Made by a program: the position numbers and the translations under genes
Origin: Mitsuaria sp. GD03876
Lineage (GTDB): Bacteria; Pseudomonadota; Gammaproteobacteria; Burkholderiales; Burkholderiaceae_C
Assembly: GCF_029840635.1 (NCBI RefSeq)
Contig: NZ_JAOCCU010000011.1
Coordinates: 1 to 64,000, forward strand
Reading direction: 5' to 3'
Length of the DNA: 64,000 bases
Shown: piece by piece, positions 1 through 64,000 of the stretch
How the letters are laid out: every line of letters begins with the position of its first letter
Position numbering within the stretch: position 1 is the stretch's first letter
Notes under the pieces: model-generated
The model's input: the letters and a program-made list of their open reading frames with translations, nothing else
Databases searched by the model: none
Told to the model about the DNA's origin: nothing

Positions 1-1023
1 TCCTGCGTCGTGCCTTGCCATGACGAGGCCGCCAACCTGCGCGAGCTGCTGCCGCGCCTGTGCGCCGAGCTCGAGCGCGGCGGCACGCCGTGGGAGATCG
101 TGCTGGTGGACGACGGCAGCACCGACGACACGCCCGCGCTGCTGCGCCAGTGGGCGTGCCGGCCGGAGGTGGTGGCGCTGCGGTTCTCGCGCAACTTCGG
201 CAAGGAGGCGGCGCTGACCGCCGGCATCGCCCGCGCGCGCGGCGATGTCGTGGTGATGCTGGACGCCGACCTGCAGCACGATCCGGCCCTGATCCCGCTG
301 TTCCTCGCGCACTGGCGCCAGGGCGCGGACATGGTCTACGCGGTGCGCGAGACGCGCGCCGACGAGCCGCTGCACAAGCGCCTGGGCAGCGGGCTGTTCT
401 ATGGGCTGCTCAACCGCGCGGGGCGCTTCGAGGTGCCGGCCGGCGCGGGCGACTTCCGGCTGATGGACCGCGCGGTGGTGGACGCGCTGATGGCGCTGCC
501 CGAGCGCAACCGCTTCATGAAGGGGCTGTATGCCTGGGTCGGCTACCGGACCGTGGCCGTGCCGTACCAGCCCGCGCCGCGCGCGCATGGCCGCACGCGC
601 TTCCGGCCGCTGCGGCTGGCGGCGCTGGCGCTGGACGGGCTGACCGCGTTCACCACCTGGCCGCTGCGCGCGGCCAGCACCGTGGGCGTGCTGCTGGCGC
701 TGGCGGCCTTCCTCTACGGCAGCTACCTGACGCTGGTCTACCTGCTCTACGGCCACGTCGTCAGCGGCTGGACCACGATCGTGGTGAGCCTGATGTTTTT
801 CTCCGGGCTGCAGCTGCTGTCGCTGGGCATCGTCGGCGAGTACGTCGGCCGGATCTTCGAGGAGGTCAAGGGGCGGCCGCTGTACGTGATCCAGGATGAA
901 TGGGGTGCCGGCCTGCCGCGTCAGGACGAATGGAGCACCGGGCTGCCGTGCCAGGACGAATGGGGCGCCGAGCTGCCGCGCCAGGACGAACGGGGCGCCG
1001 GGTTGCCGCGCGAGCCGCGATGA
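1..1023 (+). CDS. GT2 polyprenyl-phosphate glycosyltransferase (5' end cut by window)
   Basis: Family 2 glycosyltransferase of the ArnC/DPM1 type, which would load a sugar from a nucleotide donor onto undecaprenyl phosphate at the inner face of the inner membrane. The frame is already open at base 1: the codons before the first GTG continue the usual N-terminal strand, so only a few residues are missing. Visible motifs are VDDGSTDDT, the metal-binding DADLQHDP and, after about residue 220, two hydrophobic segments typical of this subfamily. The family normally ends near GRPLYV; here a tail of four 10-residue repeats follows. The stop overlaps the start of the ArnT-like gene (ATGA), so the two are translationally coupled. 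With the next two genes it resembles the hexosamine lipid A modification systems (Francisella FlmF2, Bordetella LgmA). The sugar cannot be read from sequence. Confidence 0.9.
   Translation, partial: SCVVPCHDEAANLRELLPRLCAELERGGTPWEIVLVDDGSTDDTPALLRQWACRPEVVALRFSRNFGKEAALTAGIARARGDVVVMLDADLQHDPALIPLFLAHWRQGADMVYAVRETRADEPLHKRLGSGLFYGLLNRAGRFEVPAGAGDFRLMDRAVVDALMALPERNRFMKGLYAWVGYRTVAVPYQPAPRAHGRTRFRPLRLAALALDGLTAFTTWPLRAASTVGVLLALAAFLYGSYLTLVYLLYGHVVSGWTTIVVSLMFFSGLQLLSLGIVGEYVGRIFEEVKGRPLYVIQDEWGAGLPRQDEWSTGLPCQDEWGAELPRQDERGAGLPREPR
892..1011 (+). repeat. Four in-frame 30-bp tandem repeats at the GT2 C-terminus
   Basis: Four consecutive 30-bp units (starting at 892, 922, 952 and 982) each encode a variant of QDEWGAGLPR. 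The unit length is a multiple of three, so copy-number change alters the tail length without a frameshift. The repeats end 9 bases before the start codon of the next gene, so changes would leave the stop-start overlap intact. Confidence 0.95.
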
Positions 1024-2738
1024 GCGCGCCCGCGCCGATCCCGCGCCGCGAGGGCCTGCTCGTGGCGGTGCTGACGCTGTGCTGGCTGGCCTTCACCGGC
1101 TGGGTGAGGCCGCTGGCGCTGCCCGACGAGGGCCGCTATGTCGGCGTCGCCTGGGAAGGGCTGCGCCAGGGCGACGGCTGGGTGCCGACGCTCAACGGCC
1201 TGCCGTTCTTCCACAAGCCGCCGCTGTTCTACTGGATCACCGAGGCGTCGATGGCGCTGTTCGGCGCGAACGCGTGGGCCGCCCGGGCGGCGCCGCTGGT
1301 GGGCGCGATGCTCGCCGCGCTGGGCCTGTTCGCGCTGCTGCGGCGCTGGGCTTCGCCGTCGCTGGCGCGCGCGGCGCTGCTGACGCTGCTGGCGATGCCG
1401 CTGTTCTTCACCGGCGCGCAGTTCGCCAACCTGGACATGCTGGTCGCCGGGTTGATCACCGCGACGATCGCGGCCGCGGCCGACGCGGCGCTGCGCGTCG
1501 AGCACGGGTTGCCGCATCGCGCCACGCTGGCTGGCGCCTTCGCGCTGGCGGGGCTGGGCGTGCTGGCCAAGGGGCTGATCGGGATCGTGCTGCCGGGCGC
1601 CGTGCTGGTGCTCTGGCTCGCGTCACGCGGGCGGTGGCGCACGCTGCGGGCGCTGCTGTGGCTGCCGGGGATCGTGCTGATGCTGGCGGTCGCGGCGCCC
1701 TGGTTCATCGCGATGCAGCTGCGGTATCCCGGGTTCCTCCACTACTTCTTCGTCGTGCAGCACCTGCAGCGCTTCGCCGGCGGCGGCTTCAACAACGTGC
1801 AGCCGATCTGGTTCTTCCCGGCGGTGCTGGCGGTGGCGACGCTGCCGGCCGCGCCCTGGCTGGCCAAGGGGTGGCGCGCCGTGACCTGGCGGCCCGCGCC
1901 GGGCCTGGACGGCCGGAACGAGCAGAACCAGCAGAACCAGCAGAACCAGCAGAACGAGCAGGACCAGCAGAACGAGCAGGACCAGCAGAACGAGTTGCAC
2001 AGGCTCAACGGGCCGAACGGGCTGAACGAGCAGAACGAGCTGCACAGGCAGAACGGGCAGAACGAGCTGAACGAGCTGAACGGGCTGAACGGGCTGATGC
2101 TGTGCTGGTTCGTGGTGATCCTGGTGTTCTTCTCGATCCCGGCATCCAAGCTGGTCGGCTACATCCTGCCGGCGTTGCCGCCGCTGGCCGGCTTGATCGC
2201 GCTGGCCTGGGAACGGGTGGTCGACGTCGCGCCGCGCTGGCGGCGATGGGGCGCGGTGTCGCTGGGGACCGGCGCGGCCGTGGGGCTGGGCGCGGTCGTC
2301 GCGGTCGGCGCCGGCGTCGGCGGGGACAAGTCCAATCGCGAGTTGGCGCGGGACCTCGCCGCGCGCCGCCAGCCCGGCGAGCCCGTCGTGATGCTGGAAA
2401 GCTACCTCTACGACCTGCCGTTCCACGCGCGGCTCGAAGCGCCGGTGCTGGTCGTCGAGGACTGGGACGACCCGACGCTGATGGGGCGCGACAGCTGGCG
2501 CAAGGAACTCGGCGACGCGAGGTTGTTCGTCGGCGACGAGGCCGCCCTGCGGCGCTTCCAGCGCTGGTCGACGATCGAGCCAGCCTTGTGCGCCCAGCCG
2601 GTGAGCTGGGTGGTCGGCGACGCGGACCTGGCGAAGGCGCATCCGTGGCTCGCGCGCGCGGAACGCATCGCGGCTCGGCGACACCTGGCGCTGTGGCGGG
2701 TGCGCGCCGCCGACCTCGCGTGTGGCGGGCCGCGATGA
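1020..2738 (+). CDS. ArnT-like lipid A sugar transferase (GT83/PMT family)
   Basis: Integral inner-membrane transferase of 572 aa that would move a sugar from an undecaprenyl-phosphate carrier onto lipid A on the periplasmic side. The N-terminal helix is followed by the LPDEGRY segment, matching the DE(G/P)RY motif of ArnT, and many hydrophobic helices. The late segment around SKLVGYILPALPPLA is typical of the GT83 family. The start at 1020 was chosen because the ATG overlaps the stop of the GT2 gene and gives a normal hydrophobic N-terminus; an ATG at 900 lies inside the GT2 repeats. The C-terminal soluble domain begins near residue 440. A loop at about residues 299-359 is filled with an unusual Asn/Gln-rich repeat. 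The gene overlaps the deacetylase downstream by 4 bp. A true ArnT (aminoarabinose) role is less likely because no other arn gene is nearby. Confidence 0.9.
   Translation: MSAPAPIPRREGLLVAVLTLCWLAFTGWVRPLALPDEGRYVGVAWEGLRQGDGWVPTLNGLPFFHKPPLFYWITEASMALFGANAWAARAAPLVGAMLAALGLFALLRRWASPSLARAALLTLLAMPLFFTGAQFANLDMLVAGLITATIAAAADAALRVEHGLPHRATLAGAFALAGLGVLAKGLIGIVLPGAVLVLWLASRGRWRTLRALLWLPGIVLMLAVAAPWFIAMQLRYPGFLHYFFVVQHLQRFAGGGFNNVQPIWFFPAVLAVATLPAAPWLAKGWRAVTWRPAPGLDGRNEQNQQNQQNQQNEQDQQNEQDQQNELHRLNGPNGLNEQNELHRQNGQNELNELNGLNGLMLCWFVVILVFFSIPASKLVGYILPALPPLAGLIALAWERVVDVAPRWRRWGAVSLGTGAAVGLGAVVAVGAGVGGDKSNRELARDLAARRQPGEPVVMLESYLYDLPFHARLEAPVLVVEDWDDPTLMGRDSWRKELGDARLFVGDEAALRRFQRWSTIEPALCAQPVSWVVGDADLAKAHPWLARAERIAARRHLALWRVRAADLACGGPR
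1915..2096 (+). repeat. Asn/Gln-rich low-complexity repeat inside the ArnT-like gene
   Basis: About 180 bp of degenerate triplet and 9-mer repeats built from aac, cag and gag codons, encoding units such as QNQ, NEQD and LNGLNE. They form a loop of about 60 residues between two transmembrane helices. The preceding LAKGWR is basic, which suggests a cytoplasmic loop. The tract has more A than its surroundings on this strand and looks like slipped-strand expansion. Confidence 0.9.
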
Positions 2739-3571
2739 CCGCGCCGCGCGCCCTGTGCCTGTGCATCGACGACGTCGGCCTGCACGAGGGCGTCAACGAG
2801 GCGGCGCAAGTCCTGCGCCGCGCGGGCCGCGTCCACGCGTTGTCCTGCATGGTCGGCGGACCGGCCTGGCCGTCGGGCGCGGCCGGATTGCGGCGCGACA
2901 CCGTCGGTCCGGTCGACATCGGGCTGCACCTGGACTTGACCGCCTGGCCGCTGACGCTGGCGCCGGCGAGCTGGTCGGCGGTGTGGTGGCGCGGGACGCT
3001 GGACCGGCTGCCGGCCGCCGGGCTGCGGGACGAGGTCGTCGCGCAGCTCGACCGCTTCGAGGATCACCTGGGCCGCGCGCCCGACTTCGTCGACGGCCAC
3101 CAGCACGTGCACCAGTTCCCGCAGGTGCGCGACGCGCTGGTCGACGTGTTGGTCAAGCGCTATCCGTACCGGCGGCCCTGGCTGCGTTCGACGCGCGCGG
3201 CGGGTTGGGGATTCAAGCCGCGGCTGCTGGAGCGGCTCGGCGCCCGCGCGTTGATGGCCGACGCCGAGCTGTTGGCGTTCCCGGGCAACCGGCGGCTGCT
3301 GGGCGTCTACGACTTCCTCGGCGGGCCGTCGCGCTACGCGACGCTGATGGCGGACTGGCTGCGCCAGGCGCGGCACGGCGACCTGCTGATGTGCCATCCG
3401 AGCGTCCAGGCGGTGCCCGGCGATCCGATCCGGCAGGCGCGGCTGGACGAATACGCGGTGCTCGCGTCGCCCGCCTTTGGGGAACTGATCGCGGCCGAGG
3501 GGATCCGGCTCGACGCGATGTCGCGGCTGCTGCAGGACGAGCGATTCGCCGCGGCCGGCGCGGGGTGGTGA
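2735..3571 (+). CDS. YdjC/ChbG-family carbohydrate deacetylase (NaxD-like)
   Basis: Protein of 278 aa of the YdjC/ChbG deacetylase family. The N-terminal CIDDVGLHEGVN carries the metal-binding Asp pair, and VDGHQHVHQFP supplies the metal-binding histidines. The ATG overlaps the stop of the ArnT-like gene. In Francisella, NaxD of this family deacetylates undecaprenyl-phosphate-GalNAc before FlmK moves the amino sugar to lipid A; Bordetella uses a similar set for glucosamine. The order here fits one pathway: load an N-acetylhexosamine on the carrier, deacetylate it, transfer it to lipid A. The alternative, an HpnK-like hopanoid enzyme, is less likely because no hopanoid genes are adjacent. The gene ends 7 bp from the convergent GT41 gene. 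Confidence 0.9.
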   Translation: MTAPRALCLCIDDVGLHEGVNEAAQVLRRAGRVHALSCMVGGPAWPSGAAGLRRDTVGPVDIGLHLDLTAWPLTLAPASWSAVWWRGTLDRLPAAGLRDEVVAQLDRFEDHLGRAPDFVDGHQHVHQFPQVRDALVDVLVKRYPYRRPWLRSTRAAGWGFKPRLLERLGARALMADAELLAFPGNRRLLGVYDFLGGPSRYATLMADWLRQARHGDLLMCHPSVQAVPGDPIRQARLDEYAVLASPAFGELIAAEGIRLDAMSRLLQDERFAAAGAGW

Positions 3572-3578
3572 AGGCGCC

Positions 3579-5225
3579 TCAGGCGCCGGGCATCGCCGGC
3601 AGCGCCTCGGGCGGCAGGCCGGCGACGGCGCGGGCCCACATGCGCTCGTACAGCGCCTCGAGGTCGCGCGCGAAGGCGCGTGAATCGATCCACGGCTGGA
3701 TCGCCGGCTTCGGACCGGCGGCCAGCGCGCACGCCGTCTCGACGTAGTCGTCGAGCGTGTCGCGCACGAGCTCCGGCAGCCCCGCCGCGGTGAGCAGGCT
3801 TTCCGCCACGCGCGACGCGAAGCCGTCGCCGCGCAGCGTCACCACCGGCACGCCGGCGGCCAACGCGTCGCTGGTCGTCGTGTGACCGTTGCAGGGCCAG
3901 GTGTCGAGCGCCAGGTCCGCCGCGGCGAGGCGGTTCCAGTGGCTGGCCATGTCGGTGGGCGGCATGAACACGAGGCGCTCCGGCGCGATGCCCCGCGCCT
4001 GCGCCTCCAGCAACAGCTGGGCGTCGGCCTGCTCGCCGCCGCTGAGCTGCCACAGCAGCGCGCGCGGCAGCCGGTGCAGGATCGCCATCCAGGCGTCGAA
4101 CAGCGGCGGCGTGATCTTGTAGACGGCGTTGGCAGACAGCAGCACCAGCGCGTCCTCGGGCAGGCCGAGCGTGGCGCGCGGCGTCGGCACGATGCGCCGC
4201 TGGGCGTCGCCGGGCTGGTAGCAGCGCGGCAGCTGCGCGATCCGCTCCGAGTAGACCGGTGCGTCGGCCAGCGGCGTGACGACGGGGTCGCCGATGACGT
4301 AGTCGATGAAGTCCGCGCCGCAGGTGCCGGGGAAGCCGAGCCAGGCCACCTGCACCGGCGCCGGCCGCGCGGCCAGCGCGGCGAAGCGGCTGCCCGCGGT
4401 GTGGCCCTTCAGGTCGACCGCGATGTCCACGCCTTCGGCCCGCATCCGCGCGGCCAGGGCCGCAGGGTCGAGGTCGCCCACGTCGATCACGCGCTCGCAG
4501 GCGGCGCGCACCCGCCGCTGCAGCGCCGAGCCGTCGTCGGGACCGTGCGAGAACAGCAGCACCTCGAAGCGCGCGCGGTCGTGCGCTTCCAGCACCTCGA
4601 CCATCAGCGCGGCGGTCGCATGGGCGTGGAAGTCGGAGGACAGGTAACCGACGCGCAACCGCGGCTTGGCCACCGCGCGGACCGCTGGCAGCGGGCGCAG
4701 GCCGCGGCTGAGGAAACGCGCGCTCAGGCGGCCGATCTTGAGCAGGTCGGCGCCCGCGTGGGGCAGCGCGGCGAGCGCGAAGGGGACGCCGAACTCGTCG
4801 GCGGCGTCGTCGGGCTTGGCCCGCAGCGCGGCGTGCAGCGCCTGGAGGTTGGGCTCGAAGTCGGACCAGCGCGCGCATTGCTGGTCGCCATGGGCCTGGT
4901 AGGCCTGCGCCATCACGCTGTCGGGCTGCAGCGCGGCCACGGTGCGGAAGCACTCGGCGGCCTCGGCCTTCAGTTGCAGCGACTGCAGCGCGAAGGCGAG
5001 CTGCAGGTAGGCGTCGACGTCGTCGAACTTCAGCGCCAGCGCCTGCATCAGCGGCGCGATCGCGTCCTGCGCGCGGCCGACGCGCCGCAGCGATTCGCCG
5101 AGGTAGCGCTGCAGTTCGTTGGAGGGCTGGTGGGCGTGCGGCTCGAGCAGCGCGACGGCCTCGGCGTAGCGGCCTCGGGTCATCTCGGCGAGCGCGGCGC
5201 GCAGCAGGTCTGGCAGGGCATCCAT
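3579..5225 (-). CDS. TPR-containing OGT-like glycosyltransferase (GT41)
   Basis: Protein of 548 aa with TPR-like helical repeats in the first 180 or so residues and a two-lobed catalytic region of the O-linked N-acetylglucosamine transferase type (Glyco_transf_41). Visible landmarks are GYLSSDFHAHA with the catalytic-region histidine, VAWLGFPGTCGADFIDY, NAVYKITP and, in the nucleotide-sugar lobe, GHTTTSDALAAGVPVVTLRG. It would glycosylate Ser/Thr of cytoplasmic proteins; bacterial members often lie beside flagellin or adhesin genes, but none is adjacent here. The start at 5225 was chosen because it begins the first TPR helix; an upstream in-frame ATG at 5258 is possible and neither has a clear ribosome binding site. 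It is transcribed divergently from the TonB receptor. Confidence 0.85.
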   Translation of the reverse strand: MDALPDLLRAALAEMTRGRYAEAVALLEPHAHQPSNELQRYLGESLRRVGRAQDAIAPLMQALALKFDDVDAYLQLAFALQSLQLKAEAAECFRTVAALQPDSVMAQAYQAHGDQQCARWSDFEPNLQALHAALRAKPDDAADEFGVPFALAALPHAGADLLKIGRLSARFLSRGLRPLPAVRAVAKPRLRVGYLSSDFHAHATAALMVEVLEAHDRARFEVLLFSHGPDDGSALQRRVRAACERVIDVGDLDPAALAARMRAEGVDIAVDLKGHTAGSRFAALAARPAPVQVAWLGFPGTCGADFIDYVIGDPVVTPLADAPVYSERIAQLPRCYQPGDAQRRIVPTPRATLGLPEDALVLLSANAVYKITPPLFDAWMAILHRLPRALLWQLSGGEQADAQLLLEAQARGIAPERLVFMPPTDMASHWNRLAAADLALDTWPCNGHTTTSDALAAGVPVVTLRGDGFASRVAESLLTAAGLPELVRDTLDDYVETACALAAGPKPAIQPWIDSRAFARDLEALYERMWARAVAGLPPEALPAMPGA

Positions 5226-5352
5226 CGTCGGCGGGTCCAAGGCAGGGGGAGGACGCATTGTCGGGGAAGGGCCGCGCGACCCCGCCGGCGCCGTCCGCCC
5301 ATCGATTTGGTCAATCCGGGCAAGACCATGACACATCGAGGCTGGTCGCACC

Positions 5353-5371
5353 GTTGACGTGCCGCGTCAAC
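5353..5371. promoter_or_regulatory. Inverted repeat between GT41 and TonB-receptor genes
   Basis: GTTGACG and CGTCAAC are perfect 7-bp arms around 5 bases, 53 bp before the TonB-receptor start. It could be an operator or an RNA hairpin in the receptor leader. It does not match a Fur box. The rest of the roughly 200-bp divergent region shows no clear promoter. Confidence 0.4.
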
Positions 5372-5423
5372 GGGATCGAGGGGATTCCAGAGACTCGTTG
5401 TTTCGCTCAACTGGAGGCACACG

Positions 5424-8132
5424 ATGTCCATGAATCGCTCCGACGCCGCCGCCGTGGCGGCCGTCCTGCTCGTCGCCGGTCACGCCGTCGCGGCGCCCAC
5501 CCATGTCGCGGACACCGGCGCCGCCGCGGCGCTCGAGAAGGTCCATGTCACCGGCAGCCGCCTGCAGCTGAAGCAGGCGCAGATCTCGGGCGTCGGGCCG
5601 GTGACCGTGATCGACGCGGAAGCGATCCGCCGCAGCGGGGCGACCTCGCTGGAAACGCTGCTGCAGCGGCTGCCGGCCTCCGCCGGCGGCGCCGGCAACC
5701 AGACCAACGCCTACTGGACCAGCAACGGCTACGGCACCGCGCAGGTCAACCTCCGCGGCTTGGGCATCCACCGCACGCTGGTGCTGCTCAACGGCCGCCG
5801 CGTCGTCAACGGCGGCACCGGCGCCAACAGCGCGGTCGACCTGAACATGATGCCGATCGCGATGATCGATCGCGTCGAGGTGCTGAAGGACGGCGCCTCG
5901 GCCGTGTACGGCGCCGACGCGGTGGCCGGCGTGGTCAACGTGATCACCCGTCATGCCACCGACGGCGGCGAGCTGGCGATCCGCACCGGCGGGACCACCC
6001 GAGGCGACGGCCGCGAGCATGCCGTCGACCTCAGCTGGGGCCAACGGTCGGATCGGGGATCGATCCTCGCCGGCCTGCACGTCGCGCGTAGCGGCGATGT
6101 CCCGATGGCCAGCCGCGCGCCCTGCGGCCTGGGCGACGTCGGCGGCCGGCTGGACTGCGTCGGCAGCTCGGCCACGATCGGCGGCCGCGCGCTGCTGGCC
6201 GACGGCACGCGGGTGAATTTCAACCAGCTCACCGGCGGGGATCCCGCCGGCTTCGAGGTCTATTCGCCGTCCCGCCACAACTACAACAGCCATGCGTCGC
6301 TGAACGCGGTCAATCCGATCCAGCGCCTGGGGCTGAGCGCCTTCGGCACCTTCGCGCTGAGCGAGGACACCGAGCTGTTCGCCGAGACGCTGTTCTCGCG
6401 GCGCGACTCGCGCCAGGTCGCGACGCCGGGCGTGCTCGGCGTCTACCGTCCGATCAAGATCGCCGCCGACCACCCGACCAATCCGACCGGCCAGGACCTC
6501 GTGCTGGAGCGCCGCCGGCTCGCCGAGGCGGGACCGCGGATGTTCTCGCAGCAGTCGGACATCGCGCGCGTCGTCGCCGGCGTCCAGGGCAGCCTGGGCG
6601 CGCGCTGGGACTGGTCGGCGGCGCTGAACTGGGGCCGCAACACCGGCTCGGACGGCACCAGCAACGTGGCGCACCTCGACCGCGTCGACCAGACGCTGGA
6701 CCGCGAGGTCTGCGGCACCGCGCCGGGCGCGGCCATCCCGTGCGGCAACTACCTCGGCCAGGGCAACCTGACGCCGGAGGTGCTGCGCTACATCCTCGGC
6801 GACACGCGCGATACCGGCGGCAACGCGCAGCAGGGCGCCAGCGTGAACCTCAGCGGCGAGCTGCTGGACCTCCCTGCGGGCCCGGTCGGCGTGGCCGCCG
6901 GGGCCGAATGGCGTCGCGAGCGCGGCTGGCGCAACCCCGACGCGCTGACGCTGCAGGGCTTGGCCAACACGAACCGCCAGGACCCGATCGCCGGCGCCTA
7001 CACCGCGCGCGAGCTGCATGCCGAGCTGTCGCTGCCGCTGCTCAAGGACCGGCCGCTGGTGAAGGCGCTGCGGCTCAACACGGCGGCGCGTTACTCGGAC
7101 TACAGCCTGTTCGGCGGCAAGTCGACCTACAAGGCGGGCCTGGACTGGCAGGTCGTGCCGACGCTGAAGCTGCGCGCCAACGCGTCGACCGCGTTCCGCG
7201 TGCCCAACGTCCCCGAGCTCTACGGCGGCGTGTCCGAGGGCAACCTGACCACCACCGATCCCTGCAGCAACTGGAGCGCCTTGCCGGCGTCCTCGGTCGT
7301 GCACCAGAACTGCCGCGACGCCGGCGTCCCGGAGGGCTTCAAGCAGCTGGGCAACACCATCCTGACGACCGTCGGCGGCAATCCCGCGCTCAAGCCCGAG
7401 GACGCGCGCACGACCACCGCGGGCCTGGTGTGGTCGCCGTCGAAGGCGTTGACGCTGACGCTCGACCGCTACGACATCCGCATCCGCAACGCGATCCAGA
7501 GCGTGTCGGGTTCGACCAAGCTGGCGGTCTGCCACGACACGCCGGGCCTGGCGCACCAGTTCTGCGACGCGTCGAGCTTCACCCGCGATCCGGTCACCGG
7601 CGAAATCGACTTCCTGTCGTCGCAGCCGGTCAACGCGGCCGAGGAGCGGATGTCGGGCCTGGACGCCGGCGCGCTGGTCGAGTTCCGCGTCCGCGGCTTC
7701 ATGACCACGCTCAACGGCGAGCTGTCGCACCTGCGGCACTACCGCGTGCGGCCGTTCCCCGGCGCCGAGGTCATCGACCAGACCGGCAAGATCACCGGCG
7801 GCAGCGGCAGCTACACGCAATGGCGCTCGCTGGTCTCGGCGACGCTGGCGCGGGGACCGTGGTCCGGCATCTACGCGATCCGGACGATCGGCGCGGCAGA
7901 CGACATCAACGCCAAGCCCGACGAGCTCGGCGCCCGGGCGCCGTCGGTGAGCTACCACTCGGCGCAGCTGCGCTACGCGCCGGGCGCGCGGTGGGACGTG
8001 GCGGTCGGCGTCGACAACCTGTTCGACCGCGGCGCCCCGTTCGTCAAGTCGTACACCGATGCCAACACCGACACGATGACCTACGACCTGCTCGGCCGCC
8101 GCTGGCACGTGCGGGCCGGCTACCGCTGGTGA
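5424..8132 (+). CDS. TonB-dependent outer-membrane receptor
   Basis: Outer-membrane receptor of 902 aa. The start is set by a GGAGG 6 bases upstream and by the following Ala-rich signal peptide (cleavage near AVAAPTH). A TonB-box-like segment near VHVTGSR precedes the plug domain (about 45-170; VNLRGLG, VLLNGRRV and VEVLKDGASAVYGADAVAGVVNVITR-type motifs). The barrel ends in GYRW, an aromatic C-terminal residue as needed for BAM assembly. There is no N-terminal STN signalling domain, so sigma/anti-sigma control is unlikely. The plug and long loops resemble the peptide/carbohydrate-type receptors common in Xanthomonas and Caulobacter as much as siderophore receptors. Two PepSY proteins follow at once, which favours uptake of a metal chelate; the substrate is unknown. 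Confidence 0.92.
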   Translation: MSMNRSDAAAVAAVLLVAGHAVAAPTHVADTGAAAALEKVHVTGSRLQLKQAQISGVGPVTVIDAEAIRRSGATSLETLLQRLPASAGGAGNQTNAYWTSNGYGTAQVNLRGLGIHRTLVLLNGRRVVNGGTGANSAVDLNMMPIAMIDRVEVLKDGASAVYGADAVAGVVNVITRHATDGGELAIRTGGTTRGDGREHAVDLSWGQRSDRGSILAGLHVARSGDVPMASRAPCGLGDVGGRLDCVGSSATIGGRALLADGTRVNFNQLTGGDPAGFEVYSPSRHNYNSHASLNAVNPIQRLGLSAFGTFALSEDTELFAETLFSRRDSRQVATPGVLGVYRPIKIAADHPTNPTGQDLVLERRRLAEAGPRMFSQQSDIARVVAGVQGSLGARWDWSAALNWGRNTGSDGTSNVAHLDRVDQTLDREVCGTAPGAAIPCGNYLGQGNLTPEVLRYILGDTRDTGGNAQQGASVNLSGELLDLPAGPVGVAAGAEWRRERGWRNPDALTLQGLANTNRQDPIAGAYTARELHAELSLPLLKDRPLVKALRLNTAARYSDYSLFGGKSTYKAGLDWQVVPTLKLRANASTAFRVPNVPELYGGVSEGNLTTTDPCSNWSALPASSVVHQNCRDAGVPEGFKQLGNTILTTVGGNPALKPEDARTTTAGLVWSPSKALTLTLDRYDIRIRNAIQSVSGSTKLAVCHDTPGLAHQFCDASSFTRDPVTGEIDFLSSQPVNAAEERMSGLDAGALVEFRVRGFMTTLNGELSHLRHYRVRPFPGAEVIDQTGKITGGSGSYTQWRSLVSATLARGPWSGIYAIRTIGAADDINAKPDELGARAPSVSYHSAQLRYAPGARWDVAVGVDNLFDRGAPFVKSYTDANTDTMTYDLLGRRWHVRAGYRW

Positions 8133-8142
8133 GGGCGCGCCG

Positions 8143-8835
8143 ATGAACCTCGCCTTCAAGCTGCGCTGGATGCACCTGTGGCTCGGCCTGTTCATCGGCG
8201 TGCAGGCGCTGCTGTGGATGGCCAGCGGCGTCTACATGACGCTGCTGCCGATCGAGCGCGTCCGCGGCCAGCACCTGGTGCGGATCGACGACGCGCCGCT
8301 GGTCGTCGACGCGGCGCGCCTCGAGGCCGCGGAGCTCGTCGCGCGGCATCCCGGGCTGGAGGGATTCCGGCTCAAGCAGTGGCTCGGACGGGAGGTCTAT
8401 GAACTGCGCGCCGGCGGCCGGACCTGGCTGGTCGATGCCCGCGATGGCGAGGCGCTCGGCCCGCTGCCGCGCGAGCAGATCGCCGAGCGGGCCCGGGCGA
8501 TCTATCAAGGGGAGGGCGCGCTCGTCGAGGTGAGCTGGTTGACCCGCGCGCCCCGCGAGGTCGCCCATCGGCCGGTGCCGATGTGGGCGGCGCGTTTCGA
8601 CGATCGCGGCGCGACCACGCTGTACTTCTCGCCCGAGACCGGCGAGTTGCTCGCGCGGCGCCATGCCGCCTGGCGCTGGTTCGATGTGCTGTGGATGCTC
8701 CACATCATGGATTACGACCAACGCAGCGATGCCAACAACACGCTGCTCCGCGTGGCCGCCGCGCTGGGCGTGGTCTTCGCCGTCGGCTCGGCCTGGCTGA
8801 CGCTGCGGGCGTGGCGCCGGAAGGCCCGGCGATGA
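8143..8835 (+). CDS. PepSY-domain membrane protein, first of a tandem pair
   Basis: Protein of 230 aa with one N-terminal transmembrane segment (WLGLFIGVQALLWMASG), a periplasmic PepSY-like portion and a C-terminal transmembrane segment after the shared motif FDVLWMLHIMDY. It starts 10 bases after the TonB receptor stop. Related PepSY membrane proteins (FoxB/PiuB types) sit beside siderophore receptors and are implicated in reducing or releasing iron from the ligand; that role here is inference. It overlaps the next gene by 4 bp. Confidence 0.8.
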   Translation: MNLAFKLRWMHLWLGLFIGVQALLWMASGVYMTLLPIERVRGQHLVRIDDAPLVVDAARLEAAELVARHPGLEGFRLKQWLGREVYELRAGGRTWLVDARDGEALGPLPREQIAERARAIYQGEGALVEVSWLTRAPREVAHRPVPMWAARFDDRGATTLYFSPETGELLARRHAAWRWFDVLWMLHIMDYDQRSDANNTLLRVAAALGVVFAVGSAWLTLRAWRRKARR

Positions 8836-9542
8836 CGCGCGCGATGCGGCGCCTGCACAAGTGGCTCGGCCTGGCGATCGGGCTGCAGTGGCTGCTGTGG
8901 GCCGTCAGCGGGCTGGCGATGAGCCTGCTCGACGCCGACAAGGTCCGCGGGCGCGCGTCGCGGGCGGCCGCCTCGGCGCCGAAGGCGTGGCCGGCGGACA
9001 CGACGCCGGTGGCGCGGCTGTCGGCGTCGTCGGAGCCGGTCCTGACGGTCACGACGGGCTGGCTGCTCGAGCGCCCGGTCTACCGCCTGGCCTCTGCCTC
9101 CGGCACGCGCCTGCTCGATGCGCGGACCGGTGAGCCGGTGACGGTCGACGCCCCGCTGGCGAGGCGCCTGGCCCAGGCCTCGTATGCCGGTGCCGGCCAG
9201 GCCGGCCCGGCCGAGCAGGTGCCGCGCTCGCTGGAGACCCGGGCGCACGCCGGGAAGGTCTGGCGGGTCGCCTTCTCCGACGAGGCGGCCACGACGGTCT
9301 ACCTCTCGCTGCAGGGCGAGGTGCTCGAACACCGCAACCGGACCTGGCGCGTGTTCGACGTGTTCTGGATGCTGCACATCATGGATTACCGCGAGCGCCA
9401 GGACTTCAACCACCCGCTGCTCGCCGGGATGGCGATCGGCGCGCTTGGGCTGTCCCTGAGCGGGCTGTGGCTGCTGTGCACGCGCTCCGGCCGTGCCGGG
9501 ATGGTGCCCGGTCGACGGCGCCCGAAGCGGTCCCGCCGCTGA
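8832..9542 (+). CDS. PepSY-domain membrane protein, second of a tandem pair
   Basis: Protein of 236 aa with the same plan as the preceding one: N-terminal RLHKWLGLAIGLQWLLWAVSG, central periplasmic part, then FDVFWMLHIMDY and a last transmembrane segment. The two are clearly paralogous (shared W-L-G-L, LLW, VRG and WMLHIMDY positions) and probably arose by duplication. The start codon overlaps the previous stop (ATGA). Each has two membrane helices where FoxB-like proteins often have four, so the pair may form a heterodimer doing the job of one larger protein. Confidence 0.8.
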   Translation: MTRAMRRLHKWLGLAIGLQWLLWAVSGLAMSLLDADKVRGRASRAAASAPKAWPADTTPVARLSASSEPVLTVTTGWLLERPVYRLASASGTRLLDARTGEPVTVDAPLARRLAQASYAGAGQAGPAEQVPRSLETRAHAGKVWRVAFSDEAATTVYLSLQGEVLEHRNRTWRVFDVFWMLHIMDYRERQDFNHPLLAGMAIGALGLSLSGLWLLCTRSGRAGMVPGRRRPKRSRR

Positions 9543-9601
9543 CCCTTGCCGGAGGCCGCAGGGGCGGCGAGTGATCCACCGGTTCTGCATGCGCTCCGGC
9601 A

Positions 9602-9629
9602 CTGGCAAATCGCGGCGATACTGTATAAA
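9602..9629 (+). promoter_or_regulatory. Sigma-70-type promoter of the radical SAM gene, predicted leaderless
   Basis: The -35 candidate ctggca (9602-9607) and -10 candidate tataaa (9624-9629) are 16 bases apart. Initiation 7-9 bases after the -10 would fall on or next to the ATG at 9638. No Shine-Dalgarno sequence precedes that ATG, and an in-frame TAA at 9626 excludes a longer protein, so the mRNA is probably leaderless. Confidence 0.55.
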
Positions 9630-9636
9630 TTGACAG
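9621..9636. promoter_or_regulatory. LexA (SOS) box
   Basis: CTGT-N8-ACAG with an A/T-rich centre, the consensus for LexA in beta- and gammaproteobacteria. The flanks TA on each side extend the symmetry. It covers the -10 element and touches the start codon at 9638, so bound LexA would block initiation directly. Confidence 0.85.
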
Positions 9637-9637
9637 T

Positions 9638-10768
9638 ATGCCGTCCGACCCCAAGCGCGATACCCACATCGCCGCGCCTCCGCTGTACATCCAGGCCGAC
9701 GCCCTGAAGGGCCGGGGCAGCGCGTGGGCGATGCCTCACCGGTTCGAATCGCGCGGGCGCGAGCAGTACGACGACGGCTGGGGCACGCTGGACCAGGAGG
9801 CGGTGGAGGAACACGTCGCGCCCCGCACCGAGGTCATCGAGGAGCATGCGAAGAAGATCGTCAGCGGCAACCAGTCGCCCGACATCGGCTTCGACCTGTC
9901 GATCAATCCCTACCGGGGCTGCGAGCACGGCTGCATCTACTGCTTCGCGCGTCCGACGCACAGCTACCTGAACCTGTCGCCGGGCCTGGACTTCGAGACC
10001 AAGATCATCGCCAAGGTCAACGCCGCCGAGCGCCTGCGCGAGACGCTGGCCTCGCCGGCCTACCGGCCCGCGCCGCTGGTGCTGGGCACGGCGACGGACG
10101 CCTACCAGCCGATCGAGCGCAAGCTCGGCATCACGCGCGCGGTGGTGGAGGTGCTGACCGAGGCGCGCCATCCGTTCTCGGTCGTGACCAAGTCCAGCGG
10201 CATCGAGCGCGACCTCGACCTGATCGCGCCGATGGCGCAGCGGCGGCAGGTGTCGGTCTACCTGTCGGTGACCTCGCTGGATCCGGAGCTCTCGCGCATC
10301 CTGGAGCCGCGCGCGGCATCGCCGCAGCGGCGGCTGCGCACGATCAAGGCGTTGGCGGAGGCGGGCGTGCCGGTGGGGGTGAGCGTCTCGCCGGTGATCC
10401 CGTTCCTGAACGAGCCGGAGCTCGAACGCATCCTCGAAGCCGCGGCCGAGGCCGGCGCGACCAAGGCGTTCAGCATTCCGCTGCGGCTGCCGTGGGAGGT
10501 GGCCCCGCTGTTCCACGACTGGCTGCGGCTGCATCAGCCGGACAAGGCGGCGCGCATCATGGCGCGGCTGCGCGACATGCGCGGCGGCAAGGACAACGAT
10601 CCGCGCTTCGGCACGCGCTTCACCGGGGAGGGGATCTGGGCCGAGTTGCTGCAGCAGCGCCTGCGCAAGGCGGCGCAGCGGCTGGGCCTGGGCCGCGAGC
10701 GGCACCGGTTCGACTTCAGCGAGTTCCGCCCGCCGTCGAAGGCGGTGGGACAGCAGTCGTTGTTCTGA
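9638..10768 (+). CDS. PA0069-type radical SAM protein, SOS-regulated
   Basis: Radical SAM protein of 376 aa. The cluster-binding motif CEHGCIYC lies near residue 98, just after NPYRGCEHG, and the N-terminal KGRGSAW segment is typical of the PA0069 family, which shares its core with the spore photoproduct lyase SplB family. The substrate is unknown; a DNA-repair role is suggested by the SplB link and by the LexA box over the promoter. As I recall, P. aeruginosa PA0069 was also reported in the LexA regulon. The start at 9638 is forced by an upstream in-frame stop and by the conserved N-terminus. It converges on eptA with a 27-bp gap. Confidence 0.88.
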   Translation: MPSDPKRDTHIAAPPLYIQADALKGRGSAWAMPHRFESRGREQYDDGWGTLDQEAVEEHVAPRTEVIEEHAKKIVSGNQSPDIGFDLSINPYRGCEHGCIYCFARPTHSYLNLSPGLDFETKIIAKVNAAERLRETLASPAYRPAPLVLGTATDAYQPIERKLGITRAVVEVLTEARHPFSVVTKSSGIERDLDLIAPMAQRRQVSVYLSVTSLDPELSRILEPRAASPQRRLRTIKALAEAGVPVGVSVSPVIPFLNEPELERILEAAAEAGATKAFSIPLRLPWEVAPLFHDWLRLHQPDKAARIMARLRDMRGGKDNDPRFGTRFTGEGIWAELLQQRLRKAAQRLGLGRERHRFDFSEFRPPSKAVGQQSLF

Positions 10769-10795
10769 GGAGCGCGCGCGCGAGGGGCGTCGTGC

Positions 10796-12487
10796 TCAGC
10801 CCTTGCGGCACGCCGCCACCCAATCCCAGTCCTGCCGGTAGACCGACGTCTTCACCCCGCTCAGGCTCAGCACCGTGTGGTACAGCCCGTCGTGCGACAT
10901 CGGCGTGTCGCGGCGCTGTTGCAGGCAGGCGTTGTCCAGCTTCTGCGCGGTCCGCGTCTGTTCCGGCAGCCACAGGACCAGCGGCACATGCTTCTGCTGC
11001 TTCGGCGCCAGCGCGTAGGGCATGCCGTGCAGGAACAGGTTGTTCTCGCCCAGCGATTCGCCGTGGTCCGACACGTACAGCAGGCTCGGGTCGAAACGCT
11101 GCTCCTGCGTGCCCAGCCAGTCGATCGCCCGGGCCAGCACATGGTCCGTGTACGCGATGGTGTTGTCGTAGGCATTGCGCACCTGGTCCAGCGCGCACTG
11201 CTGCAGCGCGTTGCTGCGGCATTCCGGCTGGAACGGCTTGCGTTCCTCCGGCGTGCGCAGGTAGTAGGCCGGGCCGTGGCTGCCCATCTGGTGCAGCACC
11301 AGCACCACCCCGCGCGCCACCCGCTGCGGATCCAGCGCCGCGATGCGCGCGTCCAGGTCGTGCAGCATCACCTCGTCGAAGCACTCGCCGTCGCCGCGGC
11401 ACAGGCCCGCGGGGATCGGATGGTCGGGACGCGCCGGGTTGATCGCCTGCGCGTTGGGCACGCGGTCGCAGATGCCCTTGCAGCCCGACTGGTTGTCCAG
11501 CCACAGCACCGCCAGCCCCGCGCGCTGCAGCACGTCCAGCAGCGTCTCCTGGTTGCCCGGGTGATCGACGAAGGCCTCGCGGCCGAGCTGCGAGAACATG
11601 CACGGCAGCGACGCGGCCGTCGAGGTGCCGCAGGAGGCGACTTCCCGGTAGCTCAGCACCGGCCTGGCCGACAGCTCGGGATTGGTCGGCCGCTCATAGC
11701 CGTTGAGCTGGAAGTTGACCGAGCGCGCCGTCTCGCCCACCACCAGCAGCACCAGCGGCGGCCGCGCGCCCGCGGGACGCGGCGTCAGCGTGGCGTCGGC
11801 CGCGACGACTTCGGGCGGGCCCTTGGGTTTCTTCTGCTTCTGCGCGACCAGCGCGGCGCTCGCCCAGATCGCGTTGATCGGGCTGACCATCTTGGTCAGC
11901 GCCTTGTTGTTGCGCAGCGTCGAGGCCAGGTCCGCCGTGCGCGTCGCCGCCAGCCCGACGCCCAGCGCCAGCGCCAGCGCCAGGCTCGCCAGGTTCCAGC
12001 CCAGGCGCTTGAACCAGCGCAGGTCGGTCAGCCGCTGCCGCCAGATCCAGGCCAGCGGCAGCAACGCGATCACCGCCACGTGCGCCGCCAGGCTCCAGCC
12101 GAGCAGGTCGCGCGTCTCGCGCAGGTCGGTCTGCAGCGCGTTGGTGACCATCGTGCTGTCGATGATCACGCCGTAGCTGCCGATGAAGTAGGCCAGCGGC
12201 GCCGTCAGCAGCAGCATCAGCGTCAGCAGCGGCTTGACCGCGACGCGCCAGGCCAGCAGGCTGAAGCAGGCCGCCAGCACCAGGATCACGATGCCCGCGA
12301 AGACGACGACGAACAGCTTGCCCGACGCGCCGGCGTAGTCCGGCATGCCCCACATGCGCTGCCACAGCGGCCAGTTGCCGAGCACGCCCACCCACAGCGC
12401 GGCGAGCCAGGTCAGGGTCAGCGGGGAACGCGCGCGGGCGGCGTCGGCCCCGCGTGCGGACAAGGTCGAGGAATCGGAAGACGGCAT
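10796..12487 (-). CDS. eptA: Phosphoethanolamine transferase, EptA type
   Basis: Inner-membrane enzyme of 563 aa that transfers phosphoethanolamine from phosphatidylethanolamine to lipid A, reducing negative charge and polymyxin binding. Five N-terminal hydrophobic helices are followed by a periplasmic sulfatase-fold domain. The metal ligand VVGETAR and the catalytic threonine in CGTSTAASLPCMFS are present, as are the later SHGPAYY and SDHGESLGEN metal-binding motifs. The ATG at 12487 was preferred over an upstream in-frame TTG at 12514; neither has a good ribosome binding site. Four 11-bp-spaced direct repeats lie upstream. Its lipid A role pairs with the hexosamine genes at the left end of the window. 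It could instead modify another envelope glycolipid. Confidence 0.9.
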   Translation of the reverse strand: MPSSDSSTLSARGADAARARSPLTLTWLAALWVGVLGNWPLWQRMWGMPDYAGASGKLFVVVFAGIVILVLAACFSLLAWRVAVKPLLTLMLLLTAPLAYFIGSYGVIIDSTMVTNALQTDLRETRDLLGWSLAAHVAVIALLPLAWIWRQRLTDLRWFKRLGWNLASLALALALGVGLAATRTADLASTLRNNKALTKMVSPINAIWASAALVAQKQKKPKGPPEVVAADATLTPRPAGARPPLVLLVVGETARSVNFQLNGYERPTNPELSARPVLSYREVASCGTSTAASLPCMFSQLGREAFVDHPGNQETLLDVLQRAGLAVLWLDNQSGCKGICDRVPNAQAINPARPDHPIPAGLCRGDGECFDEVMLHDLDARIAALDPQRVARGVVLVLHQMGSHGPAYYLRTPEERKPFQPECRSNALQQCALDQVRNAYDNTIAYTDHVLARAIDWLGTQEQRFDPSLLYVSDHGESLGENNLFLHGMPYALAPKQQKHVPLVLWLPEQTRTAQKLDNACLQQRRDTPMSHDGLYHTVLSLSGVKTSVYRQDWDWVAACRKG

Positions 12488-12538
12488 CGTGCGGGTGTCG
12501 GGCGTGTGGCGCAAAACCGGCCCTTGTAGTTGTCGTAG

Positions 12539-12577
12539 CTGAAGCTTCCCTGAAGCTCTCCTGAAGTGCCCCTGAGC
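12539..12577 (-). promoter_or_regulatory. 11-bp-periodic direct repeats upstream of eptA (OmpR/PmrA-type operator)
   Basis: CTGAAG occurs at 12539, 12550 and 12561, with a partial copy (CTGAGC) at 12572: exactly 11-bp spacing, one helical turn. Read toward eptA it is CTTCAG-N5-CTTCAG-N5-CTTCAG, laid out like the PmrA box (CTTAAG-N5-CTTAAG) and other OmpR/PhoB-family sites. It lies 52-90 bp upstream of the eptA start. Confidence 0.65.
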
Positions 12578-12605
12578 AACCGCCCAGCTTAGCCGAGGAC
12601 CGCGC

Positions 12606-14219
12606 TCATCCCCGCAAGGCCATGCCGCCGGAGCGGGCCGCCTTCAGGCCCTGGCCGCTGGCCTGCACGTAGCGGCGCTGCAGCGCCTCGATGCGCGGCG
12701 CCAGCGCCTCCGGATCGGTCATCCGGTCGCGGTAGCGCTGCAGCACCAGCGCCGCCATGTCGATCAGCTTGGCATTGAGCGTCTGCGTGCCCTGCTCGAG
12801 CAGCAGCTGCACGCCGGTCTGCGCGTCGCCGCGCATCGCATGGCGCATCGCCGTCTCCGAGATCGCGAAGACCCGCCCGTTGGCGTCGCGCAGCAGCTGG
12901 GTGCTGGGCTCATGGGCCTCGGCCATGCTGATCAGCACCTCCGTGGCCGACTTCGAGCTGCAGAAGCGCAGTCCGAGCTGGTTCATCAGCGTCTCCATCT
13001 CGCCGAGCTCGATGTCCTGCCGCGCCATCCGCACCCACAGCGCGATCAGCAGGCTGGCGGCCTCGAGGTCGAAGTCCTCGTCCGCGGCGCGGCGCGCGAA
13101 CTGGCGCGCGAGCTGCAGCGCATCGGCCAGACGGCGCTCCAGCAGCAGCCGCAGCCCCTGCAGCACGACGTCGAAGCGCTGCAGCCGCGCGTCGCGCGGC
13201 GCGCGCTCGATGCCCTGCGCCAGCGCGTCGGTCGCGTACTTCAGGCCCTTGCCGTCCTTGGCGTCGAAGCGCATCAGCGCGATCAGCGCCAGGCTGTGCC
13301 AGTCGAAGAGCTTGGAGCGCAGGCCCTGCGCCAGGCTGCGCTCGAGCATCTTGAGCGCCTCGTCGCGCTGCCCCGCGTAGAAGGCCAGCGTGCCGCAATG
13401 TTGCTGGCGCAGCAGGCAGCCGGGCGTCAGCGTCGCGGCGGTGCGGTAGGTCGCCAGCGCCGCGTCGATCTCGCCTTGCTCCATCTGCACGCGGCCCATC
13501 AGGTCGTAGCTGTCGGCCTGGTCGGGCATGTCGCCGATCAGCGTCTCCAGCGTGCGGCGCGCGGCGCTGAGGTTGCCGCTGGCGACCTCGGTCCGCGCCA
13601 CGCCCAGCCGCGCCCAGGGCACGGTACGCGCCGCGATGATGGCTTCATAGAGCTCGCGCGCCTCGGTGTGGCGCTCCAGGCGCAACAGCAGCTCGGCGCC
13701 GATGCGCGCGGCATACAGCCAGTAGGTCGCGCGGCGCTGGAAACGGTCCAGGCAGAGGTCGGCCGCGCGGTCGAATTCCTTGGCGTCGATCGCGTCGAAG
13801 ATCGCCTTGAGCTCCAGCTTGCGATGCCGCGCGTTGGCCAGCCGGTCGGCCAGCGCGGCGCTCGTGTAGGGCTTGACCAGGTAGGCATCGAGCGCCGCCT
13901 CGGCCGCCTCGGCGACCTTCGCGTACGAGGCCTCGCCGGTGACCATCACGAACACGGTGGAGTAGGGCAGCAGCTGCTCGCGCCGCAGCTCGTCCAGCAG
14001 GTCCTGGCCCGACAGCTCGGAGCCGTCGAAGTAGTAGTCGCACAGGACGATGTCGTAGGGCTGCGTCTCCAGGATCACGCGCGCGTCCCGCACCCGCGTG
14101 GCCTGGCGCACATGGCCGACGCCGAGCTCCCGCAGCTGCGCCGTCATCAGGCTGCGCGAGGTCGCGTTGCCGTCGATGACCAGCGCCTGCGTCTTGGCCA
14201 GCGGGCTGGACAGGCTCAT
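12606..14219 (-). CDS. Response regulator: receiver domain plus TPR repeats
   Basis: Protein of 537 aa. The first 130 or so residues are a CheY-like receiver: IDGN near the start, phospho-acceptor Asp in IVLCDYYF, MVTGE and the switch lysine in LVKPY. The remainder is a long helical solenoid of TPR-like repeats (TLETLIGDMPDQADSYDLMG and similar), with no DNA-binding or enzymatic output domain. It probably acts through protein contacts. The start at 14219 is supported by GGGGAG about 7 bases upstream; an ATG at 14246 would sit inside the dnaJ terminator. No partner kinase is adjacent. The gene is on the dnaJ strand but behind the dnaJ terminator. Confidence 0.85.
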   Translation of the reverse strand: MSLSSPLAKTQALVIDGNATSRSLMTAQLRELGVGHVRQATRVRDARVILETQPYDIVLCDYYFDGSELSGQDLLDELRREQLLPYSTVFVMVTGEASYAKVAEAAEAALDAYLVKPYTSAALADRLANARHRKLELKAIFDAIDAKEFDRAADLCLDRFQRRATYWLYAARIGAELLLRLERHTEARELYEAIIAARTVPWARLGVARTEVASGNLSAARRTLETLIGDMPDQADSYDLMGRVQMEQGEIDAALATYRTAATLTPGCLLRQQHCGTLAFYAGQRDEALKMLERSLAQGLRSKLFDWHSLALIALMRFDAKDGKGLKYATDALAQGIERAPRDARLQRFDVVLQGLRLLLERRLADALQLARQFARRAADEDFDLEAASLLIALWVRMARQDIELGEMETLMNQLGLRFCSSKSATEVLISMAEAHEPSTQLLRDANGRVFAISETAMRHAMRGDAQTGVQLLLEQGTQTLNAKLIDMAALVLQRYRDRMTDPEALAPRIEALQRRYVQASGQGLKAARSGGMALRG

Positions 14220-14249
14220 GGCCGCCGCTCCCCGGCGAGCGCGCATGTG

Positions 14250-14278
14250 AAAAAGCCCGCCTCCGGAGAGAGCGGGCT
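14250..14278 (-). terminator. Intrinsic terminator after dnaJ
   Basis: On the minus strand AGCCCGC and GCGGGCT form a 7-bp stem around 11 bases (the loop contains a further CTCCGGAG palindrome), followed by TTTTT. It separates dnaJ from the response regulator, whose ribosome binding site begins about 20 bases later. Confidence 0.85.
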
Positions 14279-14424
14279 GGCAGCACCCCAACGATTTGTG
14301 CGAATGTCGTCAACCACACGGCGGATTGTCCGCCCGGCGACTCTTTCGGGTCCCCCGGGTTTGCGTGGGGGACGCGGTCCGATTCCTCAATCGTGGCTTG
14401 CGTTTGCGTGACGCTGTTGGCGAC

Positions 14425-15573
14425 TTACTTGAACAGGTCCTTGACCCGGTCGGTCCAGCTCTTGGCGTTGGGCGAGTGGCGCTCGCCGCCGTCGCGCAGG
14501 CTCTTGTCGAGCTCCTTGAGCAGCTTGCGCTGGTGCTCGGTCAGCTTGACCGGCGTCTCGATGCTGATGTGGCAGTACAGGTCGCCGGGATAGCTCGAGC
14601 GCACGCCCTTGATGCCCTTGCCGCGCAGGCGGAAGGTCTTGCCGTGCTGCGTGCCCTCGGGCAGCTCGATCTCGGCCTTGCCGCCCAGCGTCGGCACCTC
14701 GATCGTGCCGCCCAGCGCCGCGGTGGTCATCGACACCGGCATCGTGCAGTGCAGGTCGTCGCCATCGCGCTCGAAGATGTCGTGCTGCTTGATGCGGATC
14801 TCGATGTAGAGATCGCCCGACGGCCCGCCGTTGACGCCCGGCTCGCCGTTGCCGGCGGAGCGGATGCGCATGCCCTCGTTGATGCCGGCCGGGATCTTGA
14901 CTTCCAGCGTCTTGGTCTTCTTGATCTTGCCGGCGCCGTTGCAGGTGGTGCAGGGCTCCGGAATGATCTTGCCGGTGCCGTGGCAGTGCGGGCAGGTCTG
15001 CTGGATGCTGAAGAAGCCCTGGCGCATGTGCACCGTGCCGCTGCCGCCGCACGAGCCGCAGGTCTTGGCGCTGGTGCCGGGCTTGGCGCCGCTGCCGTGG
15101 CAGGTCTCGCAGCCTTCCCAGGACGGGATGCGGATCTGCGTCTCCTTGCCGCGCGCGGCTTCCTCCAGCGTGATCTCCATCGCGTAGCTCAGGTCGCTGC
15201 CGCGATAGACCTGCTGGCCGCCGCCGGGGCGGCGTCCACCGCCGGCGCCGCCACCGAACAGGTCGCCGAAGATGTCGCCGAAGGCCTCGGCGAAGCCGCC
15301 GAAGCCCTCCTGGCCCGCGCCGCCGCGGAAGCCCTGGTTCGGGTCCACGCCCGCGTGGCCGTACTGGTCGTAGGCCGCGCGCTTCTGGCCGTCGGACAGC
15401 ATCTCGTAGGCCTCCTTGACCTCCTTGAACTTGTCCTCGGCGTCCTTGGCGCCCTCGCCCTGATTGCGGTCAGGGTGGTACTTCATCGCCAGCTTGCGAT
15501 ACGCCTTCTTGATGTCCTCTTCGCTGGCGTTCTTCGCGACGCCCAGGACTTCGTAATAGTCACGCTTTGCCAT
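14425..15573 (-). CDS. dnaJ: Chaperone DnaJ (Hsp40)
   Basis: Co-chaperone of 382 aa that stimulates DnaK ATPase and delivers unfolded substrates. Domains: J-domain (about 1-70) with the HPD motif in MKYHPDRNQ, a Gly-rich linker (about 75-130), a zinc-binding region with four CxxCxGxG-type repeats ([32 protein letters not shown]), and C-terminal substrate-binding domains. The ATG at 15573 begins [11 protein letters not shown] and has AGGAAG 6 bases upstream; an upstream in-frame start is not conserved. It follows dnaK by 117 bp with a hairpin in between. Confidence 0.98.
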
Positions 15574-15597
15574 GGATCTTCCTGCGGTCCTCAAACC

Positions 15598-15632
15598 AAA
15601 ACGCCGCGCGGGCCGGGAGGCTCCGCGCGGCG
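15598..15632 (-). terminator. Hairpin with T-run between dnaK and dnaJ (attenuator or mRNA stabiliser)
   Basis: On the minus strand CGCCGCGCGG and CCGCGCGGCG form a perfect 10-bp stem around 11 bases, followed by TTTTGG. It lies 25 bases before the dnaJ start, too close for a separate promoter after it, so dnaJ transcription must pass through it. Partial termination or protection of dnaK mRNA would give more DnaK than DnaJ. Confidence 0.7.
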
Positions 15633-15690
15633 GCTGTCATCGACAGCTGTGCCGGTCGCGATGCCGACGTCGTCGGTCGGCAGGCATGGC

Positions 15691-17670
15691 TTACTTCGAG
15701 TCCTTGACTTCCTTGAACTCGGCGTCGACGACGTTGTCGTCGGCCGGCTTGGCCGAGGCCTGCGCACCCGCCGCCTCGGCGTGGTCCGCACCGCCGGCGG
15801 CACCGGCACCGGCGGCGGCACCCGCCGCGGCCTGCGCCGCCTGCGCGTCGGCGTACATCTTCTCGCCCAGCTTCTGGCTGGCGGTCATCAGCGCTTCGGT
15901 CTTGGCGTCGATGTCGGCCTTGTCCTCGCCCTTGATGGCCTCTTCCAGGTCCTTGATCGCGGCCTCGATCTTTTCCTTCTCGCCGGCCTCGAGCTTGTCG
16001 CCATGCTCGCCCAGCGACTTCTGCACCGAATGCACCAGGCCGTCGGCCTGGTTCTTGGCCTGCACCAGGTCGACCTTCTTCTTGTCCTCGGCCGCGTTGG
16101 CCTCGGCGTCCTTCACCATCTTCTCGATCTCGGCCTCGGACAGGCCGGAGTTCGCCTTGATGGTGATCTTGTTTTCCTTGCCGGTGCCCTTGTCCTTGGC
16201 GCCGACGTGCAGGATGCCGTTGGCGTCGATGTCGAAGCTCACCTCGATCTGCGGCGTGCCGCGCATCGCCGGCGGGATGCCTTCCAGGTTGAACTCGCCC
16301 AGGCTCTTGTTGGCCTGCGCCAGCTCGCGCTCGCCCTGGTAGACCTTGATCGTCACCGCGGGCTGGTTGTCCTCGGCGGTCGAGAAGGTCTGGCTGAACT
16401 TGGTCGGGATGGTCGTGTTCTTCTTGATCATCTTCGTCATCACGCCGCCCAGGGTCTCGATGCCCAGGCTCAGCGGGGTGACGTCCAGCAGCAGCACGTC
16501 GGTGCGCTCGCCGCCGAGGACCTGGCCCTGGATCGCGGCGCCGACGGCCACGGCCTCATCGGGGTTCACGTCCTTGCGCGGGTCCTTGCCGAAGAACTCC
16601 TTGACCTTCTCCTGCACCTTGGGCATGCGCGACATGCCGCCCACCAGGATCACGTCGTCGATCTCGCCCACCGACACGCCGGCGTCCTTGATCGCGGTGC
16701 GGCAAGGGGCGATCGTGCGCTCGATCAGCTCCTCCACCAGCGACTCCAGCTTGGCGCGGGTCAGCTTGATGTTCAGGTGCTTCGGGCCGGTCGCGTCGGC
16801 GGTGATGTAGGGCAGGTTGACGTCGGTCTGCGACGAGTTGGACAGCTCGATCTTGGCCTTCTCGGCGGCTTCCTTCAGGCGCTGCAGGGCCAGCACGTCC
16901 TTGGTCAGGTCGACGCCCTGTTCCTTTTTGAACTCGCCGATGATGTAGTCGATGATGCGCTGGTCGAAGTCCTCGCCGCCCAGGAAGGTGTCGCCGTTGG
17001 TGGACAGAACCTCGAACTGCTTCTCGCCGTCGACGTCGGCGATCTCGATGATCGAGATGTCGAAGGTGCCGCCGCCCAGGTCGAACACGGCGATCTTGCG
17101 GTCGCCCGCGCCGTGCTTGTCCAGGCCGAAGGCCAGGGCCGCGGCGGTGGGCTCGTTGATGATTCGCTTGACGTCCAGGCCGGCGATGCGGCCGGCGTCC
17201 TTGGTCGCCTGGCGCTGCGCGTCGTTGAAGTAGGCCGGGACCGTGATGACGGCTTCCGTGACCTCTTCGCCGAGGTAGTCCTCGGCGGTCTTCTTCATCT
17301 TGCGCAGGACCTCGGCCGAGACCTGCGGCGGCGCCAGCTTCTTGCCGCGCACTTCCACCCACGCGTCGCCGTTGTCGGCCGCGGCGATGGTGTAGGGCAT
17401 CAGGTCGATGTCCTTCTGGACTTCCTTTTCCTGGAACTTGCGGCCGATCAGGCGCTTGACCGCGTACAGGGTGTTCTTCGGGTTGGTCACGGCCTGGCGC
17501 TTGGCCGAGGCGCCGACCAGCACTTCGCCGTCTTCCTGGTACGCAATGATCGACGGGGTGGTGCGGGCGCCTTCCGCGTTCTCGATGACGCGGGTGGTGT
17601 TGCCTTCCATGACCGCGACGCACGAGTTGGTCGTGCCCAGGTCGATGCCGATGATCTTCTTCTTAGCCAT
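15691..17670 (-). CDS. dnaK: Chaperone DnaK (Hsp70)
   Basis: Hsp70 chaperone of 659 aa. The nucleotide-binding domain opens with [15 protein letters not shown] and includes [32 protein letters not shown] and [10 protein letters not shown]; the linker is [15 protein letters not shown]; the lid ends in an Ala/Gly-rich stretch and the conserved acidic tail DAEFKEV. The ATG at 17670 is preceded by AGGAG. The Ala/Gly linker near the C-terminus is a little longer than in E. coli. It lies 150 bp after grpE, and that gap holds a second possible sigma-32 site. Confidence 0.99.
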
Positions 17671-17770
17671 GTGGTGCTCCTGAATTTGAAAAGTCTGTCG
17701 GAACGATCGTCGCGGGGGGCGCGGGCGGCTCGGTGTCGAGCGTCGGGATCGTCGTTCCGGGATGGTTCTG

Positions 17771-17798
17771 ATCTGTGGATAACTTGCCCGGATTCAAG
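17771..17798 (-). promoter_or_regulatory. Possible second sigma-32 promoter before dnaK, with an overlapping DnaA-box sequence
   Basis: On the minus strand CTTGAA (17798-17793) is followed after 14 bases by CCACAGAT (17778-17771), a 5-of-8 match to the sigma-32 -10 CCCCATNT. The nonamer TTATCCACA at 17782-17774, identical to a strong DnaA box, overlaps this site. CTTGAA itself lies in a GCCCGG/CCGGGC inverted repeat. Confidence 0.4.
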
Positions 17799-17820
17799 AC
17801 CGGGCCGGACGCTGGTCGGG

Positions 17821-18363
17821 TTACTTCGGCGCCGCCACGGTGACCAGCGCGGGGCGCAGGACACGGTCGGCGATCAGGAAGCCCTTCTGCAGGACGGTCA
17901 CGACGGTGTTGGCGTCCTGGTCGGCCGGGACCATCGAGATCGCCTGGTGCTGGTGCGGATCGAACTTCGTGCCGGCGGCCGGGTTGATCTCCAGCACCTT
18001 GTTGCGCTCCAGCGCCGCCTGCAGCTGGCGCAGCGTGGCGTGCACGCCTTCCAGCACCTGCTCGACGCTGGCGTCGGGGCGGGCGATCGCGGCGGACAGG
18101 CTGTCCATCACCGGCAGCATCGCGTCGGCGAAGCCTTCCACGGCGAACTTGCGGGCCTTGGTGGTGTCTTCCTCGCCGCGGCGGCGGGTGTTCTCCACCT
18201 CGGCCTTGGCGCGCAGGTAGGCGTCGGACATCTCGGCCAGGCGGCGCTCGGTCTCGGCGAGCTTGGCCTCGAGCGTCTCGGGCACCGAGGCGGCCGCGGC
18301 GGCGGCGGCTTGCTGGGTCAGGTCGTCGAGGGTCGGGTCGGGGTGTTGGTTGTCGGTCGTCAT
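17821..18363 (-). CDS. grpE: Nucleotide exchange factor GrpE
   Basis: Protein of 180 aa that releases ADP from DnaK. A variable Ala-rich N-terminus leads into the long coiled coil (about 40-90; [19 protein letters not shown], then NTRRRGEED), then the beta-domain with [12 protein letters not shown] and the LLRPALVTV-type end ([11 protein letters not shown]). The ATG at 18363 was chosen over an upstream in-frame codon because it lies 43 bases after the predicted heat-shock start site and begins the usual GrpE N-terminus. It is the first gene behind the sigma-32 promoter. Confidence 0.97.
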
Positions 18364-18412
18364 GGTTGCTGTGCCAGGGCAAAAGCCCGTTCTGCGTCGG
18401 GCGATCCGCCGC

Positions 18413-18440
18413 AACTGGGGCTCATGGCCGGAGATTCAAG
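18413..18440 (-). promoter_or_regulatory. Sigma-32 heat-shock promoter of grpE-dnaK-dnaJ
   Basis: On the minus strand CTTGAA (18440-18435), 14-bp spacer, CCCCAGTT (18420-18413). The -35 is a perfect sigma-32 match and the -10 has one mismatch to CCCCATNT. No CIRCE element (TTAGCACTC/GAGTGCTAA) is present nearby, so HrcA control is not supported. Confidence 0.85.
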
Positions 18441-18493
18441 AGGGGGATTTTCGCATTCCTGCGCGGGCAAACCCGGGGCCTGCTAGCGACGGG

Positions 18494-18922
18494 TCACTCG
18501 TCGATGCTGGCGCTCCAGCGGTCCCACTCGGCCAGCTTGCGCCGGTCCTGCTTGGTCGGACGGCCCTGGACGATGGTGTCCGCCGGCTCGGGGGCGAGGC
18601 GGCGCGCCTCGGCCGCGCGCTCGCGGGCGGCGATGCTGTCGGGCGTCTCGGCGTACAGCGTCTGCGCCACCGGCGCCGGGCCCCGGATGCTGCTCAGGCC
18701 CAGCACCTTCACCTCGCGGTCGACCTGGCCCTGGCGCAGCTGGATGACATCGCCGACCCGCACGTCGCGCGAGGCCTTGGCCGCCTGGCCGTTGATCGTC
18801 ACGCGGCCCCTGCCGATCTCGTCGACCGCGATCGAGCGGGTCTTGTAGAAACGCGCGGCCCAGAGCCACTTGTCCAGGCGCAGGCTGTCCAGGTCGGAGG
18901 AGGAGCGGGGAGAGGCAGACAT
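18494..18922 (-). CDS. hslR: S4-domain RNA-binding heat-shock protein 15 (HslR)
   Basis: Protein of 142 aa with an N-terminal S4 RNA-binding domain (about 13-75): LRLDKWLWAARFYKTRSIA, then GRGRVTINGQ and VRVGDVIQL. E. coli Hsp15 binds 50S subunits that carry a peptidyl-tRNA after an aborted elongation and helps recycle them. The basic C-terminal region (PTKQDRRKL) is typical of the family. It lies just upstream of the grpE promoter and 15 bp after the TctE-like kinase gene on the same strand. Confidence 0.92.
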   Translation of the reverse strand: MSASPRSSSDLDSLRLDKWLWAARFYKTRSIAVDEIGRGRVTINGQAAKASRDVRVGDVIQLRQGQVDREVKVLGLSSIRGPAPVAQTLYAETPDSIAARERAAEARRLAPEPADTIVQGRPTKQDRRKLAEWDRWSASIDE

Positions 18923-18937
18923 CGGGGGCGGATTGTC

Positions 18938-20428
18938 CTATGCGGCAGGGGGCTCGGTCGATGCTGCCGCCGGCAGCCGGACCACGGCGTCCAGGCCGGC
19001 GATGACCCCGTCGCGCTCGCGGTTGTCCAGCGCCAGCGTGCCGCCCAGCGAGGCGACGATCTCCCGGCAGATCGCCAGGCCCAGTCCCGAACCGCCGTTC
19101 GGCCCGGCCGCGAACGGCTCGCCCAGCTTCGGGCGCAGCGACGCCGGAATGCCGGGCCCGCTGTCCGCGATGCGCAGCTCGATGGCGCCGCCCGCGCCGA
19201 GGCCGCCAGGGCCGCCGTCGTCGCCCTCGACCTCGGCGCGCAGCGTGACCGCCAGCCGCCCGCCGCGCGGCGAATGCCGCAGCGCGTTGTGCAGCAGGTT
19301 GCGCACCAGCTCGCGCAGCGCCCAGGCATGGCCGCGCACCGGCGCGGGCCCGGTGCTGAGCTCGAAGTCGAGTTCCGCGTCCGCGATCAGCGGCGCCAGG
19401 TCCAGCGCCACCTCCCGCACCGTGTCCGCCAGGTCCAGCCGCGGCGGATCGCCCTGCTGGCGCAGCTGCTCGACCTTGGCCAGCGCCAGCATCTGGTTGG
19501 CCAGCGCGGTCGCGCCGTCGACGGTGACGCCGATCTCGTCGATCGCCTGCGCCAGCGGCAGGTCGCCGCGCCGCGCCGACTGCACCTGCGCCTTGAGCAC
19601 CGCCAGCGGCGTGCGCAGCTGGTGCGAGGTGTCGCGCACGAAACGCTTCTGGTGCGCCAGCAGTCCGGCCTGGCGCTGCCAGGCCTCGTTGATCGCGGTG
19701 ACCAGCGGCGCGAGCTCGGCCGGCGCGCTCACCAGCGGGATGGGGCTGACGTCGTCGTCCTGGCGCGCCGCGATCGTGCGGCTGAGCGCGCGCACCGGCC
19801 GCGTCGCGAAGAGCACCACGCCCCAGACCACGATCGCGATCACCGCCAGCAGCGCCGCCTGGCGCCACAGCGTCGAGACCAGCACCTGCCGCGCCAGCGT
19901 GCGCCGGATCTCCAGCGTCTCGGCGACCTGGATCGTCGCCACGCCCAGGCCCGCCTCGCCCGCCACCGGCTGCTTGAGCACCGCGACGCGGATCGGCTCG
20001 CCCTGGTAGACGTCGTCGTAGAAGTCGACCAGCGCCGCGTAGGCGCCGCGGTCGGGCAGCTTGCCGCGCCACGGCGGCAGGTCGTCGAAACCCGAGACCC
20101 ACTCGCCCTGGAAGCCGGTGACCCGGTAGAACATGCGGCTGCGGTTGTCGGCCTCGAAGGCCTCGAGCGCCGCGTAGGGCACCTCGGAGACGAGCTGCGG
20201 CGCGTCGCGCGTGCCGTGCACGTCGAGCTGCTCGCCGATCGTCTTGGCGGACGCCAGCAGCGTGCGGTCGTAGGCGGTGTCGATCGCCTTGAGCGCGTCC
20301 TGGTAGAGCCGGTGCGCGTTGGCCGCGATCAGCAGTCCCACCGGCACCAGGATGCCCAGCAGCAGCCGGCTGCGCATCGACGCCAGGCGGCGCCGGCGCG
20401 GACGGATCTCGGGTGTCGCGTCAGGCAT
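18938..20428 (-). CDS. Sensor histidine kinase, TctE-like
   Basis: Membrane histidine kinase of 496 aa. Order: basic N-terminus, transmembrane segment (about 22-38), periplasmic sensor domain of about 145 residues, second transmembrane segment (about 190-208), HAMP-like linker after FATRPVRALS, H-box DTSHQLRTPLAVLKAQ with the phospho-accepting His, then the ATPase domain with NLLHNALRHSP, DSGPGIP and GSGLGLAI. In E. coli and Bordetella relatives TctE senses tricarboxylates. It lies 78 bp downstream of the response regulator and opposite the TctCBA genes, so its ligand is probably the transporter substrate. Confidence 0.92.
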   Translation of the reverse strand: MPDATPEIRPRRRRLASMRSRLLLGILVPVGLLIAANAHRLYQDALKAIDTAYDRTLLASAKTIGEQLDVHGTRDAPQLVSEVPYAALEAFEADNRSRMFYRVTGFQGEWVSGFDDLPPWRGKLPDRGAYAALVDFYDDVYQGEPIRVAVLKQPVAGEAGLGVATIQVAETLEIRRTLARQVLVSTLWRQAALLAVIAIVVWGVVLFATRPVRALSRTIAARQDDDVSPIPLVSAPAELAPLVTAINEAWQRQAGLLAHQKRFVRDTSHQLRTPLAVLKAQVQSARRGDLPLAQAIDEIGVTVDGATALANQMLALAKVEQLRQQGDPPRLDLADTVREVALDLAPLIADAELDFELSTGPAPVRGHAWALRELVRNLLHNALRHSPRGGRLAVTLRAEVEGDDGGPGGLGAGGAIELRIADSGPGIPASLRPKLGEPFAAGPNGGSGLGLAICREIVASLGGTLALDNRERDGVIAGLDAVVRLPAAASTEPPAA

Positions 20429-20506
20429 GGGCGGGCTTCAATGCGGTGCCGTCAGGGCGAGGGCATCGCCGCGGGGCCCGCGCGGCGGCGCCTGCGGTCC
20501 GGCGCT

Positions 20507-21190
20507 TCAATCCGGCGCCTTGAGCAGGTAGCCCAGGCCCCGCAGCGTGACCAGGCGCGCGCCGTCGGCCGGCAGCCGCTTGCGCAGCCGGTAGGCGACG
20601 ACCTCGACCGCGTCGGGCTGCACGTCGAGGTCGTCGGCGAAGACGATCTCGGTCAGGCGCTCCTTGGCCACCGCCTGGCCGGGCCGCGCCAGCAGCGCGC
20701 GCAGCAGCGCGGCCTCGCGCGGCGGCAGGTCCAGCGGCAGCCCGAGGTGATAGATCGCGCCGCTGTCGGCGTCCACGCGCAGGCCGCAGAAGGCCTCGTC
20801 GTCCGGCACCGCCGCGCCGCCGCCCGCGCCGCGGCTGCGGCGGGCGAGGGCGCGCACGCGGGCCTCGAGCTCGTCCAGGTCGAAGGGCTTGGGCAGGTAG
20901 TCGTCGGCGCCGATGTTCAGGCCCAGGATGCGGTCGCCGACGGTGCCGCGCGCGGTCAGGATGATCACCGGCGTGGCCAGGTGCTCGGCGCGCGCGGCCG
21001 ACAGCAGCTCCAGCCCGTCCATGTCGGGCAGCGACAGGTCCAGCAGCACCACGTCGGGCGGATGCGCGCGCCAGCGCTCGAGCGCCGGCCGGCCCTCGGC
21101 GAACCCGTGCACCTGGATGCCGCGGCGCTCGAAGGAGCGCGCCACCGTGGTCTGCAGCGCGGCGTTGTCCTCGACGAAAAACAGCCTCAT
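20507..21190 (-). CDS. OmpR-family response regulator, TctD-like
   Basis: DNA-binding response regulator of 227 aa. The receiver has VEDNAAL, phospho-acceptor Asp in DVVLLDLSLPDMDGLELL, TARG and KPFDLDEL. The C-terminal winged helix (about 125-220) includes DLPPREAALLRALLARPG and the DVVAYRLRKRL-like recognition helix (VEVVAYRLRKRLP). It is divergent from tctC with 156 bp between starts, and a 9-2-9 perfect inverted repeat in that gap is a candidate site. It probably activates tctCBA when the substrate is present. Confidence 0.92.
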   Translation of the reverse strand: MRLFFVEDNAALQTTVARSFERRGIQVHGFAEGRPALERWRAHPPDVVLLDLSLPDMDGLELLSAARAEHLATPVIILTARGTVGDRILGLNIGADDYLPKPFDLDELEARVRALARRSRGAGGGAAVPDDEAFCGLRVDADSGAIYHLGLPLDLPPREAALLRALLARPGQAVAKERLTEIVFADDLDVQPDAVEVVAYRLRKRLPADGARLVTLRGLGYLLKAPD

Positions 21191-21224
21191 CGCGCCAGTG
21201 TCCGACAGCCGCCGCCGCGTGGCC

Positions 21225-21244
21225 GCTCAGGGTGAACCCTGAGC
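21225..21244. promoter_or_regulatory. Perfect 9-2-9 inverted repeat between tctD and tctC
   Basis: GCTCAGGGT and ACCCTGAGC are perfect 9-bp arms around GA, 34 bp upstream of the TctD-like start and 102 bp upstream of tctC. OmpR-family regulators more often bind direct repeats, so another regulator or a leader hairpin is possible. Confidence 0.5.
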
Positions 21245-21346
21245 TTGGCGACAGCCGATTGAAAGCCGCCGTGTGCAGGATGCGCCCCTACAACGAACGC
21301 CGGGCGCGTGCTCTGCCTCGGCGACGACAACCCAGGAGACACGAGC

Positions 21347-22315
21347 ATGCGTCGAGACCAGTTCCTCAAGTCCGCGGCCGCCTTCGCCGCGCTGGGCGCC
21401 ACGGGCGCGTTGCCGCTGAGCGCGCAGGCCGCGGCGGCATTGAAGATCCTCGTCCCCGCCAATCCGGGCGGCGGCTGGGACATCACCGGCCGCGCGCTGG
21501 GCAAGGCGCTGCAGGACGCCGGCGCCGCCACCGCGGTGACCTTCGAGAACAAGGGCGGCGCCGCCGGCGCGATCGGCCTGGCGCAGTTCGTCAACGCCGC
21601 CAAGGGCGACGCCAACGCGATGATGGTGATGGGCGCGGTGATGCTGGGCGGGCTGATCACCAGCAAGCAGCCGGTCACGCTGACGCAGGCCACGCCGATC
21701 GCGCGCCTGACCAGCGAGTACAACGTCTTCGTCCTGCCGGCCAACTCGCCGTACAAGACGATGAAGGACGTGGTCGAGGCGCTGAAGAAGGATCCGGGCT
21801 CGGTGAAGTGGGGCGGCGGTTCGCGCGGCGCCACCGAGCACATCGCCGCGGCGATGCTGGCCCGCGAGGTCGGCGTGGACGCGACCAAGGTCAACTACGT
21901 CGCCTTCCGCGGCGGCGGCGAGGCGGTGGCCGCGATCCTGGGCGGCAACGTCACCATCGGCGGCAGCGGCTACAGCGAGTTCCAGCCCTACATCGAGAGC
22001 GGCAAGATGCGCCCGATCGCGATCACCGCGCCGCAGCGGATCAAGGGCCTGGACATCCCGACGATGAAGGAGCTGGGCTACAACGTCGAGATCGGCAACT
22101 GGCGCGGCGTGTACGGCGCGCCCGGCATCACGCCGGCGCAGCGCCAGGCGCTGATCGACATGGTGGTCAAGGCCACCAAGTCCAAGGCCTGGTCCGAGGC
22201 GCTGGAGAAGAACGGCTGGACCCCGGCCGTCATGACCGGCAAGGACTTCGAGGAGTTCGTCGACGCCGAGTTCGCCTCGCTGCGCGCGATCATGCACAAG
22301 TCCGGCATGGTGTGA
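21347..22315 (+). CDS. tctC: Tripartite tricarboxylate transporter, periplasmic binding protein TctC
   Basis: Periplasmic solute-binding protein of 322 aa of the TctC/Bug family. The signal peptide starts MRRDQFLKSAAAFAAL and ends near AQAAAALK; the double arginine suggests possible Tat export. The mature part begins with the family strand LKILVPANPGGGWDITGRALG. An AGGAG 8 bases before the ATG at 21347 decides the start over an upstream in-frame ATG. Bug proteins bind carboxylates such as citrate or amino acids; the ligand is not readable here. First gene of tctCBA. Confidence 0.93.
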   Translation: MRRDQFLKSAAAFAALGATGALPLSAQAAAALKILVPANPGGGWDITGRALGKALQDAGAATAVTFENKGGAAGAIGLAQFVNAAKGDANAMMVMGAVMLGGLITSKQPVTLTQATPIARLTSEYNVFVLPANSPYKTMKDVVEALKKDPGSVKWGGGSRGATEHIAAAMLAREVGVDATKVNYVAFRGGGEAVAAILGGNVTIGGSGYSEFQPYIESGKMRPIAITAPQRIKGLDIPTMKELGYNVEIGNWRGVYGAPGITPAQRQALIDMVVKATKSKAWSEALEKNGWTPAVMTGKDFEEFVDAEFASLRAIMHKSGMV

Positions 22316-22331
22316 TCCCCGGGAGACCGCC

Positions 22332-22871
22332 ATGTCCGACTCTTCCTCCCTGCCCGACGACGTCGACTCGACGCCCACGCCGCTGTACCAGACGCTGGTC
22401 GGCGTCGCGGCGGTCGCCGTCGGCGGCGTGATGGCCTTCGGGGCCAGCGCGATCCCGTCCGACGCCGGCTACTCCGGCATCGGCCCCAACGCGCTGCCCT
22501 GGTTCGTCGCCGCGGTGCTGCTGGTGTGCGGCGCCTGGCTGATCTGGGAAGCGCGCAGCGGCGGCTTCCGCTCGATGGAGCCGCCCTCGGGCGCCCCGAA
22601 GGCGGACTGGCTGTCCGCGGCCTGGGTGGCCGGCGGCGTCGTCGCCAACGCGGCGCTGATCACGACGATCGGCTTCGTGCTGGCCTGCACGCTGTGCTTC
22701 ATGCTGGCCGTGCGCGGCCTGCGCCGCGCCGAGGGCAAGGGCCACGGCGGCCCGCGCCAGATCCTCCTCGACGCCGTCACCGGGCTGCTGATCGCCGCGC
22801 CGGTGTTCTGGCTGTTCAACAAGCTGCTCGCGCTGAACCTGCCGGCCATCACCGCCGGCGGCTGGCTCTGA
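22332..22871 (+). CDS. tctB: Tripartite tricarboxylate transporter small membrane subunit TctB
   Basis: Inner-membrane protein of 179 aa with four hydrophobic segments (about 18-36, 54-70, 95-115, 145-165), the usual TctB size and plan. The ATG at 22332 has GGGAG 7 bases upstream and lies 16 bp after tctC; tctA follows after 18 bp. TctB is poorly conserved, so the call rests on topology and its place between tctC and tctA. Confidence 0.9.
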   Translation: MSDSSSLPDDVDSTPTPLYQTLVGVAAVAVGGVMAFGASAIPSDAGYSGIGPNALPWFVAAVLLVCGAWLIWEARSGGFRSMEPPSGAPKADWLSAAWVAGGVVANAALITTIGFVLACTLCFMLAVRGLRRAEGKGHGGPRQILLDAVTGLLIAAPVFWLFNKLLALNLPAITAGGWL

Positions 22872-22889
22872 TCCTCCTGGAGTCCTGAC

Positions 22890-24413
22890 ATGCAAGACCT
22901 CTGGACCCACCTGATGGGCGGCTTCGCCACGGCCGCCTCGGGCGTGAACCTGATGTGGGCCTTCGTCGGCTGCGCGCTGGGCACCGCCATCGGCGTGCTG
23001 CCCGGCCTCGGCCCGGCGGTGACCGTGGCGATGCTGCTGCCGATCACCGCGCAGGTCGACCCGACCGCGTCGATGATCTTCTTCGCCGGCATCTACTACG
23101 GCGCGATGTACGGCGGCTCGACCACCTCCATCCTGCTCAACACCCCGGGCGAGACCGGCACGATGGTGACCGCGCTCGAGGGCTTCAAGATGGCCCGCCA
23201 CGGCCGCGCCGGCGCGGCGCTGGCGACCGCGGCGATCGGCTCGTTCTTCGCCGGCACCATCGCCACCGTGCTGGTGACGCTGTTCGCGCCGGTGCTGGCG
23301 GACTTCGCCGTCACGCTGGGCCCGCCGGAGTACTTCTGCCTGATGCTGCTGGCCTTCACCACCGTCAGCGCGGTGCTGGGCCAGAGCACGCTGCGCGGCA
23401 TCACCGCGCTGTTCATCGGGCTGGCGATGGGCCTGGTGGGCATGGACCAGATCACCGGCCAGATCCGCTACACCGGCGGCGTGCCGGAGTTCATGGACGG
23501 CATCGAGACGGTGCTGGTCGCGGTGGGCCTGTTCGCCGTCGGCGAGACGCTGTACGTGGCGCTCTACGAAGGCCGCTCCAACCTGACGATGAACACCATG
23601 GGCCGCGTGCACATGACGCGCCAGGAGTGGAAGCGCTCGATCCCGGCGTGGATCCGCGGCACCGGCCTCGGTTTCCCCTTCGGCGTGATTCCCGCGGGCG
23701 GCACCGAGATCCCGACCTTCCTGAGCTACGCGACCGAGCGCAAGCTGTCCAAGCACAAGGAGGAGTTCGGCACCACCGGCGCCATCGAGGGCGTCGCCGG
23801 TCCGGAGGCGGCCAACAACGCGGCCGTCACCGGCACGCTGGTGCCGCTGCTGACGCTGGGCATCCCGACCTCGGTGACCGCGGCGATCCTGCTGTCTGCG
23901 CTGCAGAACTACGGCATCCAGGCCGGGCCGCAGCTGTTCACCACCTCGTCGGGGCTGGTGTGGGCGCTGATCGCGTCGCTGTACATCGGCAACGTGATGC
24001 TGCTGGTGCTGAACCTGCCGCTGGTGGGCCTGTGGGTCAAGCTGCTGCGCATCCCGCGCGCGCCGCTGTACGCCGGCATCCTGATCTTCGCCACCGTGGG
24101 CGTCTACGGCATGCGCCAGAGCGCCTTCGACCTGTACGTGATGCTGGCCATCGGGCTGCTGGGCGTGGTGATGCGGCGCTTCGACTTCCCGACCGCGCCG
24201 GTGGTCGTCGGCATGATCCTGGGCCCGCTGGCCGAGGCGCACCTGCGCAACGGCGTGGCCATCGGCGGCGGCCACTGGGGCGTGTTCTTCGAGCGCCCGA
24301 TGTCCGCCTTCCTGCTGGGGATCGTCGTGATCGTGCTGCTGCTGCCGCGCGCGATGAAGTGGTGGGGCGCGCGTCAGCGCGTCGCGCCGGCGGCCACGGC
24401 CGACTCGCGCTGA
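22890..24413 (+). CDS. tctA: Tripartite tricarboxylate transporter large membrane subunit TctA
   Basis: Inner-membrane permease of 507 aa with about 12 hydrophobic segments. It has the TctA signatures [37 protein letters not shown] and, in the second half, [15 protein letters not shown] with [14 protein letters not shown]. It imports the TctC-bound substrate by sodium- or proton-coupled transport. Its 3' end overlaps the convergent hemH by 40 bp. Confidence 0.96.
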
Positions 24414-25474
24414 CGGGCGAGGGCGGCGGCCTGTGCCTCGTCGGGCACGGCCGTCGTCGGCCAGCCCTGCAGGTGCTGCTCGGCGATCGCGGCCAGCGCG
24501 CGGACGTGGGCGGTGCGGTCGTTCAGGCAGGGGATGTAGCTGAAGCGCTGCCCGCCGCTGGTCAGGAAGGCCGCGCGGACCTCCATGTCGATTTCCTCCA
24601 GCGTCTCGATGCAGTCGGCCGAGAAGCCGGGGCAGACCACGTCGACCGAGGTCAGCCCGCGCTTGGCGAGCTCGCGCAGCGTCGGCTCGGTGTAGGGCTC
24701 CAGCCAGCGCGCCTTGCCGAAGCGGCTCTGGAAGGTGACCTTGTACTGGTCGTCCGACAGGCCCAGCGCCTCGGCCAGCAGCCGGCCGGTCTTCAGGCAT
24801 TCGCAGTGGTAGGGATCGCCCAGCGCCAGCGTGCGGGCGGGCATGCCGTGGAAGCTCATCACCAGCAGCTCGCCGCGGCCCTCGGTCTTCCAGTGCGCGC
24901 GCACGCTCTCGGCCAGCGCGGCGATGTAGCGCCTGTCGTCGTGGTAGCGGTTGACGAAGCGGAACTCGGGCAGGTGGCGATGCGCCTGCGACCAGCGCGC
25001 GACGTCGTCGACGACGCTGGCCGTCGTCGCGCCCGAGTACTGCGGATAGGCCGGCAGCACCAGCACGCGGGTCGCGCCCTCGGCGCGCAGCGCGTCCAGC
25101 TGCGAGGCGATCGACGGGTTGCCGTAGCGCATCGCGGGCCGGACCGTCACGCGGTGGCCCATCTCGCCGAGCTGGCCTTGCAGCAGCTTGGCCTGCTTCT
25201 TCGTCCAGACCAGCAGCGGCGAACCTTCCTTGGTCCAGATGCTGGCGTACTTCTTCGCCGACTTGGCCGGGCGCGTGCGCAGGATCGCGCCGTGCAGGAT
25301 CGGCCACCAAGCGGCCTTGGGGATCTCGATGACGCGCGGGTCCGACAGGAACTGCGCGAGGTAGCGGCGCGTGGCCTCGGTGGTCGGCGCGTCGGGCGTG
25401 CCCAGGTTGACCAGCAGCACGCCGATCGTCGGCGCGCGCCCGTGCACGTGGTCGGGTTCGGGGCGGAAGCTCAT
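24374..25474 (-). CDS. hemH: Ferrochelatase
   Basis: Enzyme of 366 aa that inserts ferrous iron into protoporphyrin IX, the last step of heme synthesis. It opens with TIGVLLVNLGTPDAPT and shows the active-site segments RYGNPSI, LVMSFHGMP with the conserved histidine, and VVCPGFSADCIETLEEI with the catalytic glutamate. Length is usual. The last 40 bp overlap the end of tctA on the other strand. No [2Fe-2S] Cys cluster is obvious at the C-terminus. Confidence 0.97.
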   Translation of the reverse strand: MSFRPEPDHVHGRAPTIGVLLVNLGTPDAPTTEATRRYLAQFLSDPRVIEIPKAAWWPILHGAILRTRPAKSAKKYASIWTKEGSPLLVWTKKQAKLLQGQLGEMGHRVTVRPAMRYGNPSIASQLDALRAEGATRVLVLPAYPQYSGATTASVVDDVARWSQAHRHLPEFRFVNRYHDDRRYIAALAESVRAHWKTEGRGELLVMSFHGMPARTLALGDPYHCECLKTGRLLAEALGLSDDQYKVTFQSRFGKARWLEPYTEPTLRELAKRGLTSVDVVCPGFSADCIETLEEIDMEVRAAFLTSGGQRFSYIPCLNDRTAHVRALAAIAEQHLQGWPTTAVPDEAQAAALARQRESAVAAGATR

Positions 25475-25547
25475 GCGAAGGGGCTCGAGGCGGGGAAGGT
25501 CGGGGAGGGCGATGAACGGCGCGAGGCGTCGCGACGGCGCGGGCCGC

Positions 25548-26486
25548 TCAGAACCCGCGGCGCGACAGCAGCGGCGAGGCGGACTCGGCCAGGTGCAGCA
25601 CCTCGAAGCGGACCGTGGGCGCCTGCGTCTCCGACGGCGGGCCGCCCAGGCCGATCGCGCCGGCGCCGTGCAGCGTGCAGGAGCCGCGGCGCAGGCTCAG
25701 CGTCTGGCCGCCGGCGCCGAAGCGCACGAAGGTGCCGTTGTAGCTGAGGTCGGTCAGGCTGAAGCTGCTGCCCTGCCAGTCGATGCGGGCATGCGAGCGG
25801 CTGACCCGCACGTCGGTGATGCAGTAGGTCGCCTGCGTGCTGCGGCCCAGCACGATGGGCATCTGGTCGATGTCGAAGACGCGGTCCAGGTCCTGCCACA
25901 CCAGGCGGATGCCCTCGGGCGCGGCGCTGCGCACGATCTCGCCGAACTGCGTGGCCGCCGCGTCGCCGCGGCCCTGGTCCAGCACGTAGATGTGGACCGG
26001 CTCGGCCCGGCCGCGCACGCTGATGTGGTCCAGGCTGCGGAAGCGCGACTTCTGCGCGCTGGTCAGCCCGTGCACGACCTCGGCGGTGACGACGGTCTCG
26101 CCGTCGCCGGCATGGTCCAGCAGCCGCGCCGCGACGTTGACCGCGTCGCCGAAGCAGTCGCCGTGGATCTCGACCACCTCGCCGCGCGCCAGCGCGATCT
26201 GCAGGTGGGTGTGGCGCAGCCGCTCGCTGCGGGCCGAGGAACTGACCAGCAGCTCCTGCATCCGCATCGCGGCCTTGATGCCGTCGCGCGGGTTGTCGAA
26301 CGCGGCCATCAGGCCGTCGCCCAGCGTCTTGATGATGTCGCCGCGGTGCTCGTCGACCGCCTGGCCGATCAGCGCCACCGTCTGCGTCACCAGCCCCGAG
26401 GCTTCCGCGTTGCCCAGCGTCTCGAACAGCGCCGTGCTGCCGCGCAAGTCGGCAAACAGGACGGTGCGCTCGCGGATCTGGGTCAT
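25548..26486 (-). CDS. Class III adenylate/guanylate cyclase with FHA domain
   Basis: Cytoplasmic protein of 312 aa. The cyclase domain (1-170) has the metal-binding VLFADLRGST and KTLGDGLMAAF aspartates and GDCFGDAVNVAARLLD with the transition-state Asn/Arg, so it looks active. Residues from about 205 form an FHA phosphothreonine-binding domain: VLGRS, VSRSHARI and LTDLSYNGTFV. An FHA domain suggests docking to a kinase substrate; two kinase-HDOD proteins are encoded about 15 kb away. No membrane segment. Whether the product is cAMP or cGMP is uncertain. Its upstream gap of 255 bp contains the rpoD terminator. Confidence 0.9.
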   Translation of the reverse strand: MTQIRERTVLFADLRGSTALFETLGNAEASGLVTQTVALIGQAVDEHRGDIIKTLGDGLMAAFDNPRDGIKAAMRMQELLVSSSARSERLRHTHLQIALARGEVVEIHGDCFGDAVNVAARLLDHAGDGETVVTAEVVHGLTSAQKSRFRSLDHISVRGRAEPVHIYVLDQGRGDAAATQFGEIVRSAAPEGIRLVWQDLDRVFDIDQMPIVLGRSTQATYCITDVRVSRSHARIDWQGSSFSLTDLSYNGTFVRFGAGGQTLSLRRGSCTLHGAGAIGLGGPPSETQAPTVRFEVLHLAESASPLLSRRGF

Positions 26487-26644
26487 CGGCCTTGCTGGGG
26501 GTGAAATGTGATGGAAGTCTCAGTGTAGCCGTGCCACCCTGGGCGCCGCGTGGTGATAAGCCCTCGCCTCGGGGGCCCGTCGGCGCGGGCACGACACCAC
26601 CCCCCACGCGCGGGCGAATGCCGGAGCGCGACCTTCGGGACGCC

Positions 26645-26685
26645 CCAAAAGGAAAACCGGCCGACGCCCGAGGACGTGGCCGGTT
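26645..26685 (-). terminator. Intrinsic terminator after rpoD
   Basis: On the minus strand AACCGGCC and GGCCGGTT form an 8-bp stem around 15 bases, and the run continues TTTTCCTTTT. It lies about 55 bp after the rpoD stop and ends the dnaG-rpoD transcript before the cyclase gene. Confidence 0.88.
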
Positions 26686-26741
26686 CGTGAGGCAAACCTG
26701 GTGCCCAGCCGCGGCGGCCGCGAGGACCGCCGGGGAGGGGA

Positions 26742-28982
<2,241 letters not shown>

Positions 28983-29158
28983 GCAGTTCCTCGGTGGCTC
29001 AGGGCCAGTGGTGAATGCGGGGTCTATTCGCGGGGTGCGCCGACGGCGCTGACAAATGCAAACGGCCACCTGCGCCGCCGGCGGCCGACAAACTCCCGAC
29101 ACTTGCGGGCTATGCGGCGCGGGCGAGCCCAGGCGGCTCGAACACGGCCCTGGACGAC

Positions 29159-29187
29159 AGATCGGGACGAACCCGCTGCCGTTCAAG
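29159..29187 (-). promoter_or_regulatory. Candidate heat-shock (sigma-32) promoter of rpoD
   Basis: On the minus strand CTTGAA (29187-29182), 15-bp spacer, CCCGATCT (29166-29159), a 7-of-8 match to CCCCATNT. It would give a leader of about 170 nt. E. coli rpoD also has a heat-shock promoter, inside dnaG. Confidence 0.55.
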
Positions 29188-29330
29188 GCTTTGCGCGTGA
29201 AGGCTAGCGTGAACCTTTGAAGTTGCAGCCCAGGCGGTGAAAGTTGGCCACTTTGTGTATGAACCCAGGGTCAGTGGGGGGCCGGGGACCGGTTGGCGCT
29301 GCGGTCACTCTTGACGCGCGAAAACCCTTG

Positions 29331-29359
29331 ATTATCTGCGAAATTTCGCAATCGGTCAA
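29331..29359 (-). promoter_or_regulatory. Sigma-70-type promoter of rpoD with a palindromic spacer
   Basis: On the minus strand TTGACC (29359-29354), 17-bp spacer, GATAAT (29336-29331), each one base from consensus. The spacer contains the perfect 14-bp palindrome TGCGAAATTTCGCA (29337-29350), a possible operator. The promoter lies 10 bp after the dnaG stop, so rpoD can be expressed apart from dnaG. It would start a leader of about 340 nt. Apart from the heat-shock-like site, the rest of the 386-bp gap (28983-29368) shows no gene. Confidence 0.75.
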
Positions 29360-29368
29360 AAAGGAGGT

Positions 29369-31456
29369 TCAGACCGCTTCCAGATCGCGTATTTGCCGCA
29401 GCAATGACTGGAACCGCGCCATGTCCGGTTGCGGGCTGCGGGCGATGCGGTCGGCCTCCGCGCGCAGCTTGCCGACCCAGAGCTTGCGCATCACGACGCG
29501 GAACTCCGCGTCCAGGTGCTCGTCCGACGGCGGGGCCGTCAGCGGCCCGCCGCTCACGCGCTGGGCCAGCTCCAGCAGGTCCGCCTCCTGCAGCGCGACC
29601 TGCAGCACCGCCCAGGGCGAGGGGCCGTTGTCGACGAGGAAGCGCTCGAGCCAGGCGATCAGTTCCCCGTGCTCTCCGGGGAGTTCATGGAGGAGTTCCA
29701 GGTCCTGGTCGCCGATCTGGTGCCAGAGCTCGCCATGCAGCAGCAGCATCCGCACGGCCAGGTTCATCGGCGCGGGCGGCAGTTCGAGCGGCGTGCCCAT
29801 CGTCGGGTCCTGGTCGCGCTTGCGCCACTCGCCCTTGCCGGACCACTTGCCCTTGCCGCCCTTGCCCTTGAAGTCGCCCTTGGGTTCCCACTTGCGCGGC
29901 TGGGCCCCGCCCGCCTGGGGGCCGGAGGCCGGAGCGCCCCCCGCCTCGGCGGGATAGGCGTCGTGGGGGATGTGGACCTCGCCGCCGCCCTCGTCGCCGT
30001 AGGCGGACGCGGGGATGTCGAAGTAGGGCTCGTCGTGCGGCCCGCCGGCGTCGGCCGACGACGCGCGGGGGGCGGCTCTGGGCGCTGGCGCGGCGGCGGC
30101 GGGACGGTCGGCGCGGGGCCGGGTGCCGGGCGCGGCCGGCGGCATCGCGTTGGCCCACAGCGCCTGCAGCTCCGCGTCCGGCAGCTGGGCGCGGCGCGCC
30201 AGTTCGCCCAGCAGCTGGCGCTTGAGCAGCCCGTCCGGCAGCGCCGCCCACAGCGGCTTGGCGACGCTGAGCATCTTGGCGCGGCCCTCGGGCGTGCCGA
30301 GGTCGCAGCCGTCGGCGGCGGTTTCCATCAGCTGGCGCGACAGCGGCACCGCGCCCTCGACGCAGCGTTCGAAGGCCTCGGCGCCGAGTTCGCGGACATA
30401 CGAGTCCGGATCGTGCTCGGTCGGCAGAAACAGGAACTTGATCGTGCGGGTCTCGTTGGCGTGGGGCAGGGCGGCCTCGAGCGCGCGGCCCGCGGCGCGG
30501 CGGCCGGCGGCGTCGCCGTCGAAGCTGAACACCACCGACTCGGTGAAGCGGAACAGCTTCTGCACGTGGTCGGCGGTGCAGGCGGTGCCCAGCGTCGCGA
30601 CCGCGTTGCCGAAGCCGTGCTGCGCCAGCGCGACCACGTCCATGTAGCCCTCGACCACCAGCGCGTAGCCGCGGCGGCGCATCGCCGGCCGGGCCTCGTA
30701 CAGGCCGTACAGCTCCCGGCCCTTGTGGAAGACCGGCGTCTCGGGCGAGTTCAGGTACTTGGGCTCGCCCTTGTCCAGCACGCGGCCGCCGAAGCCGATG
30801 ACCTCGCCCATCACGTTGCGGATGGGGAACATCACCCGGTCGCGGAAGCGGTCGTAGCGGCGCTGTTCGGCCTCGCTCTTGCCGGGGTCGTCCTGCAGGA
30901 TCACCAGGCCGGTCTCGACCAGCAGCGGGTCGTCGTAGGACGGGAAGGCGCTGGCCAGCGAGCGCCAGCCGTCCGGCGCGTAGCCCAGCCCGAACTGCAG
31001 CGCGATCTGGCCGGTCAGGCCGCGGCCCTTGAGGTACTCGATCGCGCGGGCGTTGCCCTTGAGCTGCTGGCGGTAGTGCTGGCCGGCCTTGGCCAGGATC
31101 TCGGTCAGCGTCGCCTGGCGCTGCTTCTGGACCTTCTCGCGCTCGCGCTCCTGCGGGCTGCGGTCGTCCTCGGGCACCTGCATGCCGGCCTGCTGCGCGA
31201 GGTCGCGCACCGCGTCGATGAAACCGATGCCCAGGTGCTCCATCAGGAAACCGACCGCGTTGCCGTGCTGGCCGCAGCCGAAGCAATGGAAGGTCTGGCG
31301 CGAGGGGCTGACGGTGAAGCTCGGCGTCTTCTCGCCGTGGAACGGACACAGCCCCTTGTGGTTGATGCCGGCCTTCTTGAGGTCGACATGGCGGCCGACG
31401 ACGTCGACGATGTCGACGCGGGCCAGGAGGTCCTGAATAAAGCCGGGCGGGATCAC
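29369..31456 (-). CDS. dnaG: DNA primase DnaG
   Basis: Primase of 695 aa that makes RNA primers at the replication fork. The GTG start begins MIPPGFIQDLLARVDIVDVV, as in homologues. The zinc domain has CPFH near residue 37 and CFGC near 58; the TOPRIM core includes VVEGYMDVVAL and FSFDGDAAGR; the C-terminal part (from about 540) is the helicase-binding domain. A Pro/Ala/Gly-rich linker of about 110 residues (about 430-540) is longer than usual. The start is 9 bp after the GGDEF-EAL gene stop, so the two are probably cotranscribed. Confidence 0.98.
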   Translation of the reverse strand: MIPPGFIQDLLARVDIVDVVGRHVDLKKAGINHKGLCPFHGEKTPSFTVSPSRQTFHCFGCGQHGNAVGFLMEHLGIGFIDAVRDLAQQAGMQVPEDDRSPQEREREKVQKQRQATLTEILAKAGQHYRQQLKGNARAIEYLKGRGLTGQIALQFGLGYAPDGWRSLASAFPSYDDPLLVETGLVILQDDPGKSEAEQRRYDRFRDRVMFPIRNVMGEVIGFGGRVLDKGEPKYLNSPETPVFHKGRELYGLYEARPAMRRRGYALVVEGYMDVVALAQHGFGNAVATLGTACTADHVQKLFRFTESVVFSFDGDAAGRRAAGRALEAALPHANETRTIKFLFLPTEHDPDSYVRELGAEAFERCVEGAVPLSRQLMETAADGCDLGTPEGRAKMLSVAKPLWAALPDGLLKRQLLGELARRAQLPDAELQALWANAMPPAAPGTRPRADRPAAAAPAPRAAPRASSADAGGPHDEPYFDIPASAYGDEGGGEVHIPHDAYPAEAGGAPASGPQAGGAQPRKWEPKGDFKGKGGKGKWSGKGEWRKRDQDPTMGTPLELPPAPMNLAVRMLLLHGELWHQIGDQDLELLHELPGEHGELIAWLERFLVDNGPSPWAVLQVALQEADLLELAQRVSGGPLTAPPSDEHLDAEFRVVMRKLWVGKLRAEADRIARSPQPDMARFQSLLRQIRDLEAV

Positions 31457-31465
31457 CGCGGAATT

Positions 31466-34003
31466 TTACGTGATGGCCTCGAGCGGACGGCCCCGCGAGG
31501 GCGCGCGGCGCAGCGCCCAGGCCAGCAGCGTCTGCGGCGGCAGCGGCTCGCACAGCCCGCTGCCCTGGCCGACGCGGCAGCCCATCTCGACCAGCGCGCG
31601 CGCATGCGCCGGCGACTCGACGCCCTCGGCCACCAGCTCGCAGCCGAACTGCCCGGCCAGCGCGATCACGCCCTGCACCAGCGCGCGGTCCTGCGGGTCC
31701 ACCAGCATCGTCTGGACGAAGGAGCGGTCGATCTTGAGCCGGTCCAGCGGCAGCTGCTTGAGCACCGACAGCGTCGCGTAGCCGGTGCCGAAGTCGTCCA
31801 TCGCCAGCCGCAGCCCGATGCGCTTGCACTCGGCCAGCAGGTGCCGGGCATGGTCGACGTCGTCGAGCGCGCTCGACTCCAGCAGCTCCAGCACCACGCG
31901 TCCCGGCGGCACGTCGGGATGGCGGGCGAGCAGCGCCTCCAGCCGCGCGCAGAAGGCCGGCGCGGCCAGGTGGCGCGGGCTGATGTTGATGCTGAGCTCC
32001 AGGTCCAGGCCCTCCGAGCGCCAGATCCGGCATTGCTCCAGCGCCTGCTCCAACACCCAGTGGCCGAGTTGCGCGGCCATGCCGCTGCGCTCGACCGTCG
32101 GCAGGAAGGCCGCCGGCGCCAGCAGCCCGCGTTGCGGATGGCGCCAGCGCAGCAGCGCCTCCGCGCCGAGCAGCTCGCCGGTGACCAGGTCCATCTTGGG
32201 CTGGTAGTACAGGCAGAGCTCGCCGGCCTCCAGCGCCTGCTGCACGCGCAGCACGGCCTGCGCCTGCGCCTCGCGGCTGCGGCGTTTCTCGACGTCGAAG
32301 AACTGCACGCCGTCGCGGCCGCTGCGCTTGACGCGGTACAGCGCGTGCGCGGCGTGGCGCAGCAGCGTCTCGGCCTCGCCGCCGTCCTGCGGGAACAGCG
32401 TGGCGCCGACGCTCGCGCTCAGACGCAGCGCGCCGCCGGGCGTGCCCTCGGCGCTGCCGAAACCGCTGTCCTCATGGGCGCGGTATTCGGCGTCGTAGTC
32501 GCTGTCGAAGAACATCGGCGCGGTGGGCGTCTCCTCGTCGGCCGCGGCGACGGGCGCGGCGGGGGCCGAGCCGGTCCCGTCCTCGCCGTCCTCGGGCTCG
32601 ATCGGGCGGCGCAGCACCTGGACCAGCCGGTCCAGCGCGCGTTGTGCCTCCTCGGCGTCCTGCACCCGCAGCAGCAGGCCGAATTCATCGCCGCCCAGGC
32701 GCGCCACCTCGTCCGACCACTGCGGCGCCTGGCGAAGCGCGGTGGTCAGGCGGCGGGCGAGCTCGCGCAGCGCCTGGTCCGCGCGCGCCGCGCCGTGGCG
32801 GCGGTTGAACGCGGCGAAGCCGTCCAGGTCCACCCGTGCCACGCACAGCATGAAGCCGGGGCCGACCTGGCGGCTGGTCTGCAGCGCGGCCTGCAGGCGG
32901 CGCAGGAACTCCTGCTCGTTGGGCAGGCCGGTCAGCAGGTCGAAGCGGCCCAGCCGCTCCAGCGCCTGCTGGCGCTGCAGGTCCTGCGTGAGGTCGCTCA
33001 GCGCCAGCACGCGATAACGCGGCGGGCCTTCGGGCTCGGGGATCGAGGACACGGTCAGGCGCAGCGTGCGCGGCTGGCCGCCGGGGCCGCGGACCTTGAC
33101 CAGTCCTTGCCAGTGGCCGGCGGGGTCGGCCAGCGCCTCGGCGATCGCCTCGGGTTCATGGCCGCTGCGGCGCAGCTGGGCCGGGTCCAGCGGCAGCGCG
33201 GGCTGGCCGAGCATCCGGCGGCGCAAGGCCTCGGCGGTGTCGGGCGCGCGGCCGTCGTCGTCGATGACCAGTCCGGCCGGTGCGTCCAGCAGGGCGCTCA
33301 TCAGCGTCCAGTAGGCCGGGTTGGCGTCGAGCAGGCGGTGCTGCAGGTCGGTGATCGCCAGGCCCTCGTGCAGGTGCTGGAACAGGCCGCTGCTCATGCG
33401 CTGGCGTTCCTCGGCGGTGCGGCGCCACTGGATGTCCTGCAGACTGGCGAGCACCTGGCGGGCTTGGCCGCGGGCGTCGCGGCGCACGACGCGCAGGCGC
33501 AGCTCGTGCCAGATCCAGTCGCCGGCGTCGTCGGGCAGGCGCAGCGCGTGCTGCAGGGAGTCGGCGCCGCCATCGCTGCTGCCTTCGAGCAGCGCGGGCA
33601 GGTGTTCCTCGAGCTTCATCCGGTCGACGGCATGGACGCGTTCCAGCCAGGCGAGCGGGTCGGCCGGATCGGGCGCGCCCAGCCGTTCCTGCCAGCCGGC
33701 CGAGGCGGCCGCGGGTCCACCAGGGACCCACTGGGCGAGGGAGAGGCCGGCGTCGTCGATCTTGGTGCGCCATTCGCGGCGTTCGTCGACGGCGCGGCGT
33801 CGCTCGAAGCGTCCATGGAGGAACAGCGCGAGCCCGAGCACGGGAGGCAGCCACCAGGCCACGGCGCGCCACGCGGGCCAGAGCGTGCCGGCGAGCAGCA
33901 GCGCCGCGGTGGCGACGACCAGCAGCGCGGCGGGCGCGCTGGCTGGCAGGCGGCGCGACGGGGCGGGGGCCCAACCGGCGGGGGCGGACAGCTCGGACTT
34001 CAA
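31466..34003 (-). CDS. Membrane GGDEF-EAL cyclic-di-GMP enzyme with PAS-like domains
   Basis: Protein of 845 aa that can make and/or degrade c-di-GMP. Two N-terminal hydrophobic segments (about 24-66), PAS-like sensor regions (about 100-340), GGDEF domain (about 355-565) with intact LGGDEFGLLL, and EAL domain (about 590-830). EAL residues look intact: EALLRW, SINISPRHL, LELLES, DDFGTGY, LKIDRSF and VAEGVES. The GGDEF domain carries an insert of about 50 residues, rich in Asp, Glu, Ala and Pro, after the active-site loop. The start is assumed at a TTG (34003); no ATG or GTG lies between it and the first helix. A terminator-like hairpin ends about 22 bp upstream. It lies 9 bp before dnaG, where rpsU or gatB is usually found. 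Net activity cannot be read from sequence. Confidence 0.9.
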   Translation of the reverse strand: MKSELSAPAGWAPAPSRRLPASAPAALLVVATAALLLAGTLWPAWRAVAWWLPPVLGLALFLHGRFERRRAVDERREWRTKIDDAGLSLAQWVPGGPAAASAGWQERLGAPDPADPLAWLERVHAVDRMKLEEHLPALLEGSSDGGADSLQHALRLPDDAGDWIWHELRLRVVRRDARGQARQVLASLQDIQWRRTAEERQRMSSGLFQHLHEGLAITDLQHRLLDANPAYWTLMSALLDAPAGLVIDDDGRAPDTAEALRRRMLGQPALPLDPAQLRRSGHEPEAIAEALADPAGHWQGLVKVRGPGGQPRTLRLTVSSIPEPEGPPRYRVLALSDLTQDLQRQQALERLGRFDLLTGLPNEQEFLRRLQAALQTSRQVGPGFMLCVARVDLDGFAAFNRRHGAARADQALRELARRLTTALRQAPQWSDEVARLGGDEFGLLLRVQDAEEAQRALDRLVQVLRRPIEPEDGEDGTGSAPAAPVAAADEETPTAPMFFDSDYDAEYRAHEDSGFGSAEGTPGGALRLSASVGATLFPQDGGEAETLLRHAAHALYRVKRSGRDGVQFFDVEKRRSREAQAQAVLRVQQALEAGELCLYYQPKMDLVTGELLGAEALLRWRHPQRGLLAPAAFLPTVERSGMAAQLGHWVLEQALEQCRIWRSEGLDLELSINISPRHLAAPAFCARLEALLARHPDVPPGRVVLELLESSALDDVDHARHLLAECKRIGLRLAMDDFGTGYATLSVLKQLPLDRLKIDRSFVQTMLVDPQDRALVQGVIALAGQFGCELVAEGVESPAHARALVEMGCRVGQGSGLCEPLPPQTLLAWALRRAPSRGRPLEAIT

Positions 34004-34024
34004 GGTGGCGGCGGCGGGAAGTGG

Positions 34025-34056
34025 AAAAGAGCGTCGCCCGGGCGGAACCGGGCGAC
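34025..34056 (-). terminator. Terminator-like hairpin just upstream of the GGDEF-EAL gene
   Basis: On the minus strand GTCGCCCGG and CCGGGCGAC form a perfect 9-bp stem around 6 bases, followed by GCTCTTTTCC. It ends about 22 bp before the TTG start, leaving no room for a promoter after it, so it may attenuate transcription entering GGDEF-EAL and dnaG. Confidence 0.7.
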
Positions 34057-34120
34057 TCGCGCGATGCTAGCCCTGGGGTCCGTGGCCGCCGGTCAGCGCA
34101 ATCCCTGCAGTGCGACGGCT

Positions 34121-34290
34121 CCCCCCGGAATTGGGGGTGAAGTACTGCCGAGCGTCCCGAAGCGGGAGCTGCCGATGTCCCCTGGCGCGAATTCCGAGCG
34201 GCGAGGAGGAGATTGAGCGCCAGGGGACATCGGCAGTTCCCGCGTCCGCGCCGCCCTTGGCAGTACCGGACGCCTTTGCCAGCACCAGAC
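34121..34290. repeat. Palindromic intergenic repeat element (REP/REPIN-like)
   Basis: Arms of 25 bp at 34164-34188 and 34217-34241 are inverted copies with one mismatch, around 28 bases. An outer pair GTACTGCC/GGCAGTAC lies at 34142-34149 and 34259-34266. CCCCC/GGGGG (34121-34125 and 34133-34137) sits at the left edge. A short near-direct repeat (acgcctttgccag, acgcccttgccag) lies at 34270-34303. No coding potential is seen in the 376-bp gap 34004-34379, which also holds two terminators. Confidence 0.75.
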
Positions 34291-34317
34291 GCCCTTGCCA
34301 GTGCCAGTCCCAGAAAC

Positions 34318-34340
34318 AGAAAAGCCACCCGAAGGTGGCT
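34318..34340 (-). terminator. Intrinsic terminator after the H-NS-like gene
   Basis: On the minus strand AGCCACC and GGTGGCT form a 7-bp stem closed by a TTCG tetraloop, followed by TTTTCTG. It ends 40-62 bp after the stop of the H-NS-like gene. Confidence 0.88.
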
Positions 34341-34379
34341 TTCGAAGCGCCCGTCCGGATTCCGGACAGAACGGTGTCG

Positions 34380-34682
34380 TCAGATGACGAAATCTTCCAG
34401 CTTGGCGCCGCCGGAGATGGCGGCCTTGAGCCACTTGGGCTGGAGGCCGCGGCCGCTCCAGGTTTCGCCGGTGGCTTGGTTGCGGTACTTGGCGGCGACC
34501 TTGGAGGCTTTGGCGGTACCGGTCTTGGCGGCGCGGGCGGTGAGGTCGGCGACGGTCAGGCCGTACTCCTGCATCAGCGACTTGACCTTGGCGATCGCGT
34601 CGGAGCGTTCGCGTTCCTGGGTTTCGGCGATTTGCTGTTCGAGGGCGGCCCGCTGGGCCAGGAGGTCTTTGAGCGATGCCAT
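34380..34682 (-). CDS. H-NS histone-like nucleoid-associated protein
   Basis: DNA-binding protein of 100 aa of the H-NS family. The N-terminal coiled coil (about 5-45; RAALEQQIAETQERERSDA) mediates oligomerisation and the C-terminal domain carries the core YRNQATGETWSGRGLQPKWL, the Burkholderiales form of the AT-hook-like loop. It silences AT-rich, often foreign, DNA. The ATG at 34682 is preceded by GAGGAA, with a perfect TATAAT 50 bp upstream. The overlapping longer frame is not conserved. Confidence 0.95.
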   Translation of the reverse strand: MASLKDLLAQRAALEQQIAETQERERSDAIAKVKSLMQEYGLTVADLTARAAKTGTAKASKVAAKYRNQATGETWSGRGLQPKWLKAAISGGAKLEDFVI

Positions 34683-34731
34683 ATATGAATTCCTCGCGTA
34701 GTTCAACAGCTCCCCGGAAAGGGATTGCCGC

Positions 34732-34737
34732 ATTATA
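34732..34737 (-). promoter_or_regulatory. -10 element of the H-NS-like gene
   Basis: A perfect TATAAT on the minus strand, 50 bp before the start codon. The -35 is weak: TTGCGG at 19-bp spacing is the best candidate. Confidence 0.6.
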
Positions 34738-34873
34738 GGCAGGGAATCGAGTATGGCCGCAAGGGGGTAAATGCCGGGGTCGTGCCGCGCGAGGCATTTC
34801 CCCGGAATTTGCGAGGCGCCGCCATCAAAGTGTGTGACGCCGCTGACACAAATTCAGGAGAAAAGCCACGAAA

Positions 34874-35146
34874 TCAGGCGGACGGCGGCACATATCCGGC
34901 GGGTTGTTCGGCGCCGGCGCCGAAGAAGAACTGCTCCATCTGGCGCGCGAGGTATTGGCGCGCGCGCTGGTCGGCCAGATTCAGGCGGTTTTCATTGACC
35001 AGCATGGTCTGGTGCTTCATCCAGGCCGCCCAGGCTTCCTTGGAGACGTTGTCGTAGATGCGCTTGCCGAGTTCGCCGGGATAGACCGGAAAGTCCATGC
35101 CCTCGGCTTCCTTCTTCAGATAAACGCATTGCACGGTGCGTGCCAT
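34874..35146 (-). CDS. yggX: Fe(2+)-trafficking protein YggX
   Basis: Small cytoplasmic protein of 90 aa, full family length. It has the conserved N-terminus [23 protein letters not shown] with the single cysteine, and the central [15 protein letters not shown]. YggX protects iron-sulfur clusters from oxidation and may traffic ferrous iron. It lies 78 bp after argA on the same strand; the argA-yggX pairing is common in Burkholderiales. Confidence 0.97.
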
Positions 35147-35224
35147 ATCAAACCTCGATGCTCAAAAAGTGGGGGAGTGCGCGAGCGGGCCCGCAGGGCC
35201 GCTGGCGCGGGGTCGTGCGCCCGT

Positions 35225-36565
35225 TCAGGCGAGTTTCTTGACCAGCACCTGCGAGCGCCGGTCCCAGTTGTATTTGCGTTTGCGTTCCTCGGGCAGCCAG
35301 TTCGGATCGACCGGCTGGAAACCCCGCTTGATGAACCAGTGCATGGTGCGCGTGGTCAGCACGAAGATGCTGGTCAGGCCCATGGCCTTGGCGCGCTGCT
35401 CGATGCGCTTGAGGATGCGCTCCCCGTCGCCCTGGCCCTGCACGGCGCTGGACACGGTCAGCGCGGCCATCTCGGCGGTGCGCGCCTCCTGGTAGGGATG
35501 CAGCGCCGCGCAGCCGAATATCACGCCGTCGTGCTCGATGACGGTATAGGCCTCGATGTCGCGTTCGATTTCGCTGCGGTCGCGCTTGACCAGCGTGCCG
35601 TCGCGCTCGAACGGCTCGATCAGCGCGATCAGGCTGCCGATATCGTCGTGGGTCGCCTCGCGCAGGCTTTCGAGTTTTTCGTCCACGACCATCGTGCCGA
35701 TGCCGTCGTGGGTATAGACCTCCTGCAGGATCGCGCCGTCGACCACGAAGGGCAGGATGTGCGAGCGCTCCACGCCCGATTCGCAGGCCCGCACGCAGTA
35801 CTTCAAATAGAAGCCCACGTCGGTTGGCTGCGCCGGCGGCGGGAGTTTGGCGATCAGCCGCTTGGCGTCCGCCAGCGCGAGTTCCGTGTCGATCGCGCTG
35901 TCCGGATCGTCCGGGTTTTCTCGCACGCCCTCGACCTCGGTCATGAACAGCAGCTTGTCGGCCTGCAGCGCGATCGCGGTTTCCGTCGCGACGTCTTCCA
36001 TCATCAGATTGAAGGCGTCGCCGGTGGGCGAGAAACCGAAGGGCGACATCAGCACGATCGCGCCGATATCGATGGCGCGCTGGATCGCCGCGGCGTCCAC
36101 GCGGCGCACGACGCCCGAGTGCTTGAAATCGACCCCGTCGACGATGCCGACCGGACGCGCGGTCAGGAAATTGCCCGAGACCACGCGCACCGTGGAATTG
36201 GCCATCGGGGTGTTGGGCAGGCCCTGGGAAAACGCCGCCTCGATTTCGAAGCGCAATTGGCCGGCGGCTTCCTGCGCGCTGTCCAGCGCGACGCTGTCGG
36301 TGATGCGCATGCCGTGGCTGTATTGCGGCTGGTGGCCCTTGAGCGCCAGCTGCTCGTTGACCTGCGGGCGGAAGCCGTGCACCAGCACGATCTTGATCCC
36401 CATCGCATGCATGATGGCCAGGTCCTGGACGAAGCTGTTGAGCTTGCCCGCGGCGATCATTTCCCCGGTCATGCCGACGACGAAGGTTTCTCCGCGGTAC
36501 GCATGGATATATGGGGCCACCGCGCGAAACCACGGCACGAAGGTATGGGGGAAGACCAGGCTCAT
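35225..36565 (-). CDS. argA: N-acetylglutamate synthase ArgA
   Basis: Enzyme of 446 aa catalysing the first step of arginine synthesis, acetyl-CoA plus glutamate to N-acetylglutamate. The N-terminal amino acid kinase-like domain (about 1-290; FVVGMTGEMIAAG, IVLVHGFRPQVNEQL) binds arginine for feedback control; the C-terminal GNAT domain (about 300-446; TVSSAVQGQGDGERILKRIE) is the acetyltransferase. The ATG at 36565 begins MSLVFPHTFVPWFR, as in homologues; the upstream frame is not conserved. Confidence 0.96.
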   Translation of the reverse strand: MSLVFPHTFVPWFRAVAPYIHAYRGETFVVGMTGEMIAAGKLNSFVQDLAIMHAMGIKIVLVHGFRPQVNEQLALKGHQPQYSHGMRITDSVALDSAQEAAGQLRFEIEAAFSQGLPNTPMANSTVRVVSGNFLTARPVGIVDGVDFKHSGVVRRVDAAAIQRAIDIGAIVLMSPFGFSPTGDAFNLMMEDVATETAIALQADKLLFMTEVEGVRENPDDPDSAIDTELALADAKRLIAKLPPPAQPTDVGFYLKYCVRACESGVERSHILPFVVDGAILQEVYTHDGIGTMVVDEKLESLREATHDDIGSLIALIEPFERDGTLVKRDRSEIERDIEAYTVIEHDGVIFGCAALHPYQEARTAEMAALTVSSAVQGQGDGERILKRIEQRAKAMGLTSIFVLTTRTMHWFIKRGFQPVDPNWLPEERKRKYNWDRRSQVLVKKLA

Positions 36566-36675
36566 GGGCGCGGATTGTGCAACAGGCTGTCCCCGCAACG
36601 CGGCGTCAAGGTCACTTGCGGGACACCGTCCGGCAGGGGAGCATGGCGCCTCCACAACACCCCCCGGAGCCAGAG

Positions 36676-37086
36676 ATGGAAGTCTTCAAGACCCATGGCG
36701 CTTTCAGCTGGTCGGAGCTGCTCACCAGCGACCCGAAGAAGGCGTCGGAGTTCTACGGCAAGCTGTTCGGCTGGCAGATCGACGTGATGCCGATGCCGGG
36801 CGGTCCGGGCGACGCGCCGCCGTATCACCTGATCAAGGCCCGCGGCGCGCCGGACGCGATCGGCGGGCTGATGGCCTGCCCGCAGCAGGGCATGCCGCCG
36901 ATGTGGGGCGTCTATGTCACCGTGGACAACGTCGACGAGACCGTGGCCCAGGCCAAGGCGCTGGGCGGCAAGGTGCTGATGGAGATCATGGACGTGCCCA
37001 CCGTCGGCCGCATGGCGACCATCCAGGATCCGCAGGGCGCGGTGATCAACGTGATCACCTACGCCGAGATGCCGGACCAGCCCTGA
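36676..37086 (+). CDS. VOC (glyoxalase/bleomycin-resistance fold) family protein
   Basis: Protein of 136 aa, one glyoxalase-fold unit: FSWSELLTSDPKKASEFYGKLFGW at the front and a last strand ending DPQGAVINVITY. The family includes dioxygenases, lyases and resistance proteins, and many members are uncharacterised; the specific role is unknown. The ATG at 36676 gives the conserved N-terminal strand. It is divergent from argA with a 110-bp gap. Confidence 0.85.
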   Translation: MEVFKTHGAFSWSELLTSDPKKASEFYGKLFGWQIDVMPMPGGPGDAPPYHLIKARGAPDAIGGLMACPQQGMPPMWGVYVTVDNVDETVAQAKALGGKVLMEIMDVPTVGRMATIQDPQGAVINVITYAEMPDQP

Positions 37087-37130
37087 CCCCGACGCCGACC
37101 TGACGACCGGCCCCCGCTCGCGGGGCGCGA

Positions 37131-37136
37131 GATAAT
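37131..37136 (+). promoter_or_regulatory. Candidate -10 element of hrpA, possibly leaderless
   Basis: GATAAT lies 9 bases before the GTG at 37146, so transcription would start at or close to the start codon. No clear -35 and no Shine-Dalgarno are visible. Confidence 0.35.
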
Positions 37137-37145
37137 CCGCGCCCC

Positions 37146-40100
37146 GTGAGTCAGAACACCAACGCCCCCGCCCCGGCCGCGCCGAAGACGGAACGCACGC
37201 CGCGTCCGCCGCGCCGCCCGCGCCAGGCCGCCCCGCGGCCGCCCGCTCCCGCCACCCCGATCCCGCCGATCGAGTTCCCCGAGGCGCTGCCGGTTTCCGG
37301 CCGTCGCGAGGAGATCATGCGCGCGCTCGCCGAGCACCAGGTCGTGATCGTCTGCGGCGAGACCGGCTCGGGCAAGACGACGCAGCTGCCCAAGATCGCG
37401 CTGGCGATGGGCCGCGGTCGCGGCAACGGCGGCGGGCTGATCGGCCACACGCAGCCGCGCCGGATCGCCGCGTCCAGCGTCGCCAAGCGCATCGCCGAGG
37501 AACTCAAGTCGCCGCTGGGCGACGTGGTCGGCTACAAGGTCCGCTTCCAGGACCGGCTGCAGCCCGGCGCGTCGGTCAAGCTGATGACGGACGGCATCCT
37601 GCTGGCCGAGACCCAGACCGATCCGCTGCTCAGCGCCTACGACACGCTGATCATCGACGAGGCCCACGAACGCAGCCTCAACATCGACTTCCTGCTCGGC
37701 TACCTGCGCGAGATCCTGCCGCGCCGGCCCGACCTGAAGATCGTCGTGACCTCCGCGACGATCGACGCCGACCGCTTCGCGCAGCATTTCGCCTCGGCCA
37801 AGGGGCCGGCGCCGGTGCTGATGGTCTCGGGGCGGCTGTTCCCGGTCGAGCAGCGCTACCGCCCGTTCGAGGAGTCCCGCGAGTACGACGTCAACGACGC
37901 CATCTGCGACGCGGTCGACGAGCTCTGGCGCGAGGGCCGCGGCGACGTGCTGGTCTTCCTGCCCGGCGAGCGCGAGATCCGCGAGGCGGCCGACGCGCTG
38001 CGCAAGCACCATCCGCCCGGCGTCGAGGTGCTGCCGCTGTTCGCGCGGCTGTCCGAGCAGGAGCAGAACCGCGTCTTCCAGCCGCACGGCCAGCCGCGCA
38101 TCGTGCTGGCGACCAACGTCGCCGAGACCTCGCTGACGGTGCCCGGCATCCGCTACGTGATCGACCCGGGCCTGGCGCGCGTCAAGCGCTACAGCTACCG
38201 CAACAAGGTCGAGCAGCTGCAGATCGAGAACATCAGCCAGGCCGCCGCCAACCAGCGCGCCGGCCGCTGCGGCCGCGTCAGCAACGGCATCTGCGTGCGC
38301 CTGTACGAGGAGAAGGACTTCCTGGGCCGGCCGCGCTTCACCGATCCGGAGATCCTGCGCAGCTCGCTGGCCGGCGTGATCCTGCGGATGAAGGCGCTGC
38401 ACCTGGGCCAGGTCGAGGACTTCCCGTTCATCGAGCCGCCGCCGCGCAAGGCGGTCGCCGATGGCTACCAGCTGCTCAACGAGCTGGGCGCGGTCGACGA
38501 TCGCAACGAGCTCACGCCCATGGGCCACGAGCTGTCCAAGCTGCCGCTGGACCCGCGCGTGGGCCGGATGATCCTGGAGGCCCGCCAGCGCGACGCGCTC
38601 AGCGAGATCCTGATCATCGCCAGCGCGCTGTCCGGCCAGGACGTGCGCGACCGCCCCGCCGAGCAACAGCAGCAGGCCGACGAGAAGCACAAGAAGTTCG
38701 ACGACGAGAAGTCCGAGTTCATGGGCTACCTGAAGCTGTGGAAGTGGCTCGGGGAGTCCAGGGGCGGGGAAGGGGAGCACAAGCTCTCCAACCGCAAGCA
38801 GGAACAGCTGCTGCGCGACAACTTCGTCAGCCCGCGCCGCGTGCGCGAGTGGCGCGACATCTACTCGCAGCTGCACACGGTGGTGGCCGAGCACGGCTGG
38901 CGGCTGAACGGCGCGGCCGCGACCTACGAGCAGGTCCACCTGTCGATGCTGGCCGGCCTGCTGGGCAACATCGGCGTGAAGGCCGATGACGACGACTGGT
39001 ACCTGGGCGCGCGCGGCATCAAGTTCTGGCGCCATCCGGGCGCGCACCTGAGCAAGAAGCCGGGCCGCTGGATCGTCGCGGCGGAACTGGTCGATACGAC
39101 GCGGCTGTTCGGGCGCGGCATCGCGGCGATCGAGCCGCAATGGCTGCCCGGCATCGCCGGCCACCTGATCAAGACCCAGCTGCTGGAGCCGCACTGGGAG
39201 AAGAAGGCCGCCGAGGTCATCGCGCTGGAGCGCGCGACGCTCTACGGCATCGTGCTGTACAGCAACCGGCGCGTGAACTTCGGCCGTGTCGACGCGGCCG
39301 CCGCGCGCGAGATCTTCATCCGCGAGGCCCTGGTCAACGGCGACTGGGAGACGCGGCTGCCCTTCCTGGCGCACAACCAGAAGCAGATCGCCAAGGTCGA
39401 GGAGCTCGAGCACAAGTCGCGCCGCCAGGACGTGCTGGTCGACGACGAGCTGATCTACGCCTTCTACGACCAGCAGCTGCCGGCGGACGTGTGCTCCGGC
39501 GCGACGCTGGAGAAGTGGTTCCGCGAGGCCAGCAAGGCCAACCCGCGGCTGCTGCAGCTCAGCCGCGACGAGCTGATGCGGCACGAGGCCGCCGGTGTCA
39601 CCAGCAACGCCTTCCCCAAGACGATCCGGCTGGGCGGCGTCGACTGCGCCGCGACCTACCTGCACGAGCCCGGCGACGCGCGCGACGGCCTGACCGTCAC
39701 CGTGCCGATCTACGCGCTCAACCAGGTCAACGACGAACGCACCGACTGGCTGGTGCCCGGGATGATCGAGGCCAAGGTGACGGCGCTGCTCAAGAGCCTG
39801 CACCAGAAGCCGCGCGCGCGGCTGACGCCGCTGCCCGAGTTCGTCGCCGAGTTCGTCGAGCTGCACCCGTTCGCGCAGGGCGCGCTGGTGGACGTGCTGC
39901 TCAAGGCGGTGAAGGAGCGCACGCAGCTCGCCGTGCAGCGCAACGACTTCAAGCTCGAGCAGGTGCCCGCGCACCTGTTCATGAACCTGCGCGTCGTCGA
40001 CGAGCACGGCCGGCAGCTGGGCCAGGGCCGCAACCTCGCGACGCTCAAGGCGGAACTTGGCACGCAGGCGCGCTCCGCGTTCCAGGCCCTGGCCGCGCTG

Positions 40101-41165
40101 AAGCTGCAGTCCTCCTCTTCCTCTTCCTCTTCCTCTTCCGCTGCTGCCGCATCCAGCGCCGGCGAGCCTCCCTCCGACTCCCTCTCCCGCGCGCGGGAGA
40201 GGGCGGGGGTGAGGGCCGCGGTCGATGAAGGACGGCCGACGTCCGGCGACGGCAAGTCCTCCCGCGGCATCAAGGCGACGGTCATGCCGCCGCCCAAGCC
40301 TGCCGCGGAGGCGACCAAGACCTACACCGCCTGGACCTTCGGCGAGCTGCCCGAGCTCATGGAGATCAAACGCGGCCCGCAGACGCTGATCGGTTTCCCG
40401 GCGCTGATCGACAAAGGCCAGCACGTCGAGATCGAGGTCTTCGACGAACCCGAGCTCGCCGCGGCGAAGCACCGCGCCGGCCTGCGCCGCCTGGTCGCGC
40501 TGCAGCTCAAGGAGCCGCTGAAGTACCTCGAGAAGAACATCCCCGACCTGACGCAGATGGCGGTCGCGTACATGAGCCTGGGCACCGCCGAGGAACTGCG
40601 CGACCAGATCGTGGCGGTCGCGCTGGAGCGGGCCTTCCTGGCCGATCCGCTGCCGGTGGACGAGTTCGGCTTCAAGGCCCGCGTCGAGGAGGGCCGCGCG
40701 CGGCTCAACCTGATCGCGCAGGAGGTGGCGCGGCTCGCGTTCAGCGTGCTCGTCGAGTACCAGGGCGCGCTGCGCAAGCTCAAGGACGCCCGGACCGCGC
40801 CCAAGGAGGTCGTCGAGGACGTGCAGGCGCAGCTGCAGCGGCTGATGCCCAAGCGCTTCGTGCTGCAGACGCCGTGGACGCAGCTGCAGCATTTCCCGCG
40901 CTACCTGAAGGCGATCACGCTGCGGCTGGACAAGCTGCGCGCCGACGCGCCGCGCGACGCCAAGCTGCTGGCCGAGCTGCGGCCGCTGGAGCAGCGCTGG
41001 TCGCGCCGGGTCGCGGAACTCAAGGGCACGCCGGATGCCCGGATGGATGACTTCCGCTGGCAGCTCGAGGAATTGCGGGTGAGCCTTTTCGCACAGGAAC
41101 TGCGAACACCGCAGCCGGTGAGCGTCAAGCGCCTGGAAAAGGTGTGGGCGCAGTTACAAAACTGA
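37146..41165 (+). CDS. hrpA: ATP-dependent RNA helicase HrpA (DEAH family)
   Basis: DEAH-box helicase of 1339 aa. It has Walker A GETGSGKTTQLPK (about 76-88), DEAHERSLNIDFLLGYL, the SAT motif in VVTSATIDADRF, and the QRAGRCGR motif VI, followed by HA2/OB regions and the DUF3418 C-terminal domain typical of bacterial HrpA, which rescues stalled ribosomes. The N-terminal 40 residues are Ala/Pro/Arg-rich. A low-complexity linker at about 988-1058 includes a 10-Ser run and the in-frame product of a palindromic repeat. The GTG start is assumed; the motif region starts soon after. Length is close to E. coli HrpA (about 1300). Confidence 0.96.
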   Translation: MSQNTNAPAPAAPKTERTPRPPRRPRQAAPRPPAPATPIPPIEFPEALPVSGRREEIMRALAEHQVVIVCGETGSGKTTQLPKIALAMGRGRGNGGGLIGHTQPRRIAASSVAKRIAEELKSPLGDVVGYKVRFQDRLQPGASVKLMTDGILLAETQTDPLLSAYDTLIIDEAHERSLNIDFLLGYLREILPRRPDLKIVVTSATIDADRFAQHFASAKGPAPVLMVSGRLFPVEQRYRPFEESREYDVNDAICDAVDELWREGRGDVLVFLPGEREIREAADALRKHHPPGVEVLPLFARLSEQEQNRVFQPHGQPRIVLATNVAETSLTVPGIRYVIDPGLARVKRYSYRNKVEQLQIENISQAAANQRAGRCGRVSNGICVRLYEEKDFLGRPRFTDPEILRSSLAGVILRMKALHLGQVEDFPFIEPPPRKAVADGYQLLNELGAVDDRNELTPMGHELSKLPLDPRVGRMILEARQRDALSEILIIASALSGQDVRDRPAEQQQQADEKHKKFDDEKSEFMGYLKLWKWLGESRGGEGEHKLSNRKQEQLLRDNFVSPRRVREWRDIYSQLHTVVAEHGWRLNGAAATYEQVHLSMLAGLLGNIGVKADDDDWYLGARGIKFWRHPGAHLSKKPGRWIVAAELVDTTRLFGRGIAAIEPQWLPGIAGHLIKTQLLEPHWEKKAAEVIALERATLYGIVLYSNRRVNFGRVDAAAAREIFIREALVNGDWETRLPFLAHNQKQIAKVEELEHKSRRQDVLVDDELIYAFYDQQLPADVCSGATLEKWFREASKANPRLLQLSRDELMRHEAAGVTSNAFPKTIRLGGVDCAATYLHEPGDARDGLTVTVPIYALNQVNDERTDWLVPGMIEAKVTALLKSLHQKPRARLTPLPEFVAEFVELHPFAQGALVDVLLKAVKERTQLAVQRNDFKLEQVPAHLFMNLRVVDEHGRQLGQGRNLATLKAELGTQARSAFQALAALKLQSSSSSSSSSSAAAASSAGEPPSDSLSRARERAGVRAAVDEGRPTSGDGKSSRGIKATVMPPPKPAAEATKTYTAWTFGELPELMEIKRGPQTLIGFPALIDKGQHVEIEVFDEPELAAAKHRAGLRRLVALQLKEPLKYLEKNIPDLTQMAVAYMSLGTAEELRDQIVAVALERAFLADPLPVDEFGFKARVEEGRARLNLIAQEVARLAFSVLVEYQGALRKLKDARTAPKEVVEDVQAQLQRLMPKRFVLQTPWTQLQHFPRYLKAITLRLDKLRADAPRDAKLLAELRPLEQRWSRRVAELKGTPDARMDDFRWQLEELRVSLFAQELRTPQPVSVKRLEKVWAQLQN
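40110..40139 (+). repeat. Hexanucleotide repeat encoding poly-Ser in hrpA
   Basis: About five near-identical copies of ttcctc encode a 10-serine run at about residues 988-998 of HrpA. The unit is a multiple of three, so slippage changes linker length only. Confidence 0.85.
40180..40216. repeat. Palindromic dispersed-type repeat inside hrpA
   Basis: 40180-40203 is a perfect 24-bp palindrome (arms CCCTCTCCCGCG and its complement) followed by CGGGGGTGAGGG. This pattern (ccctctcccgc...gcgggagaggg, gggtgaggg) is common as an intergenic repeat in many high-GC proteobacteria. Here it is read in frame as SLSRARERAGVRA. Confidence 0.85.
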
Positions 41166-41270
41166 GCGGAGAATCGCCCTTACTTCCGCAGGCGAGGATC
41201 TCGGGTTTTCGGTCCAATCCAAGTTACAAAAGGTCCGTGGCCCCGCACCGTCGGGTGCTGCACATCGCTC

Positions 41271-43115
41271 GTGTCTGACAACAACACAACATCCACCGCC
41301 GCCCCGATGCGGCGATTCGGCCGCTTCGAGCTGCGCGCGCTGCTGCACAAGAGCCTGCGCTCGATGCTGTGGGTGGTGTTCGACCCGAATTCCGGCCAGG
41401 ACATGTTCCTGATGATGCCGCGCGAGAAACCCAACAGCGAGGCGGCGATGCTGCACTGGCTGAAGACGGTCGACGCGGCCTCGCGGATCCATCACCCGAA
41501 CCTGGCGCACGTGGTCGAGACCGGCCGCGTCGATCCCTGGCCCTATGTCGCCTACGACCGCGCTCTGGGCGAGACGCTCGAGGAGCGCGCCGGCCGCGGC
41601 GCGCCGCCGCTGCCGCTGGACGCCGCCGGCTGGGCGGCGCAGGCGCTCGAGGGCCTGGCCTTCGCCCACGAGGCGGGGCATGCGCACCGGGACATCCAGC
41701 TCGCCCACCTCGTCGTCGACGGCGCCAACCACGTGCGCGTGCTCGGCCTGGAGGTGGCGCAGGAGATCGTGCCGGCGACCGCCGACTTCAACGCCGCGTC
41801 GCGCCGCGCGGTGCGCGAGGCCGCCGAGGAGGATGTCGTCGGCATCGGCCTGGCGCTGCATCGGCTGCTGAGCGGCAAGCCGGTGCTGGACGAATCCGAC
41901 CTGCAGCTGGTGCTGCAGCGCATGCAGCCGCAGGGGCACGAGCTGGTGCGCCTGGGCTGGGAGACGCCGTACCCGATCCCCGAGCCGCTGCGCGCGATCG
42001 TCAACCGCGCCACCGACCGCCAGACGCGCCAGCGCTATCACCTGGCGCGCAGCTTCTGGCGCGCGCTGGACGGCTGGCGGCTGTCGGCCGAGCAGGACGA
42101 CGGCGGCCCGATCGCGCTGCTCAAGGACAAGATGCAGCGCTTCGGCCATCTGCCGAGCACCTCGACCCGGCTGGTGACGACGGTGGCGTCGTCGTCGATG
42201 GAATCGCAGCACGGCAGCCAGCTCGCGGCGCTGGCGCTCAAGGACATGGCGCTGTCGCTGGAGCTGATCCGGCGCGTCAACAACGCGCTGCGCCAGCAGG
42301 GCCCCACCAGCGGCGGCACGGTGCTGAACCTGCAGCGCGCGATCGCGATGCTGGGCCTGAACGGGCTGGAGGACGCGGCCCGGGCGCTCAAGCCCTGGCC
42401 GGGGCCGATGAACGAGGGCCAGGCGCAGTTCATGCAGAGCGTGATGCGGCGCGTGCAGCGCGCCGGCCAGGTGGCGCAGGCGCTGCGGCCGGCCGGCTAC
42501 GACGCCGAGGTGATCTACCTGATCTCGCTGATGCAGAACCTGGGCCGGCTGCTGGTGCAGTACCACTTCCCGGACGACGCGCAGCAGATCCGCCAGCTGC
42601 AGGTCGCGCCCGAGGCGACCGAGGACAACCCCAATCCGCGCGGCATGAGCGAGCAGTCCGCCGCCTACGCGGTGCTGGGCTGCGACCTGGAGAGCCTGGG
42701 CCTGGCGGTGGCCAAGTACTGGGGCCTGGGCGACGAGCTGCAGCACATGATGCGCCGCCAGCCGCAGGAGGCGCCGGTGCGCCATGCCGACGGCGACGTC
42801 GAGATGCTGCGCCTGACCTGCAGCCTGGCCAACGAGCTGGTCGACGCGCTGGCGCTGCCCGAGCGCAAGCGCCAGGCGGCGATCGAGCTGGCGACGCGGC
42901 GCTACGCCCGCGCGCTGTCGCTGGGGCTGCGCGAGATCTACGACGCGCTCGGCGCCAGCGGCGCGATCGGCGACGCCGGCAACAGCGGCCTGGGCGCGAT
43001 GAGCGATCCGTCGGTCGGCGCGGCCGCGACCGCGGCGCCGCGCTCGCGGCTGCGCGAGCGGGCCGAGGCCGGCGCCCCGGCCCCCGCCGCCGAGCCCGGC
43101 AAGGACCGTCCATGA
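41271..43115 (+). CDS. Pseudokinase-HDOD signalling protein
   Basis: Protein of 614 aa. Residues 15-270 follow a Ser/Thr kinase fold, but catalytic positions are degenerate: HRDIQLAH replaces HRDxKxxN, no DFG is present (GLEV at its place), and no glycine loop is recognisable. Residues about 285-480 form an HDOD domain, a non-catalytic HD relative, with LSLELIRRVNNAL near its front. The tail is Ala-rich and disordered. The start is a GTG at 41271. The stop overlaps the next gene (ATGA), so the two are made together. Inference: the pseudokinase regulates or scaffolds the active kinase downstream. Confidence 0.8.
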   Translation: MSDNNTTSTAAPMRRFGRFELRALLHKSLRSMLWVVFDPNSGQDMFLMMPREKPNSEAAMLHWLKTVDAASRIHHPNLAHVVETGRVDPWPYVAYDRALGETLEERAGRGAPPLPLDAAGWAAQALEGLAFAHEAGHAHRDIQLAHLVVDGANHVRVLGLEVAQEIVPATADFNAASRRAVREAAEEDVVGIGLALHRLLSGKPVLDESDLQLVLQRMQPQGHELVRLGWETPYPIPEPLRAIVNRATDRQTRQRYHLARSFWRALDGWRLSAEQDDGGPIALLKDKMQRFGHLPSTSTRLVTTVASSSMESQHGSQLAALALKDMALSLELIRRVNNALRQQGPTSGGTVLNLQRAIAMLGLNGLEDAARALKPWPGPMNEGQAQFMQSVMRRVQRAGQVAQALRPAGYDAEVIYLISLMQNLGRLLVQYHFPDDAQQIRQLQVAPEATEDNPNPRGMSEQSAAYAVLGCDLESLGLAVAKYWGLGDELQHMMRRQPQEAPVRHADGDVEMLRLTCSLANELVDALALPERKRQAAIELATRRYARALSLGLREIYDALGASGAIGDAGNSGLGAMSDPSVGAAATAAPRSRLRERAEAGAPAPAAEPGKDRP

Positions 43116-45526
43116 CCGCGATGCCGCCCGGCGTCGGGCGATTCAAGCCGCTGCGCAGCCTCGGGCAGGGCGCGCAGGCGGTGGTGTGGCTCGCGCACGA
43201 TCCGCGGCTGGACCGCGAGGTCGCGCTGAAGGTGCTCACGCAGGGCACCGACCGCGCCAGCGTCGACGCCTGGCTGCACGAGGCCCGCGCGGTGAGCCGG
43301 CTGACGCATCCCAACATCGTCCCGGTCTTCGAGGCCGACATCGAGGCCGGCCAGGCCTACATGGTCTTCGAGTACGTGCCCGGCGGCACGCTGACCGAGC
43401 GGCTGCGCCAGCGCGGCCGGCTGCCGGCGCGCGAGGCGGTGGCGCTGATGCTGGGCATTCTGGACGGGCTGCACGCGGCGCACCAGGCCGGCGTCGTGCA
43501 CCGCGACCTCAAGCCGTCCAACATCCTGATCGACTCGACCGGCCGGCCCAAGGTCATGGACTTCGGCATCGCGGCGCGGCTGCAGGCCGGCGCCGCGGGC
43601 GCCTCGGGCACGGCGACCAAGCCCAACCGCATCGTCGGCACGCCGGGCTACATCTCGCCGGAAGCGGCGCGCGGCGAGCCGGCCTCGCCGGTGATGGACG
43701 TGTTCGCGTCGGCGGTGATGCTCAGCGAGATGCTGTCGGGCCAGCGCCTGAACTACGACCCCGATCCTTGGCGCGCCGTGCGCCGCGCGATGGAGCAGAC
43801 GCTGGATCCGCCGGCCGACCTCGGCCCCGACAGCGACGACGCCTTGCGCGCGGTGCTGCTGCGCGGGCTGTCGCGCGAGGCGGCGCATCGCTGGCCCGAT
43901 GCCAAGGCCTTCCACGACGCGCTGGCCGCCTGGCTGCATCCGGCCAGCGAGGCGCCGGAGGCGGGCGAGGGCGGCAGCGCCACGCTGGAGTTCCTGCTGC
44001 GCCGCATGCGGCACCGCAGCGACTTCCCGGCGATGGCCGATTCGGTGGCGCGCATCCAGCGGATGACGCAGTCCGAGAACGAGAGCCTGACCACGCTCTC
44101 CAACGAGATCCTCAAGGACGTGGCGCTGACCAACAAGCTGCTGCGGCTGGTCAACACGGTGCAGTTCAGCCATGCCGGCGGCGGGCACATCAGCACGGTG
44201 TCGCGCGCGGTGGCGCTGGTGGGCTTCGGCGGCATCCGCAACCTGGCGCTGTCGCTGGTGCTGCTGGAGCGCATGGAGAACAAGGCCCATGCGCAGCGGC
44301 TGAAGGAGGAATTCCTGCGCGCGCTGATGGCGGGCTCGCTGGCGCGCGAGCTGTGCCTGGTGCCGCGCGAGAACGAGGAGTCCTTCCTCGCGACGATGTT
44401 CCAGGGCCTGGGCCGGCTGCTGTCCGAGTTCTACCTGCCCGAGGAGGCGCAGCAGGTGCGCCGCCTGGTGCGCCCGGAGCGCGGCATGGGCGAGCAGGCC
44501 GCGCCGCCGGTGGGCGAGGCGGCCGCCTCGGCCCAGGTGCTGGGCCTGAGCTACGAGAACCTGGGCCTGGGCGTGGCGCGGCAATGGGGTTTCCCGGACA
44601 GCCTGCAGCGCAGCATGCAGCGGCCCGACGGCGACGCGCCGGCGCGGCTGGTGGAGCATTCGACGGACCGGATGCGCTGGCTCGGACGCGCCAGCAACGA
44701 CGTGGCCGACGTGATCCTGAACAGCGATCCGGCCGAGGCGCATGCCAAGGTGCGCGCGATGGCGCAGCGCTACGCGCGCGCGCTGGGCGTGGAGGCCAAG
44801 GCCTTCGAGGCGGCGGCGGACCAGGCGCGCCAGCGGCTGACGCAGCTGGCGCAGGCGATGGACATCAAGCTGGCGAAGAACTCGCCGGCGCAGCGCCTGC
44901 TGGCGCCGCTGACGCCGTCGGCGGAGGACTCGCTGTCGCCGCACCAGCTGCAGGCGACGCTGGTCGAGGGCCAGGCGCCGGCCGGCGCGGTCCCGCCGGA
45001 GCAGGCGGCGGCGACGCTGGCCGCGGGCATCCAGGACATCACCAACGCGATGGTCGAGAGCTTCAAGCTCAACGAGATCCTGCGGATGATCCTGGAGACG
45101 ATGTATCGCGGCCTGGGCTTCCGGCGGGTGATCTTCTGCCTGCGCGATCCCAAGACCGAGACGCTGACCGGCCGCTTCGGGCTGGGCGAGGGCGTGGAGG
45201 CGGTGGTGCCGCTGTTCCGCGTGCCGCTGCGGGTGATGCCGGGCATGGCGGCGGAGCTGTTCACCGCGATCTGCACCAAGGGCGTGGACACGTTGATCGC
45301 CGACGCGTCGCAGCCCCGGATCGCCGAGCGGCTGCCGGCGTGGTTCTTGAGCGGGGCGAAGGCGCACAGCTTCCTGATCCTGCCGATGGCGCTGCGCGGC
45401 GCGCCGTTCGCGATGATCTACGCCGACAAGGCCGAGCCCGGCAGCGTCGTGCTCGACGAGAAGCAGCTGTCGCTGCTGCGCACGCTGCGCAACCAGGCCG
45501 TGATGGCCTTCAAGCAGGCGAGCTGA
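43112..45526 (+). CDS. Ser/Thr protein kinase-HDOD-GAF protein
   Basis: Protein of 804 aa with an apparently active Hanks-type kinase (about 8-270): LGQGAQAVVWLA, VALKVL with the catalytic lysine, VVHRDLKPSNIL, MDFGIA, and SPEAARGE as APE motif. Residues about 290-500 are HDOD (LKDVALTNKLLRLVNTVQFS, FGGIRNLALSLVL), and residues about 640-804 are a GAF domain. No transmembrane segment, unlike PknB-type kinases, so it is cytoplasmic and may sense a ligand through GAF. It overlaps the pseudokinase gene by 4 bp. An FHA protein is encoded about 17 kb away, a possible phosphopeptide reader. Confidence 0.88.
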   Translation: MTAMPPGVGRFKPLRSLGQGAQAVVWLAHDPRLDREVALKVLTQGTDRASVDAWLHEARAVSRLTHPNIVPVFEADIEAGQAYMVFEYVPGGTLTERLRQRGRLPAREAVALMLGILDGLHAAHQAGVVHRDLKPSNILIDSTGRPKVMDFGIAARLQAGAAGASGTATKPNRIVGTPGYISPEAARGEPASPVMDVFASAVMLSEMLSGQRLNYDPDPWRAVRRAMEQTLDPPADLGPDSDDALRAVLLRGLSREAAHRWPDAKAFHDALAAWLHPASEAPEAGEGGSATLEFLLRRMRHRSDFPAMADSVARIQRMTQSENESLTTLSNEILKDVALTNKLLRLVNTVQFSHAGGGHISTVSRAVALVGFGGIRNLALSLVLLERMENKAHAQRLKEEFLRALMAGSLARELCLVPRENEESFLATMFQGLGRLLSEFYLPEEAQQVRRLVRPERGMGEQAAPPVGEAAASAQVLGLSYENLGLGVARQWGFPDSLQRSMQRPDGDAPARLVEHSTDRMRWLGRASNDVADVILNSDPAEAHAKVRAMAQRYARALGVEAKAFEAAADQARQRLTQLAQAMDIKLAKNSPAQRLLAPLTPSAEDSLSPHQLQATLVEGQAPAGAVPPEQAAATLAAGIQDITNAMVESFKLNEILRMILETMYRGLGFRRVIFCLRDPKTETLTGRFGLGEGVEAVVPLFRVPLRVMPGMAAELFTAICTKGVDTLIADASQPRIAERLPAWFLSGAKAHSFLILPMALRGAPFAMIYADKAEPGSVVLDEKQLSLLRTLRNQAVMAFKQAS

Positions 45527-45770
45527 GCCTGCTCCGACGACGGGCTGCGCGCGGATAGCGCGGGCCCCGATTCACCGTCAACCGCACCACCCATCGGGGG
45601 GTGACCGCCATCCCACACCTCCCGGGAGCGCGGGCGCATAGCGCGCGCCGCCGTCGAATTCCCATCGGGCTGCCAAAAAGTACCACGCGGGTAAACGCGA
45701 GGGTCGCCAGACTCCGCCCCCGCCACGCAGAAGCATTTGGCAACAAAACTTAGCAATCCAGGGAATCGAG

Positions 45771-46634
45771 ATGAAGTTCGAAGTCAAGAAGGTGTTCATG
45801 GTCCTGCCGCTGGTCGCGGCGCTGGCGGCTTGCGGCGGCGGTGGCGGCGACGACGCCGGCACCGCGGTGAACACCAACCAGGGCACGGGCGGCGCGACCA
45901 ACGGCGGCGGCGCCACGGGCGGCACCACGACCGGCGGCACCGACGGCGCCACCTCGGCGGTGGGCAAGGTCGAGGAGCCCTTCCTGAAGATCACCACGCT
46001 GCGCTACCTGATGGTCGGCGCCAGCCTGCAGACCAGCGGCACGGTGACCGCGTGGGAGCAGCTGCCGGCCGGCGGCGTCGTGACGATCAACGGCAACACG
46101 CTGACGGGCGCCGATCGCTCGGTGGTGAACATCGCCGGCGACGAGACCTGGGGCCAGGGCCGCTGGGCCAAGGGCACCGCGGTCGCGGGCGGCGGCTCGT
46201 CGGTGCTGGGCACCGCGCGCAACGACGCCTACCACTACGTCGTCTACAACGCGCCGACCGCCTTGCCGGCGAGCGGCCAGCTGAGCTGCGACGGCGGCCA
46301 GTTCACCGCCCCGAACGTGCTGAACGCCGCCTCGGGCGACGCCTTCGGCACCGCCACCGGCACGGCCGCGCTGAGCTTCAACAACGGCGTGGCCTCGGTC
46401 GACGTGTCGATCGCGACGACGGCCGGCTCGCGCAAGCCGACCGTGTCCACGACGGGCACCAGCATCAAGCTCGACAGCACCACCATCACCGGCGCCTTCT
46501 TCGCGCAGGGCGACGGCCTGATGCTGACGCTGGGCGACGCGGGCAACGGCAAGTTCCGCATCGTCGCGGCCTACCAGGCCAGCGCGAGCGGCGCGAGCTA
46601 CCGGGGCGTGGCTTCGTTCCTGTGCAAGCGCTGA
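45771..46634 (+). CDS. Putative lipoprotein with Gly/Thr-rich linker
   Basis: Protein of 287 aa of unknown function. The signal sequence (MKFEVKKVFMVLPLVAALAAC) ends in the lipobox LAAC, so Cys21 would be acylated. Right after it comes GGGGGDDA and a Gly/Thr/Asn-rich flexible tether (about 22-65), then a probable beta-rich domain with a Cys pair (QLSCDGG and the last FLCKR) that may form a disulfide. I do not recognise the domain. It is preceded by 244 bp without a gene and followed by a strong terminator. Confidence 0.8.
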   Translation: MKFEVKKVFMVLPLVAALAACGGGGGDDAGTAVNTNQGTGGATNGGGATGGTTTGGTDGATSAVGKVEEPFLKITTLRYLMVGASLQTSGTVTAWEQLPAGGVVTINGNTLTGADRSVVNIAGDETWGQGRWAKGTAVAGGGSSVLGTARNDAYHYVVYNAPTALPASGQLSCDGGQFTAPNVLNAASGDAFGTATGTAALSFNNGVASVDVSIATTAGSRKPTVSTTGTSIKLDSTTITGAFFAQGDGLMLTLGDAGNGKFRIVAAYQASASGASYRGVASFLCKR

Positions 46635-46685
46635 TGCGGCGTTGAGCGCGACGGCGGCGTCCTGGCGGCGTCGCGCGCGATGAAG

Positions 46686-46714
46686 GAAGCCGGCCTTGCG
46701 CCGGCTTCGTCGTT
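46686..46714 (+). terminator. Intrinsic terminator after the lipoprotein gene
   Basis: GAAGCCGGC and GCCGGCTTC form a perfect 9-bp stem around 5 bases, followed by a T-rich but interrupted run (gtcgttcc). Confidence 0.75.
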
Positions 46715-46755
46715 CCTGGAGGGAGGAAACGGAGGGGGCGGCGAGCGCCTCGCGC

Positions 46756-46992
46756 TCAGCGGCGCGGACCCCAATGGCCCGGGACCCAGCGGCGGCCGCC
46801 GCCGCGGTACTCCCAGACGCCCTCGAACCAGATGTAGCCCGCGACCGGCGGGCCGCCGTAGGCGGGGCCGCCGCCGTCATAACCGGCGTCGTAGCCGCGG
46901 TAGCGGTGCGCCGGCACGACGACGCAGCCGGTCAGCGACGCGACGAGCGGCGCGGCCGCCAACACGACGAACAAGGGACGAAGCCTGCGCAT
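46756..46992 (-). CDS. Small lipoprotein with YxWxxW-type repeats
   Basis: Protein of 78 aa. Start at 46992, set by AGGAGG 7 bases upstream; an in-frame ATG at 47016 is less likely. The signal peptide ends in the lipobox LTGC. The mature part is short and rich in Gly and Tyr, ending in YIWFEGVWEYRGGGRRWVPGHW, as in the YXWGXW-repeat lipoproteins common in Burkholderiales. Their function is unknown. Confidence 0.8.
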   Translation of the reverse strand: MRRLRPLFVVLAAAPLVASLTGCVVVPAHRYRGYDAGYDGGGPAYGGPPVAGYIWFEGVWEYRGGGRRWVPGHWGPRR

Positions 46993-47123
46993 GAGGGACC
47001 TCCTGGTGGTCTGCATGCGTCTGCCAACGCTTGCCAGGAAGCCCTCGATGACGCGCGGGGCCGGACATTACCGGGCGGACAACAAGTAACCGCCGCCAGG
47101 TACCGGGCGCCCCGCGGGGCCGA

Positions 47124-47726
47124 TCAATACGGGCCGTGGGCCAGCCAGTGCTCGAGCTGCGGCAGGCGGTCGTTGCCCCAGAAGCGCTCGCCCTCGACGA
47201 TGAAGAACGGCGAGCCGAAGACGCCGCGCGCCTCCGCCAGGTCGATCTCCGCCTTCAGCCGGGCGCGGGTGGCGGAGTCGTTGGCCAGCGCCTGGAGCTG
47301 GTCGGGGGTGATGTGCTGCGTGGCGCAGAGGTCCTGCAGCACCTCGCCCTGGGCGATGTTGCGGTCGTCGACGAAGTAGGCGCGGTAGACGTCGCGCGCG
47401 AACTGGCGGCCCTGCTCGGGATTGCGGTCGTTGAACCAGTGGAACAGCCGCGCGGCCATCTCGGTGTGCAGGCCCAGCGAGGACGGCGTGTTGTAGGGCA
47501 CCTGCATGTAGGCGGCCAGCCGGGCCACGTCGCGGCGGATGTAGTCGCTGCGCATGACGCTGTTGGGGATGCGGATGCGCTCCAGCGACTGGAAGTTGGC
47601 GTCCAGCACGATGGCGTGCCAGTTGACGGTGCGGCTGTACTTGGCGGCGAGCGCGTCGATGTGCTGCGCGGCGATGTAGCCGTAGGGGGAGGCGAAGTCG
47701 AAGTAGAAGTCGATGGGGGCAGACAT
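47124..47726 (-). CDS. DsbA-family 2-hydroxychromene-2-carboxylate isomerase-like protein
   Basis: Protein of 200 aa with a thioredoxin-like fold. It opens with IDFYFDFASPYGYIAAQ, in which Ser replaces the catalytic Cys of DsbA, as in the glutathione-dependent HCCA isomerases; GVFGSPFFIVEGERFWGNDRL near the end carries the conserved cis-Pro. The reaction in naphthalene degradation is not supported by context, so the true substrate is unknown. The ATG at 47726 has AGGAG upstream. Confidence 0.9.
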   Translation of the reverse strand: MSAPIDFYFDFASPYGYIAAQHIDALAAKYSRTVNWHAIVLDANFQSLERIRIPNSVMRSDYIRRDVARLAAYMQVPYNTPSSLGLHTEMAARLFHWFNDRNPEQGRQFARDVYRAYFVDDRNIAQGEVLQDLCATQHITPDQLQALANDSATRARLKAEIDLAEARGVFGSPFFIVEGERFWGNDRLPQLEHWLAHGPY

Positions 47727-47928
47727 GCGGGCTCCTGTGAGGCGCGCGGATTGTAGGAGGCGGGTCCGCGCACGCCAGCCGCCCGTTCGGGCGGCTAGCG
47801 CAGAGCCCGTCCCGCCGTCAATCACCCCCCGGCACCCCCCTCGCCGCGAGGATCCGCCGGTTGCGTTCCGATACAGTCCTTTACTTCAGTTCGCCGCTGC
47901 CGTGCGCCCTTCGTGAGGGATGTCACGC

Positions 47929-48052
47929 CCGGCGGGCTTTCCAGGGCAAAACCGGCGCGAGCCGGCGACGCAAAGCCTCCGGTCTCGATGCCGACATCCC
48001 CGATGTCGCGGTCCGAGATAGCGGGGTTGCCGGACCGGATCCCCTCCGTCCG
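47929..48052 (+). promoter_or_regulatory. Cyclic-di-GMP-I (GEMM-I) riboswitch upstream of the TPS operon
   Basis: The conserved core is clear: AGGGCAAA (47943-47950); a P2 stem CCGGC/GCCGG closed by a GCGA GNRA tetraloop (47952-47965); GACGCAAAGCCTCCGG (47967-47982); a P3 arm closed by CTCG/CGAG and a distal CGACAT/ATGTCG hairpin; and TAGCGGGGTTGCCGG (48019-48033). P1 can pair CCGGC (47929-47933) or GGC (47935-47937) with GCCGG (48029-48033). These blocks match the Vc2 aptamer closely. Downstream, CGGA-C-CGGA and TCCG-TCCG (48031-48052) can form an 8-bp stem with one bulge that shares P1 bases, a candidate expression platform. No T-run follows it, so the sign of control is unclear. It lies about 70 nt before tpsB in a 395-bp gap (47727-48121) with no other gene; the promoter was not identified with confidence. 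Confidence 0.92.
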
Positions 48053-48121
48053 TGATGCATTGCCGATCCGCCTCGCCGGCCCCTGGGTTGAAAAAACAAC
48101 GCCCAACAACGGCAGGCAGGG

Positions 48122-49930
48122 ATGCGGAAGAAGTATGAACAGCGGGTGCGCGCGCGACGCGGCCCGGCCGTCGGCATGCAGCCGGCGATCACGATCGCGA
48201 TGGCCGCGGCGCTCGCCGCGCTCGCCCCGGCGGCCCGGGGCCAGGTCTTGCCCGCGGGCACGGTCGATCCGGACGCGCAGCGCCAGCTGCAGCAGCAGCG
48301 CGAGGCCCAGCAGCGCCAGGCGCTCGAGCGCGAACCCGACGTGCGCCTGCGCGCCAGCCCGCCGCCGGCCCGCCAGCGCCTGCGCGACGACGAATCCCCC
48401 TGCTTCCCGATCCGCGAGATCGAACTGCGCGGCGTCGAGGACCAGCCGCGCATGGCCCGCGAGATCCGCGCGCTCGACGGCCCGCAGGGCGACGACTCGC
48501 CGATCGGCCGCTGCCTGGGCGCCACCGGCGTCGCGACGCTGGTCACGCGGCTGCAGGACGCGCTGATCGAGGATGGCTTCATCACCACCCGCGTGCTCGC
48601 GCCGCCGCAGGACCTGTCCAGCGGCCGGCTGGTGCTGGCCGTCGTGCCGGGCCGCGTGCACGCGATCCGCCTGCGCGAGGGCACCTCGCCGCAGGTGCGC
48701 CTGGCCAACGCGCTGCCGGTCCGGCCCGGCGATGTGCTGAACCTGCGCGACATGGAGCAGGCGCTGGAGAACCTCCAGCGTGTCCCCGGCGCGCAGGCCG
48801 ACATCCAGGTCGAGCCCGCGCAGGGCACGGCGGAGCCGGGCTACAGCGACCTGGCCGTCAGCTGGCAGGGCGGCCGGCAATGGCGCTGGCAGGTCTCGCT
48901 CGACGACAGCGGCAGCGCGGCGACGGGTCGTTACCCGCTGGCGCTGACCGCCTCGCTGGACCATGCGCTGACGCTCAACGATCTCTTCTACGTCACGCTG
49001 AACCGCGATGCCGACTGGCTCGCGCGCCGCGTCGACCCGCGCGACGGCCCGCACAAGGGCACCGGGGGCCATGTGCTGCATTACTCGCTGCCCTGGGGCC
49101 ATGCGCTGCTGAGCCTGACCGTCAGCCGCAGCGGCTACCGCCAGGTCGTCATCGGCGCCAACCAGACCTACGTCTACCGCGGCGCCAGCAGCAACGGCGA
49201 GCTGAAGCTGACCCGCATGCTCTGGCGCGACGGCCAGTACAAGTTCAGCGGCTTCGTGAAGCTGTTCGGCCGCGGCTCGCGCAACTACATCGACGACACC
49301 GAGGTCGAGGTCCAGCGCCGCCGCACCGGCGGCTGGGAGGCCGGCGTGACGCTGCGCCGGCAGGCCGGCGGCGTCGGCAGCGAGCTGGAGCTGAGCATGA
49401 AGCGCGGCACCGGCGCCTTCCACGCGCTGACCGCGCCGGAGGAGGACTTCGGCGAGGGCGATTCGCGCGTGCGGCTGCTGCAGGGCAGCGCCGGCCTCAA
49501 CGGCGCGGTGCCGCTGGGCAGCCGGCAACTGCTGCTGAGCAGCTCGGTGCGCGCGCAGTTCGCGATGAACCGGCTCACGCCGCAGGACCGCTTCTCGATC
49601 GGCGGCCGCTACACGGTGCGCGGCTTCGGCAGCGACGCGTCGCTCTCGGCCGACAACGGCCTGCTGTGGCGCAACGAGGCCGAGCTGCCCTTGAGCGCGC
49701 CGCGGCAGGCGCCGGCGGTGTCGATGTACCTCGGCGTCGACGCCGGCCTGGTGGGCGGCCACGGCGCCGATCGCCTGGCCGGCCGCCACCTGACCGGCGC
49801 GGTGATCGGCTCGCGCGTGCGCGCGCAGGGCGTCTCGCTCGACGTCTTCGCCGGCGCGCCGCTGTGGCAGCCCGCCCGATTCCCCGTGGCCCGCGTCGTC
49901 GCGGGCTTCACCCTGACCTATTCCCGTTGA
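48122..49930 (+). CDS. Two-partner secretion transporter TpsB (ShlB/FhaC/CdiB family)
   Basis: Outer-membrane transporter of 602 aa that exports the TpsA partner. After a signal peptide (ITIAMAAALAALAPAARG) comes a Gln-rich N-terminal segment as in FhaC (helix 1 and linker), two POTRA domains (about 95-250, with CFPIREIELRGVE), then a 16-strand-type barrel with the conserved loop motif TVRGFG near residue 500. The ATG at 48122 is used (weak GGCAGG upstream); 48176 is an alternative. TpsA follows after 36 bp. It is the first gene behind the c-di-GMP riboswitch. Confidence 0.93.
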   Translation: MRKKYEQRVRARRGPAVGMQPAITIAMAAALAALAPAARGQVLPAGTVDPDAQRQLQQQREAQQRQALEREPDVRLRASPPPARQRLRDDESPCFPIREIELRGVEDQPRMAREIRALDGPQGDDSPIGRCLGATGVATLVTRLQDALIEDGFITTRVLAPPQDLSSGRLVLAVVPGRVHAIRLREGTSPQVRLANALPVRPGDVLNLRDMEQALENLQRVPGAQADIQVEPAQGTAEPGYSDLAVSWQGGRQWRWQVSLDDSGSAATGRYPLALTASLDHALTLNDLFYVTLNRDADWLARRVDPRDGPHKGTGGHVLHYSLPWGHALLSLTVSRSGYRQVVIGANQTYVYRGASSNGELKLTRMLWRDGQYKFSGFVKLFGRGSRNYIDDTEVEVQRRRTGGWEAGVTLRRQAGGVGSELELSMKRGTGAFHALTAPEEDFGEGDSRVRLLQGSAGLNGAVPLGSRQLLLSSSVRAQFAMNRLTPQDRFSIGGRYTVRGFGSDASLSADNGLLWRNEAELPLSAPRQAPAVSMYLGVDAGLVGGHGADRLAGRHLTGAVIGSRVRAQGVSLDVFAGAPLWQPARFPVARVVAGFTLTYSR

Positions 49931-49966
49931 CCCGCCCGGGTCGACCGCTTTCCCGTTGAGCTCGCG

Positions 49967-52900
49967 ATGAACCGTCTCCAGTACCGAATCGTCTTCAACA
50001 AGCAACGTGGCCAACTGATGGCCGTGGCCGAGACCGCCGTCAGCCAGACCAAGGGCGGGGCCGGGGAGAGCGAGGCGCCCGCGCGGCGCGCGCTGGCGGC
50101 GGCCGAGACGGTCGTGCCGGTCTCGCGGGGACCGCCGGCGCTGATCGCGCTGGCCGCGGCGCTGGCGATGGGCGCGACGATCACGCTCGCCCCGGACGCG
50201 TTCGCGCAGGTCAAGGCCGATCCCAACGCGCCGAAGAACCAGCAGCCGACGGTGGTCAACAGCGCCAACGGCACGGTGCAGGTGAACATCCAGACGCCGA
50301 GCGCGGCGGGCGTCTCGCGCAACACCTACAGCCAGTTCGACGTCGACAAGCGCGGCGTGATCCTGAACAACGCGCGGACCGACGCGAGCACGCAGCTCGG
50401 CGGCTACGTGCAGGGCAACCCGTGGCTGGCCAAGGGCGCCGCGCGGGTGATCCTCAACGAGGTCAACAGCAGCGCGCCGAGCCAGCTCAAGGGCTATGTC
50501 GAGGTCGCCGGCCAGCGGGCCGAGGTGATCATCGCGAATCCGGCCGGCATCCAGGTGGACGGCGCGGGCTTCATCAACGCGAGCGCCGCGGTGCTGACCA
50601 CCGGCACGCCGCGCTTCAACGCCGACGGCAGCATCGCCGGCTACGGCGTGCAGGGCGGCCTGATCCGTGTCGACGGGCAGGGCCTGGACGGCTCGCAGGC
50701 CGACTACACCGCGCTGCTGGCGCGGGCGGTGGAACTCAACGCCGGCCTGTGGGCCAAGGACGCGCGCATCCAGACCGGCACGCAGGTCATGACGGTGGAA
50801 GGCGCGGCGGCGGGCCAGGGCGCCGGCGAGGCGCTGGCGCCGACCGGCGAGCGCCCGCGCTACGCGCTGGACAGCACCGCGCTGGGCGGCATCTACGCGC
50901 AGCGGATCACGCTGGTGGGCACGGAAGCGGGCCTGGGCGTGCGGCAGGCCGGCCAGGTGGTCGGCGGCCAGTTGACGCTGCGGGCCGATGGCTGGCTCGA
51001 GAACACCGGCACCGTGTACGCCCAGGAGGGCGATGCCCAGGGCGCGCCCGCGCTGACGGTGCAGTCGAACACCGGCGTGCGCAATGCGGGTTGGGTGGCG
51101 TCGCGCGGCAGCGCGGACGTGCAGGCGCCGCGGTTGACCGGCGAGGCCGGCAGCGTCACGGCGGCGGGCATGAATCCGGATGGCACGCTGGTGGCCGGCG
51201 GCGGCAGCCTGTCGATGAGCGCGACGCAGTCGGTGGCGCAGGCGGGGCAGTTGCTGGCGGCGGATCGTCTGACCGTGCATGCGCCCGACATCGACCTGGG
51301 TGGCGCGCAGGCGCAAGCGACCTCGGTGTCGATCGCCGGCGGCGCGGTCGCGGCACGCGAGGCGCTGGTGATCGCCACCGACCGCCTCGACATCGCCGGC
51401 ACCGCCGCCGTCGACCTGACGCGCACGCGTGCGCAGGCTGCCGCGATCACGGCGTCCGCATCGTCGCTGACCGCCGACGGCGCGACGCTGCAGGCCGGGC
51501 AGGCGCTGACGCTGCGGGCCGAGGGGACGCTCAGCACGCGAGCGGCGAGCCTCGTCGCGGACCAGTTGTCCGTGACGGCGCACGACGTGGATCTGCGCCA
51601 GGGCGAATGGCTGAGCCTGGGCACCGGCGCGCTGACGGTGCGCCTCGCTGGCGCGCTGCAGGCGGATGGGGCGCGCATCGCGACCAACGCGTCGGAGCTG
51701 CTGCTGGCGGCCGACACGATCAGCGCGCAGCGCGCGCGGGTCGAGCACTACGGCGCCGGCGCGCTGACGCTGGGCACCGGGCTGCTGGACCTCGGCGCGG
51801 CGCAGGTGCTGACCAACGGCGACTTCCGGATCGAGGCGACGCAGGCGCTGCTGGACCGCGCCGACCTGTCGGCGCCGACACTGGCCTGGCATGCCGGCCA
51901 GCTGTCGCATCGCGAGGCGCGCACGCGCGTCACCGGCACGGGCGCGTCGAGCGTCGTCGTCGACGGTGCGATCGACAACACGCAAGGGCGGATCGAGGCG
52001 AACAGCGACGTCCTGTCGCTGCGCGGCGCATCGATCGACAACAACGCTGGCGTGCTGTCCACCAGCGGTAACGCGCTGCGCGTGGATGCCGGCACGGTGA
52101 CGAATCGCGCCGGGCAGATCCTGTCGGCCGGCCGGCTCGAGGCCGGCCGCATCGATGGCAACGGCGCGGGTCGACTGGACCTGCTCGACAACACCGGCGG
52201 CCGGATCGGCGCCGCCGAGATCGCGCTGAACGCGGCGCGGGGCCTCAATGCCGCCGGCACGGTGTCGGCGGACGGCGCGGCGACGCTGACGCTGGGCGAC
52301 TGGAACAACGGCGACGGCCGTGTCGAAGCGCGGGCGCTCTCGTTGACGGCCGATCGCCTGGCCGGTGCCGGCACGGTGCACGCGCGTGGCGACGCCTCGA
52401 TCGCGGCCGGCACGCTCGAGACCGGCGGCACGATCGTCGCCGGCGGCGCGCTGTCGGTGCGCGCGGACCGGATGACGACCGCCGGCCTGCTGGCCGCGGG
52501 CGTGCGAGACGACGGCACCGTCGCGGGCAGCGGCGACCTGACGATCGATGCCGCCGGCGTGCTGCGCCACGGCGGCTCGCTGCTCGCGGGCGGCGCGCTG
52601 CGCGTGTCGTCCGACGCGCTGGCGCTGCAGGGCAGCGCGACGCAAGCCGGCCAGGTCGCGCTGACGGCGCGCGGCGGCGCGCTGAACCTCGACCACGCCA
52701 CGCTCTCCGCCGCCGGCGCGCTGGCGATCGACGCCGCGGGCCAGCTCGTCACGGACGAAGCGCGCGTCGCGGGCGCGCAGGTCGACCTCCGTGCCGCCGC
52801 CTGGCGCAATGTGGGCGGCGACGTCGTCCAGACCAGCGCCGCGGGCACGATGTCCGCGCAGGTCGCCGGGCAACTGGACAACGCCGGCGGCCGCATCGGC

Positions 52901-55900
52901 GCGAACGGTCGTCAGCTGACGATCGGCGCCGCGGCGCTGGACAACACGCGAGGCCGCATCGCGCAGGCGGGCGGGGCGCTGGCGATCGATGCCGGACGGA
53001 TCGACGGCGCGGGAGGGGAGCTGTTGGCGCAGGACGCGCTCGCGGTGCGCGCGACCGGCGCGGTGGATTTGTCGGCCGCGCTCACGCAGGCACGCGCGAT
53101 CGACCTGCGTGTCGCGACGCTGTCGCATCGCGGCGGCGACATGGCCGCGCGCGACGGCCTGACGCTGGCCGCGCAGTCGATCGACAACGACGGCGGCCGG
53201 CTGCAGGCCGGCCAGGTGCTGTCGCTGTCGGCCTCGACGCTGAACAACCGCGACGGGCAGGTGAATGGCGGCACGGTGACGATCGCCGCCGACACGTTGA
53301 CGAACGCGGGCCGTGGGTTGGTCAGCGCGGCCGAGCGCCTGACGGTGCGGGCCAACGCGGTCGACAACGAGGGCCACCTGCAGTCGCAGGGCGCGCTGAC
53401 GCTCGATGCGACGGGCGGGCTGGCCAACAGCGGCACGATCACCGGCCTTGGCGCCGTCGCCGTGACGGCGGGGCAATTGACCCAGACCGCGGCCGGGACG
53501 ATCGCGTCGCAGGCCGACCTGTCGGTCGAGGTCGTCACGCTTCAGAACGCGGGCACCTTCGCGGCCGGGCTGCGCGGCGACGGATCGACCGGCACCGCCG
53601 GCGACCTCGCGCTGCGGGCCACCGGCGCGATGCGCCAGGGCGGCAGCTTGTTCGCCGCCGGGGCAGTCTCGGCGCTGGGGGCGTCGCTCGACCTGAGCGG
53701 CAGCAGGACGCAGGCGGCGGGCATCGCGCTGACCGCCACGGCCGGCGACCTTTCGCTGGCCGGCGCCCAGGCGAGCACGCCGGGCGCGCTGTCGCTGACG
53801 GCCTCGGGCCGCCTGGACACCACGGGTGCGACGCTGACCGGCGCCGACGTCGCGGTGGCGGCGCGGCAATGGAACAACACCGGCGGCCAGGTCGCGCAGA
53901 CCGGCGCGGCGGGCCAACTGACGGCCACGATCGCCGATCGCATCGATAACGGTCTAGGCGTGATCGGCGCACAAGGCCGGGCGCTGTCGCTGCAGGCGGG
54001 TGAGCTGAACAACGCGGGCGGCCGCCTGGTGCAGACCGGCGGCGGCGACTTGTCGCTGCGGGCCGACCGCCTCGGCGGCGCGGCGGGCGAGATCCTCACC
54101 GAGGGCCGCCTCACGATCGCCGCTACCGGTGCGATCGATCTGAACCAAGCGACCACGCAGGCCTCGGCGATCGCGCTGAGCGGTGCCAGCCTGGATCACC
54201 GCAACGGCCGGATGCTGGCGCAGGGCGATGCGTCGCTGTCGGTCACGGGCGCGCTGCGAAACCAGTCGGGCCAGGTCAGCGCAGCCGGCGCGCTCGGCAT
54301 CGACGCCGGATCCCTCGAGAACCAGGCCGGTCAGCTGGACGGCCGGCGCGTGACGCTGGACGCCGCGTCGCTGAACAACGGCGCGCAGGGCCTCATCGCT
54401 TCGCGCGGCGACCTGACCATCCGGGCCGGCGAATGGACGAATGACGGGGCGGTGCAGTCGCAGGGTCGTGCGGACCTGACGGCGACTGGCACGCTCGCCA
54501 ACACCGGGACGATCCATGCGCAGGGCGATGCGGCGCTGACGGCCGGCGCGCTGACCCAGACGGCGACGGGCATCGTCGCCGCGCAGGGCGGCCTGACGGT
54601 GACCGCCGACGGCATCGCCAGCGCCGGCACGCTGGCGGCGGGCCTCAAGACCGACAACTCGCTGCAGGCGGGTGGTGACCTGCGGCTCGACGTGAGCGGC
54701 ACGCTGCAACAGAGCGGTCAGTTGCTGGCGTCCGGCGCGCTGGGTGCCACCGCGGCGCAACTGCAGCTCGACGGCAGCAAGGCGCAGGCGACCCGCGCGA
54801 CGCTCGTCGCCAACGGCGCTTCCGGACAGCCGGGCGCCATCGGTCTCGACCGCGCGACCTGGTCCATCCGGGACGCGCTGTCGCTGACCGCCACCGGCGC
54901 CGTCGGCAGCGATGCGGCGGCCATGGAGGCCGGCAGCATCGGCATGACGGCTTCGAGCTGGAGCAATGTTGCGGGGCGCTGGCTGCAGACGGCACCGGCG
55001 GGCGCGTTCACCGCGTCGCTCGGCGGTCTGCTCGACAACCGGCAAGGCGGGATCGCGGCCAACGGCGCGTCGCTGTCGCTGATGGCGGATCGCCTGGACA
55101 ACGGCGAGGGCCGCATCGCGCAAGCGGGCGGCGCGCTCGATGTGCGCGTCCGCCAGCTCGACGGCGCGCAAGGGCAGTTGCTGTCGGCCGGCGCGCTGAC
55201 GGTGACGGCCACCGGCGCGGTGACGCTCGACCGGGCGACGACCCAAGGCGGGAGCGTCCATCTGGGCGCCGCCAGCCTGAGCCACGACGGCGGCCAGTTG
55301 CTGAGCGCCGGCGACGCGGTGTTGCGCGTCGATGGCGACATCGGCAATCGCGGCGGCCGGATGCAGGCGGCGGGCACCTTGGACCTCGCGTCCGCGGGCC
55401 TGGACAACACCGCCGGACAACTGTCGGCCCAGACACTCGCGCTGCGCGCGGGCCGCGTCGACAACGGCGCGGGCGGCCTCCTCGGCGCGGCCGGCACGCT
55501 GAGCGTCGAAGCCGGCTGGCTGACCAATGCCGGCACCGTGCAGAGCGTGGGCGATGCCACGCTGACGGTGGCGGGCGCGTTCGACAACACCGGCATGGTC
55601 TACAGCCAGGGCCGCGTCACGCTGCAAGCGGACCAGCTGTACAACGCCGGCACGATCGCGGCGCAGGGCGCGCAGGGCGTCACCACCGGGCAACTGGGCG
55701 GCAACGGCGTCTTCGCCGCGGGCCTGCGTCCCGACAACACCCTCGCGGGCAGCGGCGACCTGTCGCTGTCGGCGACGCGGTCGCTGCAGTTTGGCGGAAC
55801 CGCGACGGCGGCCGGCGACCTGAGCGTCGCGGGACCGTCGCTGCAACTCCAGGACGCGCAGCTGCAGGCGCGCACGATGACGCTGCGCGCGCTGACCGGC

Positions 55901-58900
55901 GATCTCGCCCTCGACCGCGCGGCGGTCGCGGCCACGCAGTCGCTGACGATGTCGGCGGGCGGCGACCTGATCACGTCGCGCGCGCAGGTCAGTGCCAACA
56001 CCTTGCGCCTGGACGCCCAGGACTGGCTCAACGCCGGCGGGCGTGTCACGCAGCTGTCGCCGGCCGGCACGCTGCAGGCGACGCTGTCGGGCGACCTGGA
56101 CAACCGTGGTGGCACCATCGAATCCGCGGGGGCGCAGTTGACGCTGGGCGCGAACCTCGTCGACAACACGTCCGGACGCATCGCGCAAGCCGGCGGCAAC
56201 CTCGGCTTGCGCGCCACGCAGTGGAACGGCGCGCAAGGCCAGGTGCTGGCTTCGGGCGCGTTGGATTGGCAGGTCACCGGCGCGCTGACGGCGACTGGCG
56301 CGACGACGCAGGCCGACAGCGTCCGCATCGCCGCCGGCGGCCTCGCCCATGACGGTGGCCAGTTGGTCGCCGCGCAGGGCGCGACGCTCGACATCGACGG
56401 CACCCTGAGCAACCGCGGCGGCACGATCGCGGCCGGGGCGGCGCTGGACGTCGACGCGGCGACGCTGGCCAACACGGCCGGCGGCGTGATGCAGGCGGGT
56501 GGCGCGTTCCAGACACGGGTGATCGGCACGCTGGACAACCAGGGCGGCCGGCTGCGCAGCGGCGGCGACATGCAACTCGGCGCGGGCGCGCTGGACAACC
56601 GCGGCGGCTGGGCCGGTTCCGACGGACAGCTGACGGTGTCGGCCGCCGGTGCGGTGCAGAACCAGTCGGGCACGCTGCTGGCGCAGCAGGCGGTGACGAT
56701 CGGCGGCGGCTCGCTGGTCAACCAGGGCGGCCGCATCGCGAGCGTGCAAGGCGGCATTGGCCTGACGACGTCGGGCCTGCTCGACAACGCGCAGGGCTCG
56801 GTGCTGTCCGCGGCCGCGCTGACCGTGACGTCGACCGGCATGGTCAACCAGGGTGGCGAGATGGCTGGCACAACGGTGACGGCGGACGCGCGCGGCCAAT
56901 CCTTCGACAACCGCGGCGGACGGCTGCTGTCGAGCGACGCGATGACGGTGCGCAGCGGCGCGCTGAACAACCACGGCGGGCTGCTGCAGTCCGCGGGCGC
57001 GCTGACGGTCGACACTGCCGGCGCGGCGCTGACCAACACGGCCGATGCCGCGATCGCGGCGCCGACCGGCATGCGCGCGCAGGGCGCGCTGCGCATCGAC
57101 GCGGGCAGCGTCGACAACAGCGCCGGCATCGGCGGCAACGCGGTGACGATCAACGCGGGCTCGCTGACGAACCGCAATGCCATCTCCGGCCAGACGGTGG
57201 CGCTGGGGATCGCCGGCACACTGGACAACCGCGGCGGCCAGATCGTCGGCGCCCAGGGCGCGACGGCGACGGCGGCGCAGTTGCTGAACCAGGGCGGCCT
57301 GATCTACGGCGCGCAGTTGGTGGACCTGCGCGCGGGCGGGACGATCGACAACCGCGACACCAGCGGCGCGAACCTCGGCATCCAGGGCGGCGCGGTGACG
57401 CTGCGCGCGACCGGCATCGACAACCGCAACGGCCAGTTGCGCGCCGACGGCGACCTGCGCATTGCAGCGACGCAGTTCCTCGACAACGGCGGCGGCGTGC
57501 TGAGCGCGCTGGCGCAGGCGGCGATCGGCGACGGCGGCGCGGATCCGCGCGCGTCGACGCTGGATCTGCGCAATGGCGGCGGGAAGATTTGGGGCGGCAC
57601 CGGCGTGACGGCGTCGGCCGCGGGCCTGAACGGCGGCGGCGAGATCGCCAGCGGCGGTGCGCTGAACCTGACGCTGGTCGGCGGCCTGACCAACGGCGCG
57701 GGCACGTTGCTGCAATCGCGCGGCGACCTGTCGCTCACGCTGGGCGGCGACTTCATCAACCAGGGCGTGCTGCGCGCCAACGGCGCGTTGAGCGTGGACG
57801 CCCGCAACATCGATAACCAGGCCAGCGGCGAGCTCAGCAGCGCCGACACCCGGTTGACGACCTCGGGCACGCTGAGCAATCGCGGGCTGATCGACGGCGA
57901 CCGCGTTCGCATCGACGCGGGGCAGGTGCTGAACCTGGGCAGCGGCCGCATCTACGGCAGCGACTTGACGATCACCGGCGGCCAACTGACCAACGGCGCG
58001 GAGGGCGGCCAGTCGGCGGTGATCGCCTCGCGCGGCGCGATGGCGGTGGCGATGACCGGCGCGGTGGCCAACACGGCGCAGTCGATGATCTACGCGGACG
58101 GCGACCTGTCGCTGCGCGCGGGCAGCCTGCTCAACGAGAACGCGACGATCGAGGCGAGCCGCCTGCTGCAGCTCGACGTGACCGGCGCGGTCCGCAACGC
58201 GAGCGTGCATGACGGCGCGGACAGCCTGCCGCAGGACCCGGCGGCGCCGCGCGTGCTGGCCAGCAAGTCCTTCATCAGCAGCGGCGGCGACATGCGCATC
58301 ACCGCCGGCCAGGTCGTCAACAGCGGCGCGACGATCGAGGCGCGTGGCGACCTGCTGCTGCAGTCGGCCGACATCCAGAACCTGAACCCGTATCTGAAGT
58401 GGGCGCTGGTCAATGGCGAGACCACGACGGGCTGGGAGTTCCAGGCGCCGGGCAGCACGACGCGCTACAAGCCGGAGGACATCCGGGTGCTGTGGGCGGT
58501 GACCTTCTACAACGGATCCTGGGGCAGCGAATGGGGCAGCCCGGCGCAGAACTCGCTGGAGCCCTTCGTGTACGAGTTCCACCCGAAGAGCAAGAGCTGG
58601 TCGCAGGACACGTACAACCGCAAGATGCTGCTGCCGTCGGTGCGGTATCCCAACGAGGTGTTCGGCCGCTACCTGGGCGGGCTGGGCGGAGACACGGACG
58701 GCTCGGCGTATCGAGGCTTCGAGGTCAAGGCCAGCGGCGACCACCCGTACCGGGACTGCACGCCGGACGGCTGCACCGACACGACCATCACCGGCGCGCA
58801 CTATCCGGCCTCGGACCGGATCTGGTCGGACTTCGGCGTGACGCCGGGGGACGACGCGGGGCTGGATGCCGCGCTGCAGGCCTTCTACGACGACACCAAC

Positions 58901-61900
58901 AGCCGTTTGCGTGGTGACTTCACCGCGTTCGACATCACGCGGACGATGCAGTCGGCGAAGGTCACGCAGAGCTCGGCGGGCCAGATCATCGTCGGCGGCA
59001 CGCTGCGGGTGGAAGGCGGCGGGCGCATCGTCAACGACATGAGCCGGGTGATCGGGCGCGACGGCGTCGACATCCAGTCGGCGTCCGTCGACAACCGGAC
59101 GAAGGAGGTGACGGTCACCGGGACCGAGAAGACCTACGTGTACGTGACCTGGAACGACGGCACGGGCGTGCCCAACACCGGCTACGACTACACGACGACG
59201 GAAGTGGCCATCAATCGGCCACAGAAGCTGGTGTTGCCGGAATCGGGCGCCGGCGGGGCCGGGACGGGCACCACGCCGGGCGGCCGGCAGCTGGCGGGCG
59301 CCGTCGGCGGCGACGCGGGCGCGCAGGCGCAGCAGGCGTCGTCGTCGGGGACGGTGAACGCCGGCGCGACCGGCGCGGTCGGCGCGCTGAACGGCGTGTC
59401 GCGGCAGGCGGTCCTCGGTGGCGGCGCCGCGGGCGCGGGGCGCGCGACGACGGGCTGGCGCGCGAGTGGCGATGAAGCGCTGCAGACGCTGACGGCGCAG
59501 GACGGCACGAATGGCGCGGTGGAGGCGCAACTGCGCGTGATCGACGCCGCGGAGGCAGGCGCGCGGGTGGTGCAGGGCGAGGACGGCGCGCTGGTGCGAA
59601 CCGGCGCGCGCGCGGACCGCGTGACGGCGCAGGCGGTGCGGTCGCAGACGCTGCAGCCGCTGGACGGGCAGGGCGCGAATGTCGGCGGTCCGGGGCGCCT
59701 GACGTCGATCGGCGCGGGCGCGGCGCAGGTGGTGACGGGCACCGATGCGAACGGCCGGCTGCGGGCGACGCCGGTGTCGCTGGCGTTGCCGGGCAACAGC
59801 CTGTTCAAGCTGCGCGCGGACACGCGCTCGGGCTACCTGGTGGAGACGGATCCGCGCTTCGCCAACTACCGCGACTGGCTGTCGAGCGATTTCCTGCTGC
59901 AGGCGATGCAGCTGGATCCGGCGACGGCGCAGAAGCGCCTGGGCGACGGCTTCTACGAGCAGCGGCTGGTGCGCGAGCAGATCGGCAAGCTCACGGGCTC
60001 GACCTTCCTGAAGGGCTACGCGAGCGACGAGGAGATGTACCGCGCGCTGATGGCCAACGGCGCGAGCTTCGCGCAGGCGCACCAGCTGCGCCCGGGCGTG
60101 GCGCTGACGGCGGAGCAGATGGCGCTGCTGACGACCGACCTGGTGTGGCTGGTGGAGCAGGAGGTGACGCTGGCGGACGGCTCGACACAGCGCGTGCTGG
60201 TGCCGCAGGTGTACCTGCTGCCGCGCGACGGCGACCTGGCGGGCACGGGCGCGCTGATCGCCGGGGACCGGGTGAAGCTCGCGTTGAGCGGGACGCTGGA
60301 CAACAGCGGGGACCTGCGCGCGTCGCAGTCGCTGAGCGCGACGGCGCAGGGCATCGTCAACACGGGCAGCGTGCGCGGCACGAGCCTGGCGCTGAGCGCG
60401 AAGGAGGACCTGCGCAACCTGGGCGGCGAGCTGAGCGCGACGCAGGACCTGAGCCTGAAGGCGGGACGCGACCTGGTGATCGCCAGCACGACGGCCAGCG
60501 GGACGTCGGCGACGAGCCAGCGCACGGTGCTGGACCGCGTGGCCAGCCTGACGGCGGGCGGCGTGATGGTGCTGCAGGCGGGACAGGACGTGGTGCTGGA
60601 CGCGGCGCGGCTGAAGCAGACGGGCAGCGACGGCGGCGTGCTGGTGGATGCCGGGCGGGATCTGAAGCTGGGGACGGTGAAGACTGTGAGCAGCGATCGG
60701 GCGACGTTTGATGCGAAGAACTTCATCAACGTCAGCCAGAGCGCCGATGTCGGCAGCTCGATCCAGGCCGAAGGGGTCGTGATCCTCAAGGCGGGCCAGG
60801 ACTTGAGCGCCAAGGCGGCCCAGGTGGCCAGCGAGAAGGGCGCGGTGTCGCTGTCCGCAGGGCGGGACGTCGCGCTGCTGGCGGGGGAAACGACCGCGGG
60901 CCTCGAGCAGCAGACGTATCACACGACCAAGAGCCTCTTCTCCAAGACCACGACGAGCACCTACGACAAGGTCGATGAGAAGGGCGTGGTCGCCACGACG
61001 CTGTCGGGCGATTCCGTGACCGTGCTGGCGAAGCAGGACATCCGCCTGCAGGGCGCGCAACTGACGGCCGAAGGCAAGGCGACGCTGGACGCCGGCCGCG
61101 ACCTGCTGGTGGAGAGCGCGGAGCAAAGCCGCGACAGCACGAGCATGCGTCAGTCGGTCAAGCAATCGACGGGGCTGGGCAAGGCGGTCGGAGGTGCCCT
61201 GGTGCTGACGGGGTCACCGTTGGGCGTGAGCGCCGGCGCCGCGCTGATGGGCGGCAAGAGCGGCGCGCAAGGCCAATCGCAGAGCGTTACCGAGGCCGTG
61301 GGCAGCAGCATCAGCGCGGGCAGCGTCGTGGCGCATGCCGGACGCGACGCATCGCTGCAAGGCGCCACGGTCGTGGCCGATGGCGACGTGCTCATCCGCG
61401 CGGAGCGCAACCTGACGCTGGGCACCTCAGAGAACACGCAGGACGGCAGCAGTAGCGCCAGCAGCAAGAAGAGCGGCTTCATCGGCAGCTTCCTGCAGCC
61501 GGCGGTGGGCACGGTCAAGCAGAGCAACACCAGCGACCAGCACGGCACGACGCAGACCGGCACGCAAGTGGGAAGTCTCGGCGGCAGCGTCACGCTGCAG
61601 GCCGGTGAGCGCTACACGCAGACCGGCTCACAGGTCATGGCGCAGAAGGCGGCCGACGGCAGCGGCGGCGACATCGACATCCTGGCCAAGCAGGTCAAGA
61701 TCGACGCGGCGCAGAACACCGCCGACAGCACGCAGACCAGCAAGTTCAGCAAGACGGCGTTGGGGGGCACGGTGAGCGTGCCGTTGGTCAGCGCGGTGCA
61801 GAGCGCGATCGGCGCGGCCGAGGCCGGCGGCAAGACCAGCGACAAGCGCATGCAGGCGCTGGCCGGTATGAGCGCGGCGTTGGCGGCCAAGGATGCGGTG

Positions 61901-64000
61901 GACGCGGCGCAGACGCTGTCCAAGGGCACCGGCATCAAGGTCGGCGTGAGCCTCGGTACCTCCAAGAGCGAAAGCACGACCACCGAGCAGAGCACGACCG
62001 CGATCGGCAGCCAGGTGGCGGCACAAGGCAACGTGAGCATCCGAGCCACCGGCGGAGGAAAGGACAGCACGCTGCAGGTCGTCGGCTCCGACATCAAGGC
62101 TGATGGCAAGGCCACGCTGAAGGCCGATGGCGCGGTCAGCCTGGAGGCGGCGCAGTCGACCAGCACTCTGCACAGCACCAACAGCAGCAGCGGCGCGAGC
62201 ATCGGCGTGTCGTATGCCTTCGGCGGCACGCAGAACGGCTTCACGCTGGAGGCCTCGGCCAACAAAGGCAAGGGACGCGCGGAGGGCACCTCGGTGACCA
62301 ACACGCAGACGCATGTCGCCGGCAACGAGGTCCGGATCGAGTCCGGCGGCGACACGACGCTCAAGGGCGCGGTCGTCGAAGGCGGCAAGGTCAGCGCCAA
62401 CGTCGGCGGCAACCTCAACATCGAGAGCGTGCAGGACGGCGCCACCTACGACGCCAAGCAGCAGAGCTCGGGTGTGGGCGTGAGCCTGTGCATCCCGCCG
62501 TTCTGCTACGGCACGAGTTCGGTGAACGCCAGCGTGAGCAACGCCAAGGCCAAGGGCGACTTCACGTCGGTGACGGAGCAGAGCGGCATCGCCGCGGGCG
62601 ACGGCGGCTTCCAGCTGACGGTGAAGGGCAACACGGACCTGAAGGGCGGATCGATCACCAGCACGCAACAGGCGGTCGACGACAAGAAGAACAGCCTGGT
62701 GACAGGCTCGCTGACGCAGAGCGAGCTGCAGAACTCCGACAGCTACAAGGCCAGCGGCTACAGCGTGGGCGTGAGCCTGAGTTCGAAGGTGGGGGACCAG
62801 CCGTCGACGAAGACCGAGGAGGAAAAGAAGGGCGACGGGAAGTCCAGCACCAAGCCCGGGTTCTCACCCGGCATGGGCAGCGTGAACGGCAGCCAGGGCA
62901 GCACGACGGTCAGCGGTATCAGCGGAGCGGAAATCACGATCACCGACGAGGCCAAGCAGAAGGAGCTGACCGGGAAGGATGCGGCCACGACGGTGGCGGA
63001 GCTGAACCGCGATGTCACCACCGGCAAGGACGCCAGCGTCTCGCTGAAGAAGAGCTGGGACGGCCAGGCGCTGATGAACGAGGTGCAGACCCAGATGCAG
63101 ATCACGCAGCAGGCGCTGCCGCGGATCGCCAATGAGATTGGCACGGAGATGGGGAACATGGCCACGCGTCTGCGGGCGGAAGGTAAGGACGAGGAGGCGG
63201 CCAAGTACGACGAAGGTGGCGCGTATCGCGTGGCGGCGCATGCGGCGCTGGGAGCGCTTGGTGGTGGACTGGCCGGGGGTGTCGGCGCGGGAACATCCGC
63301 GTACGTGACGGCGGATATCGCCAAGGCCCTCAAGGGCTTGCCGGAGGCGGTCAGTGACCTCGTCACCGCGGCCGCGGCCACGGCGGTGGGTGCTGCGACG
63401 GGTGGAGCGGCGGGCGCTGCGACGGCGGGGAATCAGGTGGTGAACAACTATCTGAATCACCGCGAGGCCGCTCAACTGGAAGCCGCTCGCGAAAAGTTGC
63501 AGAAGTGCAAGGGCGACAGCCAGTGTCAACAAGAAGCCAAGCAAGAGATTGCGGCTCTGGTTGCGCTGGACAACAGCCGAAACGCCGCCCTCCAAGCTGC
63601 CTGTGTGAATCCGTCTTCCGCCGCATGCGCCAAGGAACTTTCCGGCGTTCAAGGCGCGGCTCAAAGCTATGCCGGCAAGCCTCGGCAGGTCGACATCTTT
63701 GGCGTGATCGCGAAGGAGCAAAGTGAGGCGCAGACGCTCAGCGAGATGTACGGCAACAGAGCAAGAAATGCTGGAGCGTTCAACACGATCAGCGCTGTCG
63801 GCGATGTGATCGCACAGGGAGTGGTCGACGGGCTGAAACTTGTCAAGACAGCGGTGCTCGCGACCGAGCCTCTTGGCCCGGACGGGATGCCGATTGATCG
63901 CGGAGTTGGTGGCGAACCGAATCCGGTACGGCAGCAGGCCCAAAAGGATCTTTCGGACCTGTCCAAGGGTCTGGCTACCTTCCTTTCCGCGCCCATCGAC
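49967..64000 (+). CDS. Giant CdiA/FhaB-like TpsA exoprotein (3' end beyond window)
   Basis: The frame from the ATG at 49967 stays open to base 64000, at least 4,678 codons. Residues 1-22 are the extended signal peptide region (MNRLQYRIVFNKQRGQ), followed by a hydrophobic signal cut near AFAQ (80). The TPS domain (about 85-330) has GNPWL, ILNEV and ANPAGIQVDGAGF. FHA-1 beta-helix repeats (LDNxxGxI, LxAxGxL patterns) run to about 2800. A non-repetitive segment (about 2806-3120) has a Cys pair (2931, 2936). A YP-like domain (about 3276-3417) has LPGNSLF and ETDPRFANYRDWLSSDFLL. FHA-2-type repeats run to about 4410, then an Ala/Gly-rich pretoxin region ends in VVNNYLN (4491-4497), a degenerate VENN motif. 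The toxic tip, if any, lies outside the window. It may be a CDI toxin or a filamentous adhesin. The ribosome binding site is weak, so coupling to TpsB is likely. Confidence 0.95.
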   Translation, partial: MNRLQYRIVFNKQRGQLMAVAETAVSQTKGGAGESEAPARRALAAAETVVPVSRGPPALIALAAALAMGATITLAPDAFAQVKADPNAPKNQQPTVVNSANGTVQVNIQTPSAAGVSRNTYSQFDVDKRGVILNNARTDASTQLGGYVQGNPWLAKGAARVILNEVNSSAPSQLKGYVEVAGQRAEVIIANPAGIQVDGAGFINASAAVLTTGTPRFNADGSIAGYGVQGGLIRVDGQGLDGSQADYTALLARAVELNAGLWAKDARIQTGTQVMTVEGAAAGQGAGEALAPTGERPRYALDSTALGGIYAQRITLVGTEAGLGVRQAGQVVGGQLTLRADGWLENTGTVYAQEGDAQGAPALTVQSNTGVRNAGWVASRGSADVQAPRLTGEAGSVTAAGMNPDGTLVAGGGSLSMSATQSVAQAGQLLAADRLTVHAPDIDLGGAQAQATSVSIAGGAVAAREALVIATDRLDIAGTAAVDLTRTRAQAAAITASASSLTADGATLQAGQALTLRAEGTLSTRAASLVADQLSVTAHDVDLRQGEWLSLGTGALTVRLAGALQADGARIATNASELLLAADTISAQRARVEHYGAGALTLGTGLLDLGAAQVLTNGDFRIEATQALLDRADLSAPTLAWHAGQLSHREARTRVTGTGASSVVVDGAIDNTQGRIEANSDVLSLRGASIDNNAGVLSTSGNALRVDAGTVTNRAGQILSAGRLEAGRIDGNGAGRLDLLDNTGGRIGAAEIALNAARGLNAAGTVSADGAATLTLGDWNNGDGRVEARALSLTADRLAGAGTVHARGDASIAAGTLETGGTIVAGGALSVRADRMTTAGLLAAGVRDDGTVAGSGDLTIDAAGVLRHGGSLLAGGALRVSSDALALQGSATQAGQVALTARGGALNLDHATLSAAGALAIDAAGQLVTDEARVAGAQVDLRAAAWRNVGGDVVQTSAAGTMSAQVAGQLDNAGGRIGANGRQLTIGAAALDNTRGRIAQAGGALAIDAGRIDGAGGELLAQDALAVRATGAVDLSAALTQARAIDLRVATLSHRGGDMAARDGLTLAAQSIDNDGGRLQAGQVLSLSASTLNNRDGQVNGGTVTIAADTLTNAGRGLVSAAERLTVRANAVDNEGHLQSQGALTLDATGGLANSGTITGLGAVAVTAGQLTQTAAGTIASQADLSVEVVTLQNAGTFAAGLRGDGSTGTAGDLALRATGAMRQGGSLFAAGAVSALGASLDLSGSRTQAAGIALTATAGDLSLAGAQASTPGALSLTASGRLDTTGATLTGADVAVAARQWNNTGGQVAQTGAAGQLTATIADRIDNGLGVIGAQGRALSLQAGELNNAGGRLVQTGGGDLSLRADRLGGAAGEILTEGRLTIAATGAIDLNQATTQASAIALSGASLDHRNGRMLAQGDASLSVTGALRNQSGQVSAAGALGIDAGSLENQAGQLDGRRVTLDAASLNNGAQGLIASRGDLTIRAGEWTNDGAVQSQGRADLTATGTLANTGTIHAQGDAALTAGALTQTATGIVAAQGGLTVTADGIASAGTLAAGLKTDNSLQAGGDLRLDVSGTLQQSGQLLASGALGATAAQLQLDGSKAQATRATLVANGASGQPGAIGLDRATWSIRDALSLTATGAVGSDAAAMEAGSIGMTASSWSNVAGRWLQTAPAGAFTASLGGLLDNRQGGIAANGASLSLMADRLDNGEGRIAQAGGALDVRVRQLDGAQGQLLSAGALTVTATGAVTLDRATTQGGSVHLGAASLSHDGGQLLSAGDAVLRVDGDIGNRGGRMQAAGTLDLASAGLDNTAGQLSAQTLALRAGRVDNGAGGLLGAAGTLSVEAGWLTNAGTVQSVGDATLTVAGAFDNTGMVYSQGRVTLQADQLYNAGTIAAQGAQGVTTGQLGGNGVFAAGLRPDNTLAGSGDLSLSATRSLQFGGTATAAGDLSVAGPSLQLQDAQLQARTMTLRALTGDLALDRAAVAATQSLTMSAGGDLITSRAQVSANTLRLDAQDWLNAGGRVTQLSPAGTLQATLSGDLDNRGGTIESAGAQLTLGANLVDNTSGRIAQAGGNLGLRATQWNGAQGQVLASGALDWQVTGALTATGATTQADSVRIAAGGLAHDGGQLVAAQGATLDIDGTLSNRGGTIAAGAALDVDAATLANTAGGVMQAGGAFQTRVIGTLDNQGGRLRSGGDMQLGAGALDNRGGWAGSDGQLTVSAAGAVQNQSGTLLAQQAVTIGGGSLVNQGGRIASVQGGIGLTTSGLLDNAQGSVLSAAALTVTSTGMVNQGGEMAGTTVTADARGQSFDNRGGRLLSSDAMTVRSGALNNHGGLLQSAGALTVDTAGAALTNTADAAIAAPTGMRAQGALRIDAGSVDNSAGIGGNAVTINAGSLTNRNAISGQTVALGIAGTLDNRGGQIVGAQGATATAAQLLNQGGLIYGAQLVDLRAGGTIDNRDTSGANLGIQGGAVTLRATGIDNRNGQLRADGDLRIAATQFLDNGGGVLSALAQAAIGDGGADPRASTLDLRNGGGKIWGGTGVTASAAGLNGGGEIASGGALNLTLVGGLTNGAGTLLQSRGDLSLTLGGDFINQGVLRANGALSVDARNIDNQASGELSSADTRLTTSGTLSNRGLIDGDRVRIDAGQVLNLGSGRIYGSDLTITGGQLTNGAEGGQSAVIASRGAMAVAMTGAVANTAQSMIYADGDLSLRAGSLLNENATIEASRLLQLDVTGAVRNASVHDGADSLPQDPAAPRVLASKSFISSGGDMRITAGQVVNSGATIEARGDLLLQSADIQNLNPYLKWALVNGETTTGWEFQAPGSTTRYKPEDIRVLWAVTFYNGSWGSEWGSPAQNSLEPFVYEFHPKSKSWSQDTYNRKMLLPSVRYPNEVFGRYLGGLGGDTDGSAYRGFEVKASGDHPYRDCTPDGCTDTTITGAHYPASDRIWSDFGVTPGDDAGLDAALQAFYDDTNSRLRGDFTAFDITRTMQSAKVTQSSAGQIIVGGTLRVEGGGRIVNDMSRVIGRDGVDIQSASVDNRTKEVTVTGTEKTYVYVTWNDGTGVPNTGYDYTTTEVAINRPQKLVLPESGAGGAGTGTTPGGRQLAGAVGGDAGAQAQQASSSGTVNAGATGAVGALNGVSRQAVLGGGAAGAGRATTGWRASGDEALQTLTAQDGTNGAVEAQLRVIDAAEAGARVVQGEDGALVRTGARADRVTAQAVRSQTLQPLDGQGANVGGPGRLTSIGAGAAQVVTGTDANGRLRATPVSLALPGNSLFKLRADTRSGYLVETDPRFANYRDWLSSDFLLQAMQLDPATAQKRLGDGFYEQRLVREQIGKLTGSTFLKGYASDEEMYRALMANGASFAQAHQLRPGVALTAEQMALLTTDLVWLVEQEVTLADGSTQRVLVPQVYLLPRDGDLAGTGALIAGDRVKLALSGTLDNSGDLRASQSLSATAQGIVNTGSVRGTSLALSAKEDLRNLGGELSATQDLSLKAGRDLVIASTTASGTSATSQRTVLDRVASLTAGGVMVLQAGQDVVLDAARLKQTGSDGGVLVDAGRDLKLGTVKTVSSDRATFDAKNFINVSQSADVGSSIQAEGVVILKAGQDLSAKAAQVASEKGAVSLSAGRDVALLAGETTAGLEQQTYHTTKSLFSKTTTSTYDKVDEKGVVATTLSGDSVTVLAKQDIRLQGAQLTAEGKATLDAGRDLLVESAEQSRDSTSMRQSVKQSTGLGKAVGGALVLTGSPLGVSAGAALMGGKSGAQGQSQSVTEAVGSSISAGSVVAHAGRDASLQGATVVADGDVLIRAERNLTLGTSENTQDGSSSASSKKSGFIGSFLQPAVGTVKQSNTSDQHGTTQTGTQVGSLGGSVTLQAGERYTQTGSQVMAQKAADGSGGDIDILAKQVKIDAAQNTADSTQTSKFSKTALGGTVSVPLVSAVQSAIGAAEAGGKTSDKRMQALAGMSAALAAKDAVDAAQTLSKGTGIKVGVSLGTSKSESTTTEQSTTAIGSQVAAQGNVSIRATGGGKDSTLQVVGSDIKADGKATLKADGAVSLEAAQSTSTLHSTNSSSGASIGVSYAFGGTQNGFTLEASANKGKGRAEGTSVTNTQTHVAGNEVRIESGGDTTLKGAVVEGGKVSANVGGNLNIESVQDGATYDAKQQSSGVGVSLCIPPFCYGTSSVNASVSNAKAKGDFTSVTEQSGIAAGDGGFQLTVKGNTDLKGGSITSTQQAVDDKKNSLVTGSLTQSELQNSDSYKASGYSVGVSLSSKVGDQPSTKTEEEKKGDGKSSTKPGFSPGMGSVNGSQGSTTVSGISGAEITITDEAKQKELTGKDAATTVAELNRDVTTGKDASVSLKKSWDGQALMNEVQTQMQITQQALPRIANEIGTEMGNMATRLRAEGKDEEAAKYDEGGAYRVAAHAALGALGGGLAGGVGAGTSAYVTADIAKALKGLPEAVSDLVTAAAATAVGAATGGAAGAATAGNQVVNNYLNHREAAQLEAAREKLQKCKGDSQCQQEAKQEIAALVALDNSRNAALQAACVNPSSAACAKELSGVQGAAQSYAGKPRQVDIFGVIAKEQSEAQTLSEMYGNRARNAGAFNTISAVGDVIAQGVVDGLKLVKTAVLATEPLGPDGMPIDRGVGGEPNPVRQQAQKDLSDLSKGLATFLSAPID

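Follow-up and report, generated by a model that had tools for sequence, protein, structure and literature searches.

Does an RNA that senses c-di-GMP, the messenger that steers attachment and motility, also command a toxin aimed at neighboring cells? The question is raised by a locus in a 64,000-nucleotide stretch of DNA (hereafter the window), where a preliminary description made from the sequence had placed a GEMM-I aptamer directly before a tpsB-tpsA pair and had suggested a scan with the Rfam model RF01051.

The aptamer and the operon that it heads

The scan of the whole window (cmscan) returned one match above any Rfam gathering score, namely the c-di-GMP-I family RF01051, which scored 56.4 bits (E 2.4e-08; cut-off 35). 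The alignment spans model positions 1-87 of 87 and tpsB begins 87 nt further on, in agreement with the placement first proposed. The aptamer motifs that had been named are likewise all there: AGGGCAAA at 47943-47950 (read from the sequence), a P2 with arms at 47952-47956 and 47961-47965 closed by a GNRA loop (GCGA), GACGCAAAGCCTCC at 47967-47980, and TAGCGGGGTT at 48019-48028. The 6.36-Mb genome holds no other RF01051 match; it does hold 55 GGDEF-domain matches, so c-di-GMP is surely made. The sequence evidence supports a genuine c-di-GMP-I aptamer at the head of the tpsB-tpsA operon, in an arrangement kept in other species.

The specificity base, which we take to be position 20 of the aptamer, is G, the same as in c-di-GMP binders. 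The first junction strand contains an extra A, which sets the subtype of the window apart from other aptamers, and this unusual strand could be read as a sign that the ligand is another dinucleotide, for example 3',3'-cGAMP. We regard that as very improbable, since the mark described for cGAMP binding is G20A (PMC6274999), and since the c-di-GMP-I cut-off is passed and the c-di-GMP-I-GGC variant (RF03167) scores 52.6 bits, below its cut-off of 59.

Table 1. Features of the aptamer-led operon; positions are those of the window unless the contig is named.
Feature	Position	Strand	Basis or content
GTCAATCACCCC, element conserved in TPS-type leaders; may be a promoter or a site for a regulator	47817-47828	+	
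c-di-GMP-I (GEMM-I) aptamer	47935-48034	+	RF01051, 56.4 bits
Hp1, hairpin directly 3' of the aptamer, overlapping the possible P1 3' strand	48031-48052	+	covariation
Hp2, hairpin 5' of the ribosome site, within a longer predicted start-codon stem	48084-48105	+	by eye in alignment, folds
Likely ribosome-binding stretch GGCAGGCAGGG	48111-48121	+	read from sequence; predicted mostly paired
tpsB, cdiB-like outer-membrane transporter, 602 aa	48122-49930	+	POTRA_2, POTRA_3, ShlB
tpsA, cdiA-like exoprotein	49967-64000 in window	+	ESPR, TPS, Fil_haemagg, Fil_haemagg_2, DUF6862
PoNi-family immunity gene	contig 64744-65631, outside window		PoNi_N, PoNi_C

The make-up of the operon is that of two-partner secretion (type Vb), with POTRA and ShlB domains in TpsB and a TPS domain in TpsA. 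tpsA extends beyond the end of the window and stops at contig position 64747, for 4926 aa altogether, and its stop overlaps the start of the PoNi immunity gene by 4 nt. The exoprotein had been called CdiA/FhaB-type. Because of the variable C-terminus of tpsA and the overlapping PoNi-family immunity gene, the operon is, as judged from its sequence, a CdiA-type contact-dependent toxin/immunity system and not a plain adhesin, which sharpens the earlier label.

The polymorphic C-terminus has been described as a pattern of contact-dependent inhibition (CDI) (PMC6350997). The tail of the window protein, 915 residues long, aligns with 10 of 14 other tails only to residue 414-558. Six of ten other riboswitch-led C-termini match toxin-type enzyme families (two C39 peptidases, two deaminases, a colicin D and a non-specific endonuclease), and the remaining four comprise one with a HINT domain only and three without a match. 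A pretoxin HINT domain is present in three of the ten, and TG in one, under its cut-off. An open frame of low third-position GC (0.35-0.54) overlaps the tpsA stop in 9 of 14 tails; among the other five, the tpsA end is unclear in three, and only more distant frames are present in two. Pfam, NCBIfam and PADLOC gave no named toxin family for the C-terminus of the window tpsA, and PDB gave no match. From its PoNi partner, and from inspection by eye, we would guess at a PoNe-like nuclease. A second, shorter haemagglutinin-repeat frame, orphan-CdiA-like, lies 3' of the immunity gene (L031:4525-7842; contig C3 66524-69841).

Aptamer-led operons in the genus and beyond

The genus sample consisted of 16 genomes, which we call Roseateles sensu lato, a name of our own inference. 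RF01051 is found in 14 of them, at 32 places, and half of these aptamers (16/32) precede tpsB or tpsA. Fifteen of the 16 were placed with TpsA and TpsB profiles built partly from the same loci, and a search with the Pfam model PF05860 independently meets the same 15; the sixteenth, L061, runs into a contig end but has a tpsB-like start, recognized by eye. The other 16 genus aptamers stand before fliE-fliF-fliG at nine loci, an assignment that Pfam confirms for one set, and before a secreted protease-like gene, recognized by eye, at seven.

The TpsB profile gave 14 strong full-length matches in the genus genomes, and all 11 above 1100 bits are aptamer-led. Three distant strong loci (943 bits in G009; 681 and 542 bits, both in G012) have no aptamer, and eight weaker TpsB matches have none in the genus-wide RF01051 search. 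A dedicated scan of L098, L238, L239, L243 and the weak loci other than L247 (seven of eight) also found none. By PF05860, aptamer-led places make up 15 of the 67 TPS-domain places in the genus. Since the 11 top TpsB matches are aptamer-led and the TPS places are so in 15 cases out of 67, the aptamer is held by one cdiBA clade and not by TPS genes at large. At L041-L044 the aptamer heads tpsA with no intact tpsB between them. The remnant between aptamer and tpsA at L041 (G005) is a tpsB-like start only.

At the level of the family, RF01051 occurs in 88 of 299 genomes, four of the 299 belonging to the genus of the window. All 143 family places outside the genus were examined, which brings the loci to 175 in total. 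Four of the 143 are TPS by profile. Two of these, L137 and L183, come from two genomes of one genus and have operons related to the Roseateles ones; the other two, L147 and L162, are both in a single genome of another genus. L160, in addition, reads as a decayed TpsA 3' of the aptamer.

The signature GGGCAAAACCGG is carried by 15 of 16 Roseateles TPS aptamers and by 0 of 159 other aptamers examined. L147 and L162 carry instead the GGCACACC subtype, which is seen also at flagellar loci, and because the genome that holds them has a different aptamer subtype, the TPS link suggests recruitment on at least two occasions. The flagellar loci (L053-L060 and L062) share a paired junction change, GGCACACC with GGTCGC replacing GGCAAACC with GGACGC. 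Their aptamers are another subtype, with leaders of ~540-705 nt before fliE.

RF01051 is present in 67 of 369 genomes at the class level. With two profiles, none of 49 of the 115 places other than that of the window was TPS, in a set of 30 supplied loci and 19 chosen ones, mostly long-insert; the profiles came from Roseateles and some loci spanned only 1.5 kb, so that distant TPS genes could be missed. The idea of a wider TPS link in the class was dropped on this result.

Over the 175 loci the commonest first gene is secreted protease-like, in a cluster of 57 first genes; the protease names were given by eye, and the one such gene tested in Pfam gave He_PIG only. Chemoreceptor and GGDEF/EAL genes are also among the aptamer-led first genes. 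G476, a genome of another family, has 11 c-di-GMP-I matches, several of them long-insert. Two aptamers of equal score, L087 and L102 (G271:C1 434001 and 436357), lie on the same strand ~2.3 kb from each other and may reflect a tandem gene duplication.

An element upstream of the aptamer follows the TPS loci. GTCAATCACCCC has a single occurrence in the genome, and the pattern GTCAA[TC]C[AG]C is found at most 300 nt upstream of 13 of the 16 genus TPS loci and of L183 and L160. It is absent upstream of L032, L033, L043, L137, L147 and L162, and from all of the 151 positioned non-TPS loci as counted after L061 and L160 had been reclassed. The pattern itself had flagged L061 and L160, both first filed as non-TPS. 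This conserved element hints at a transcription start 5' of the aptamer.

Leader hairpins, expression platform and sign of control

The preliminary description had also pointed to a stem directly after the aptamer that would compete with P1. The stem, Hp1, exists, and in relatives it is conserved and covaries. Across 11 distinct 22-nt versions, pairing is found in 95.5% of cells against 81.5% in shuffles. Covariation scores 0.566, the shuffled value being 0.296; 0 of 500 shuffles reach the observed score, although related sequences inflate such shuffles. Slid registers pair in 14-48%. This set left out 5 of the 16 genus leaders: L035, which repeats L034; L038, L041 and L043, which have other lengths; and L045, which has no clean hairpin. 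A similar hairpin is present after 14 of 15 TPS aptamers and, among the others, after 83 of 135 (Fisher p 0.02). L061 and the extra-genus TPS loci are counted here as others, and loci that had no recognizable core (22) or could not be placed (three) are omitted. The position of Hp1 is thus not unique to TPS leaders. Single-leader energy tests gave p <0.05 for Hp1 in 4 of 15 leaders and for Hp2 in 2 of 15. The proposed competition fared less well than the stem. P1 pairing is possible in many leaders, but in 18 leaders their own flanks pair no better than swapped ones (p 0.53), and it is therefore the positional overlap of Hp1 with P1 that speaks for competition.

These features bear on the alternative in which tpsB is not governed by the aptamer, which would then be a relic or part of another transcript. 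A sigma-70-type promoter match is absent in 47700-48300, and the extra A of the junction departs from other aptamers, both of which would agree with this alternative. However, many species retain the core, Hp1 and the upstream element, the arms of Hp1 change in matched pairs, and at L041-L044 the aptamer heads tpsA even where no intact tpsB lies between, which makes a relic or a separate transcript improbable.

No intrinsic terminator was found on the + strand in 47700-48300. A U-rich tail follows the first hairpin at eight loci, two of them TPS (L038 and L039) and six non-TPS, and a general intrinsic terminator was rejected. Because none is seen, the output most likely lies in how far ribosomes can reach tpsB. 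In a test on 15 leaders (L045 was dropped, and L183 is without a found start), the stretch that follows Hp1 paired with the start region of its own leader at a mean of -20.4 kcal/mol and with swapped ones at -18.0 kcal/mol; the p value of 0.013 takes no account of how closely the leaders are related. In these modeled energies, the pairing fits a stem that would hide the ribosome site. On balance, we favor a translational output.

Folding gave no such guidance on the sign. When 16 leaders were folded with P1 instead of Hp1, the ribosome site became harder to reach in eight and easier in five, with a mean difference of 0.0, and the attempt to read the sign from folds with and without the 5' arm of Hp1 was dropped because no consistent direction emerged. 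The preliminary description had judged the sign not readable from the sequence, and our folds concur.

We think it probable that the leader works as a c-di-GMP-I riboswitch and controls a cdiB-cdiA-cdiI-type operon; its binding, output and sign are our inference. The leader at 47935-48121 would set the expression of the operon, with c-di-GMP binding altering the downstream folding of Hp1 and the start-codon stem, and this change in folding would govern the access of ribosomes to tpsB. High c-di-GMP would then place more toxin protein on the surface of sessile cells. We lean toward this ON sign, acting at translation, because of the missing terminator and the precedent of Vc1, which precedes the colonization factor gbpA and is described as a positive c-di-GMP-I element with neither terminator nor anti-SD (PMC4744006).

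The opposite sign, by which c-di-GMP would switch the operon OFF and motile cells with low c-di-GMP would make the toxin, agrees with the lack of a readable direction in the folds. Cd1 and Vc2, of the same aptamer family, are OFF switches, Vc2 being called a translational one (PMC9262584), and in the same genus the family also precedes flagellar genes. These flagellar aptamers, however, differ in subtype and have the long leaders given above, and Vc1 is positive; we consider an OFF switch unlikely, although less so than a relic.

The ON reading can be extended, tentatively, to a broader proposal that we hold with somewhat less than even confidence. In Roseateles and its near relatives, a TPS-specific c-di-GMP-I subtype, together with the upstream element and the hairpin, may let c-di-GMP command antibacterial contact toxins directly through RNA and, with the aptamers of fliE-fliF-fliG and of the secreted proteases, may form one RNA-based programme that stops swimming and arms settlers; the TPS link would have arisen at least twice.

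Meaning and comparison with known systems

If the proposed control is true, the killing of neighbors would depend on the sessile state with no need of a regulatory protein. The related leaders would also offer a natural series for the study of a GEMM-I switch without a terminator, a question left open by the Vc1 paper (PMC4744006). In the open-licence literature we found no earlier report of a c-di-GMP RNA reading out a contact-dependent toxin system: no source there joined a c-di-GMP riboswitch to two-partner secretion, CDI or haemagglutinin, an absence that is not proof, and the sole match for Roseateles with riboswitch concerns V. cholerae. Such riboswitches are known before some adhesins (PMC4744006).

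A close parallel in RNA is Vc1 of Vibrio cholerae, where the same aptamer family precedes a secreted surface-colonization protein; GbpA, however, binds chitin and is no two-partner toxin accompanied by an immunity gene (PMC4744006). The GEMM-I switches pilM and Cd1 belong to the same family and, once bound, do not allow a rival fold further downstream to form, in ON and OFF versions; they use intrinsic terminators, whereas none was found in the leader of the window (PMC9262584). Among two-partner systems, the cdrAB operon of Pseudomonas aeruginosa likewise has a c-di-GMP-dependent output, but this is achieved through FleQ and LapD/LapG proteolysis and not through RNA, and CdrA is an adhesin (PMC5422565, PMC6584795). 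A 2017 review of TPS systems names FleQ for cdrAB and does not use the word riboswitch (PMC5422565). The CDI systems cdiBAI and bcpAIOB have the same parts as the operon of the window, with a TpsB partner, a giant exoprotein, a polymorphic C-terminus and an immunity gene (PMC6350997); as to control, the same review gives RsmA as the regulator of two CDI systems (PMC5422565).
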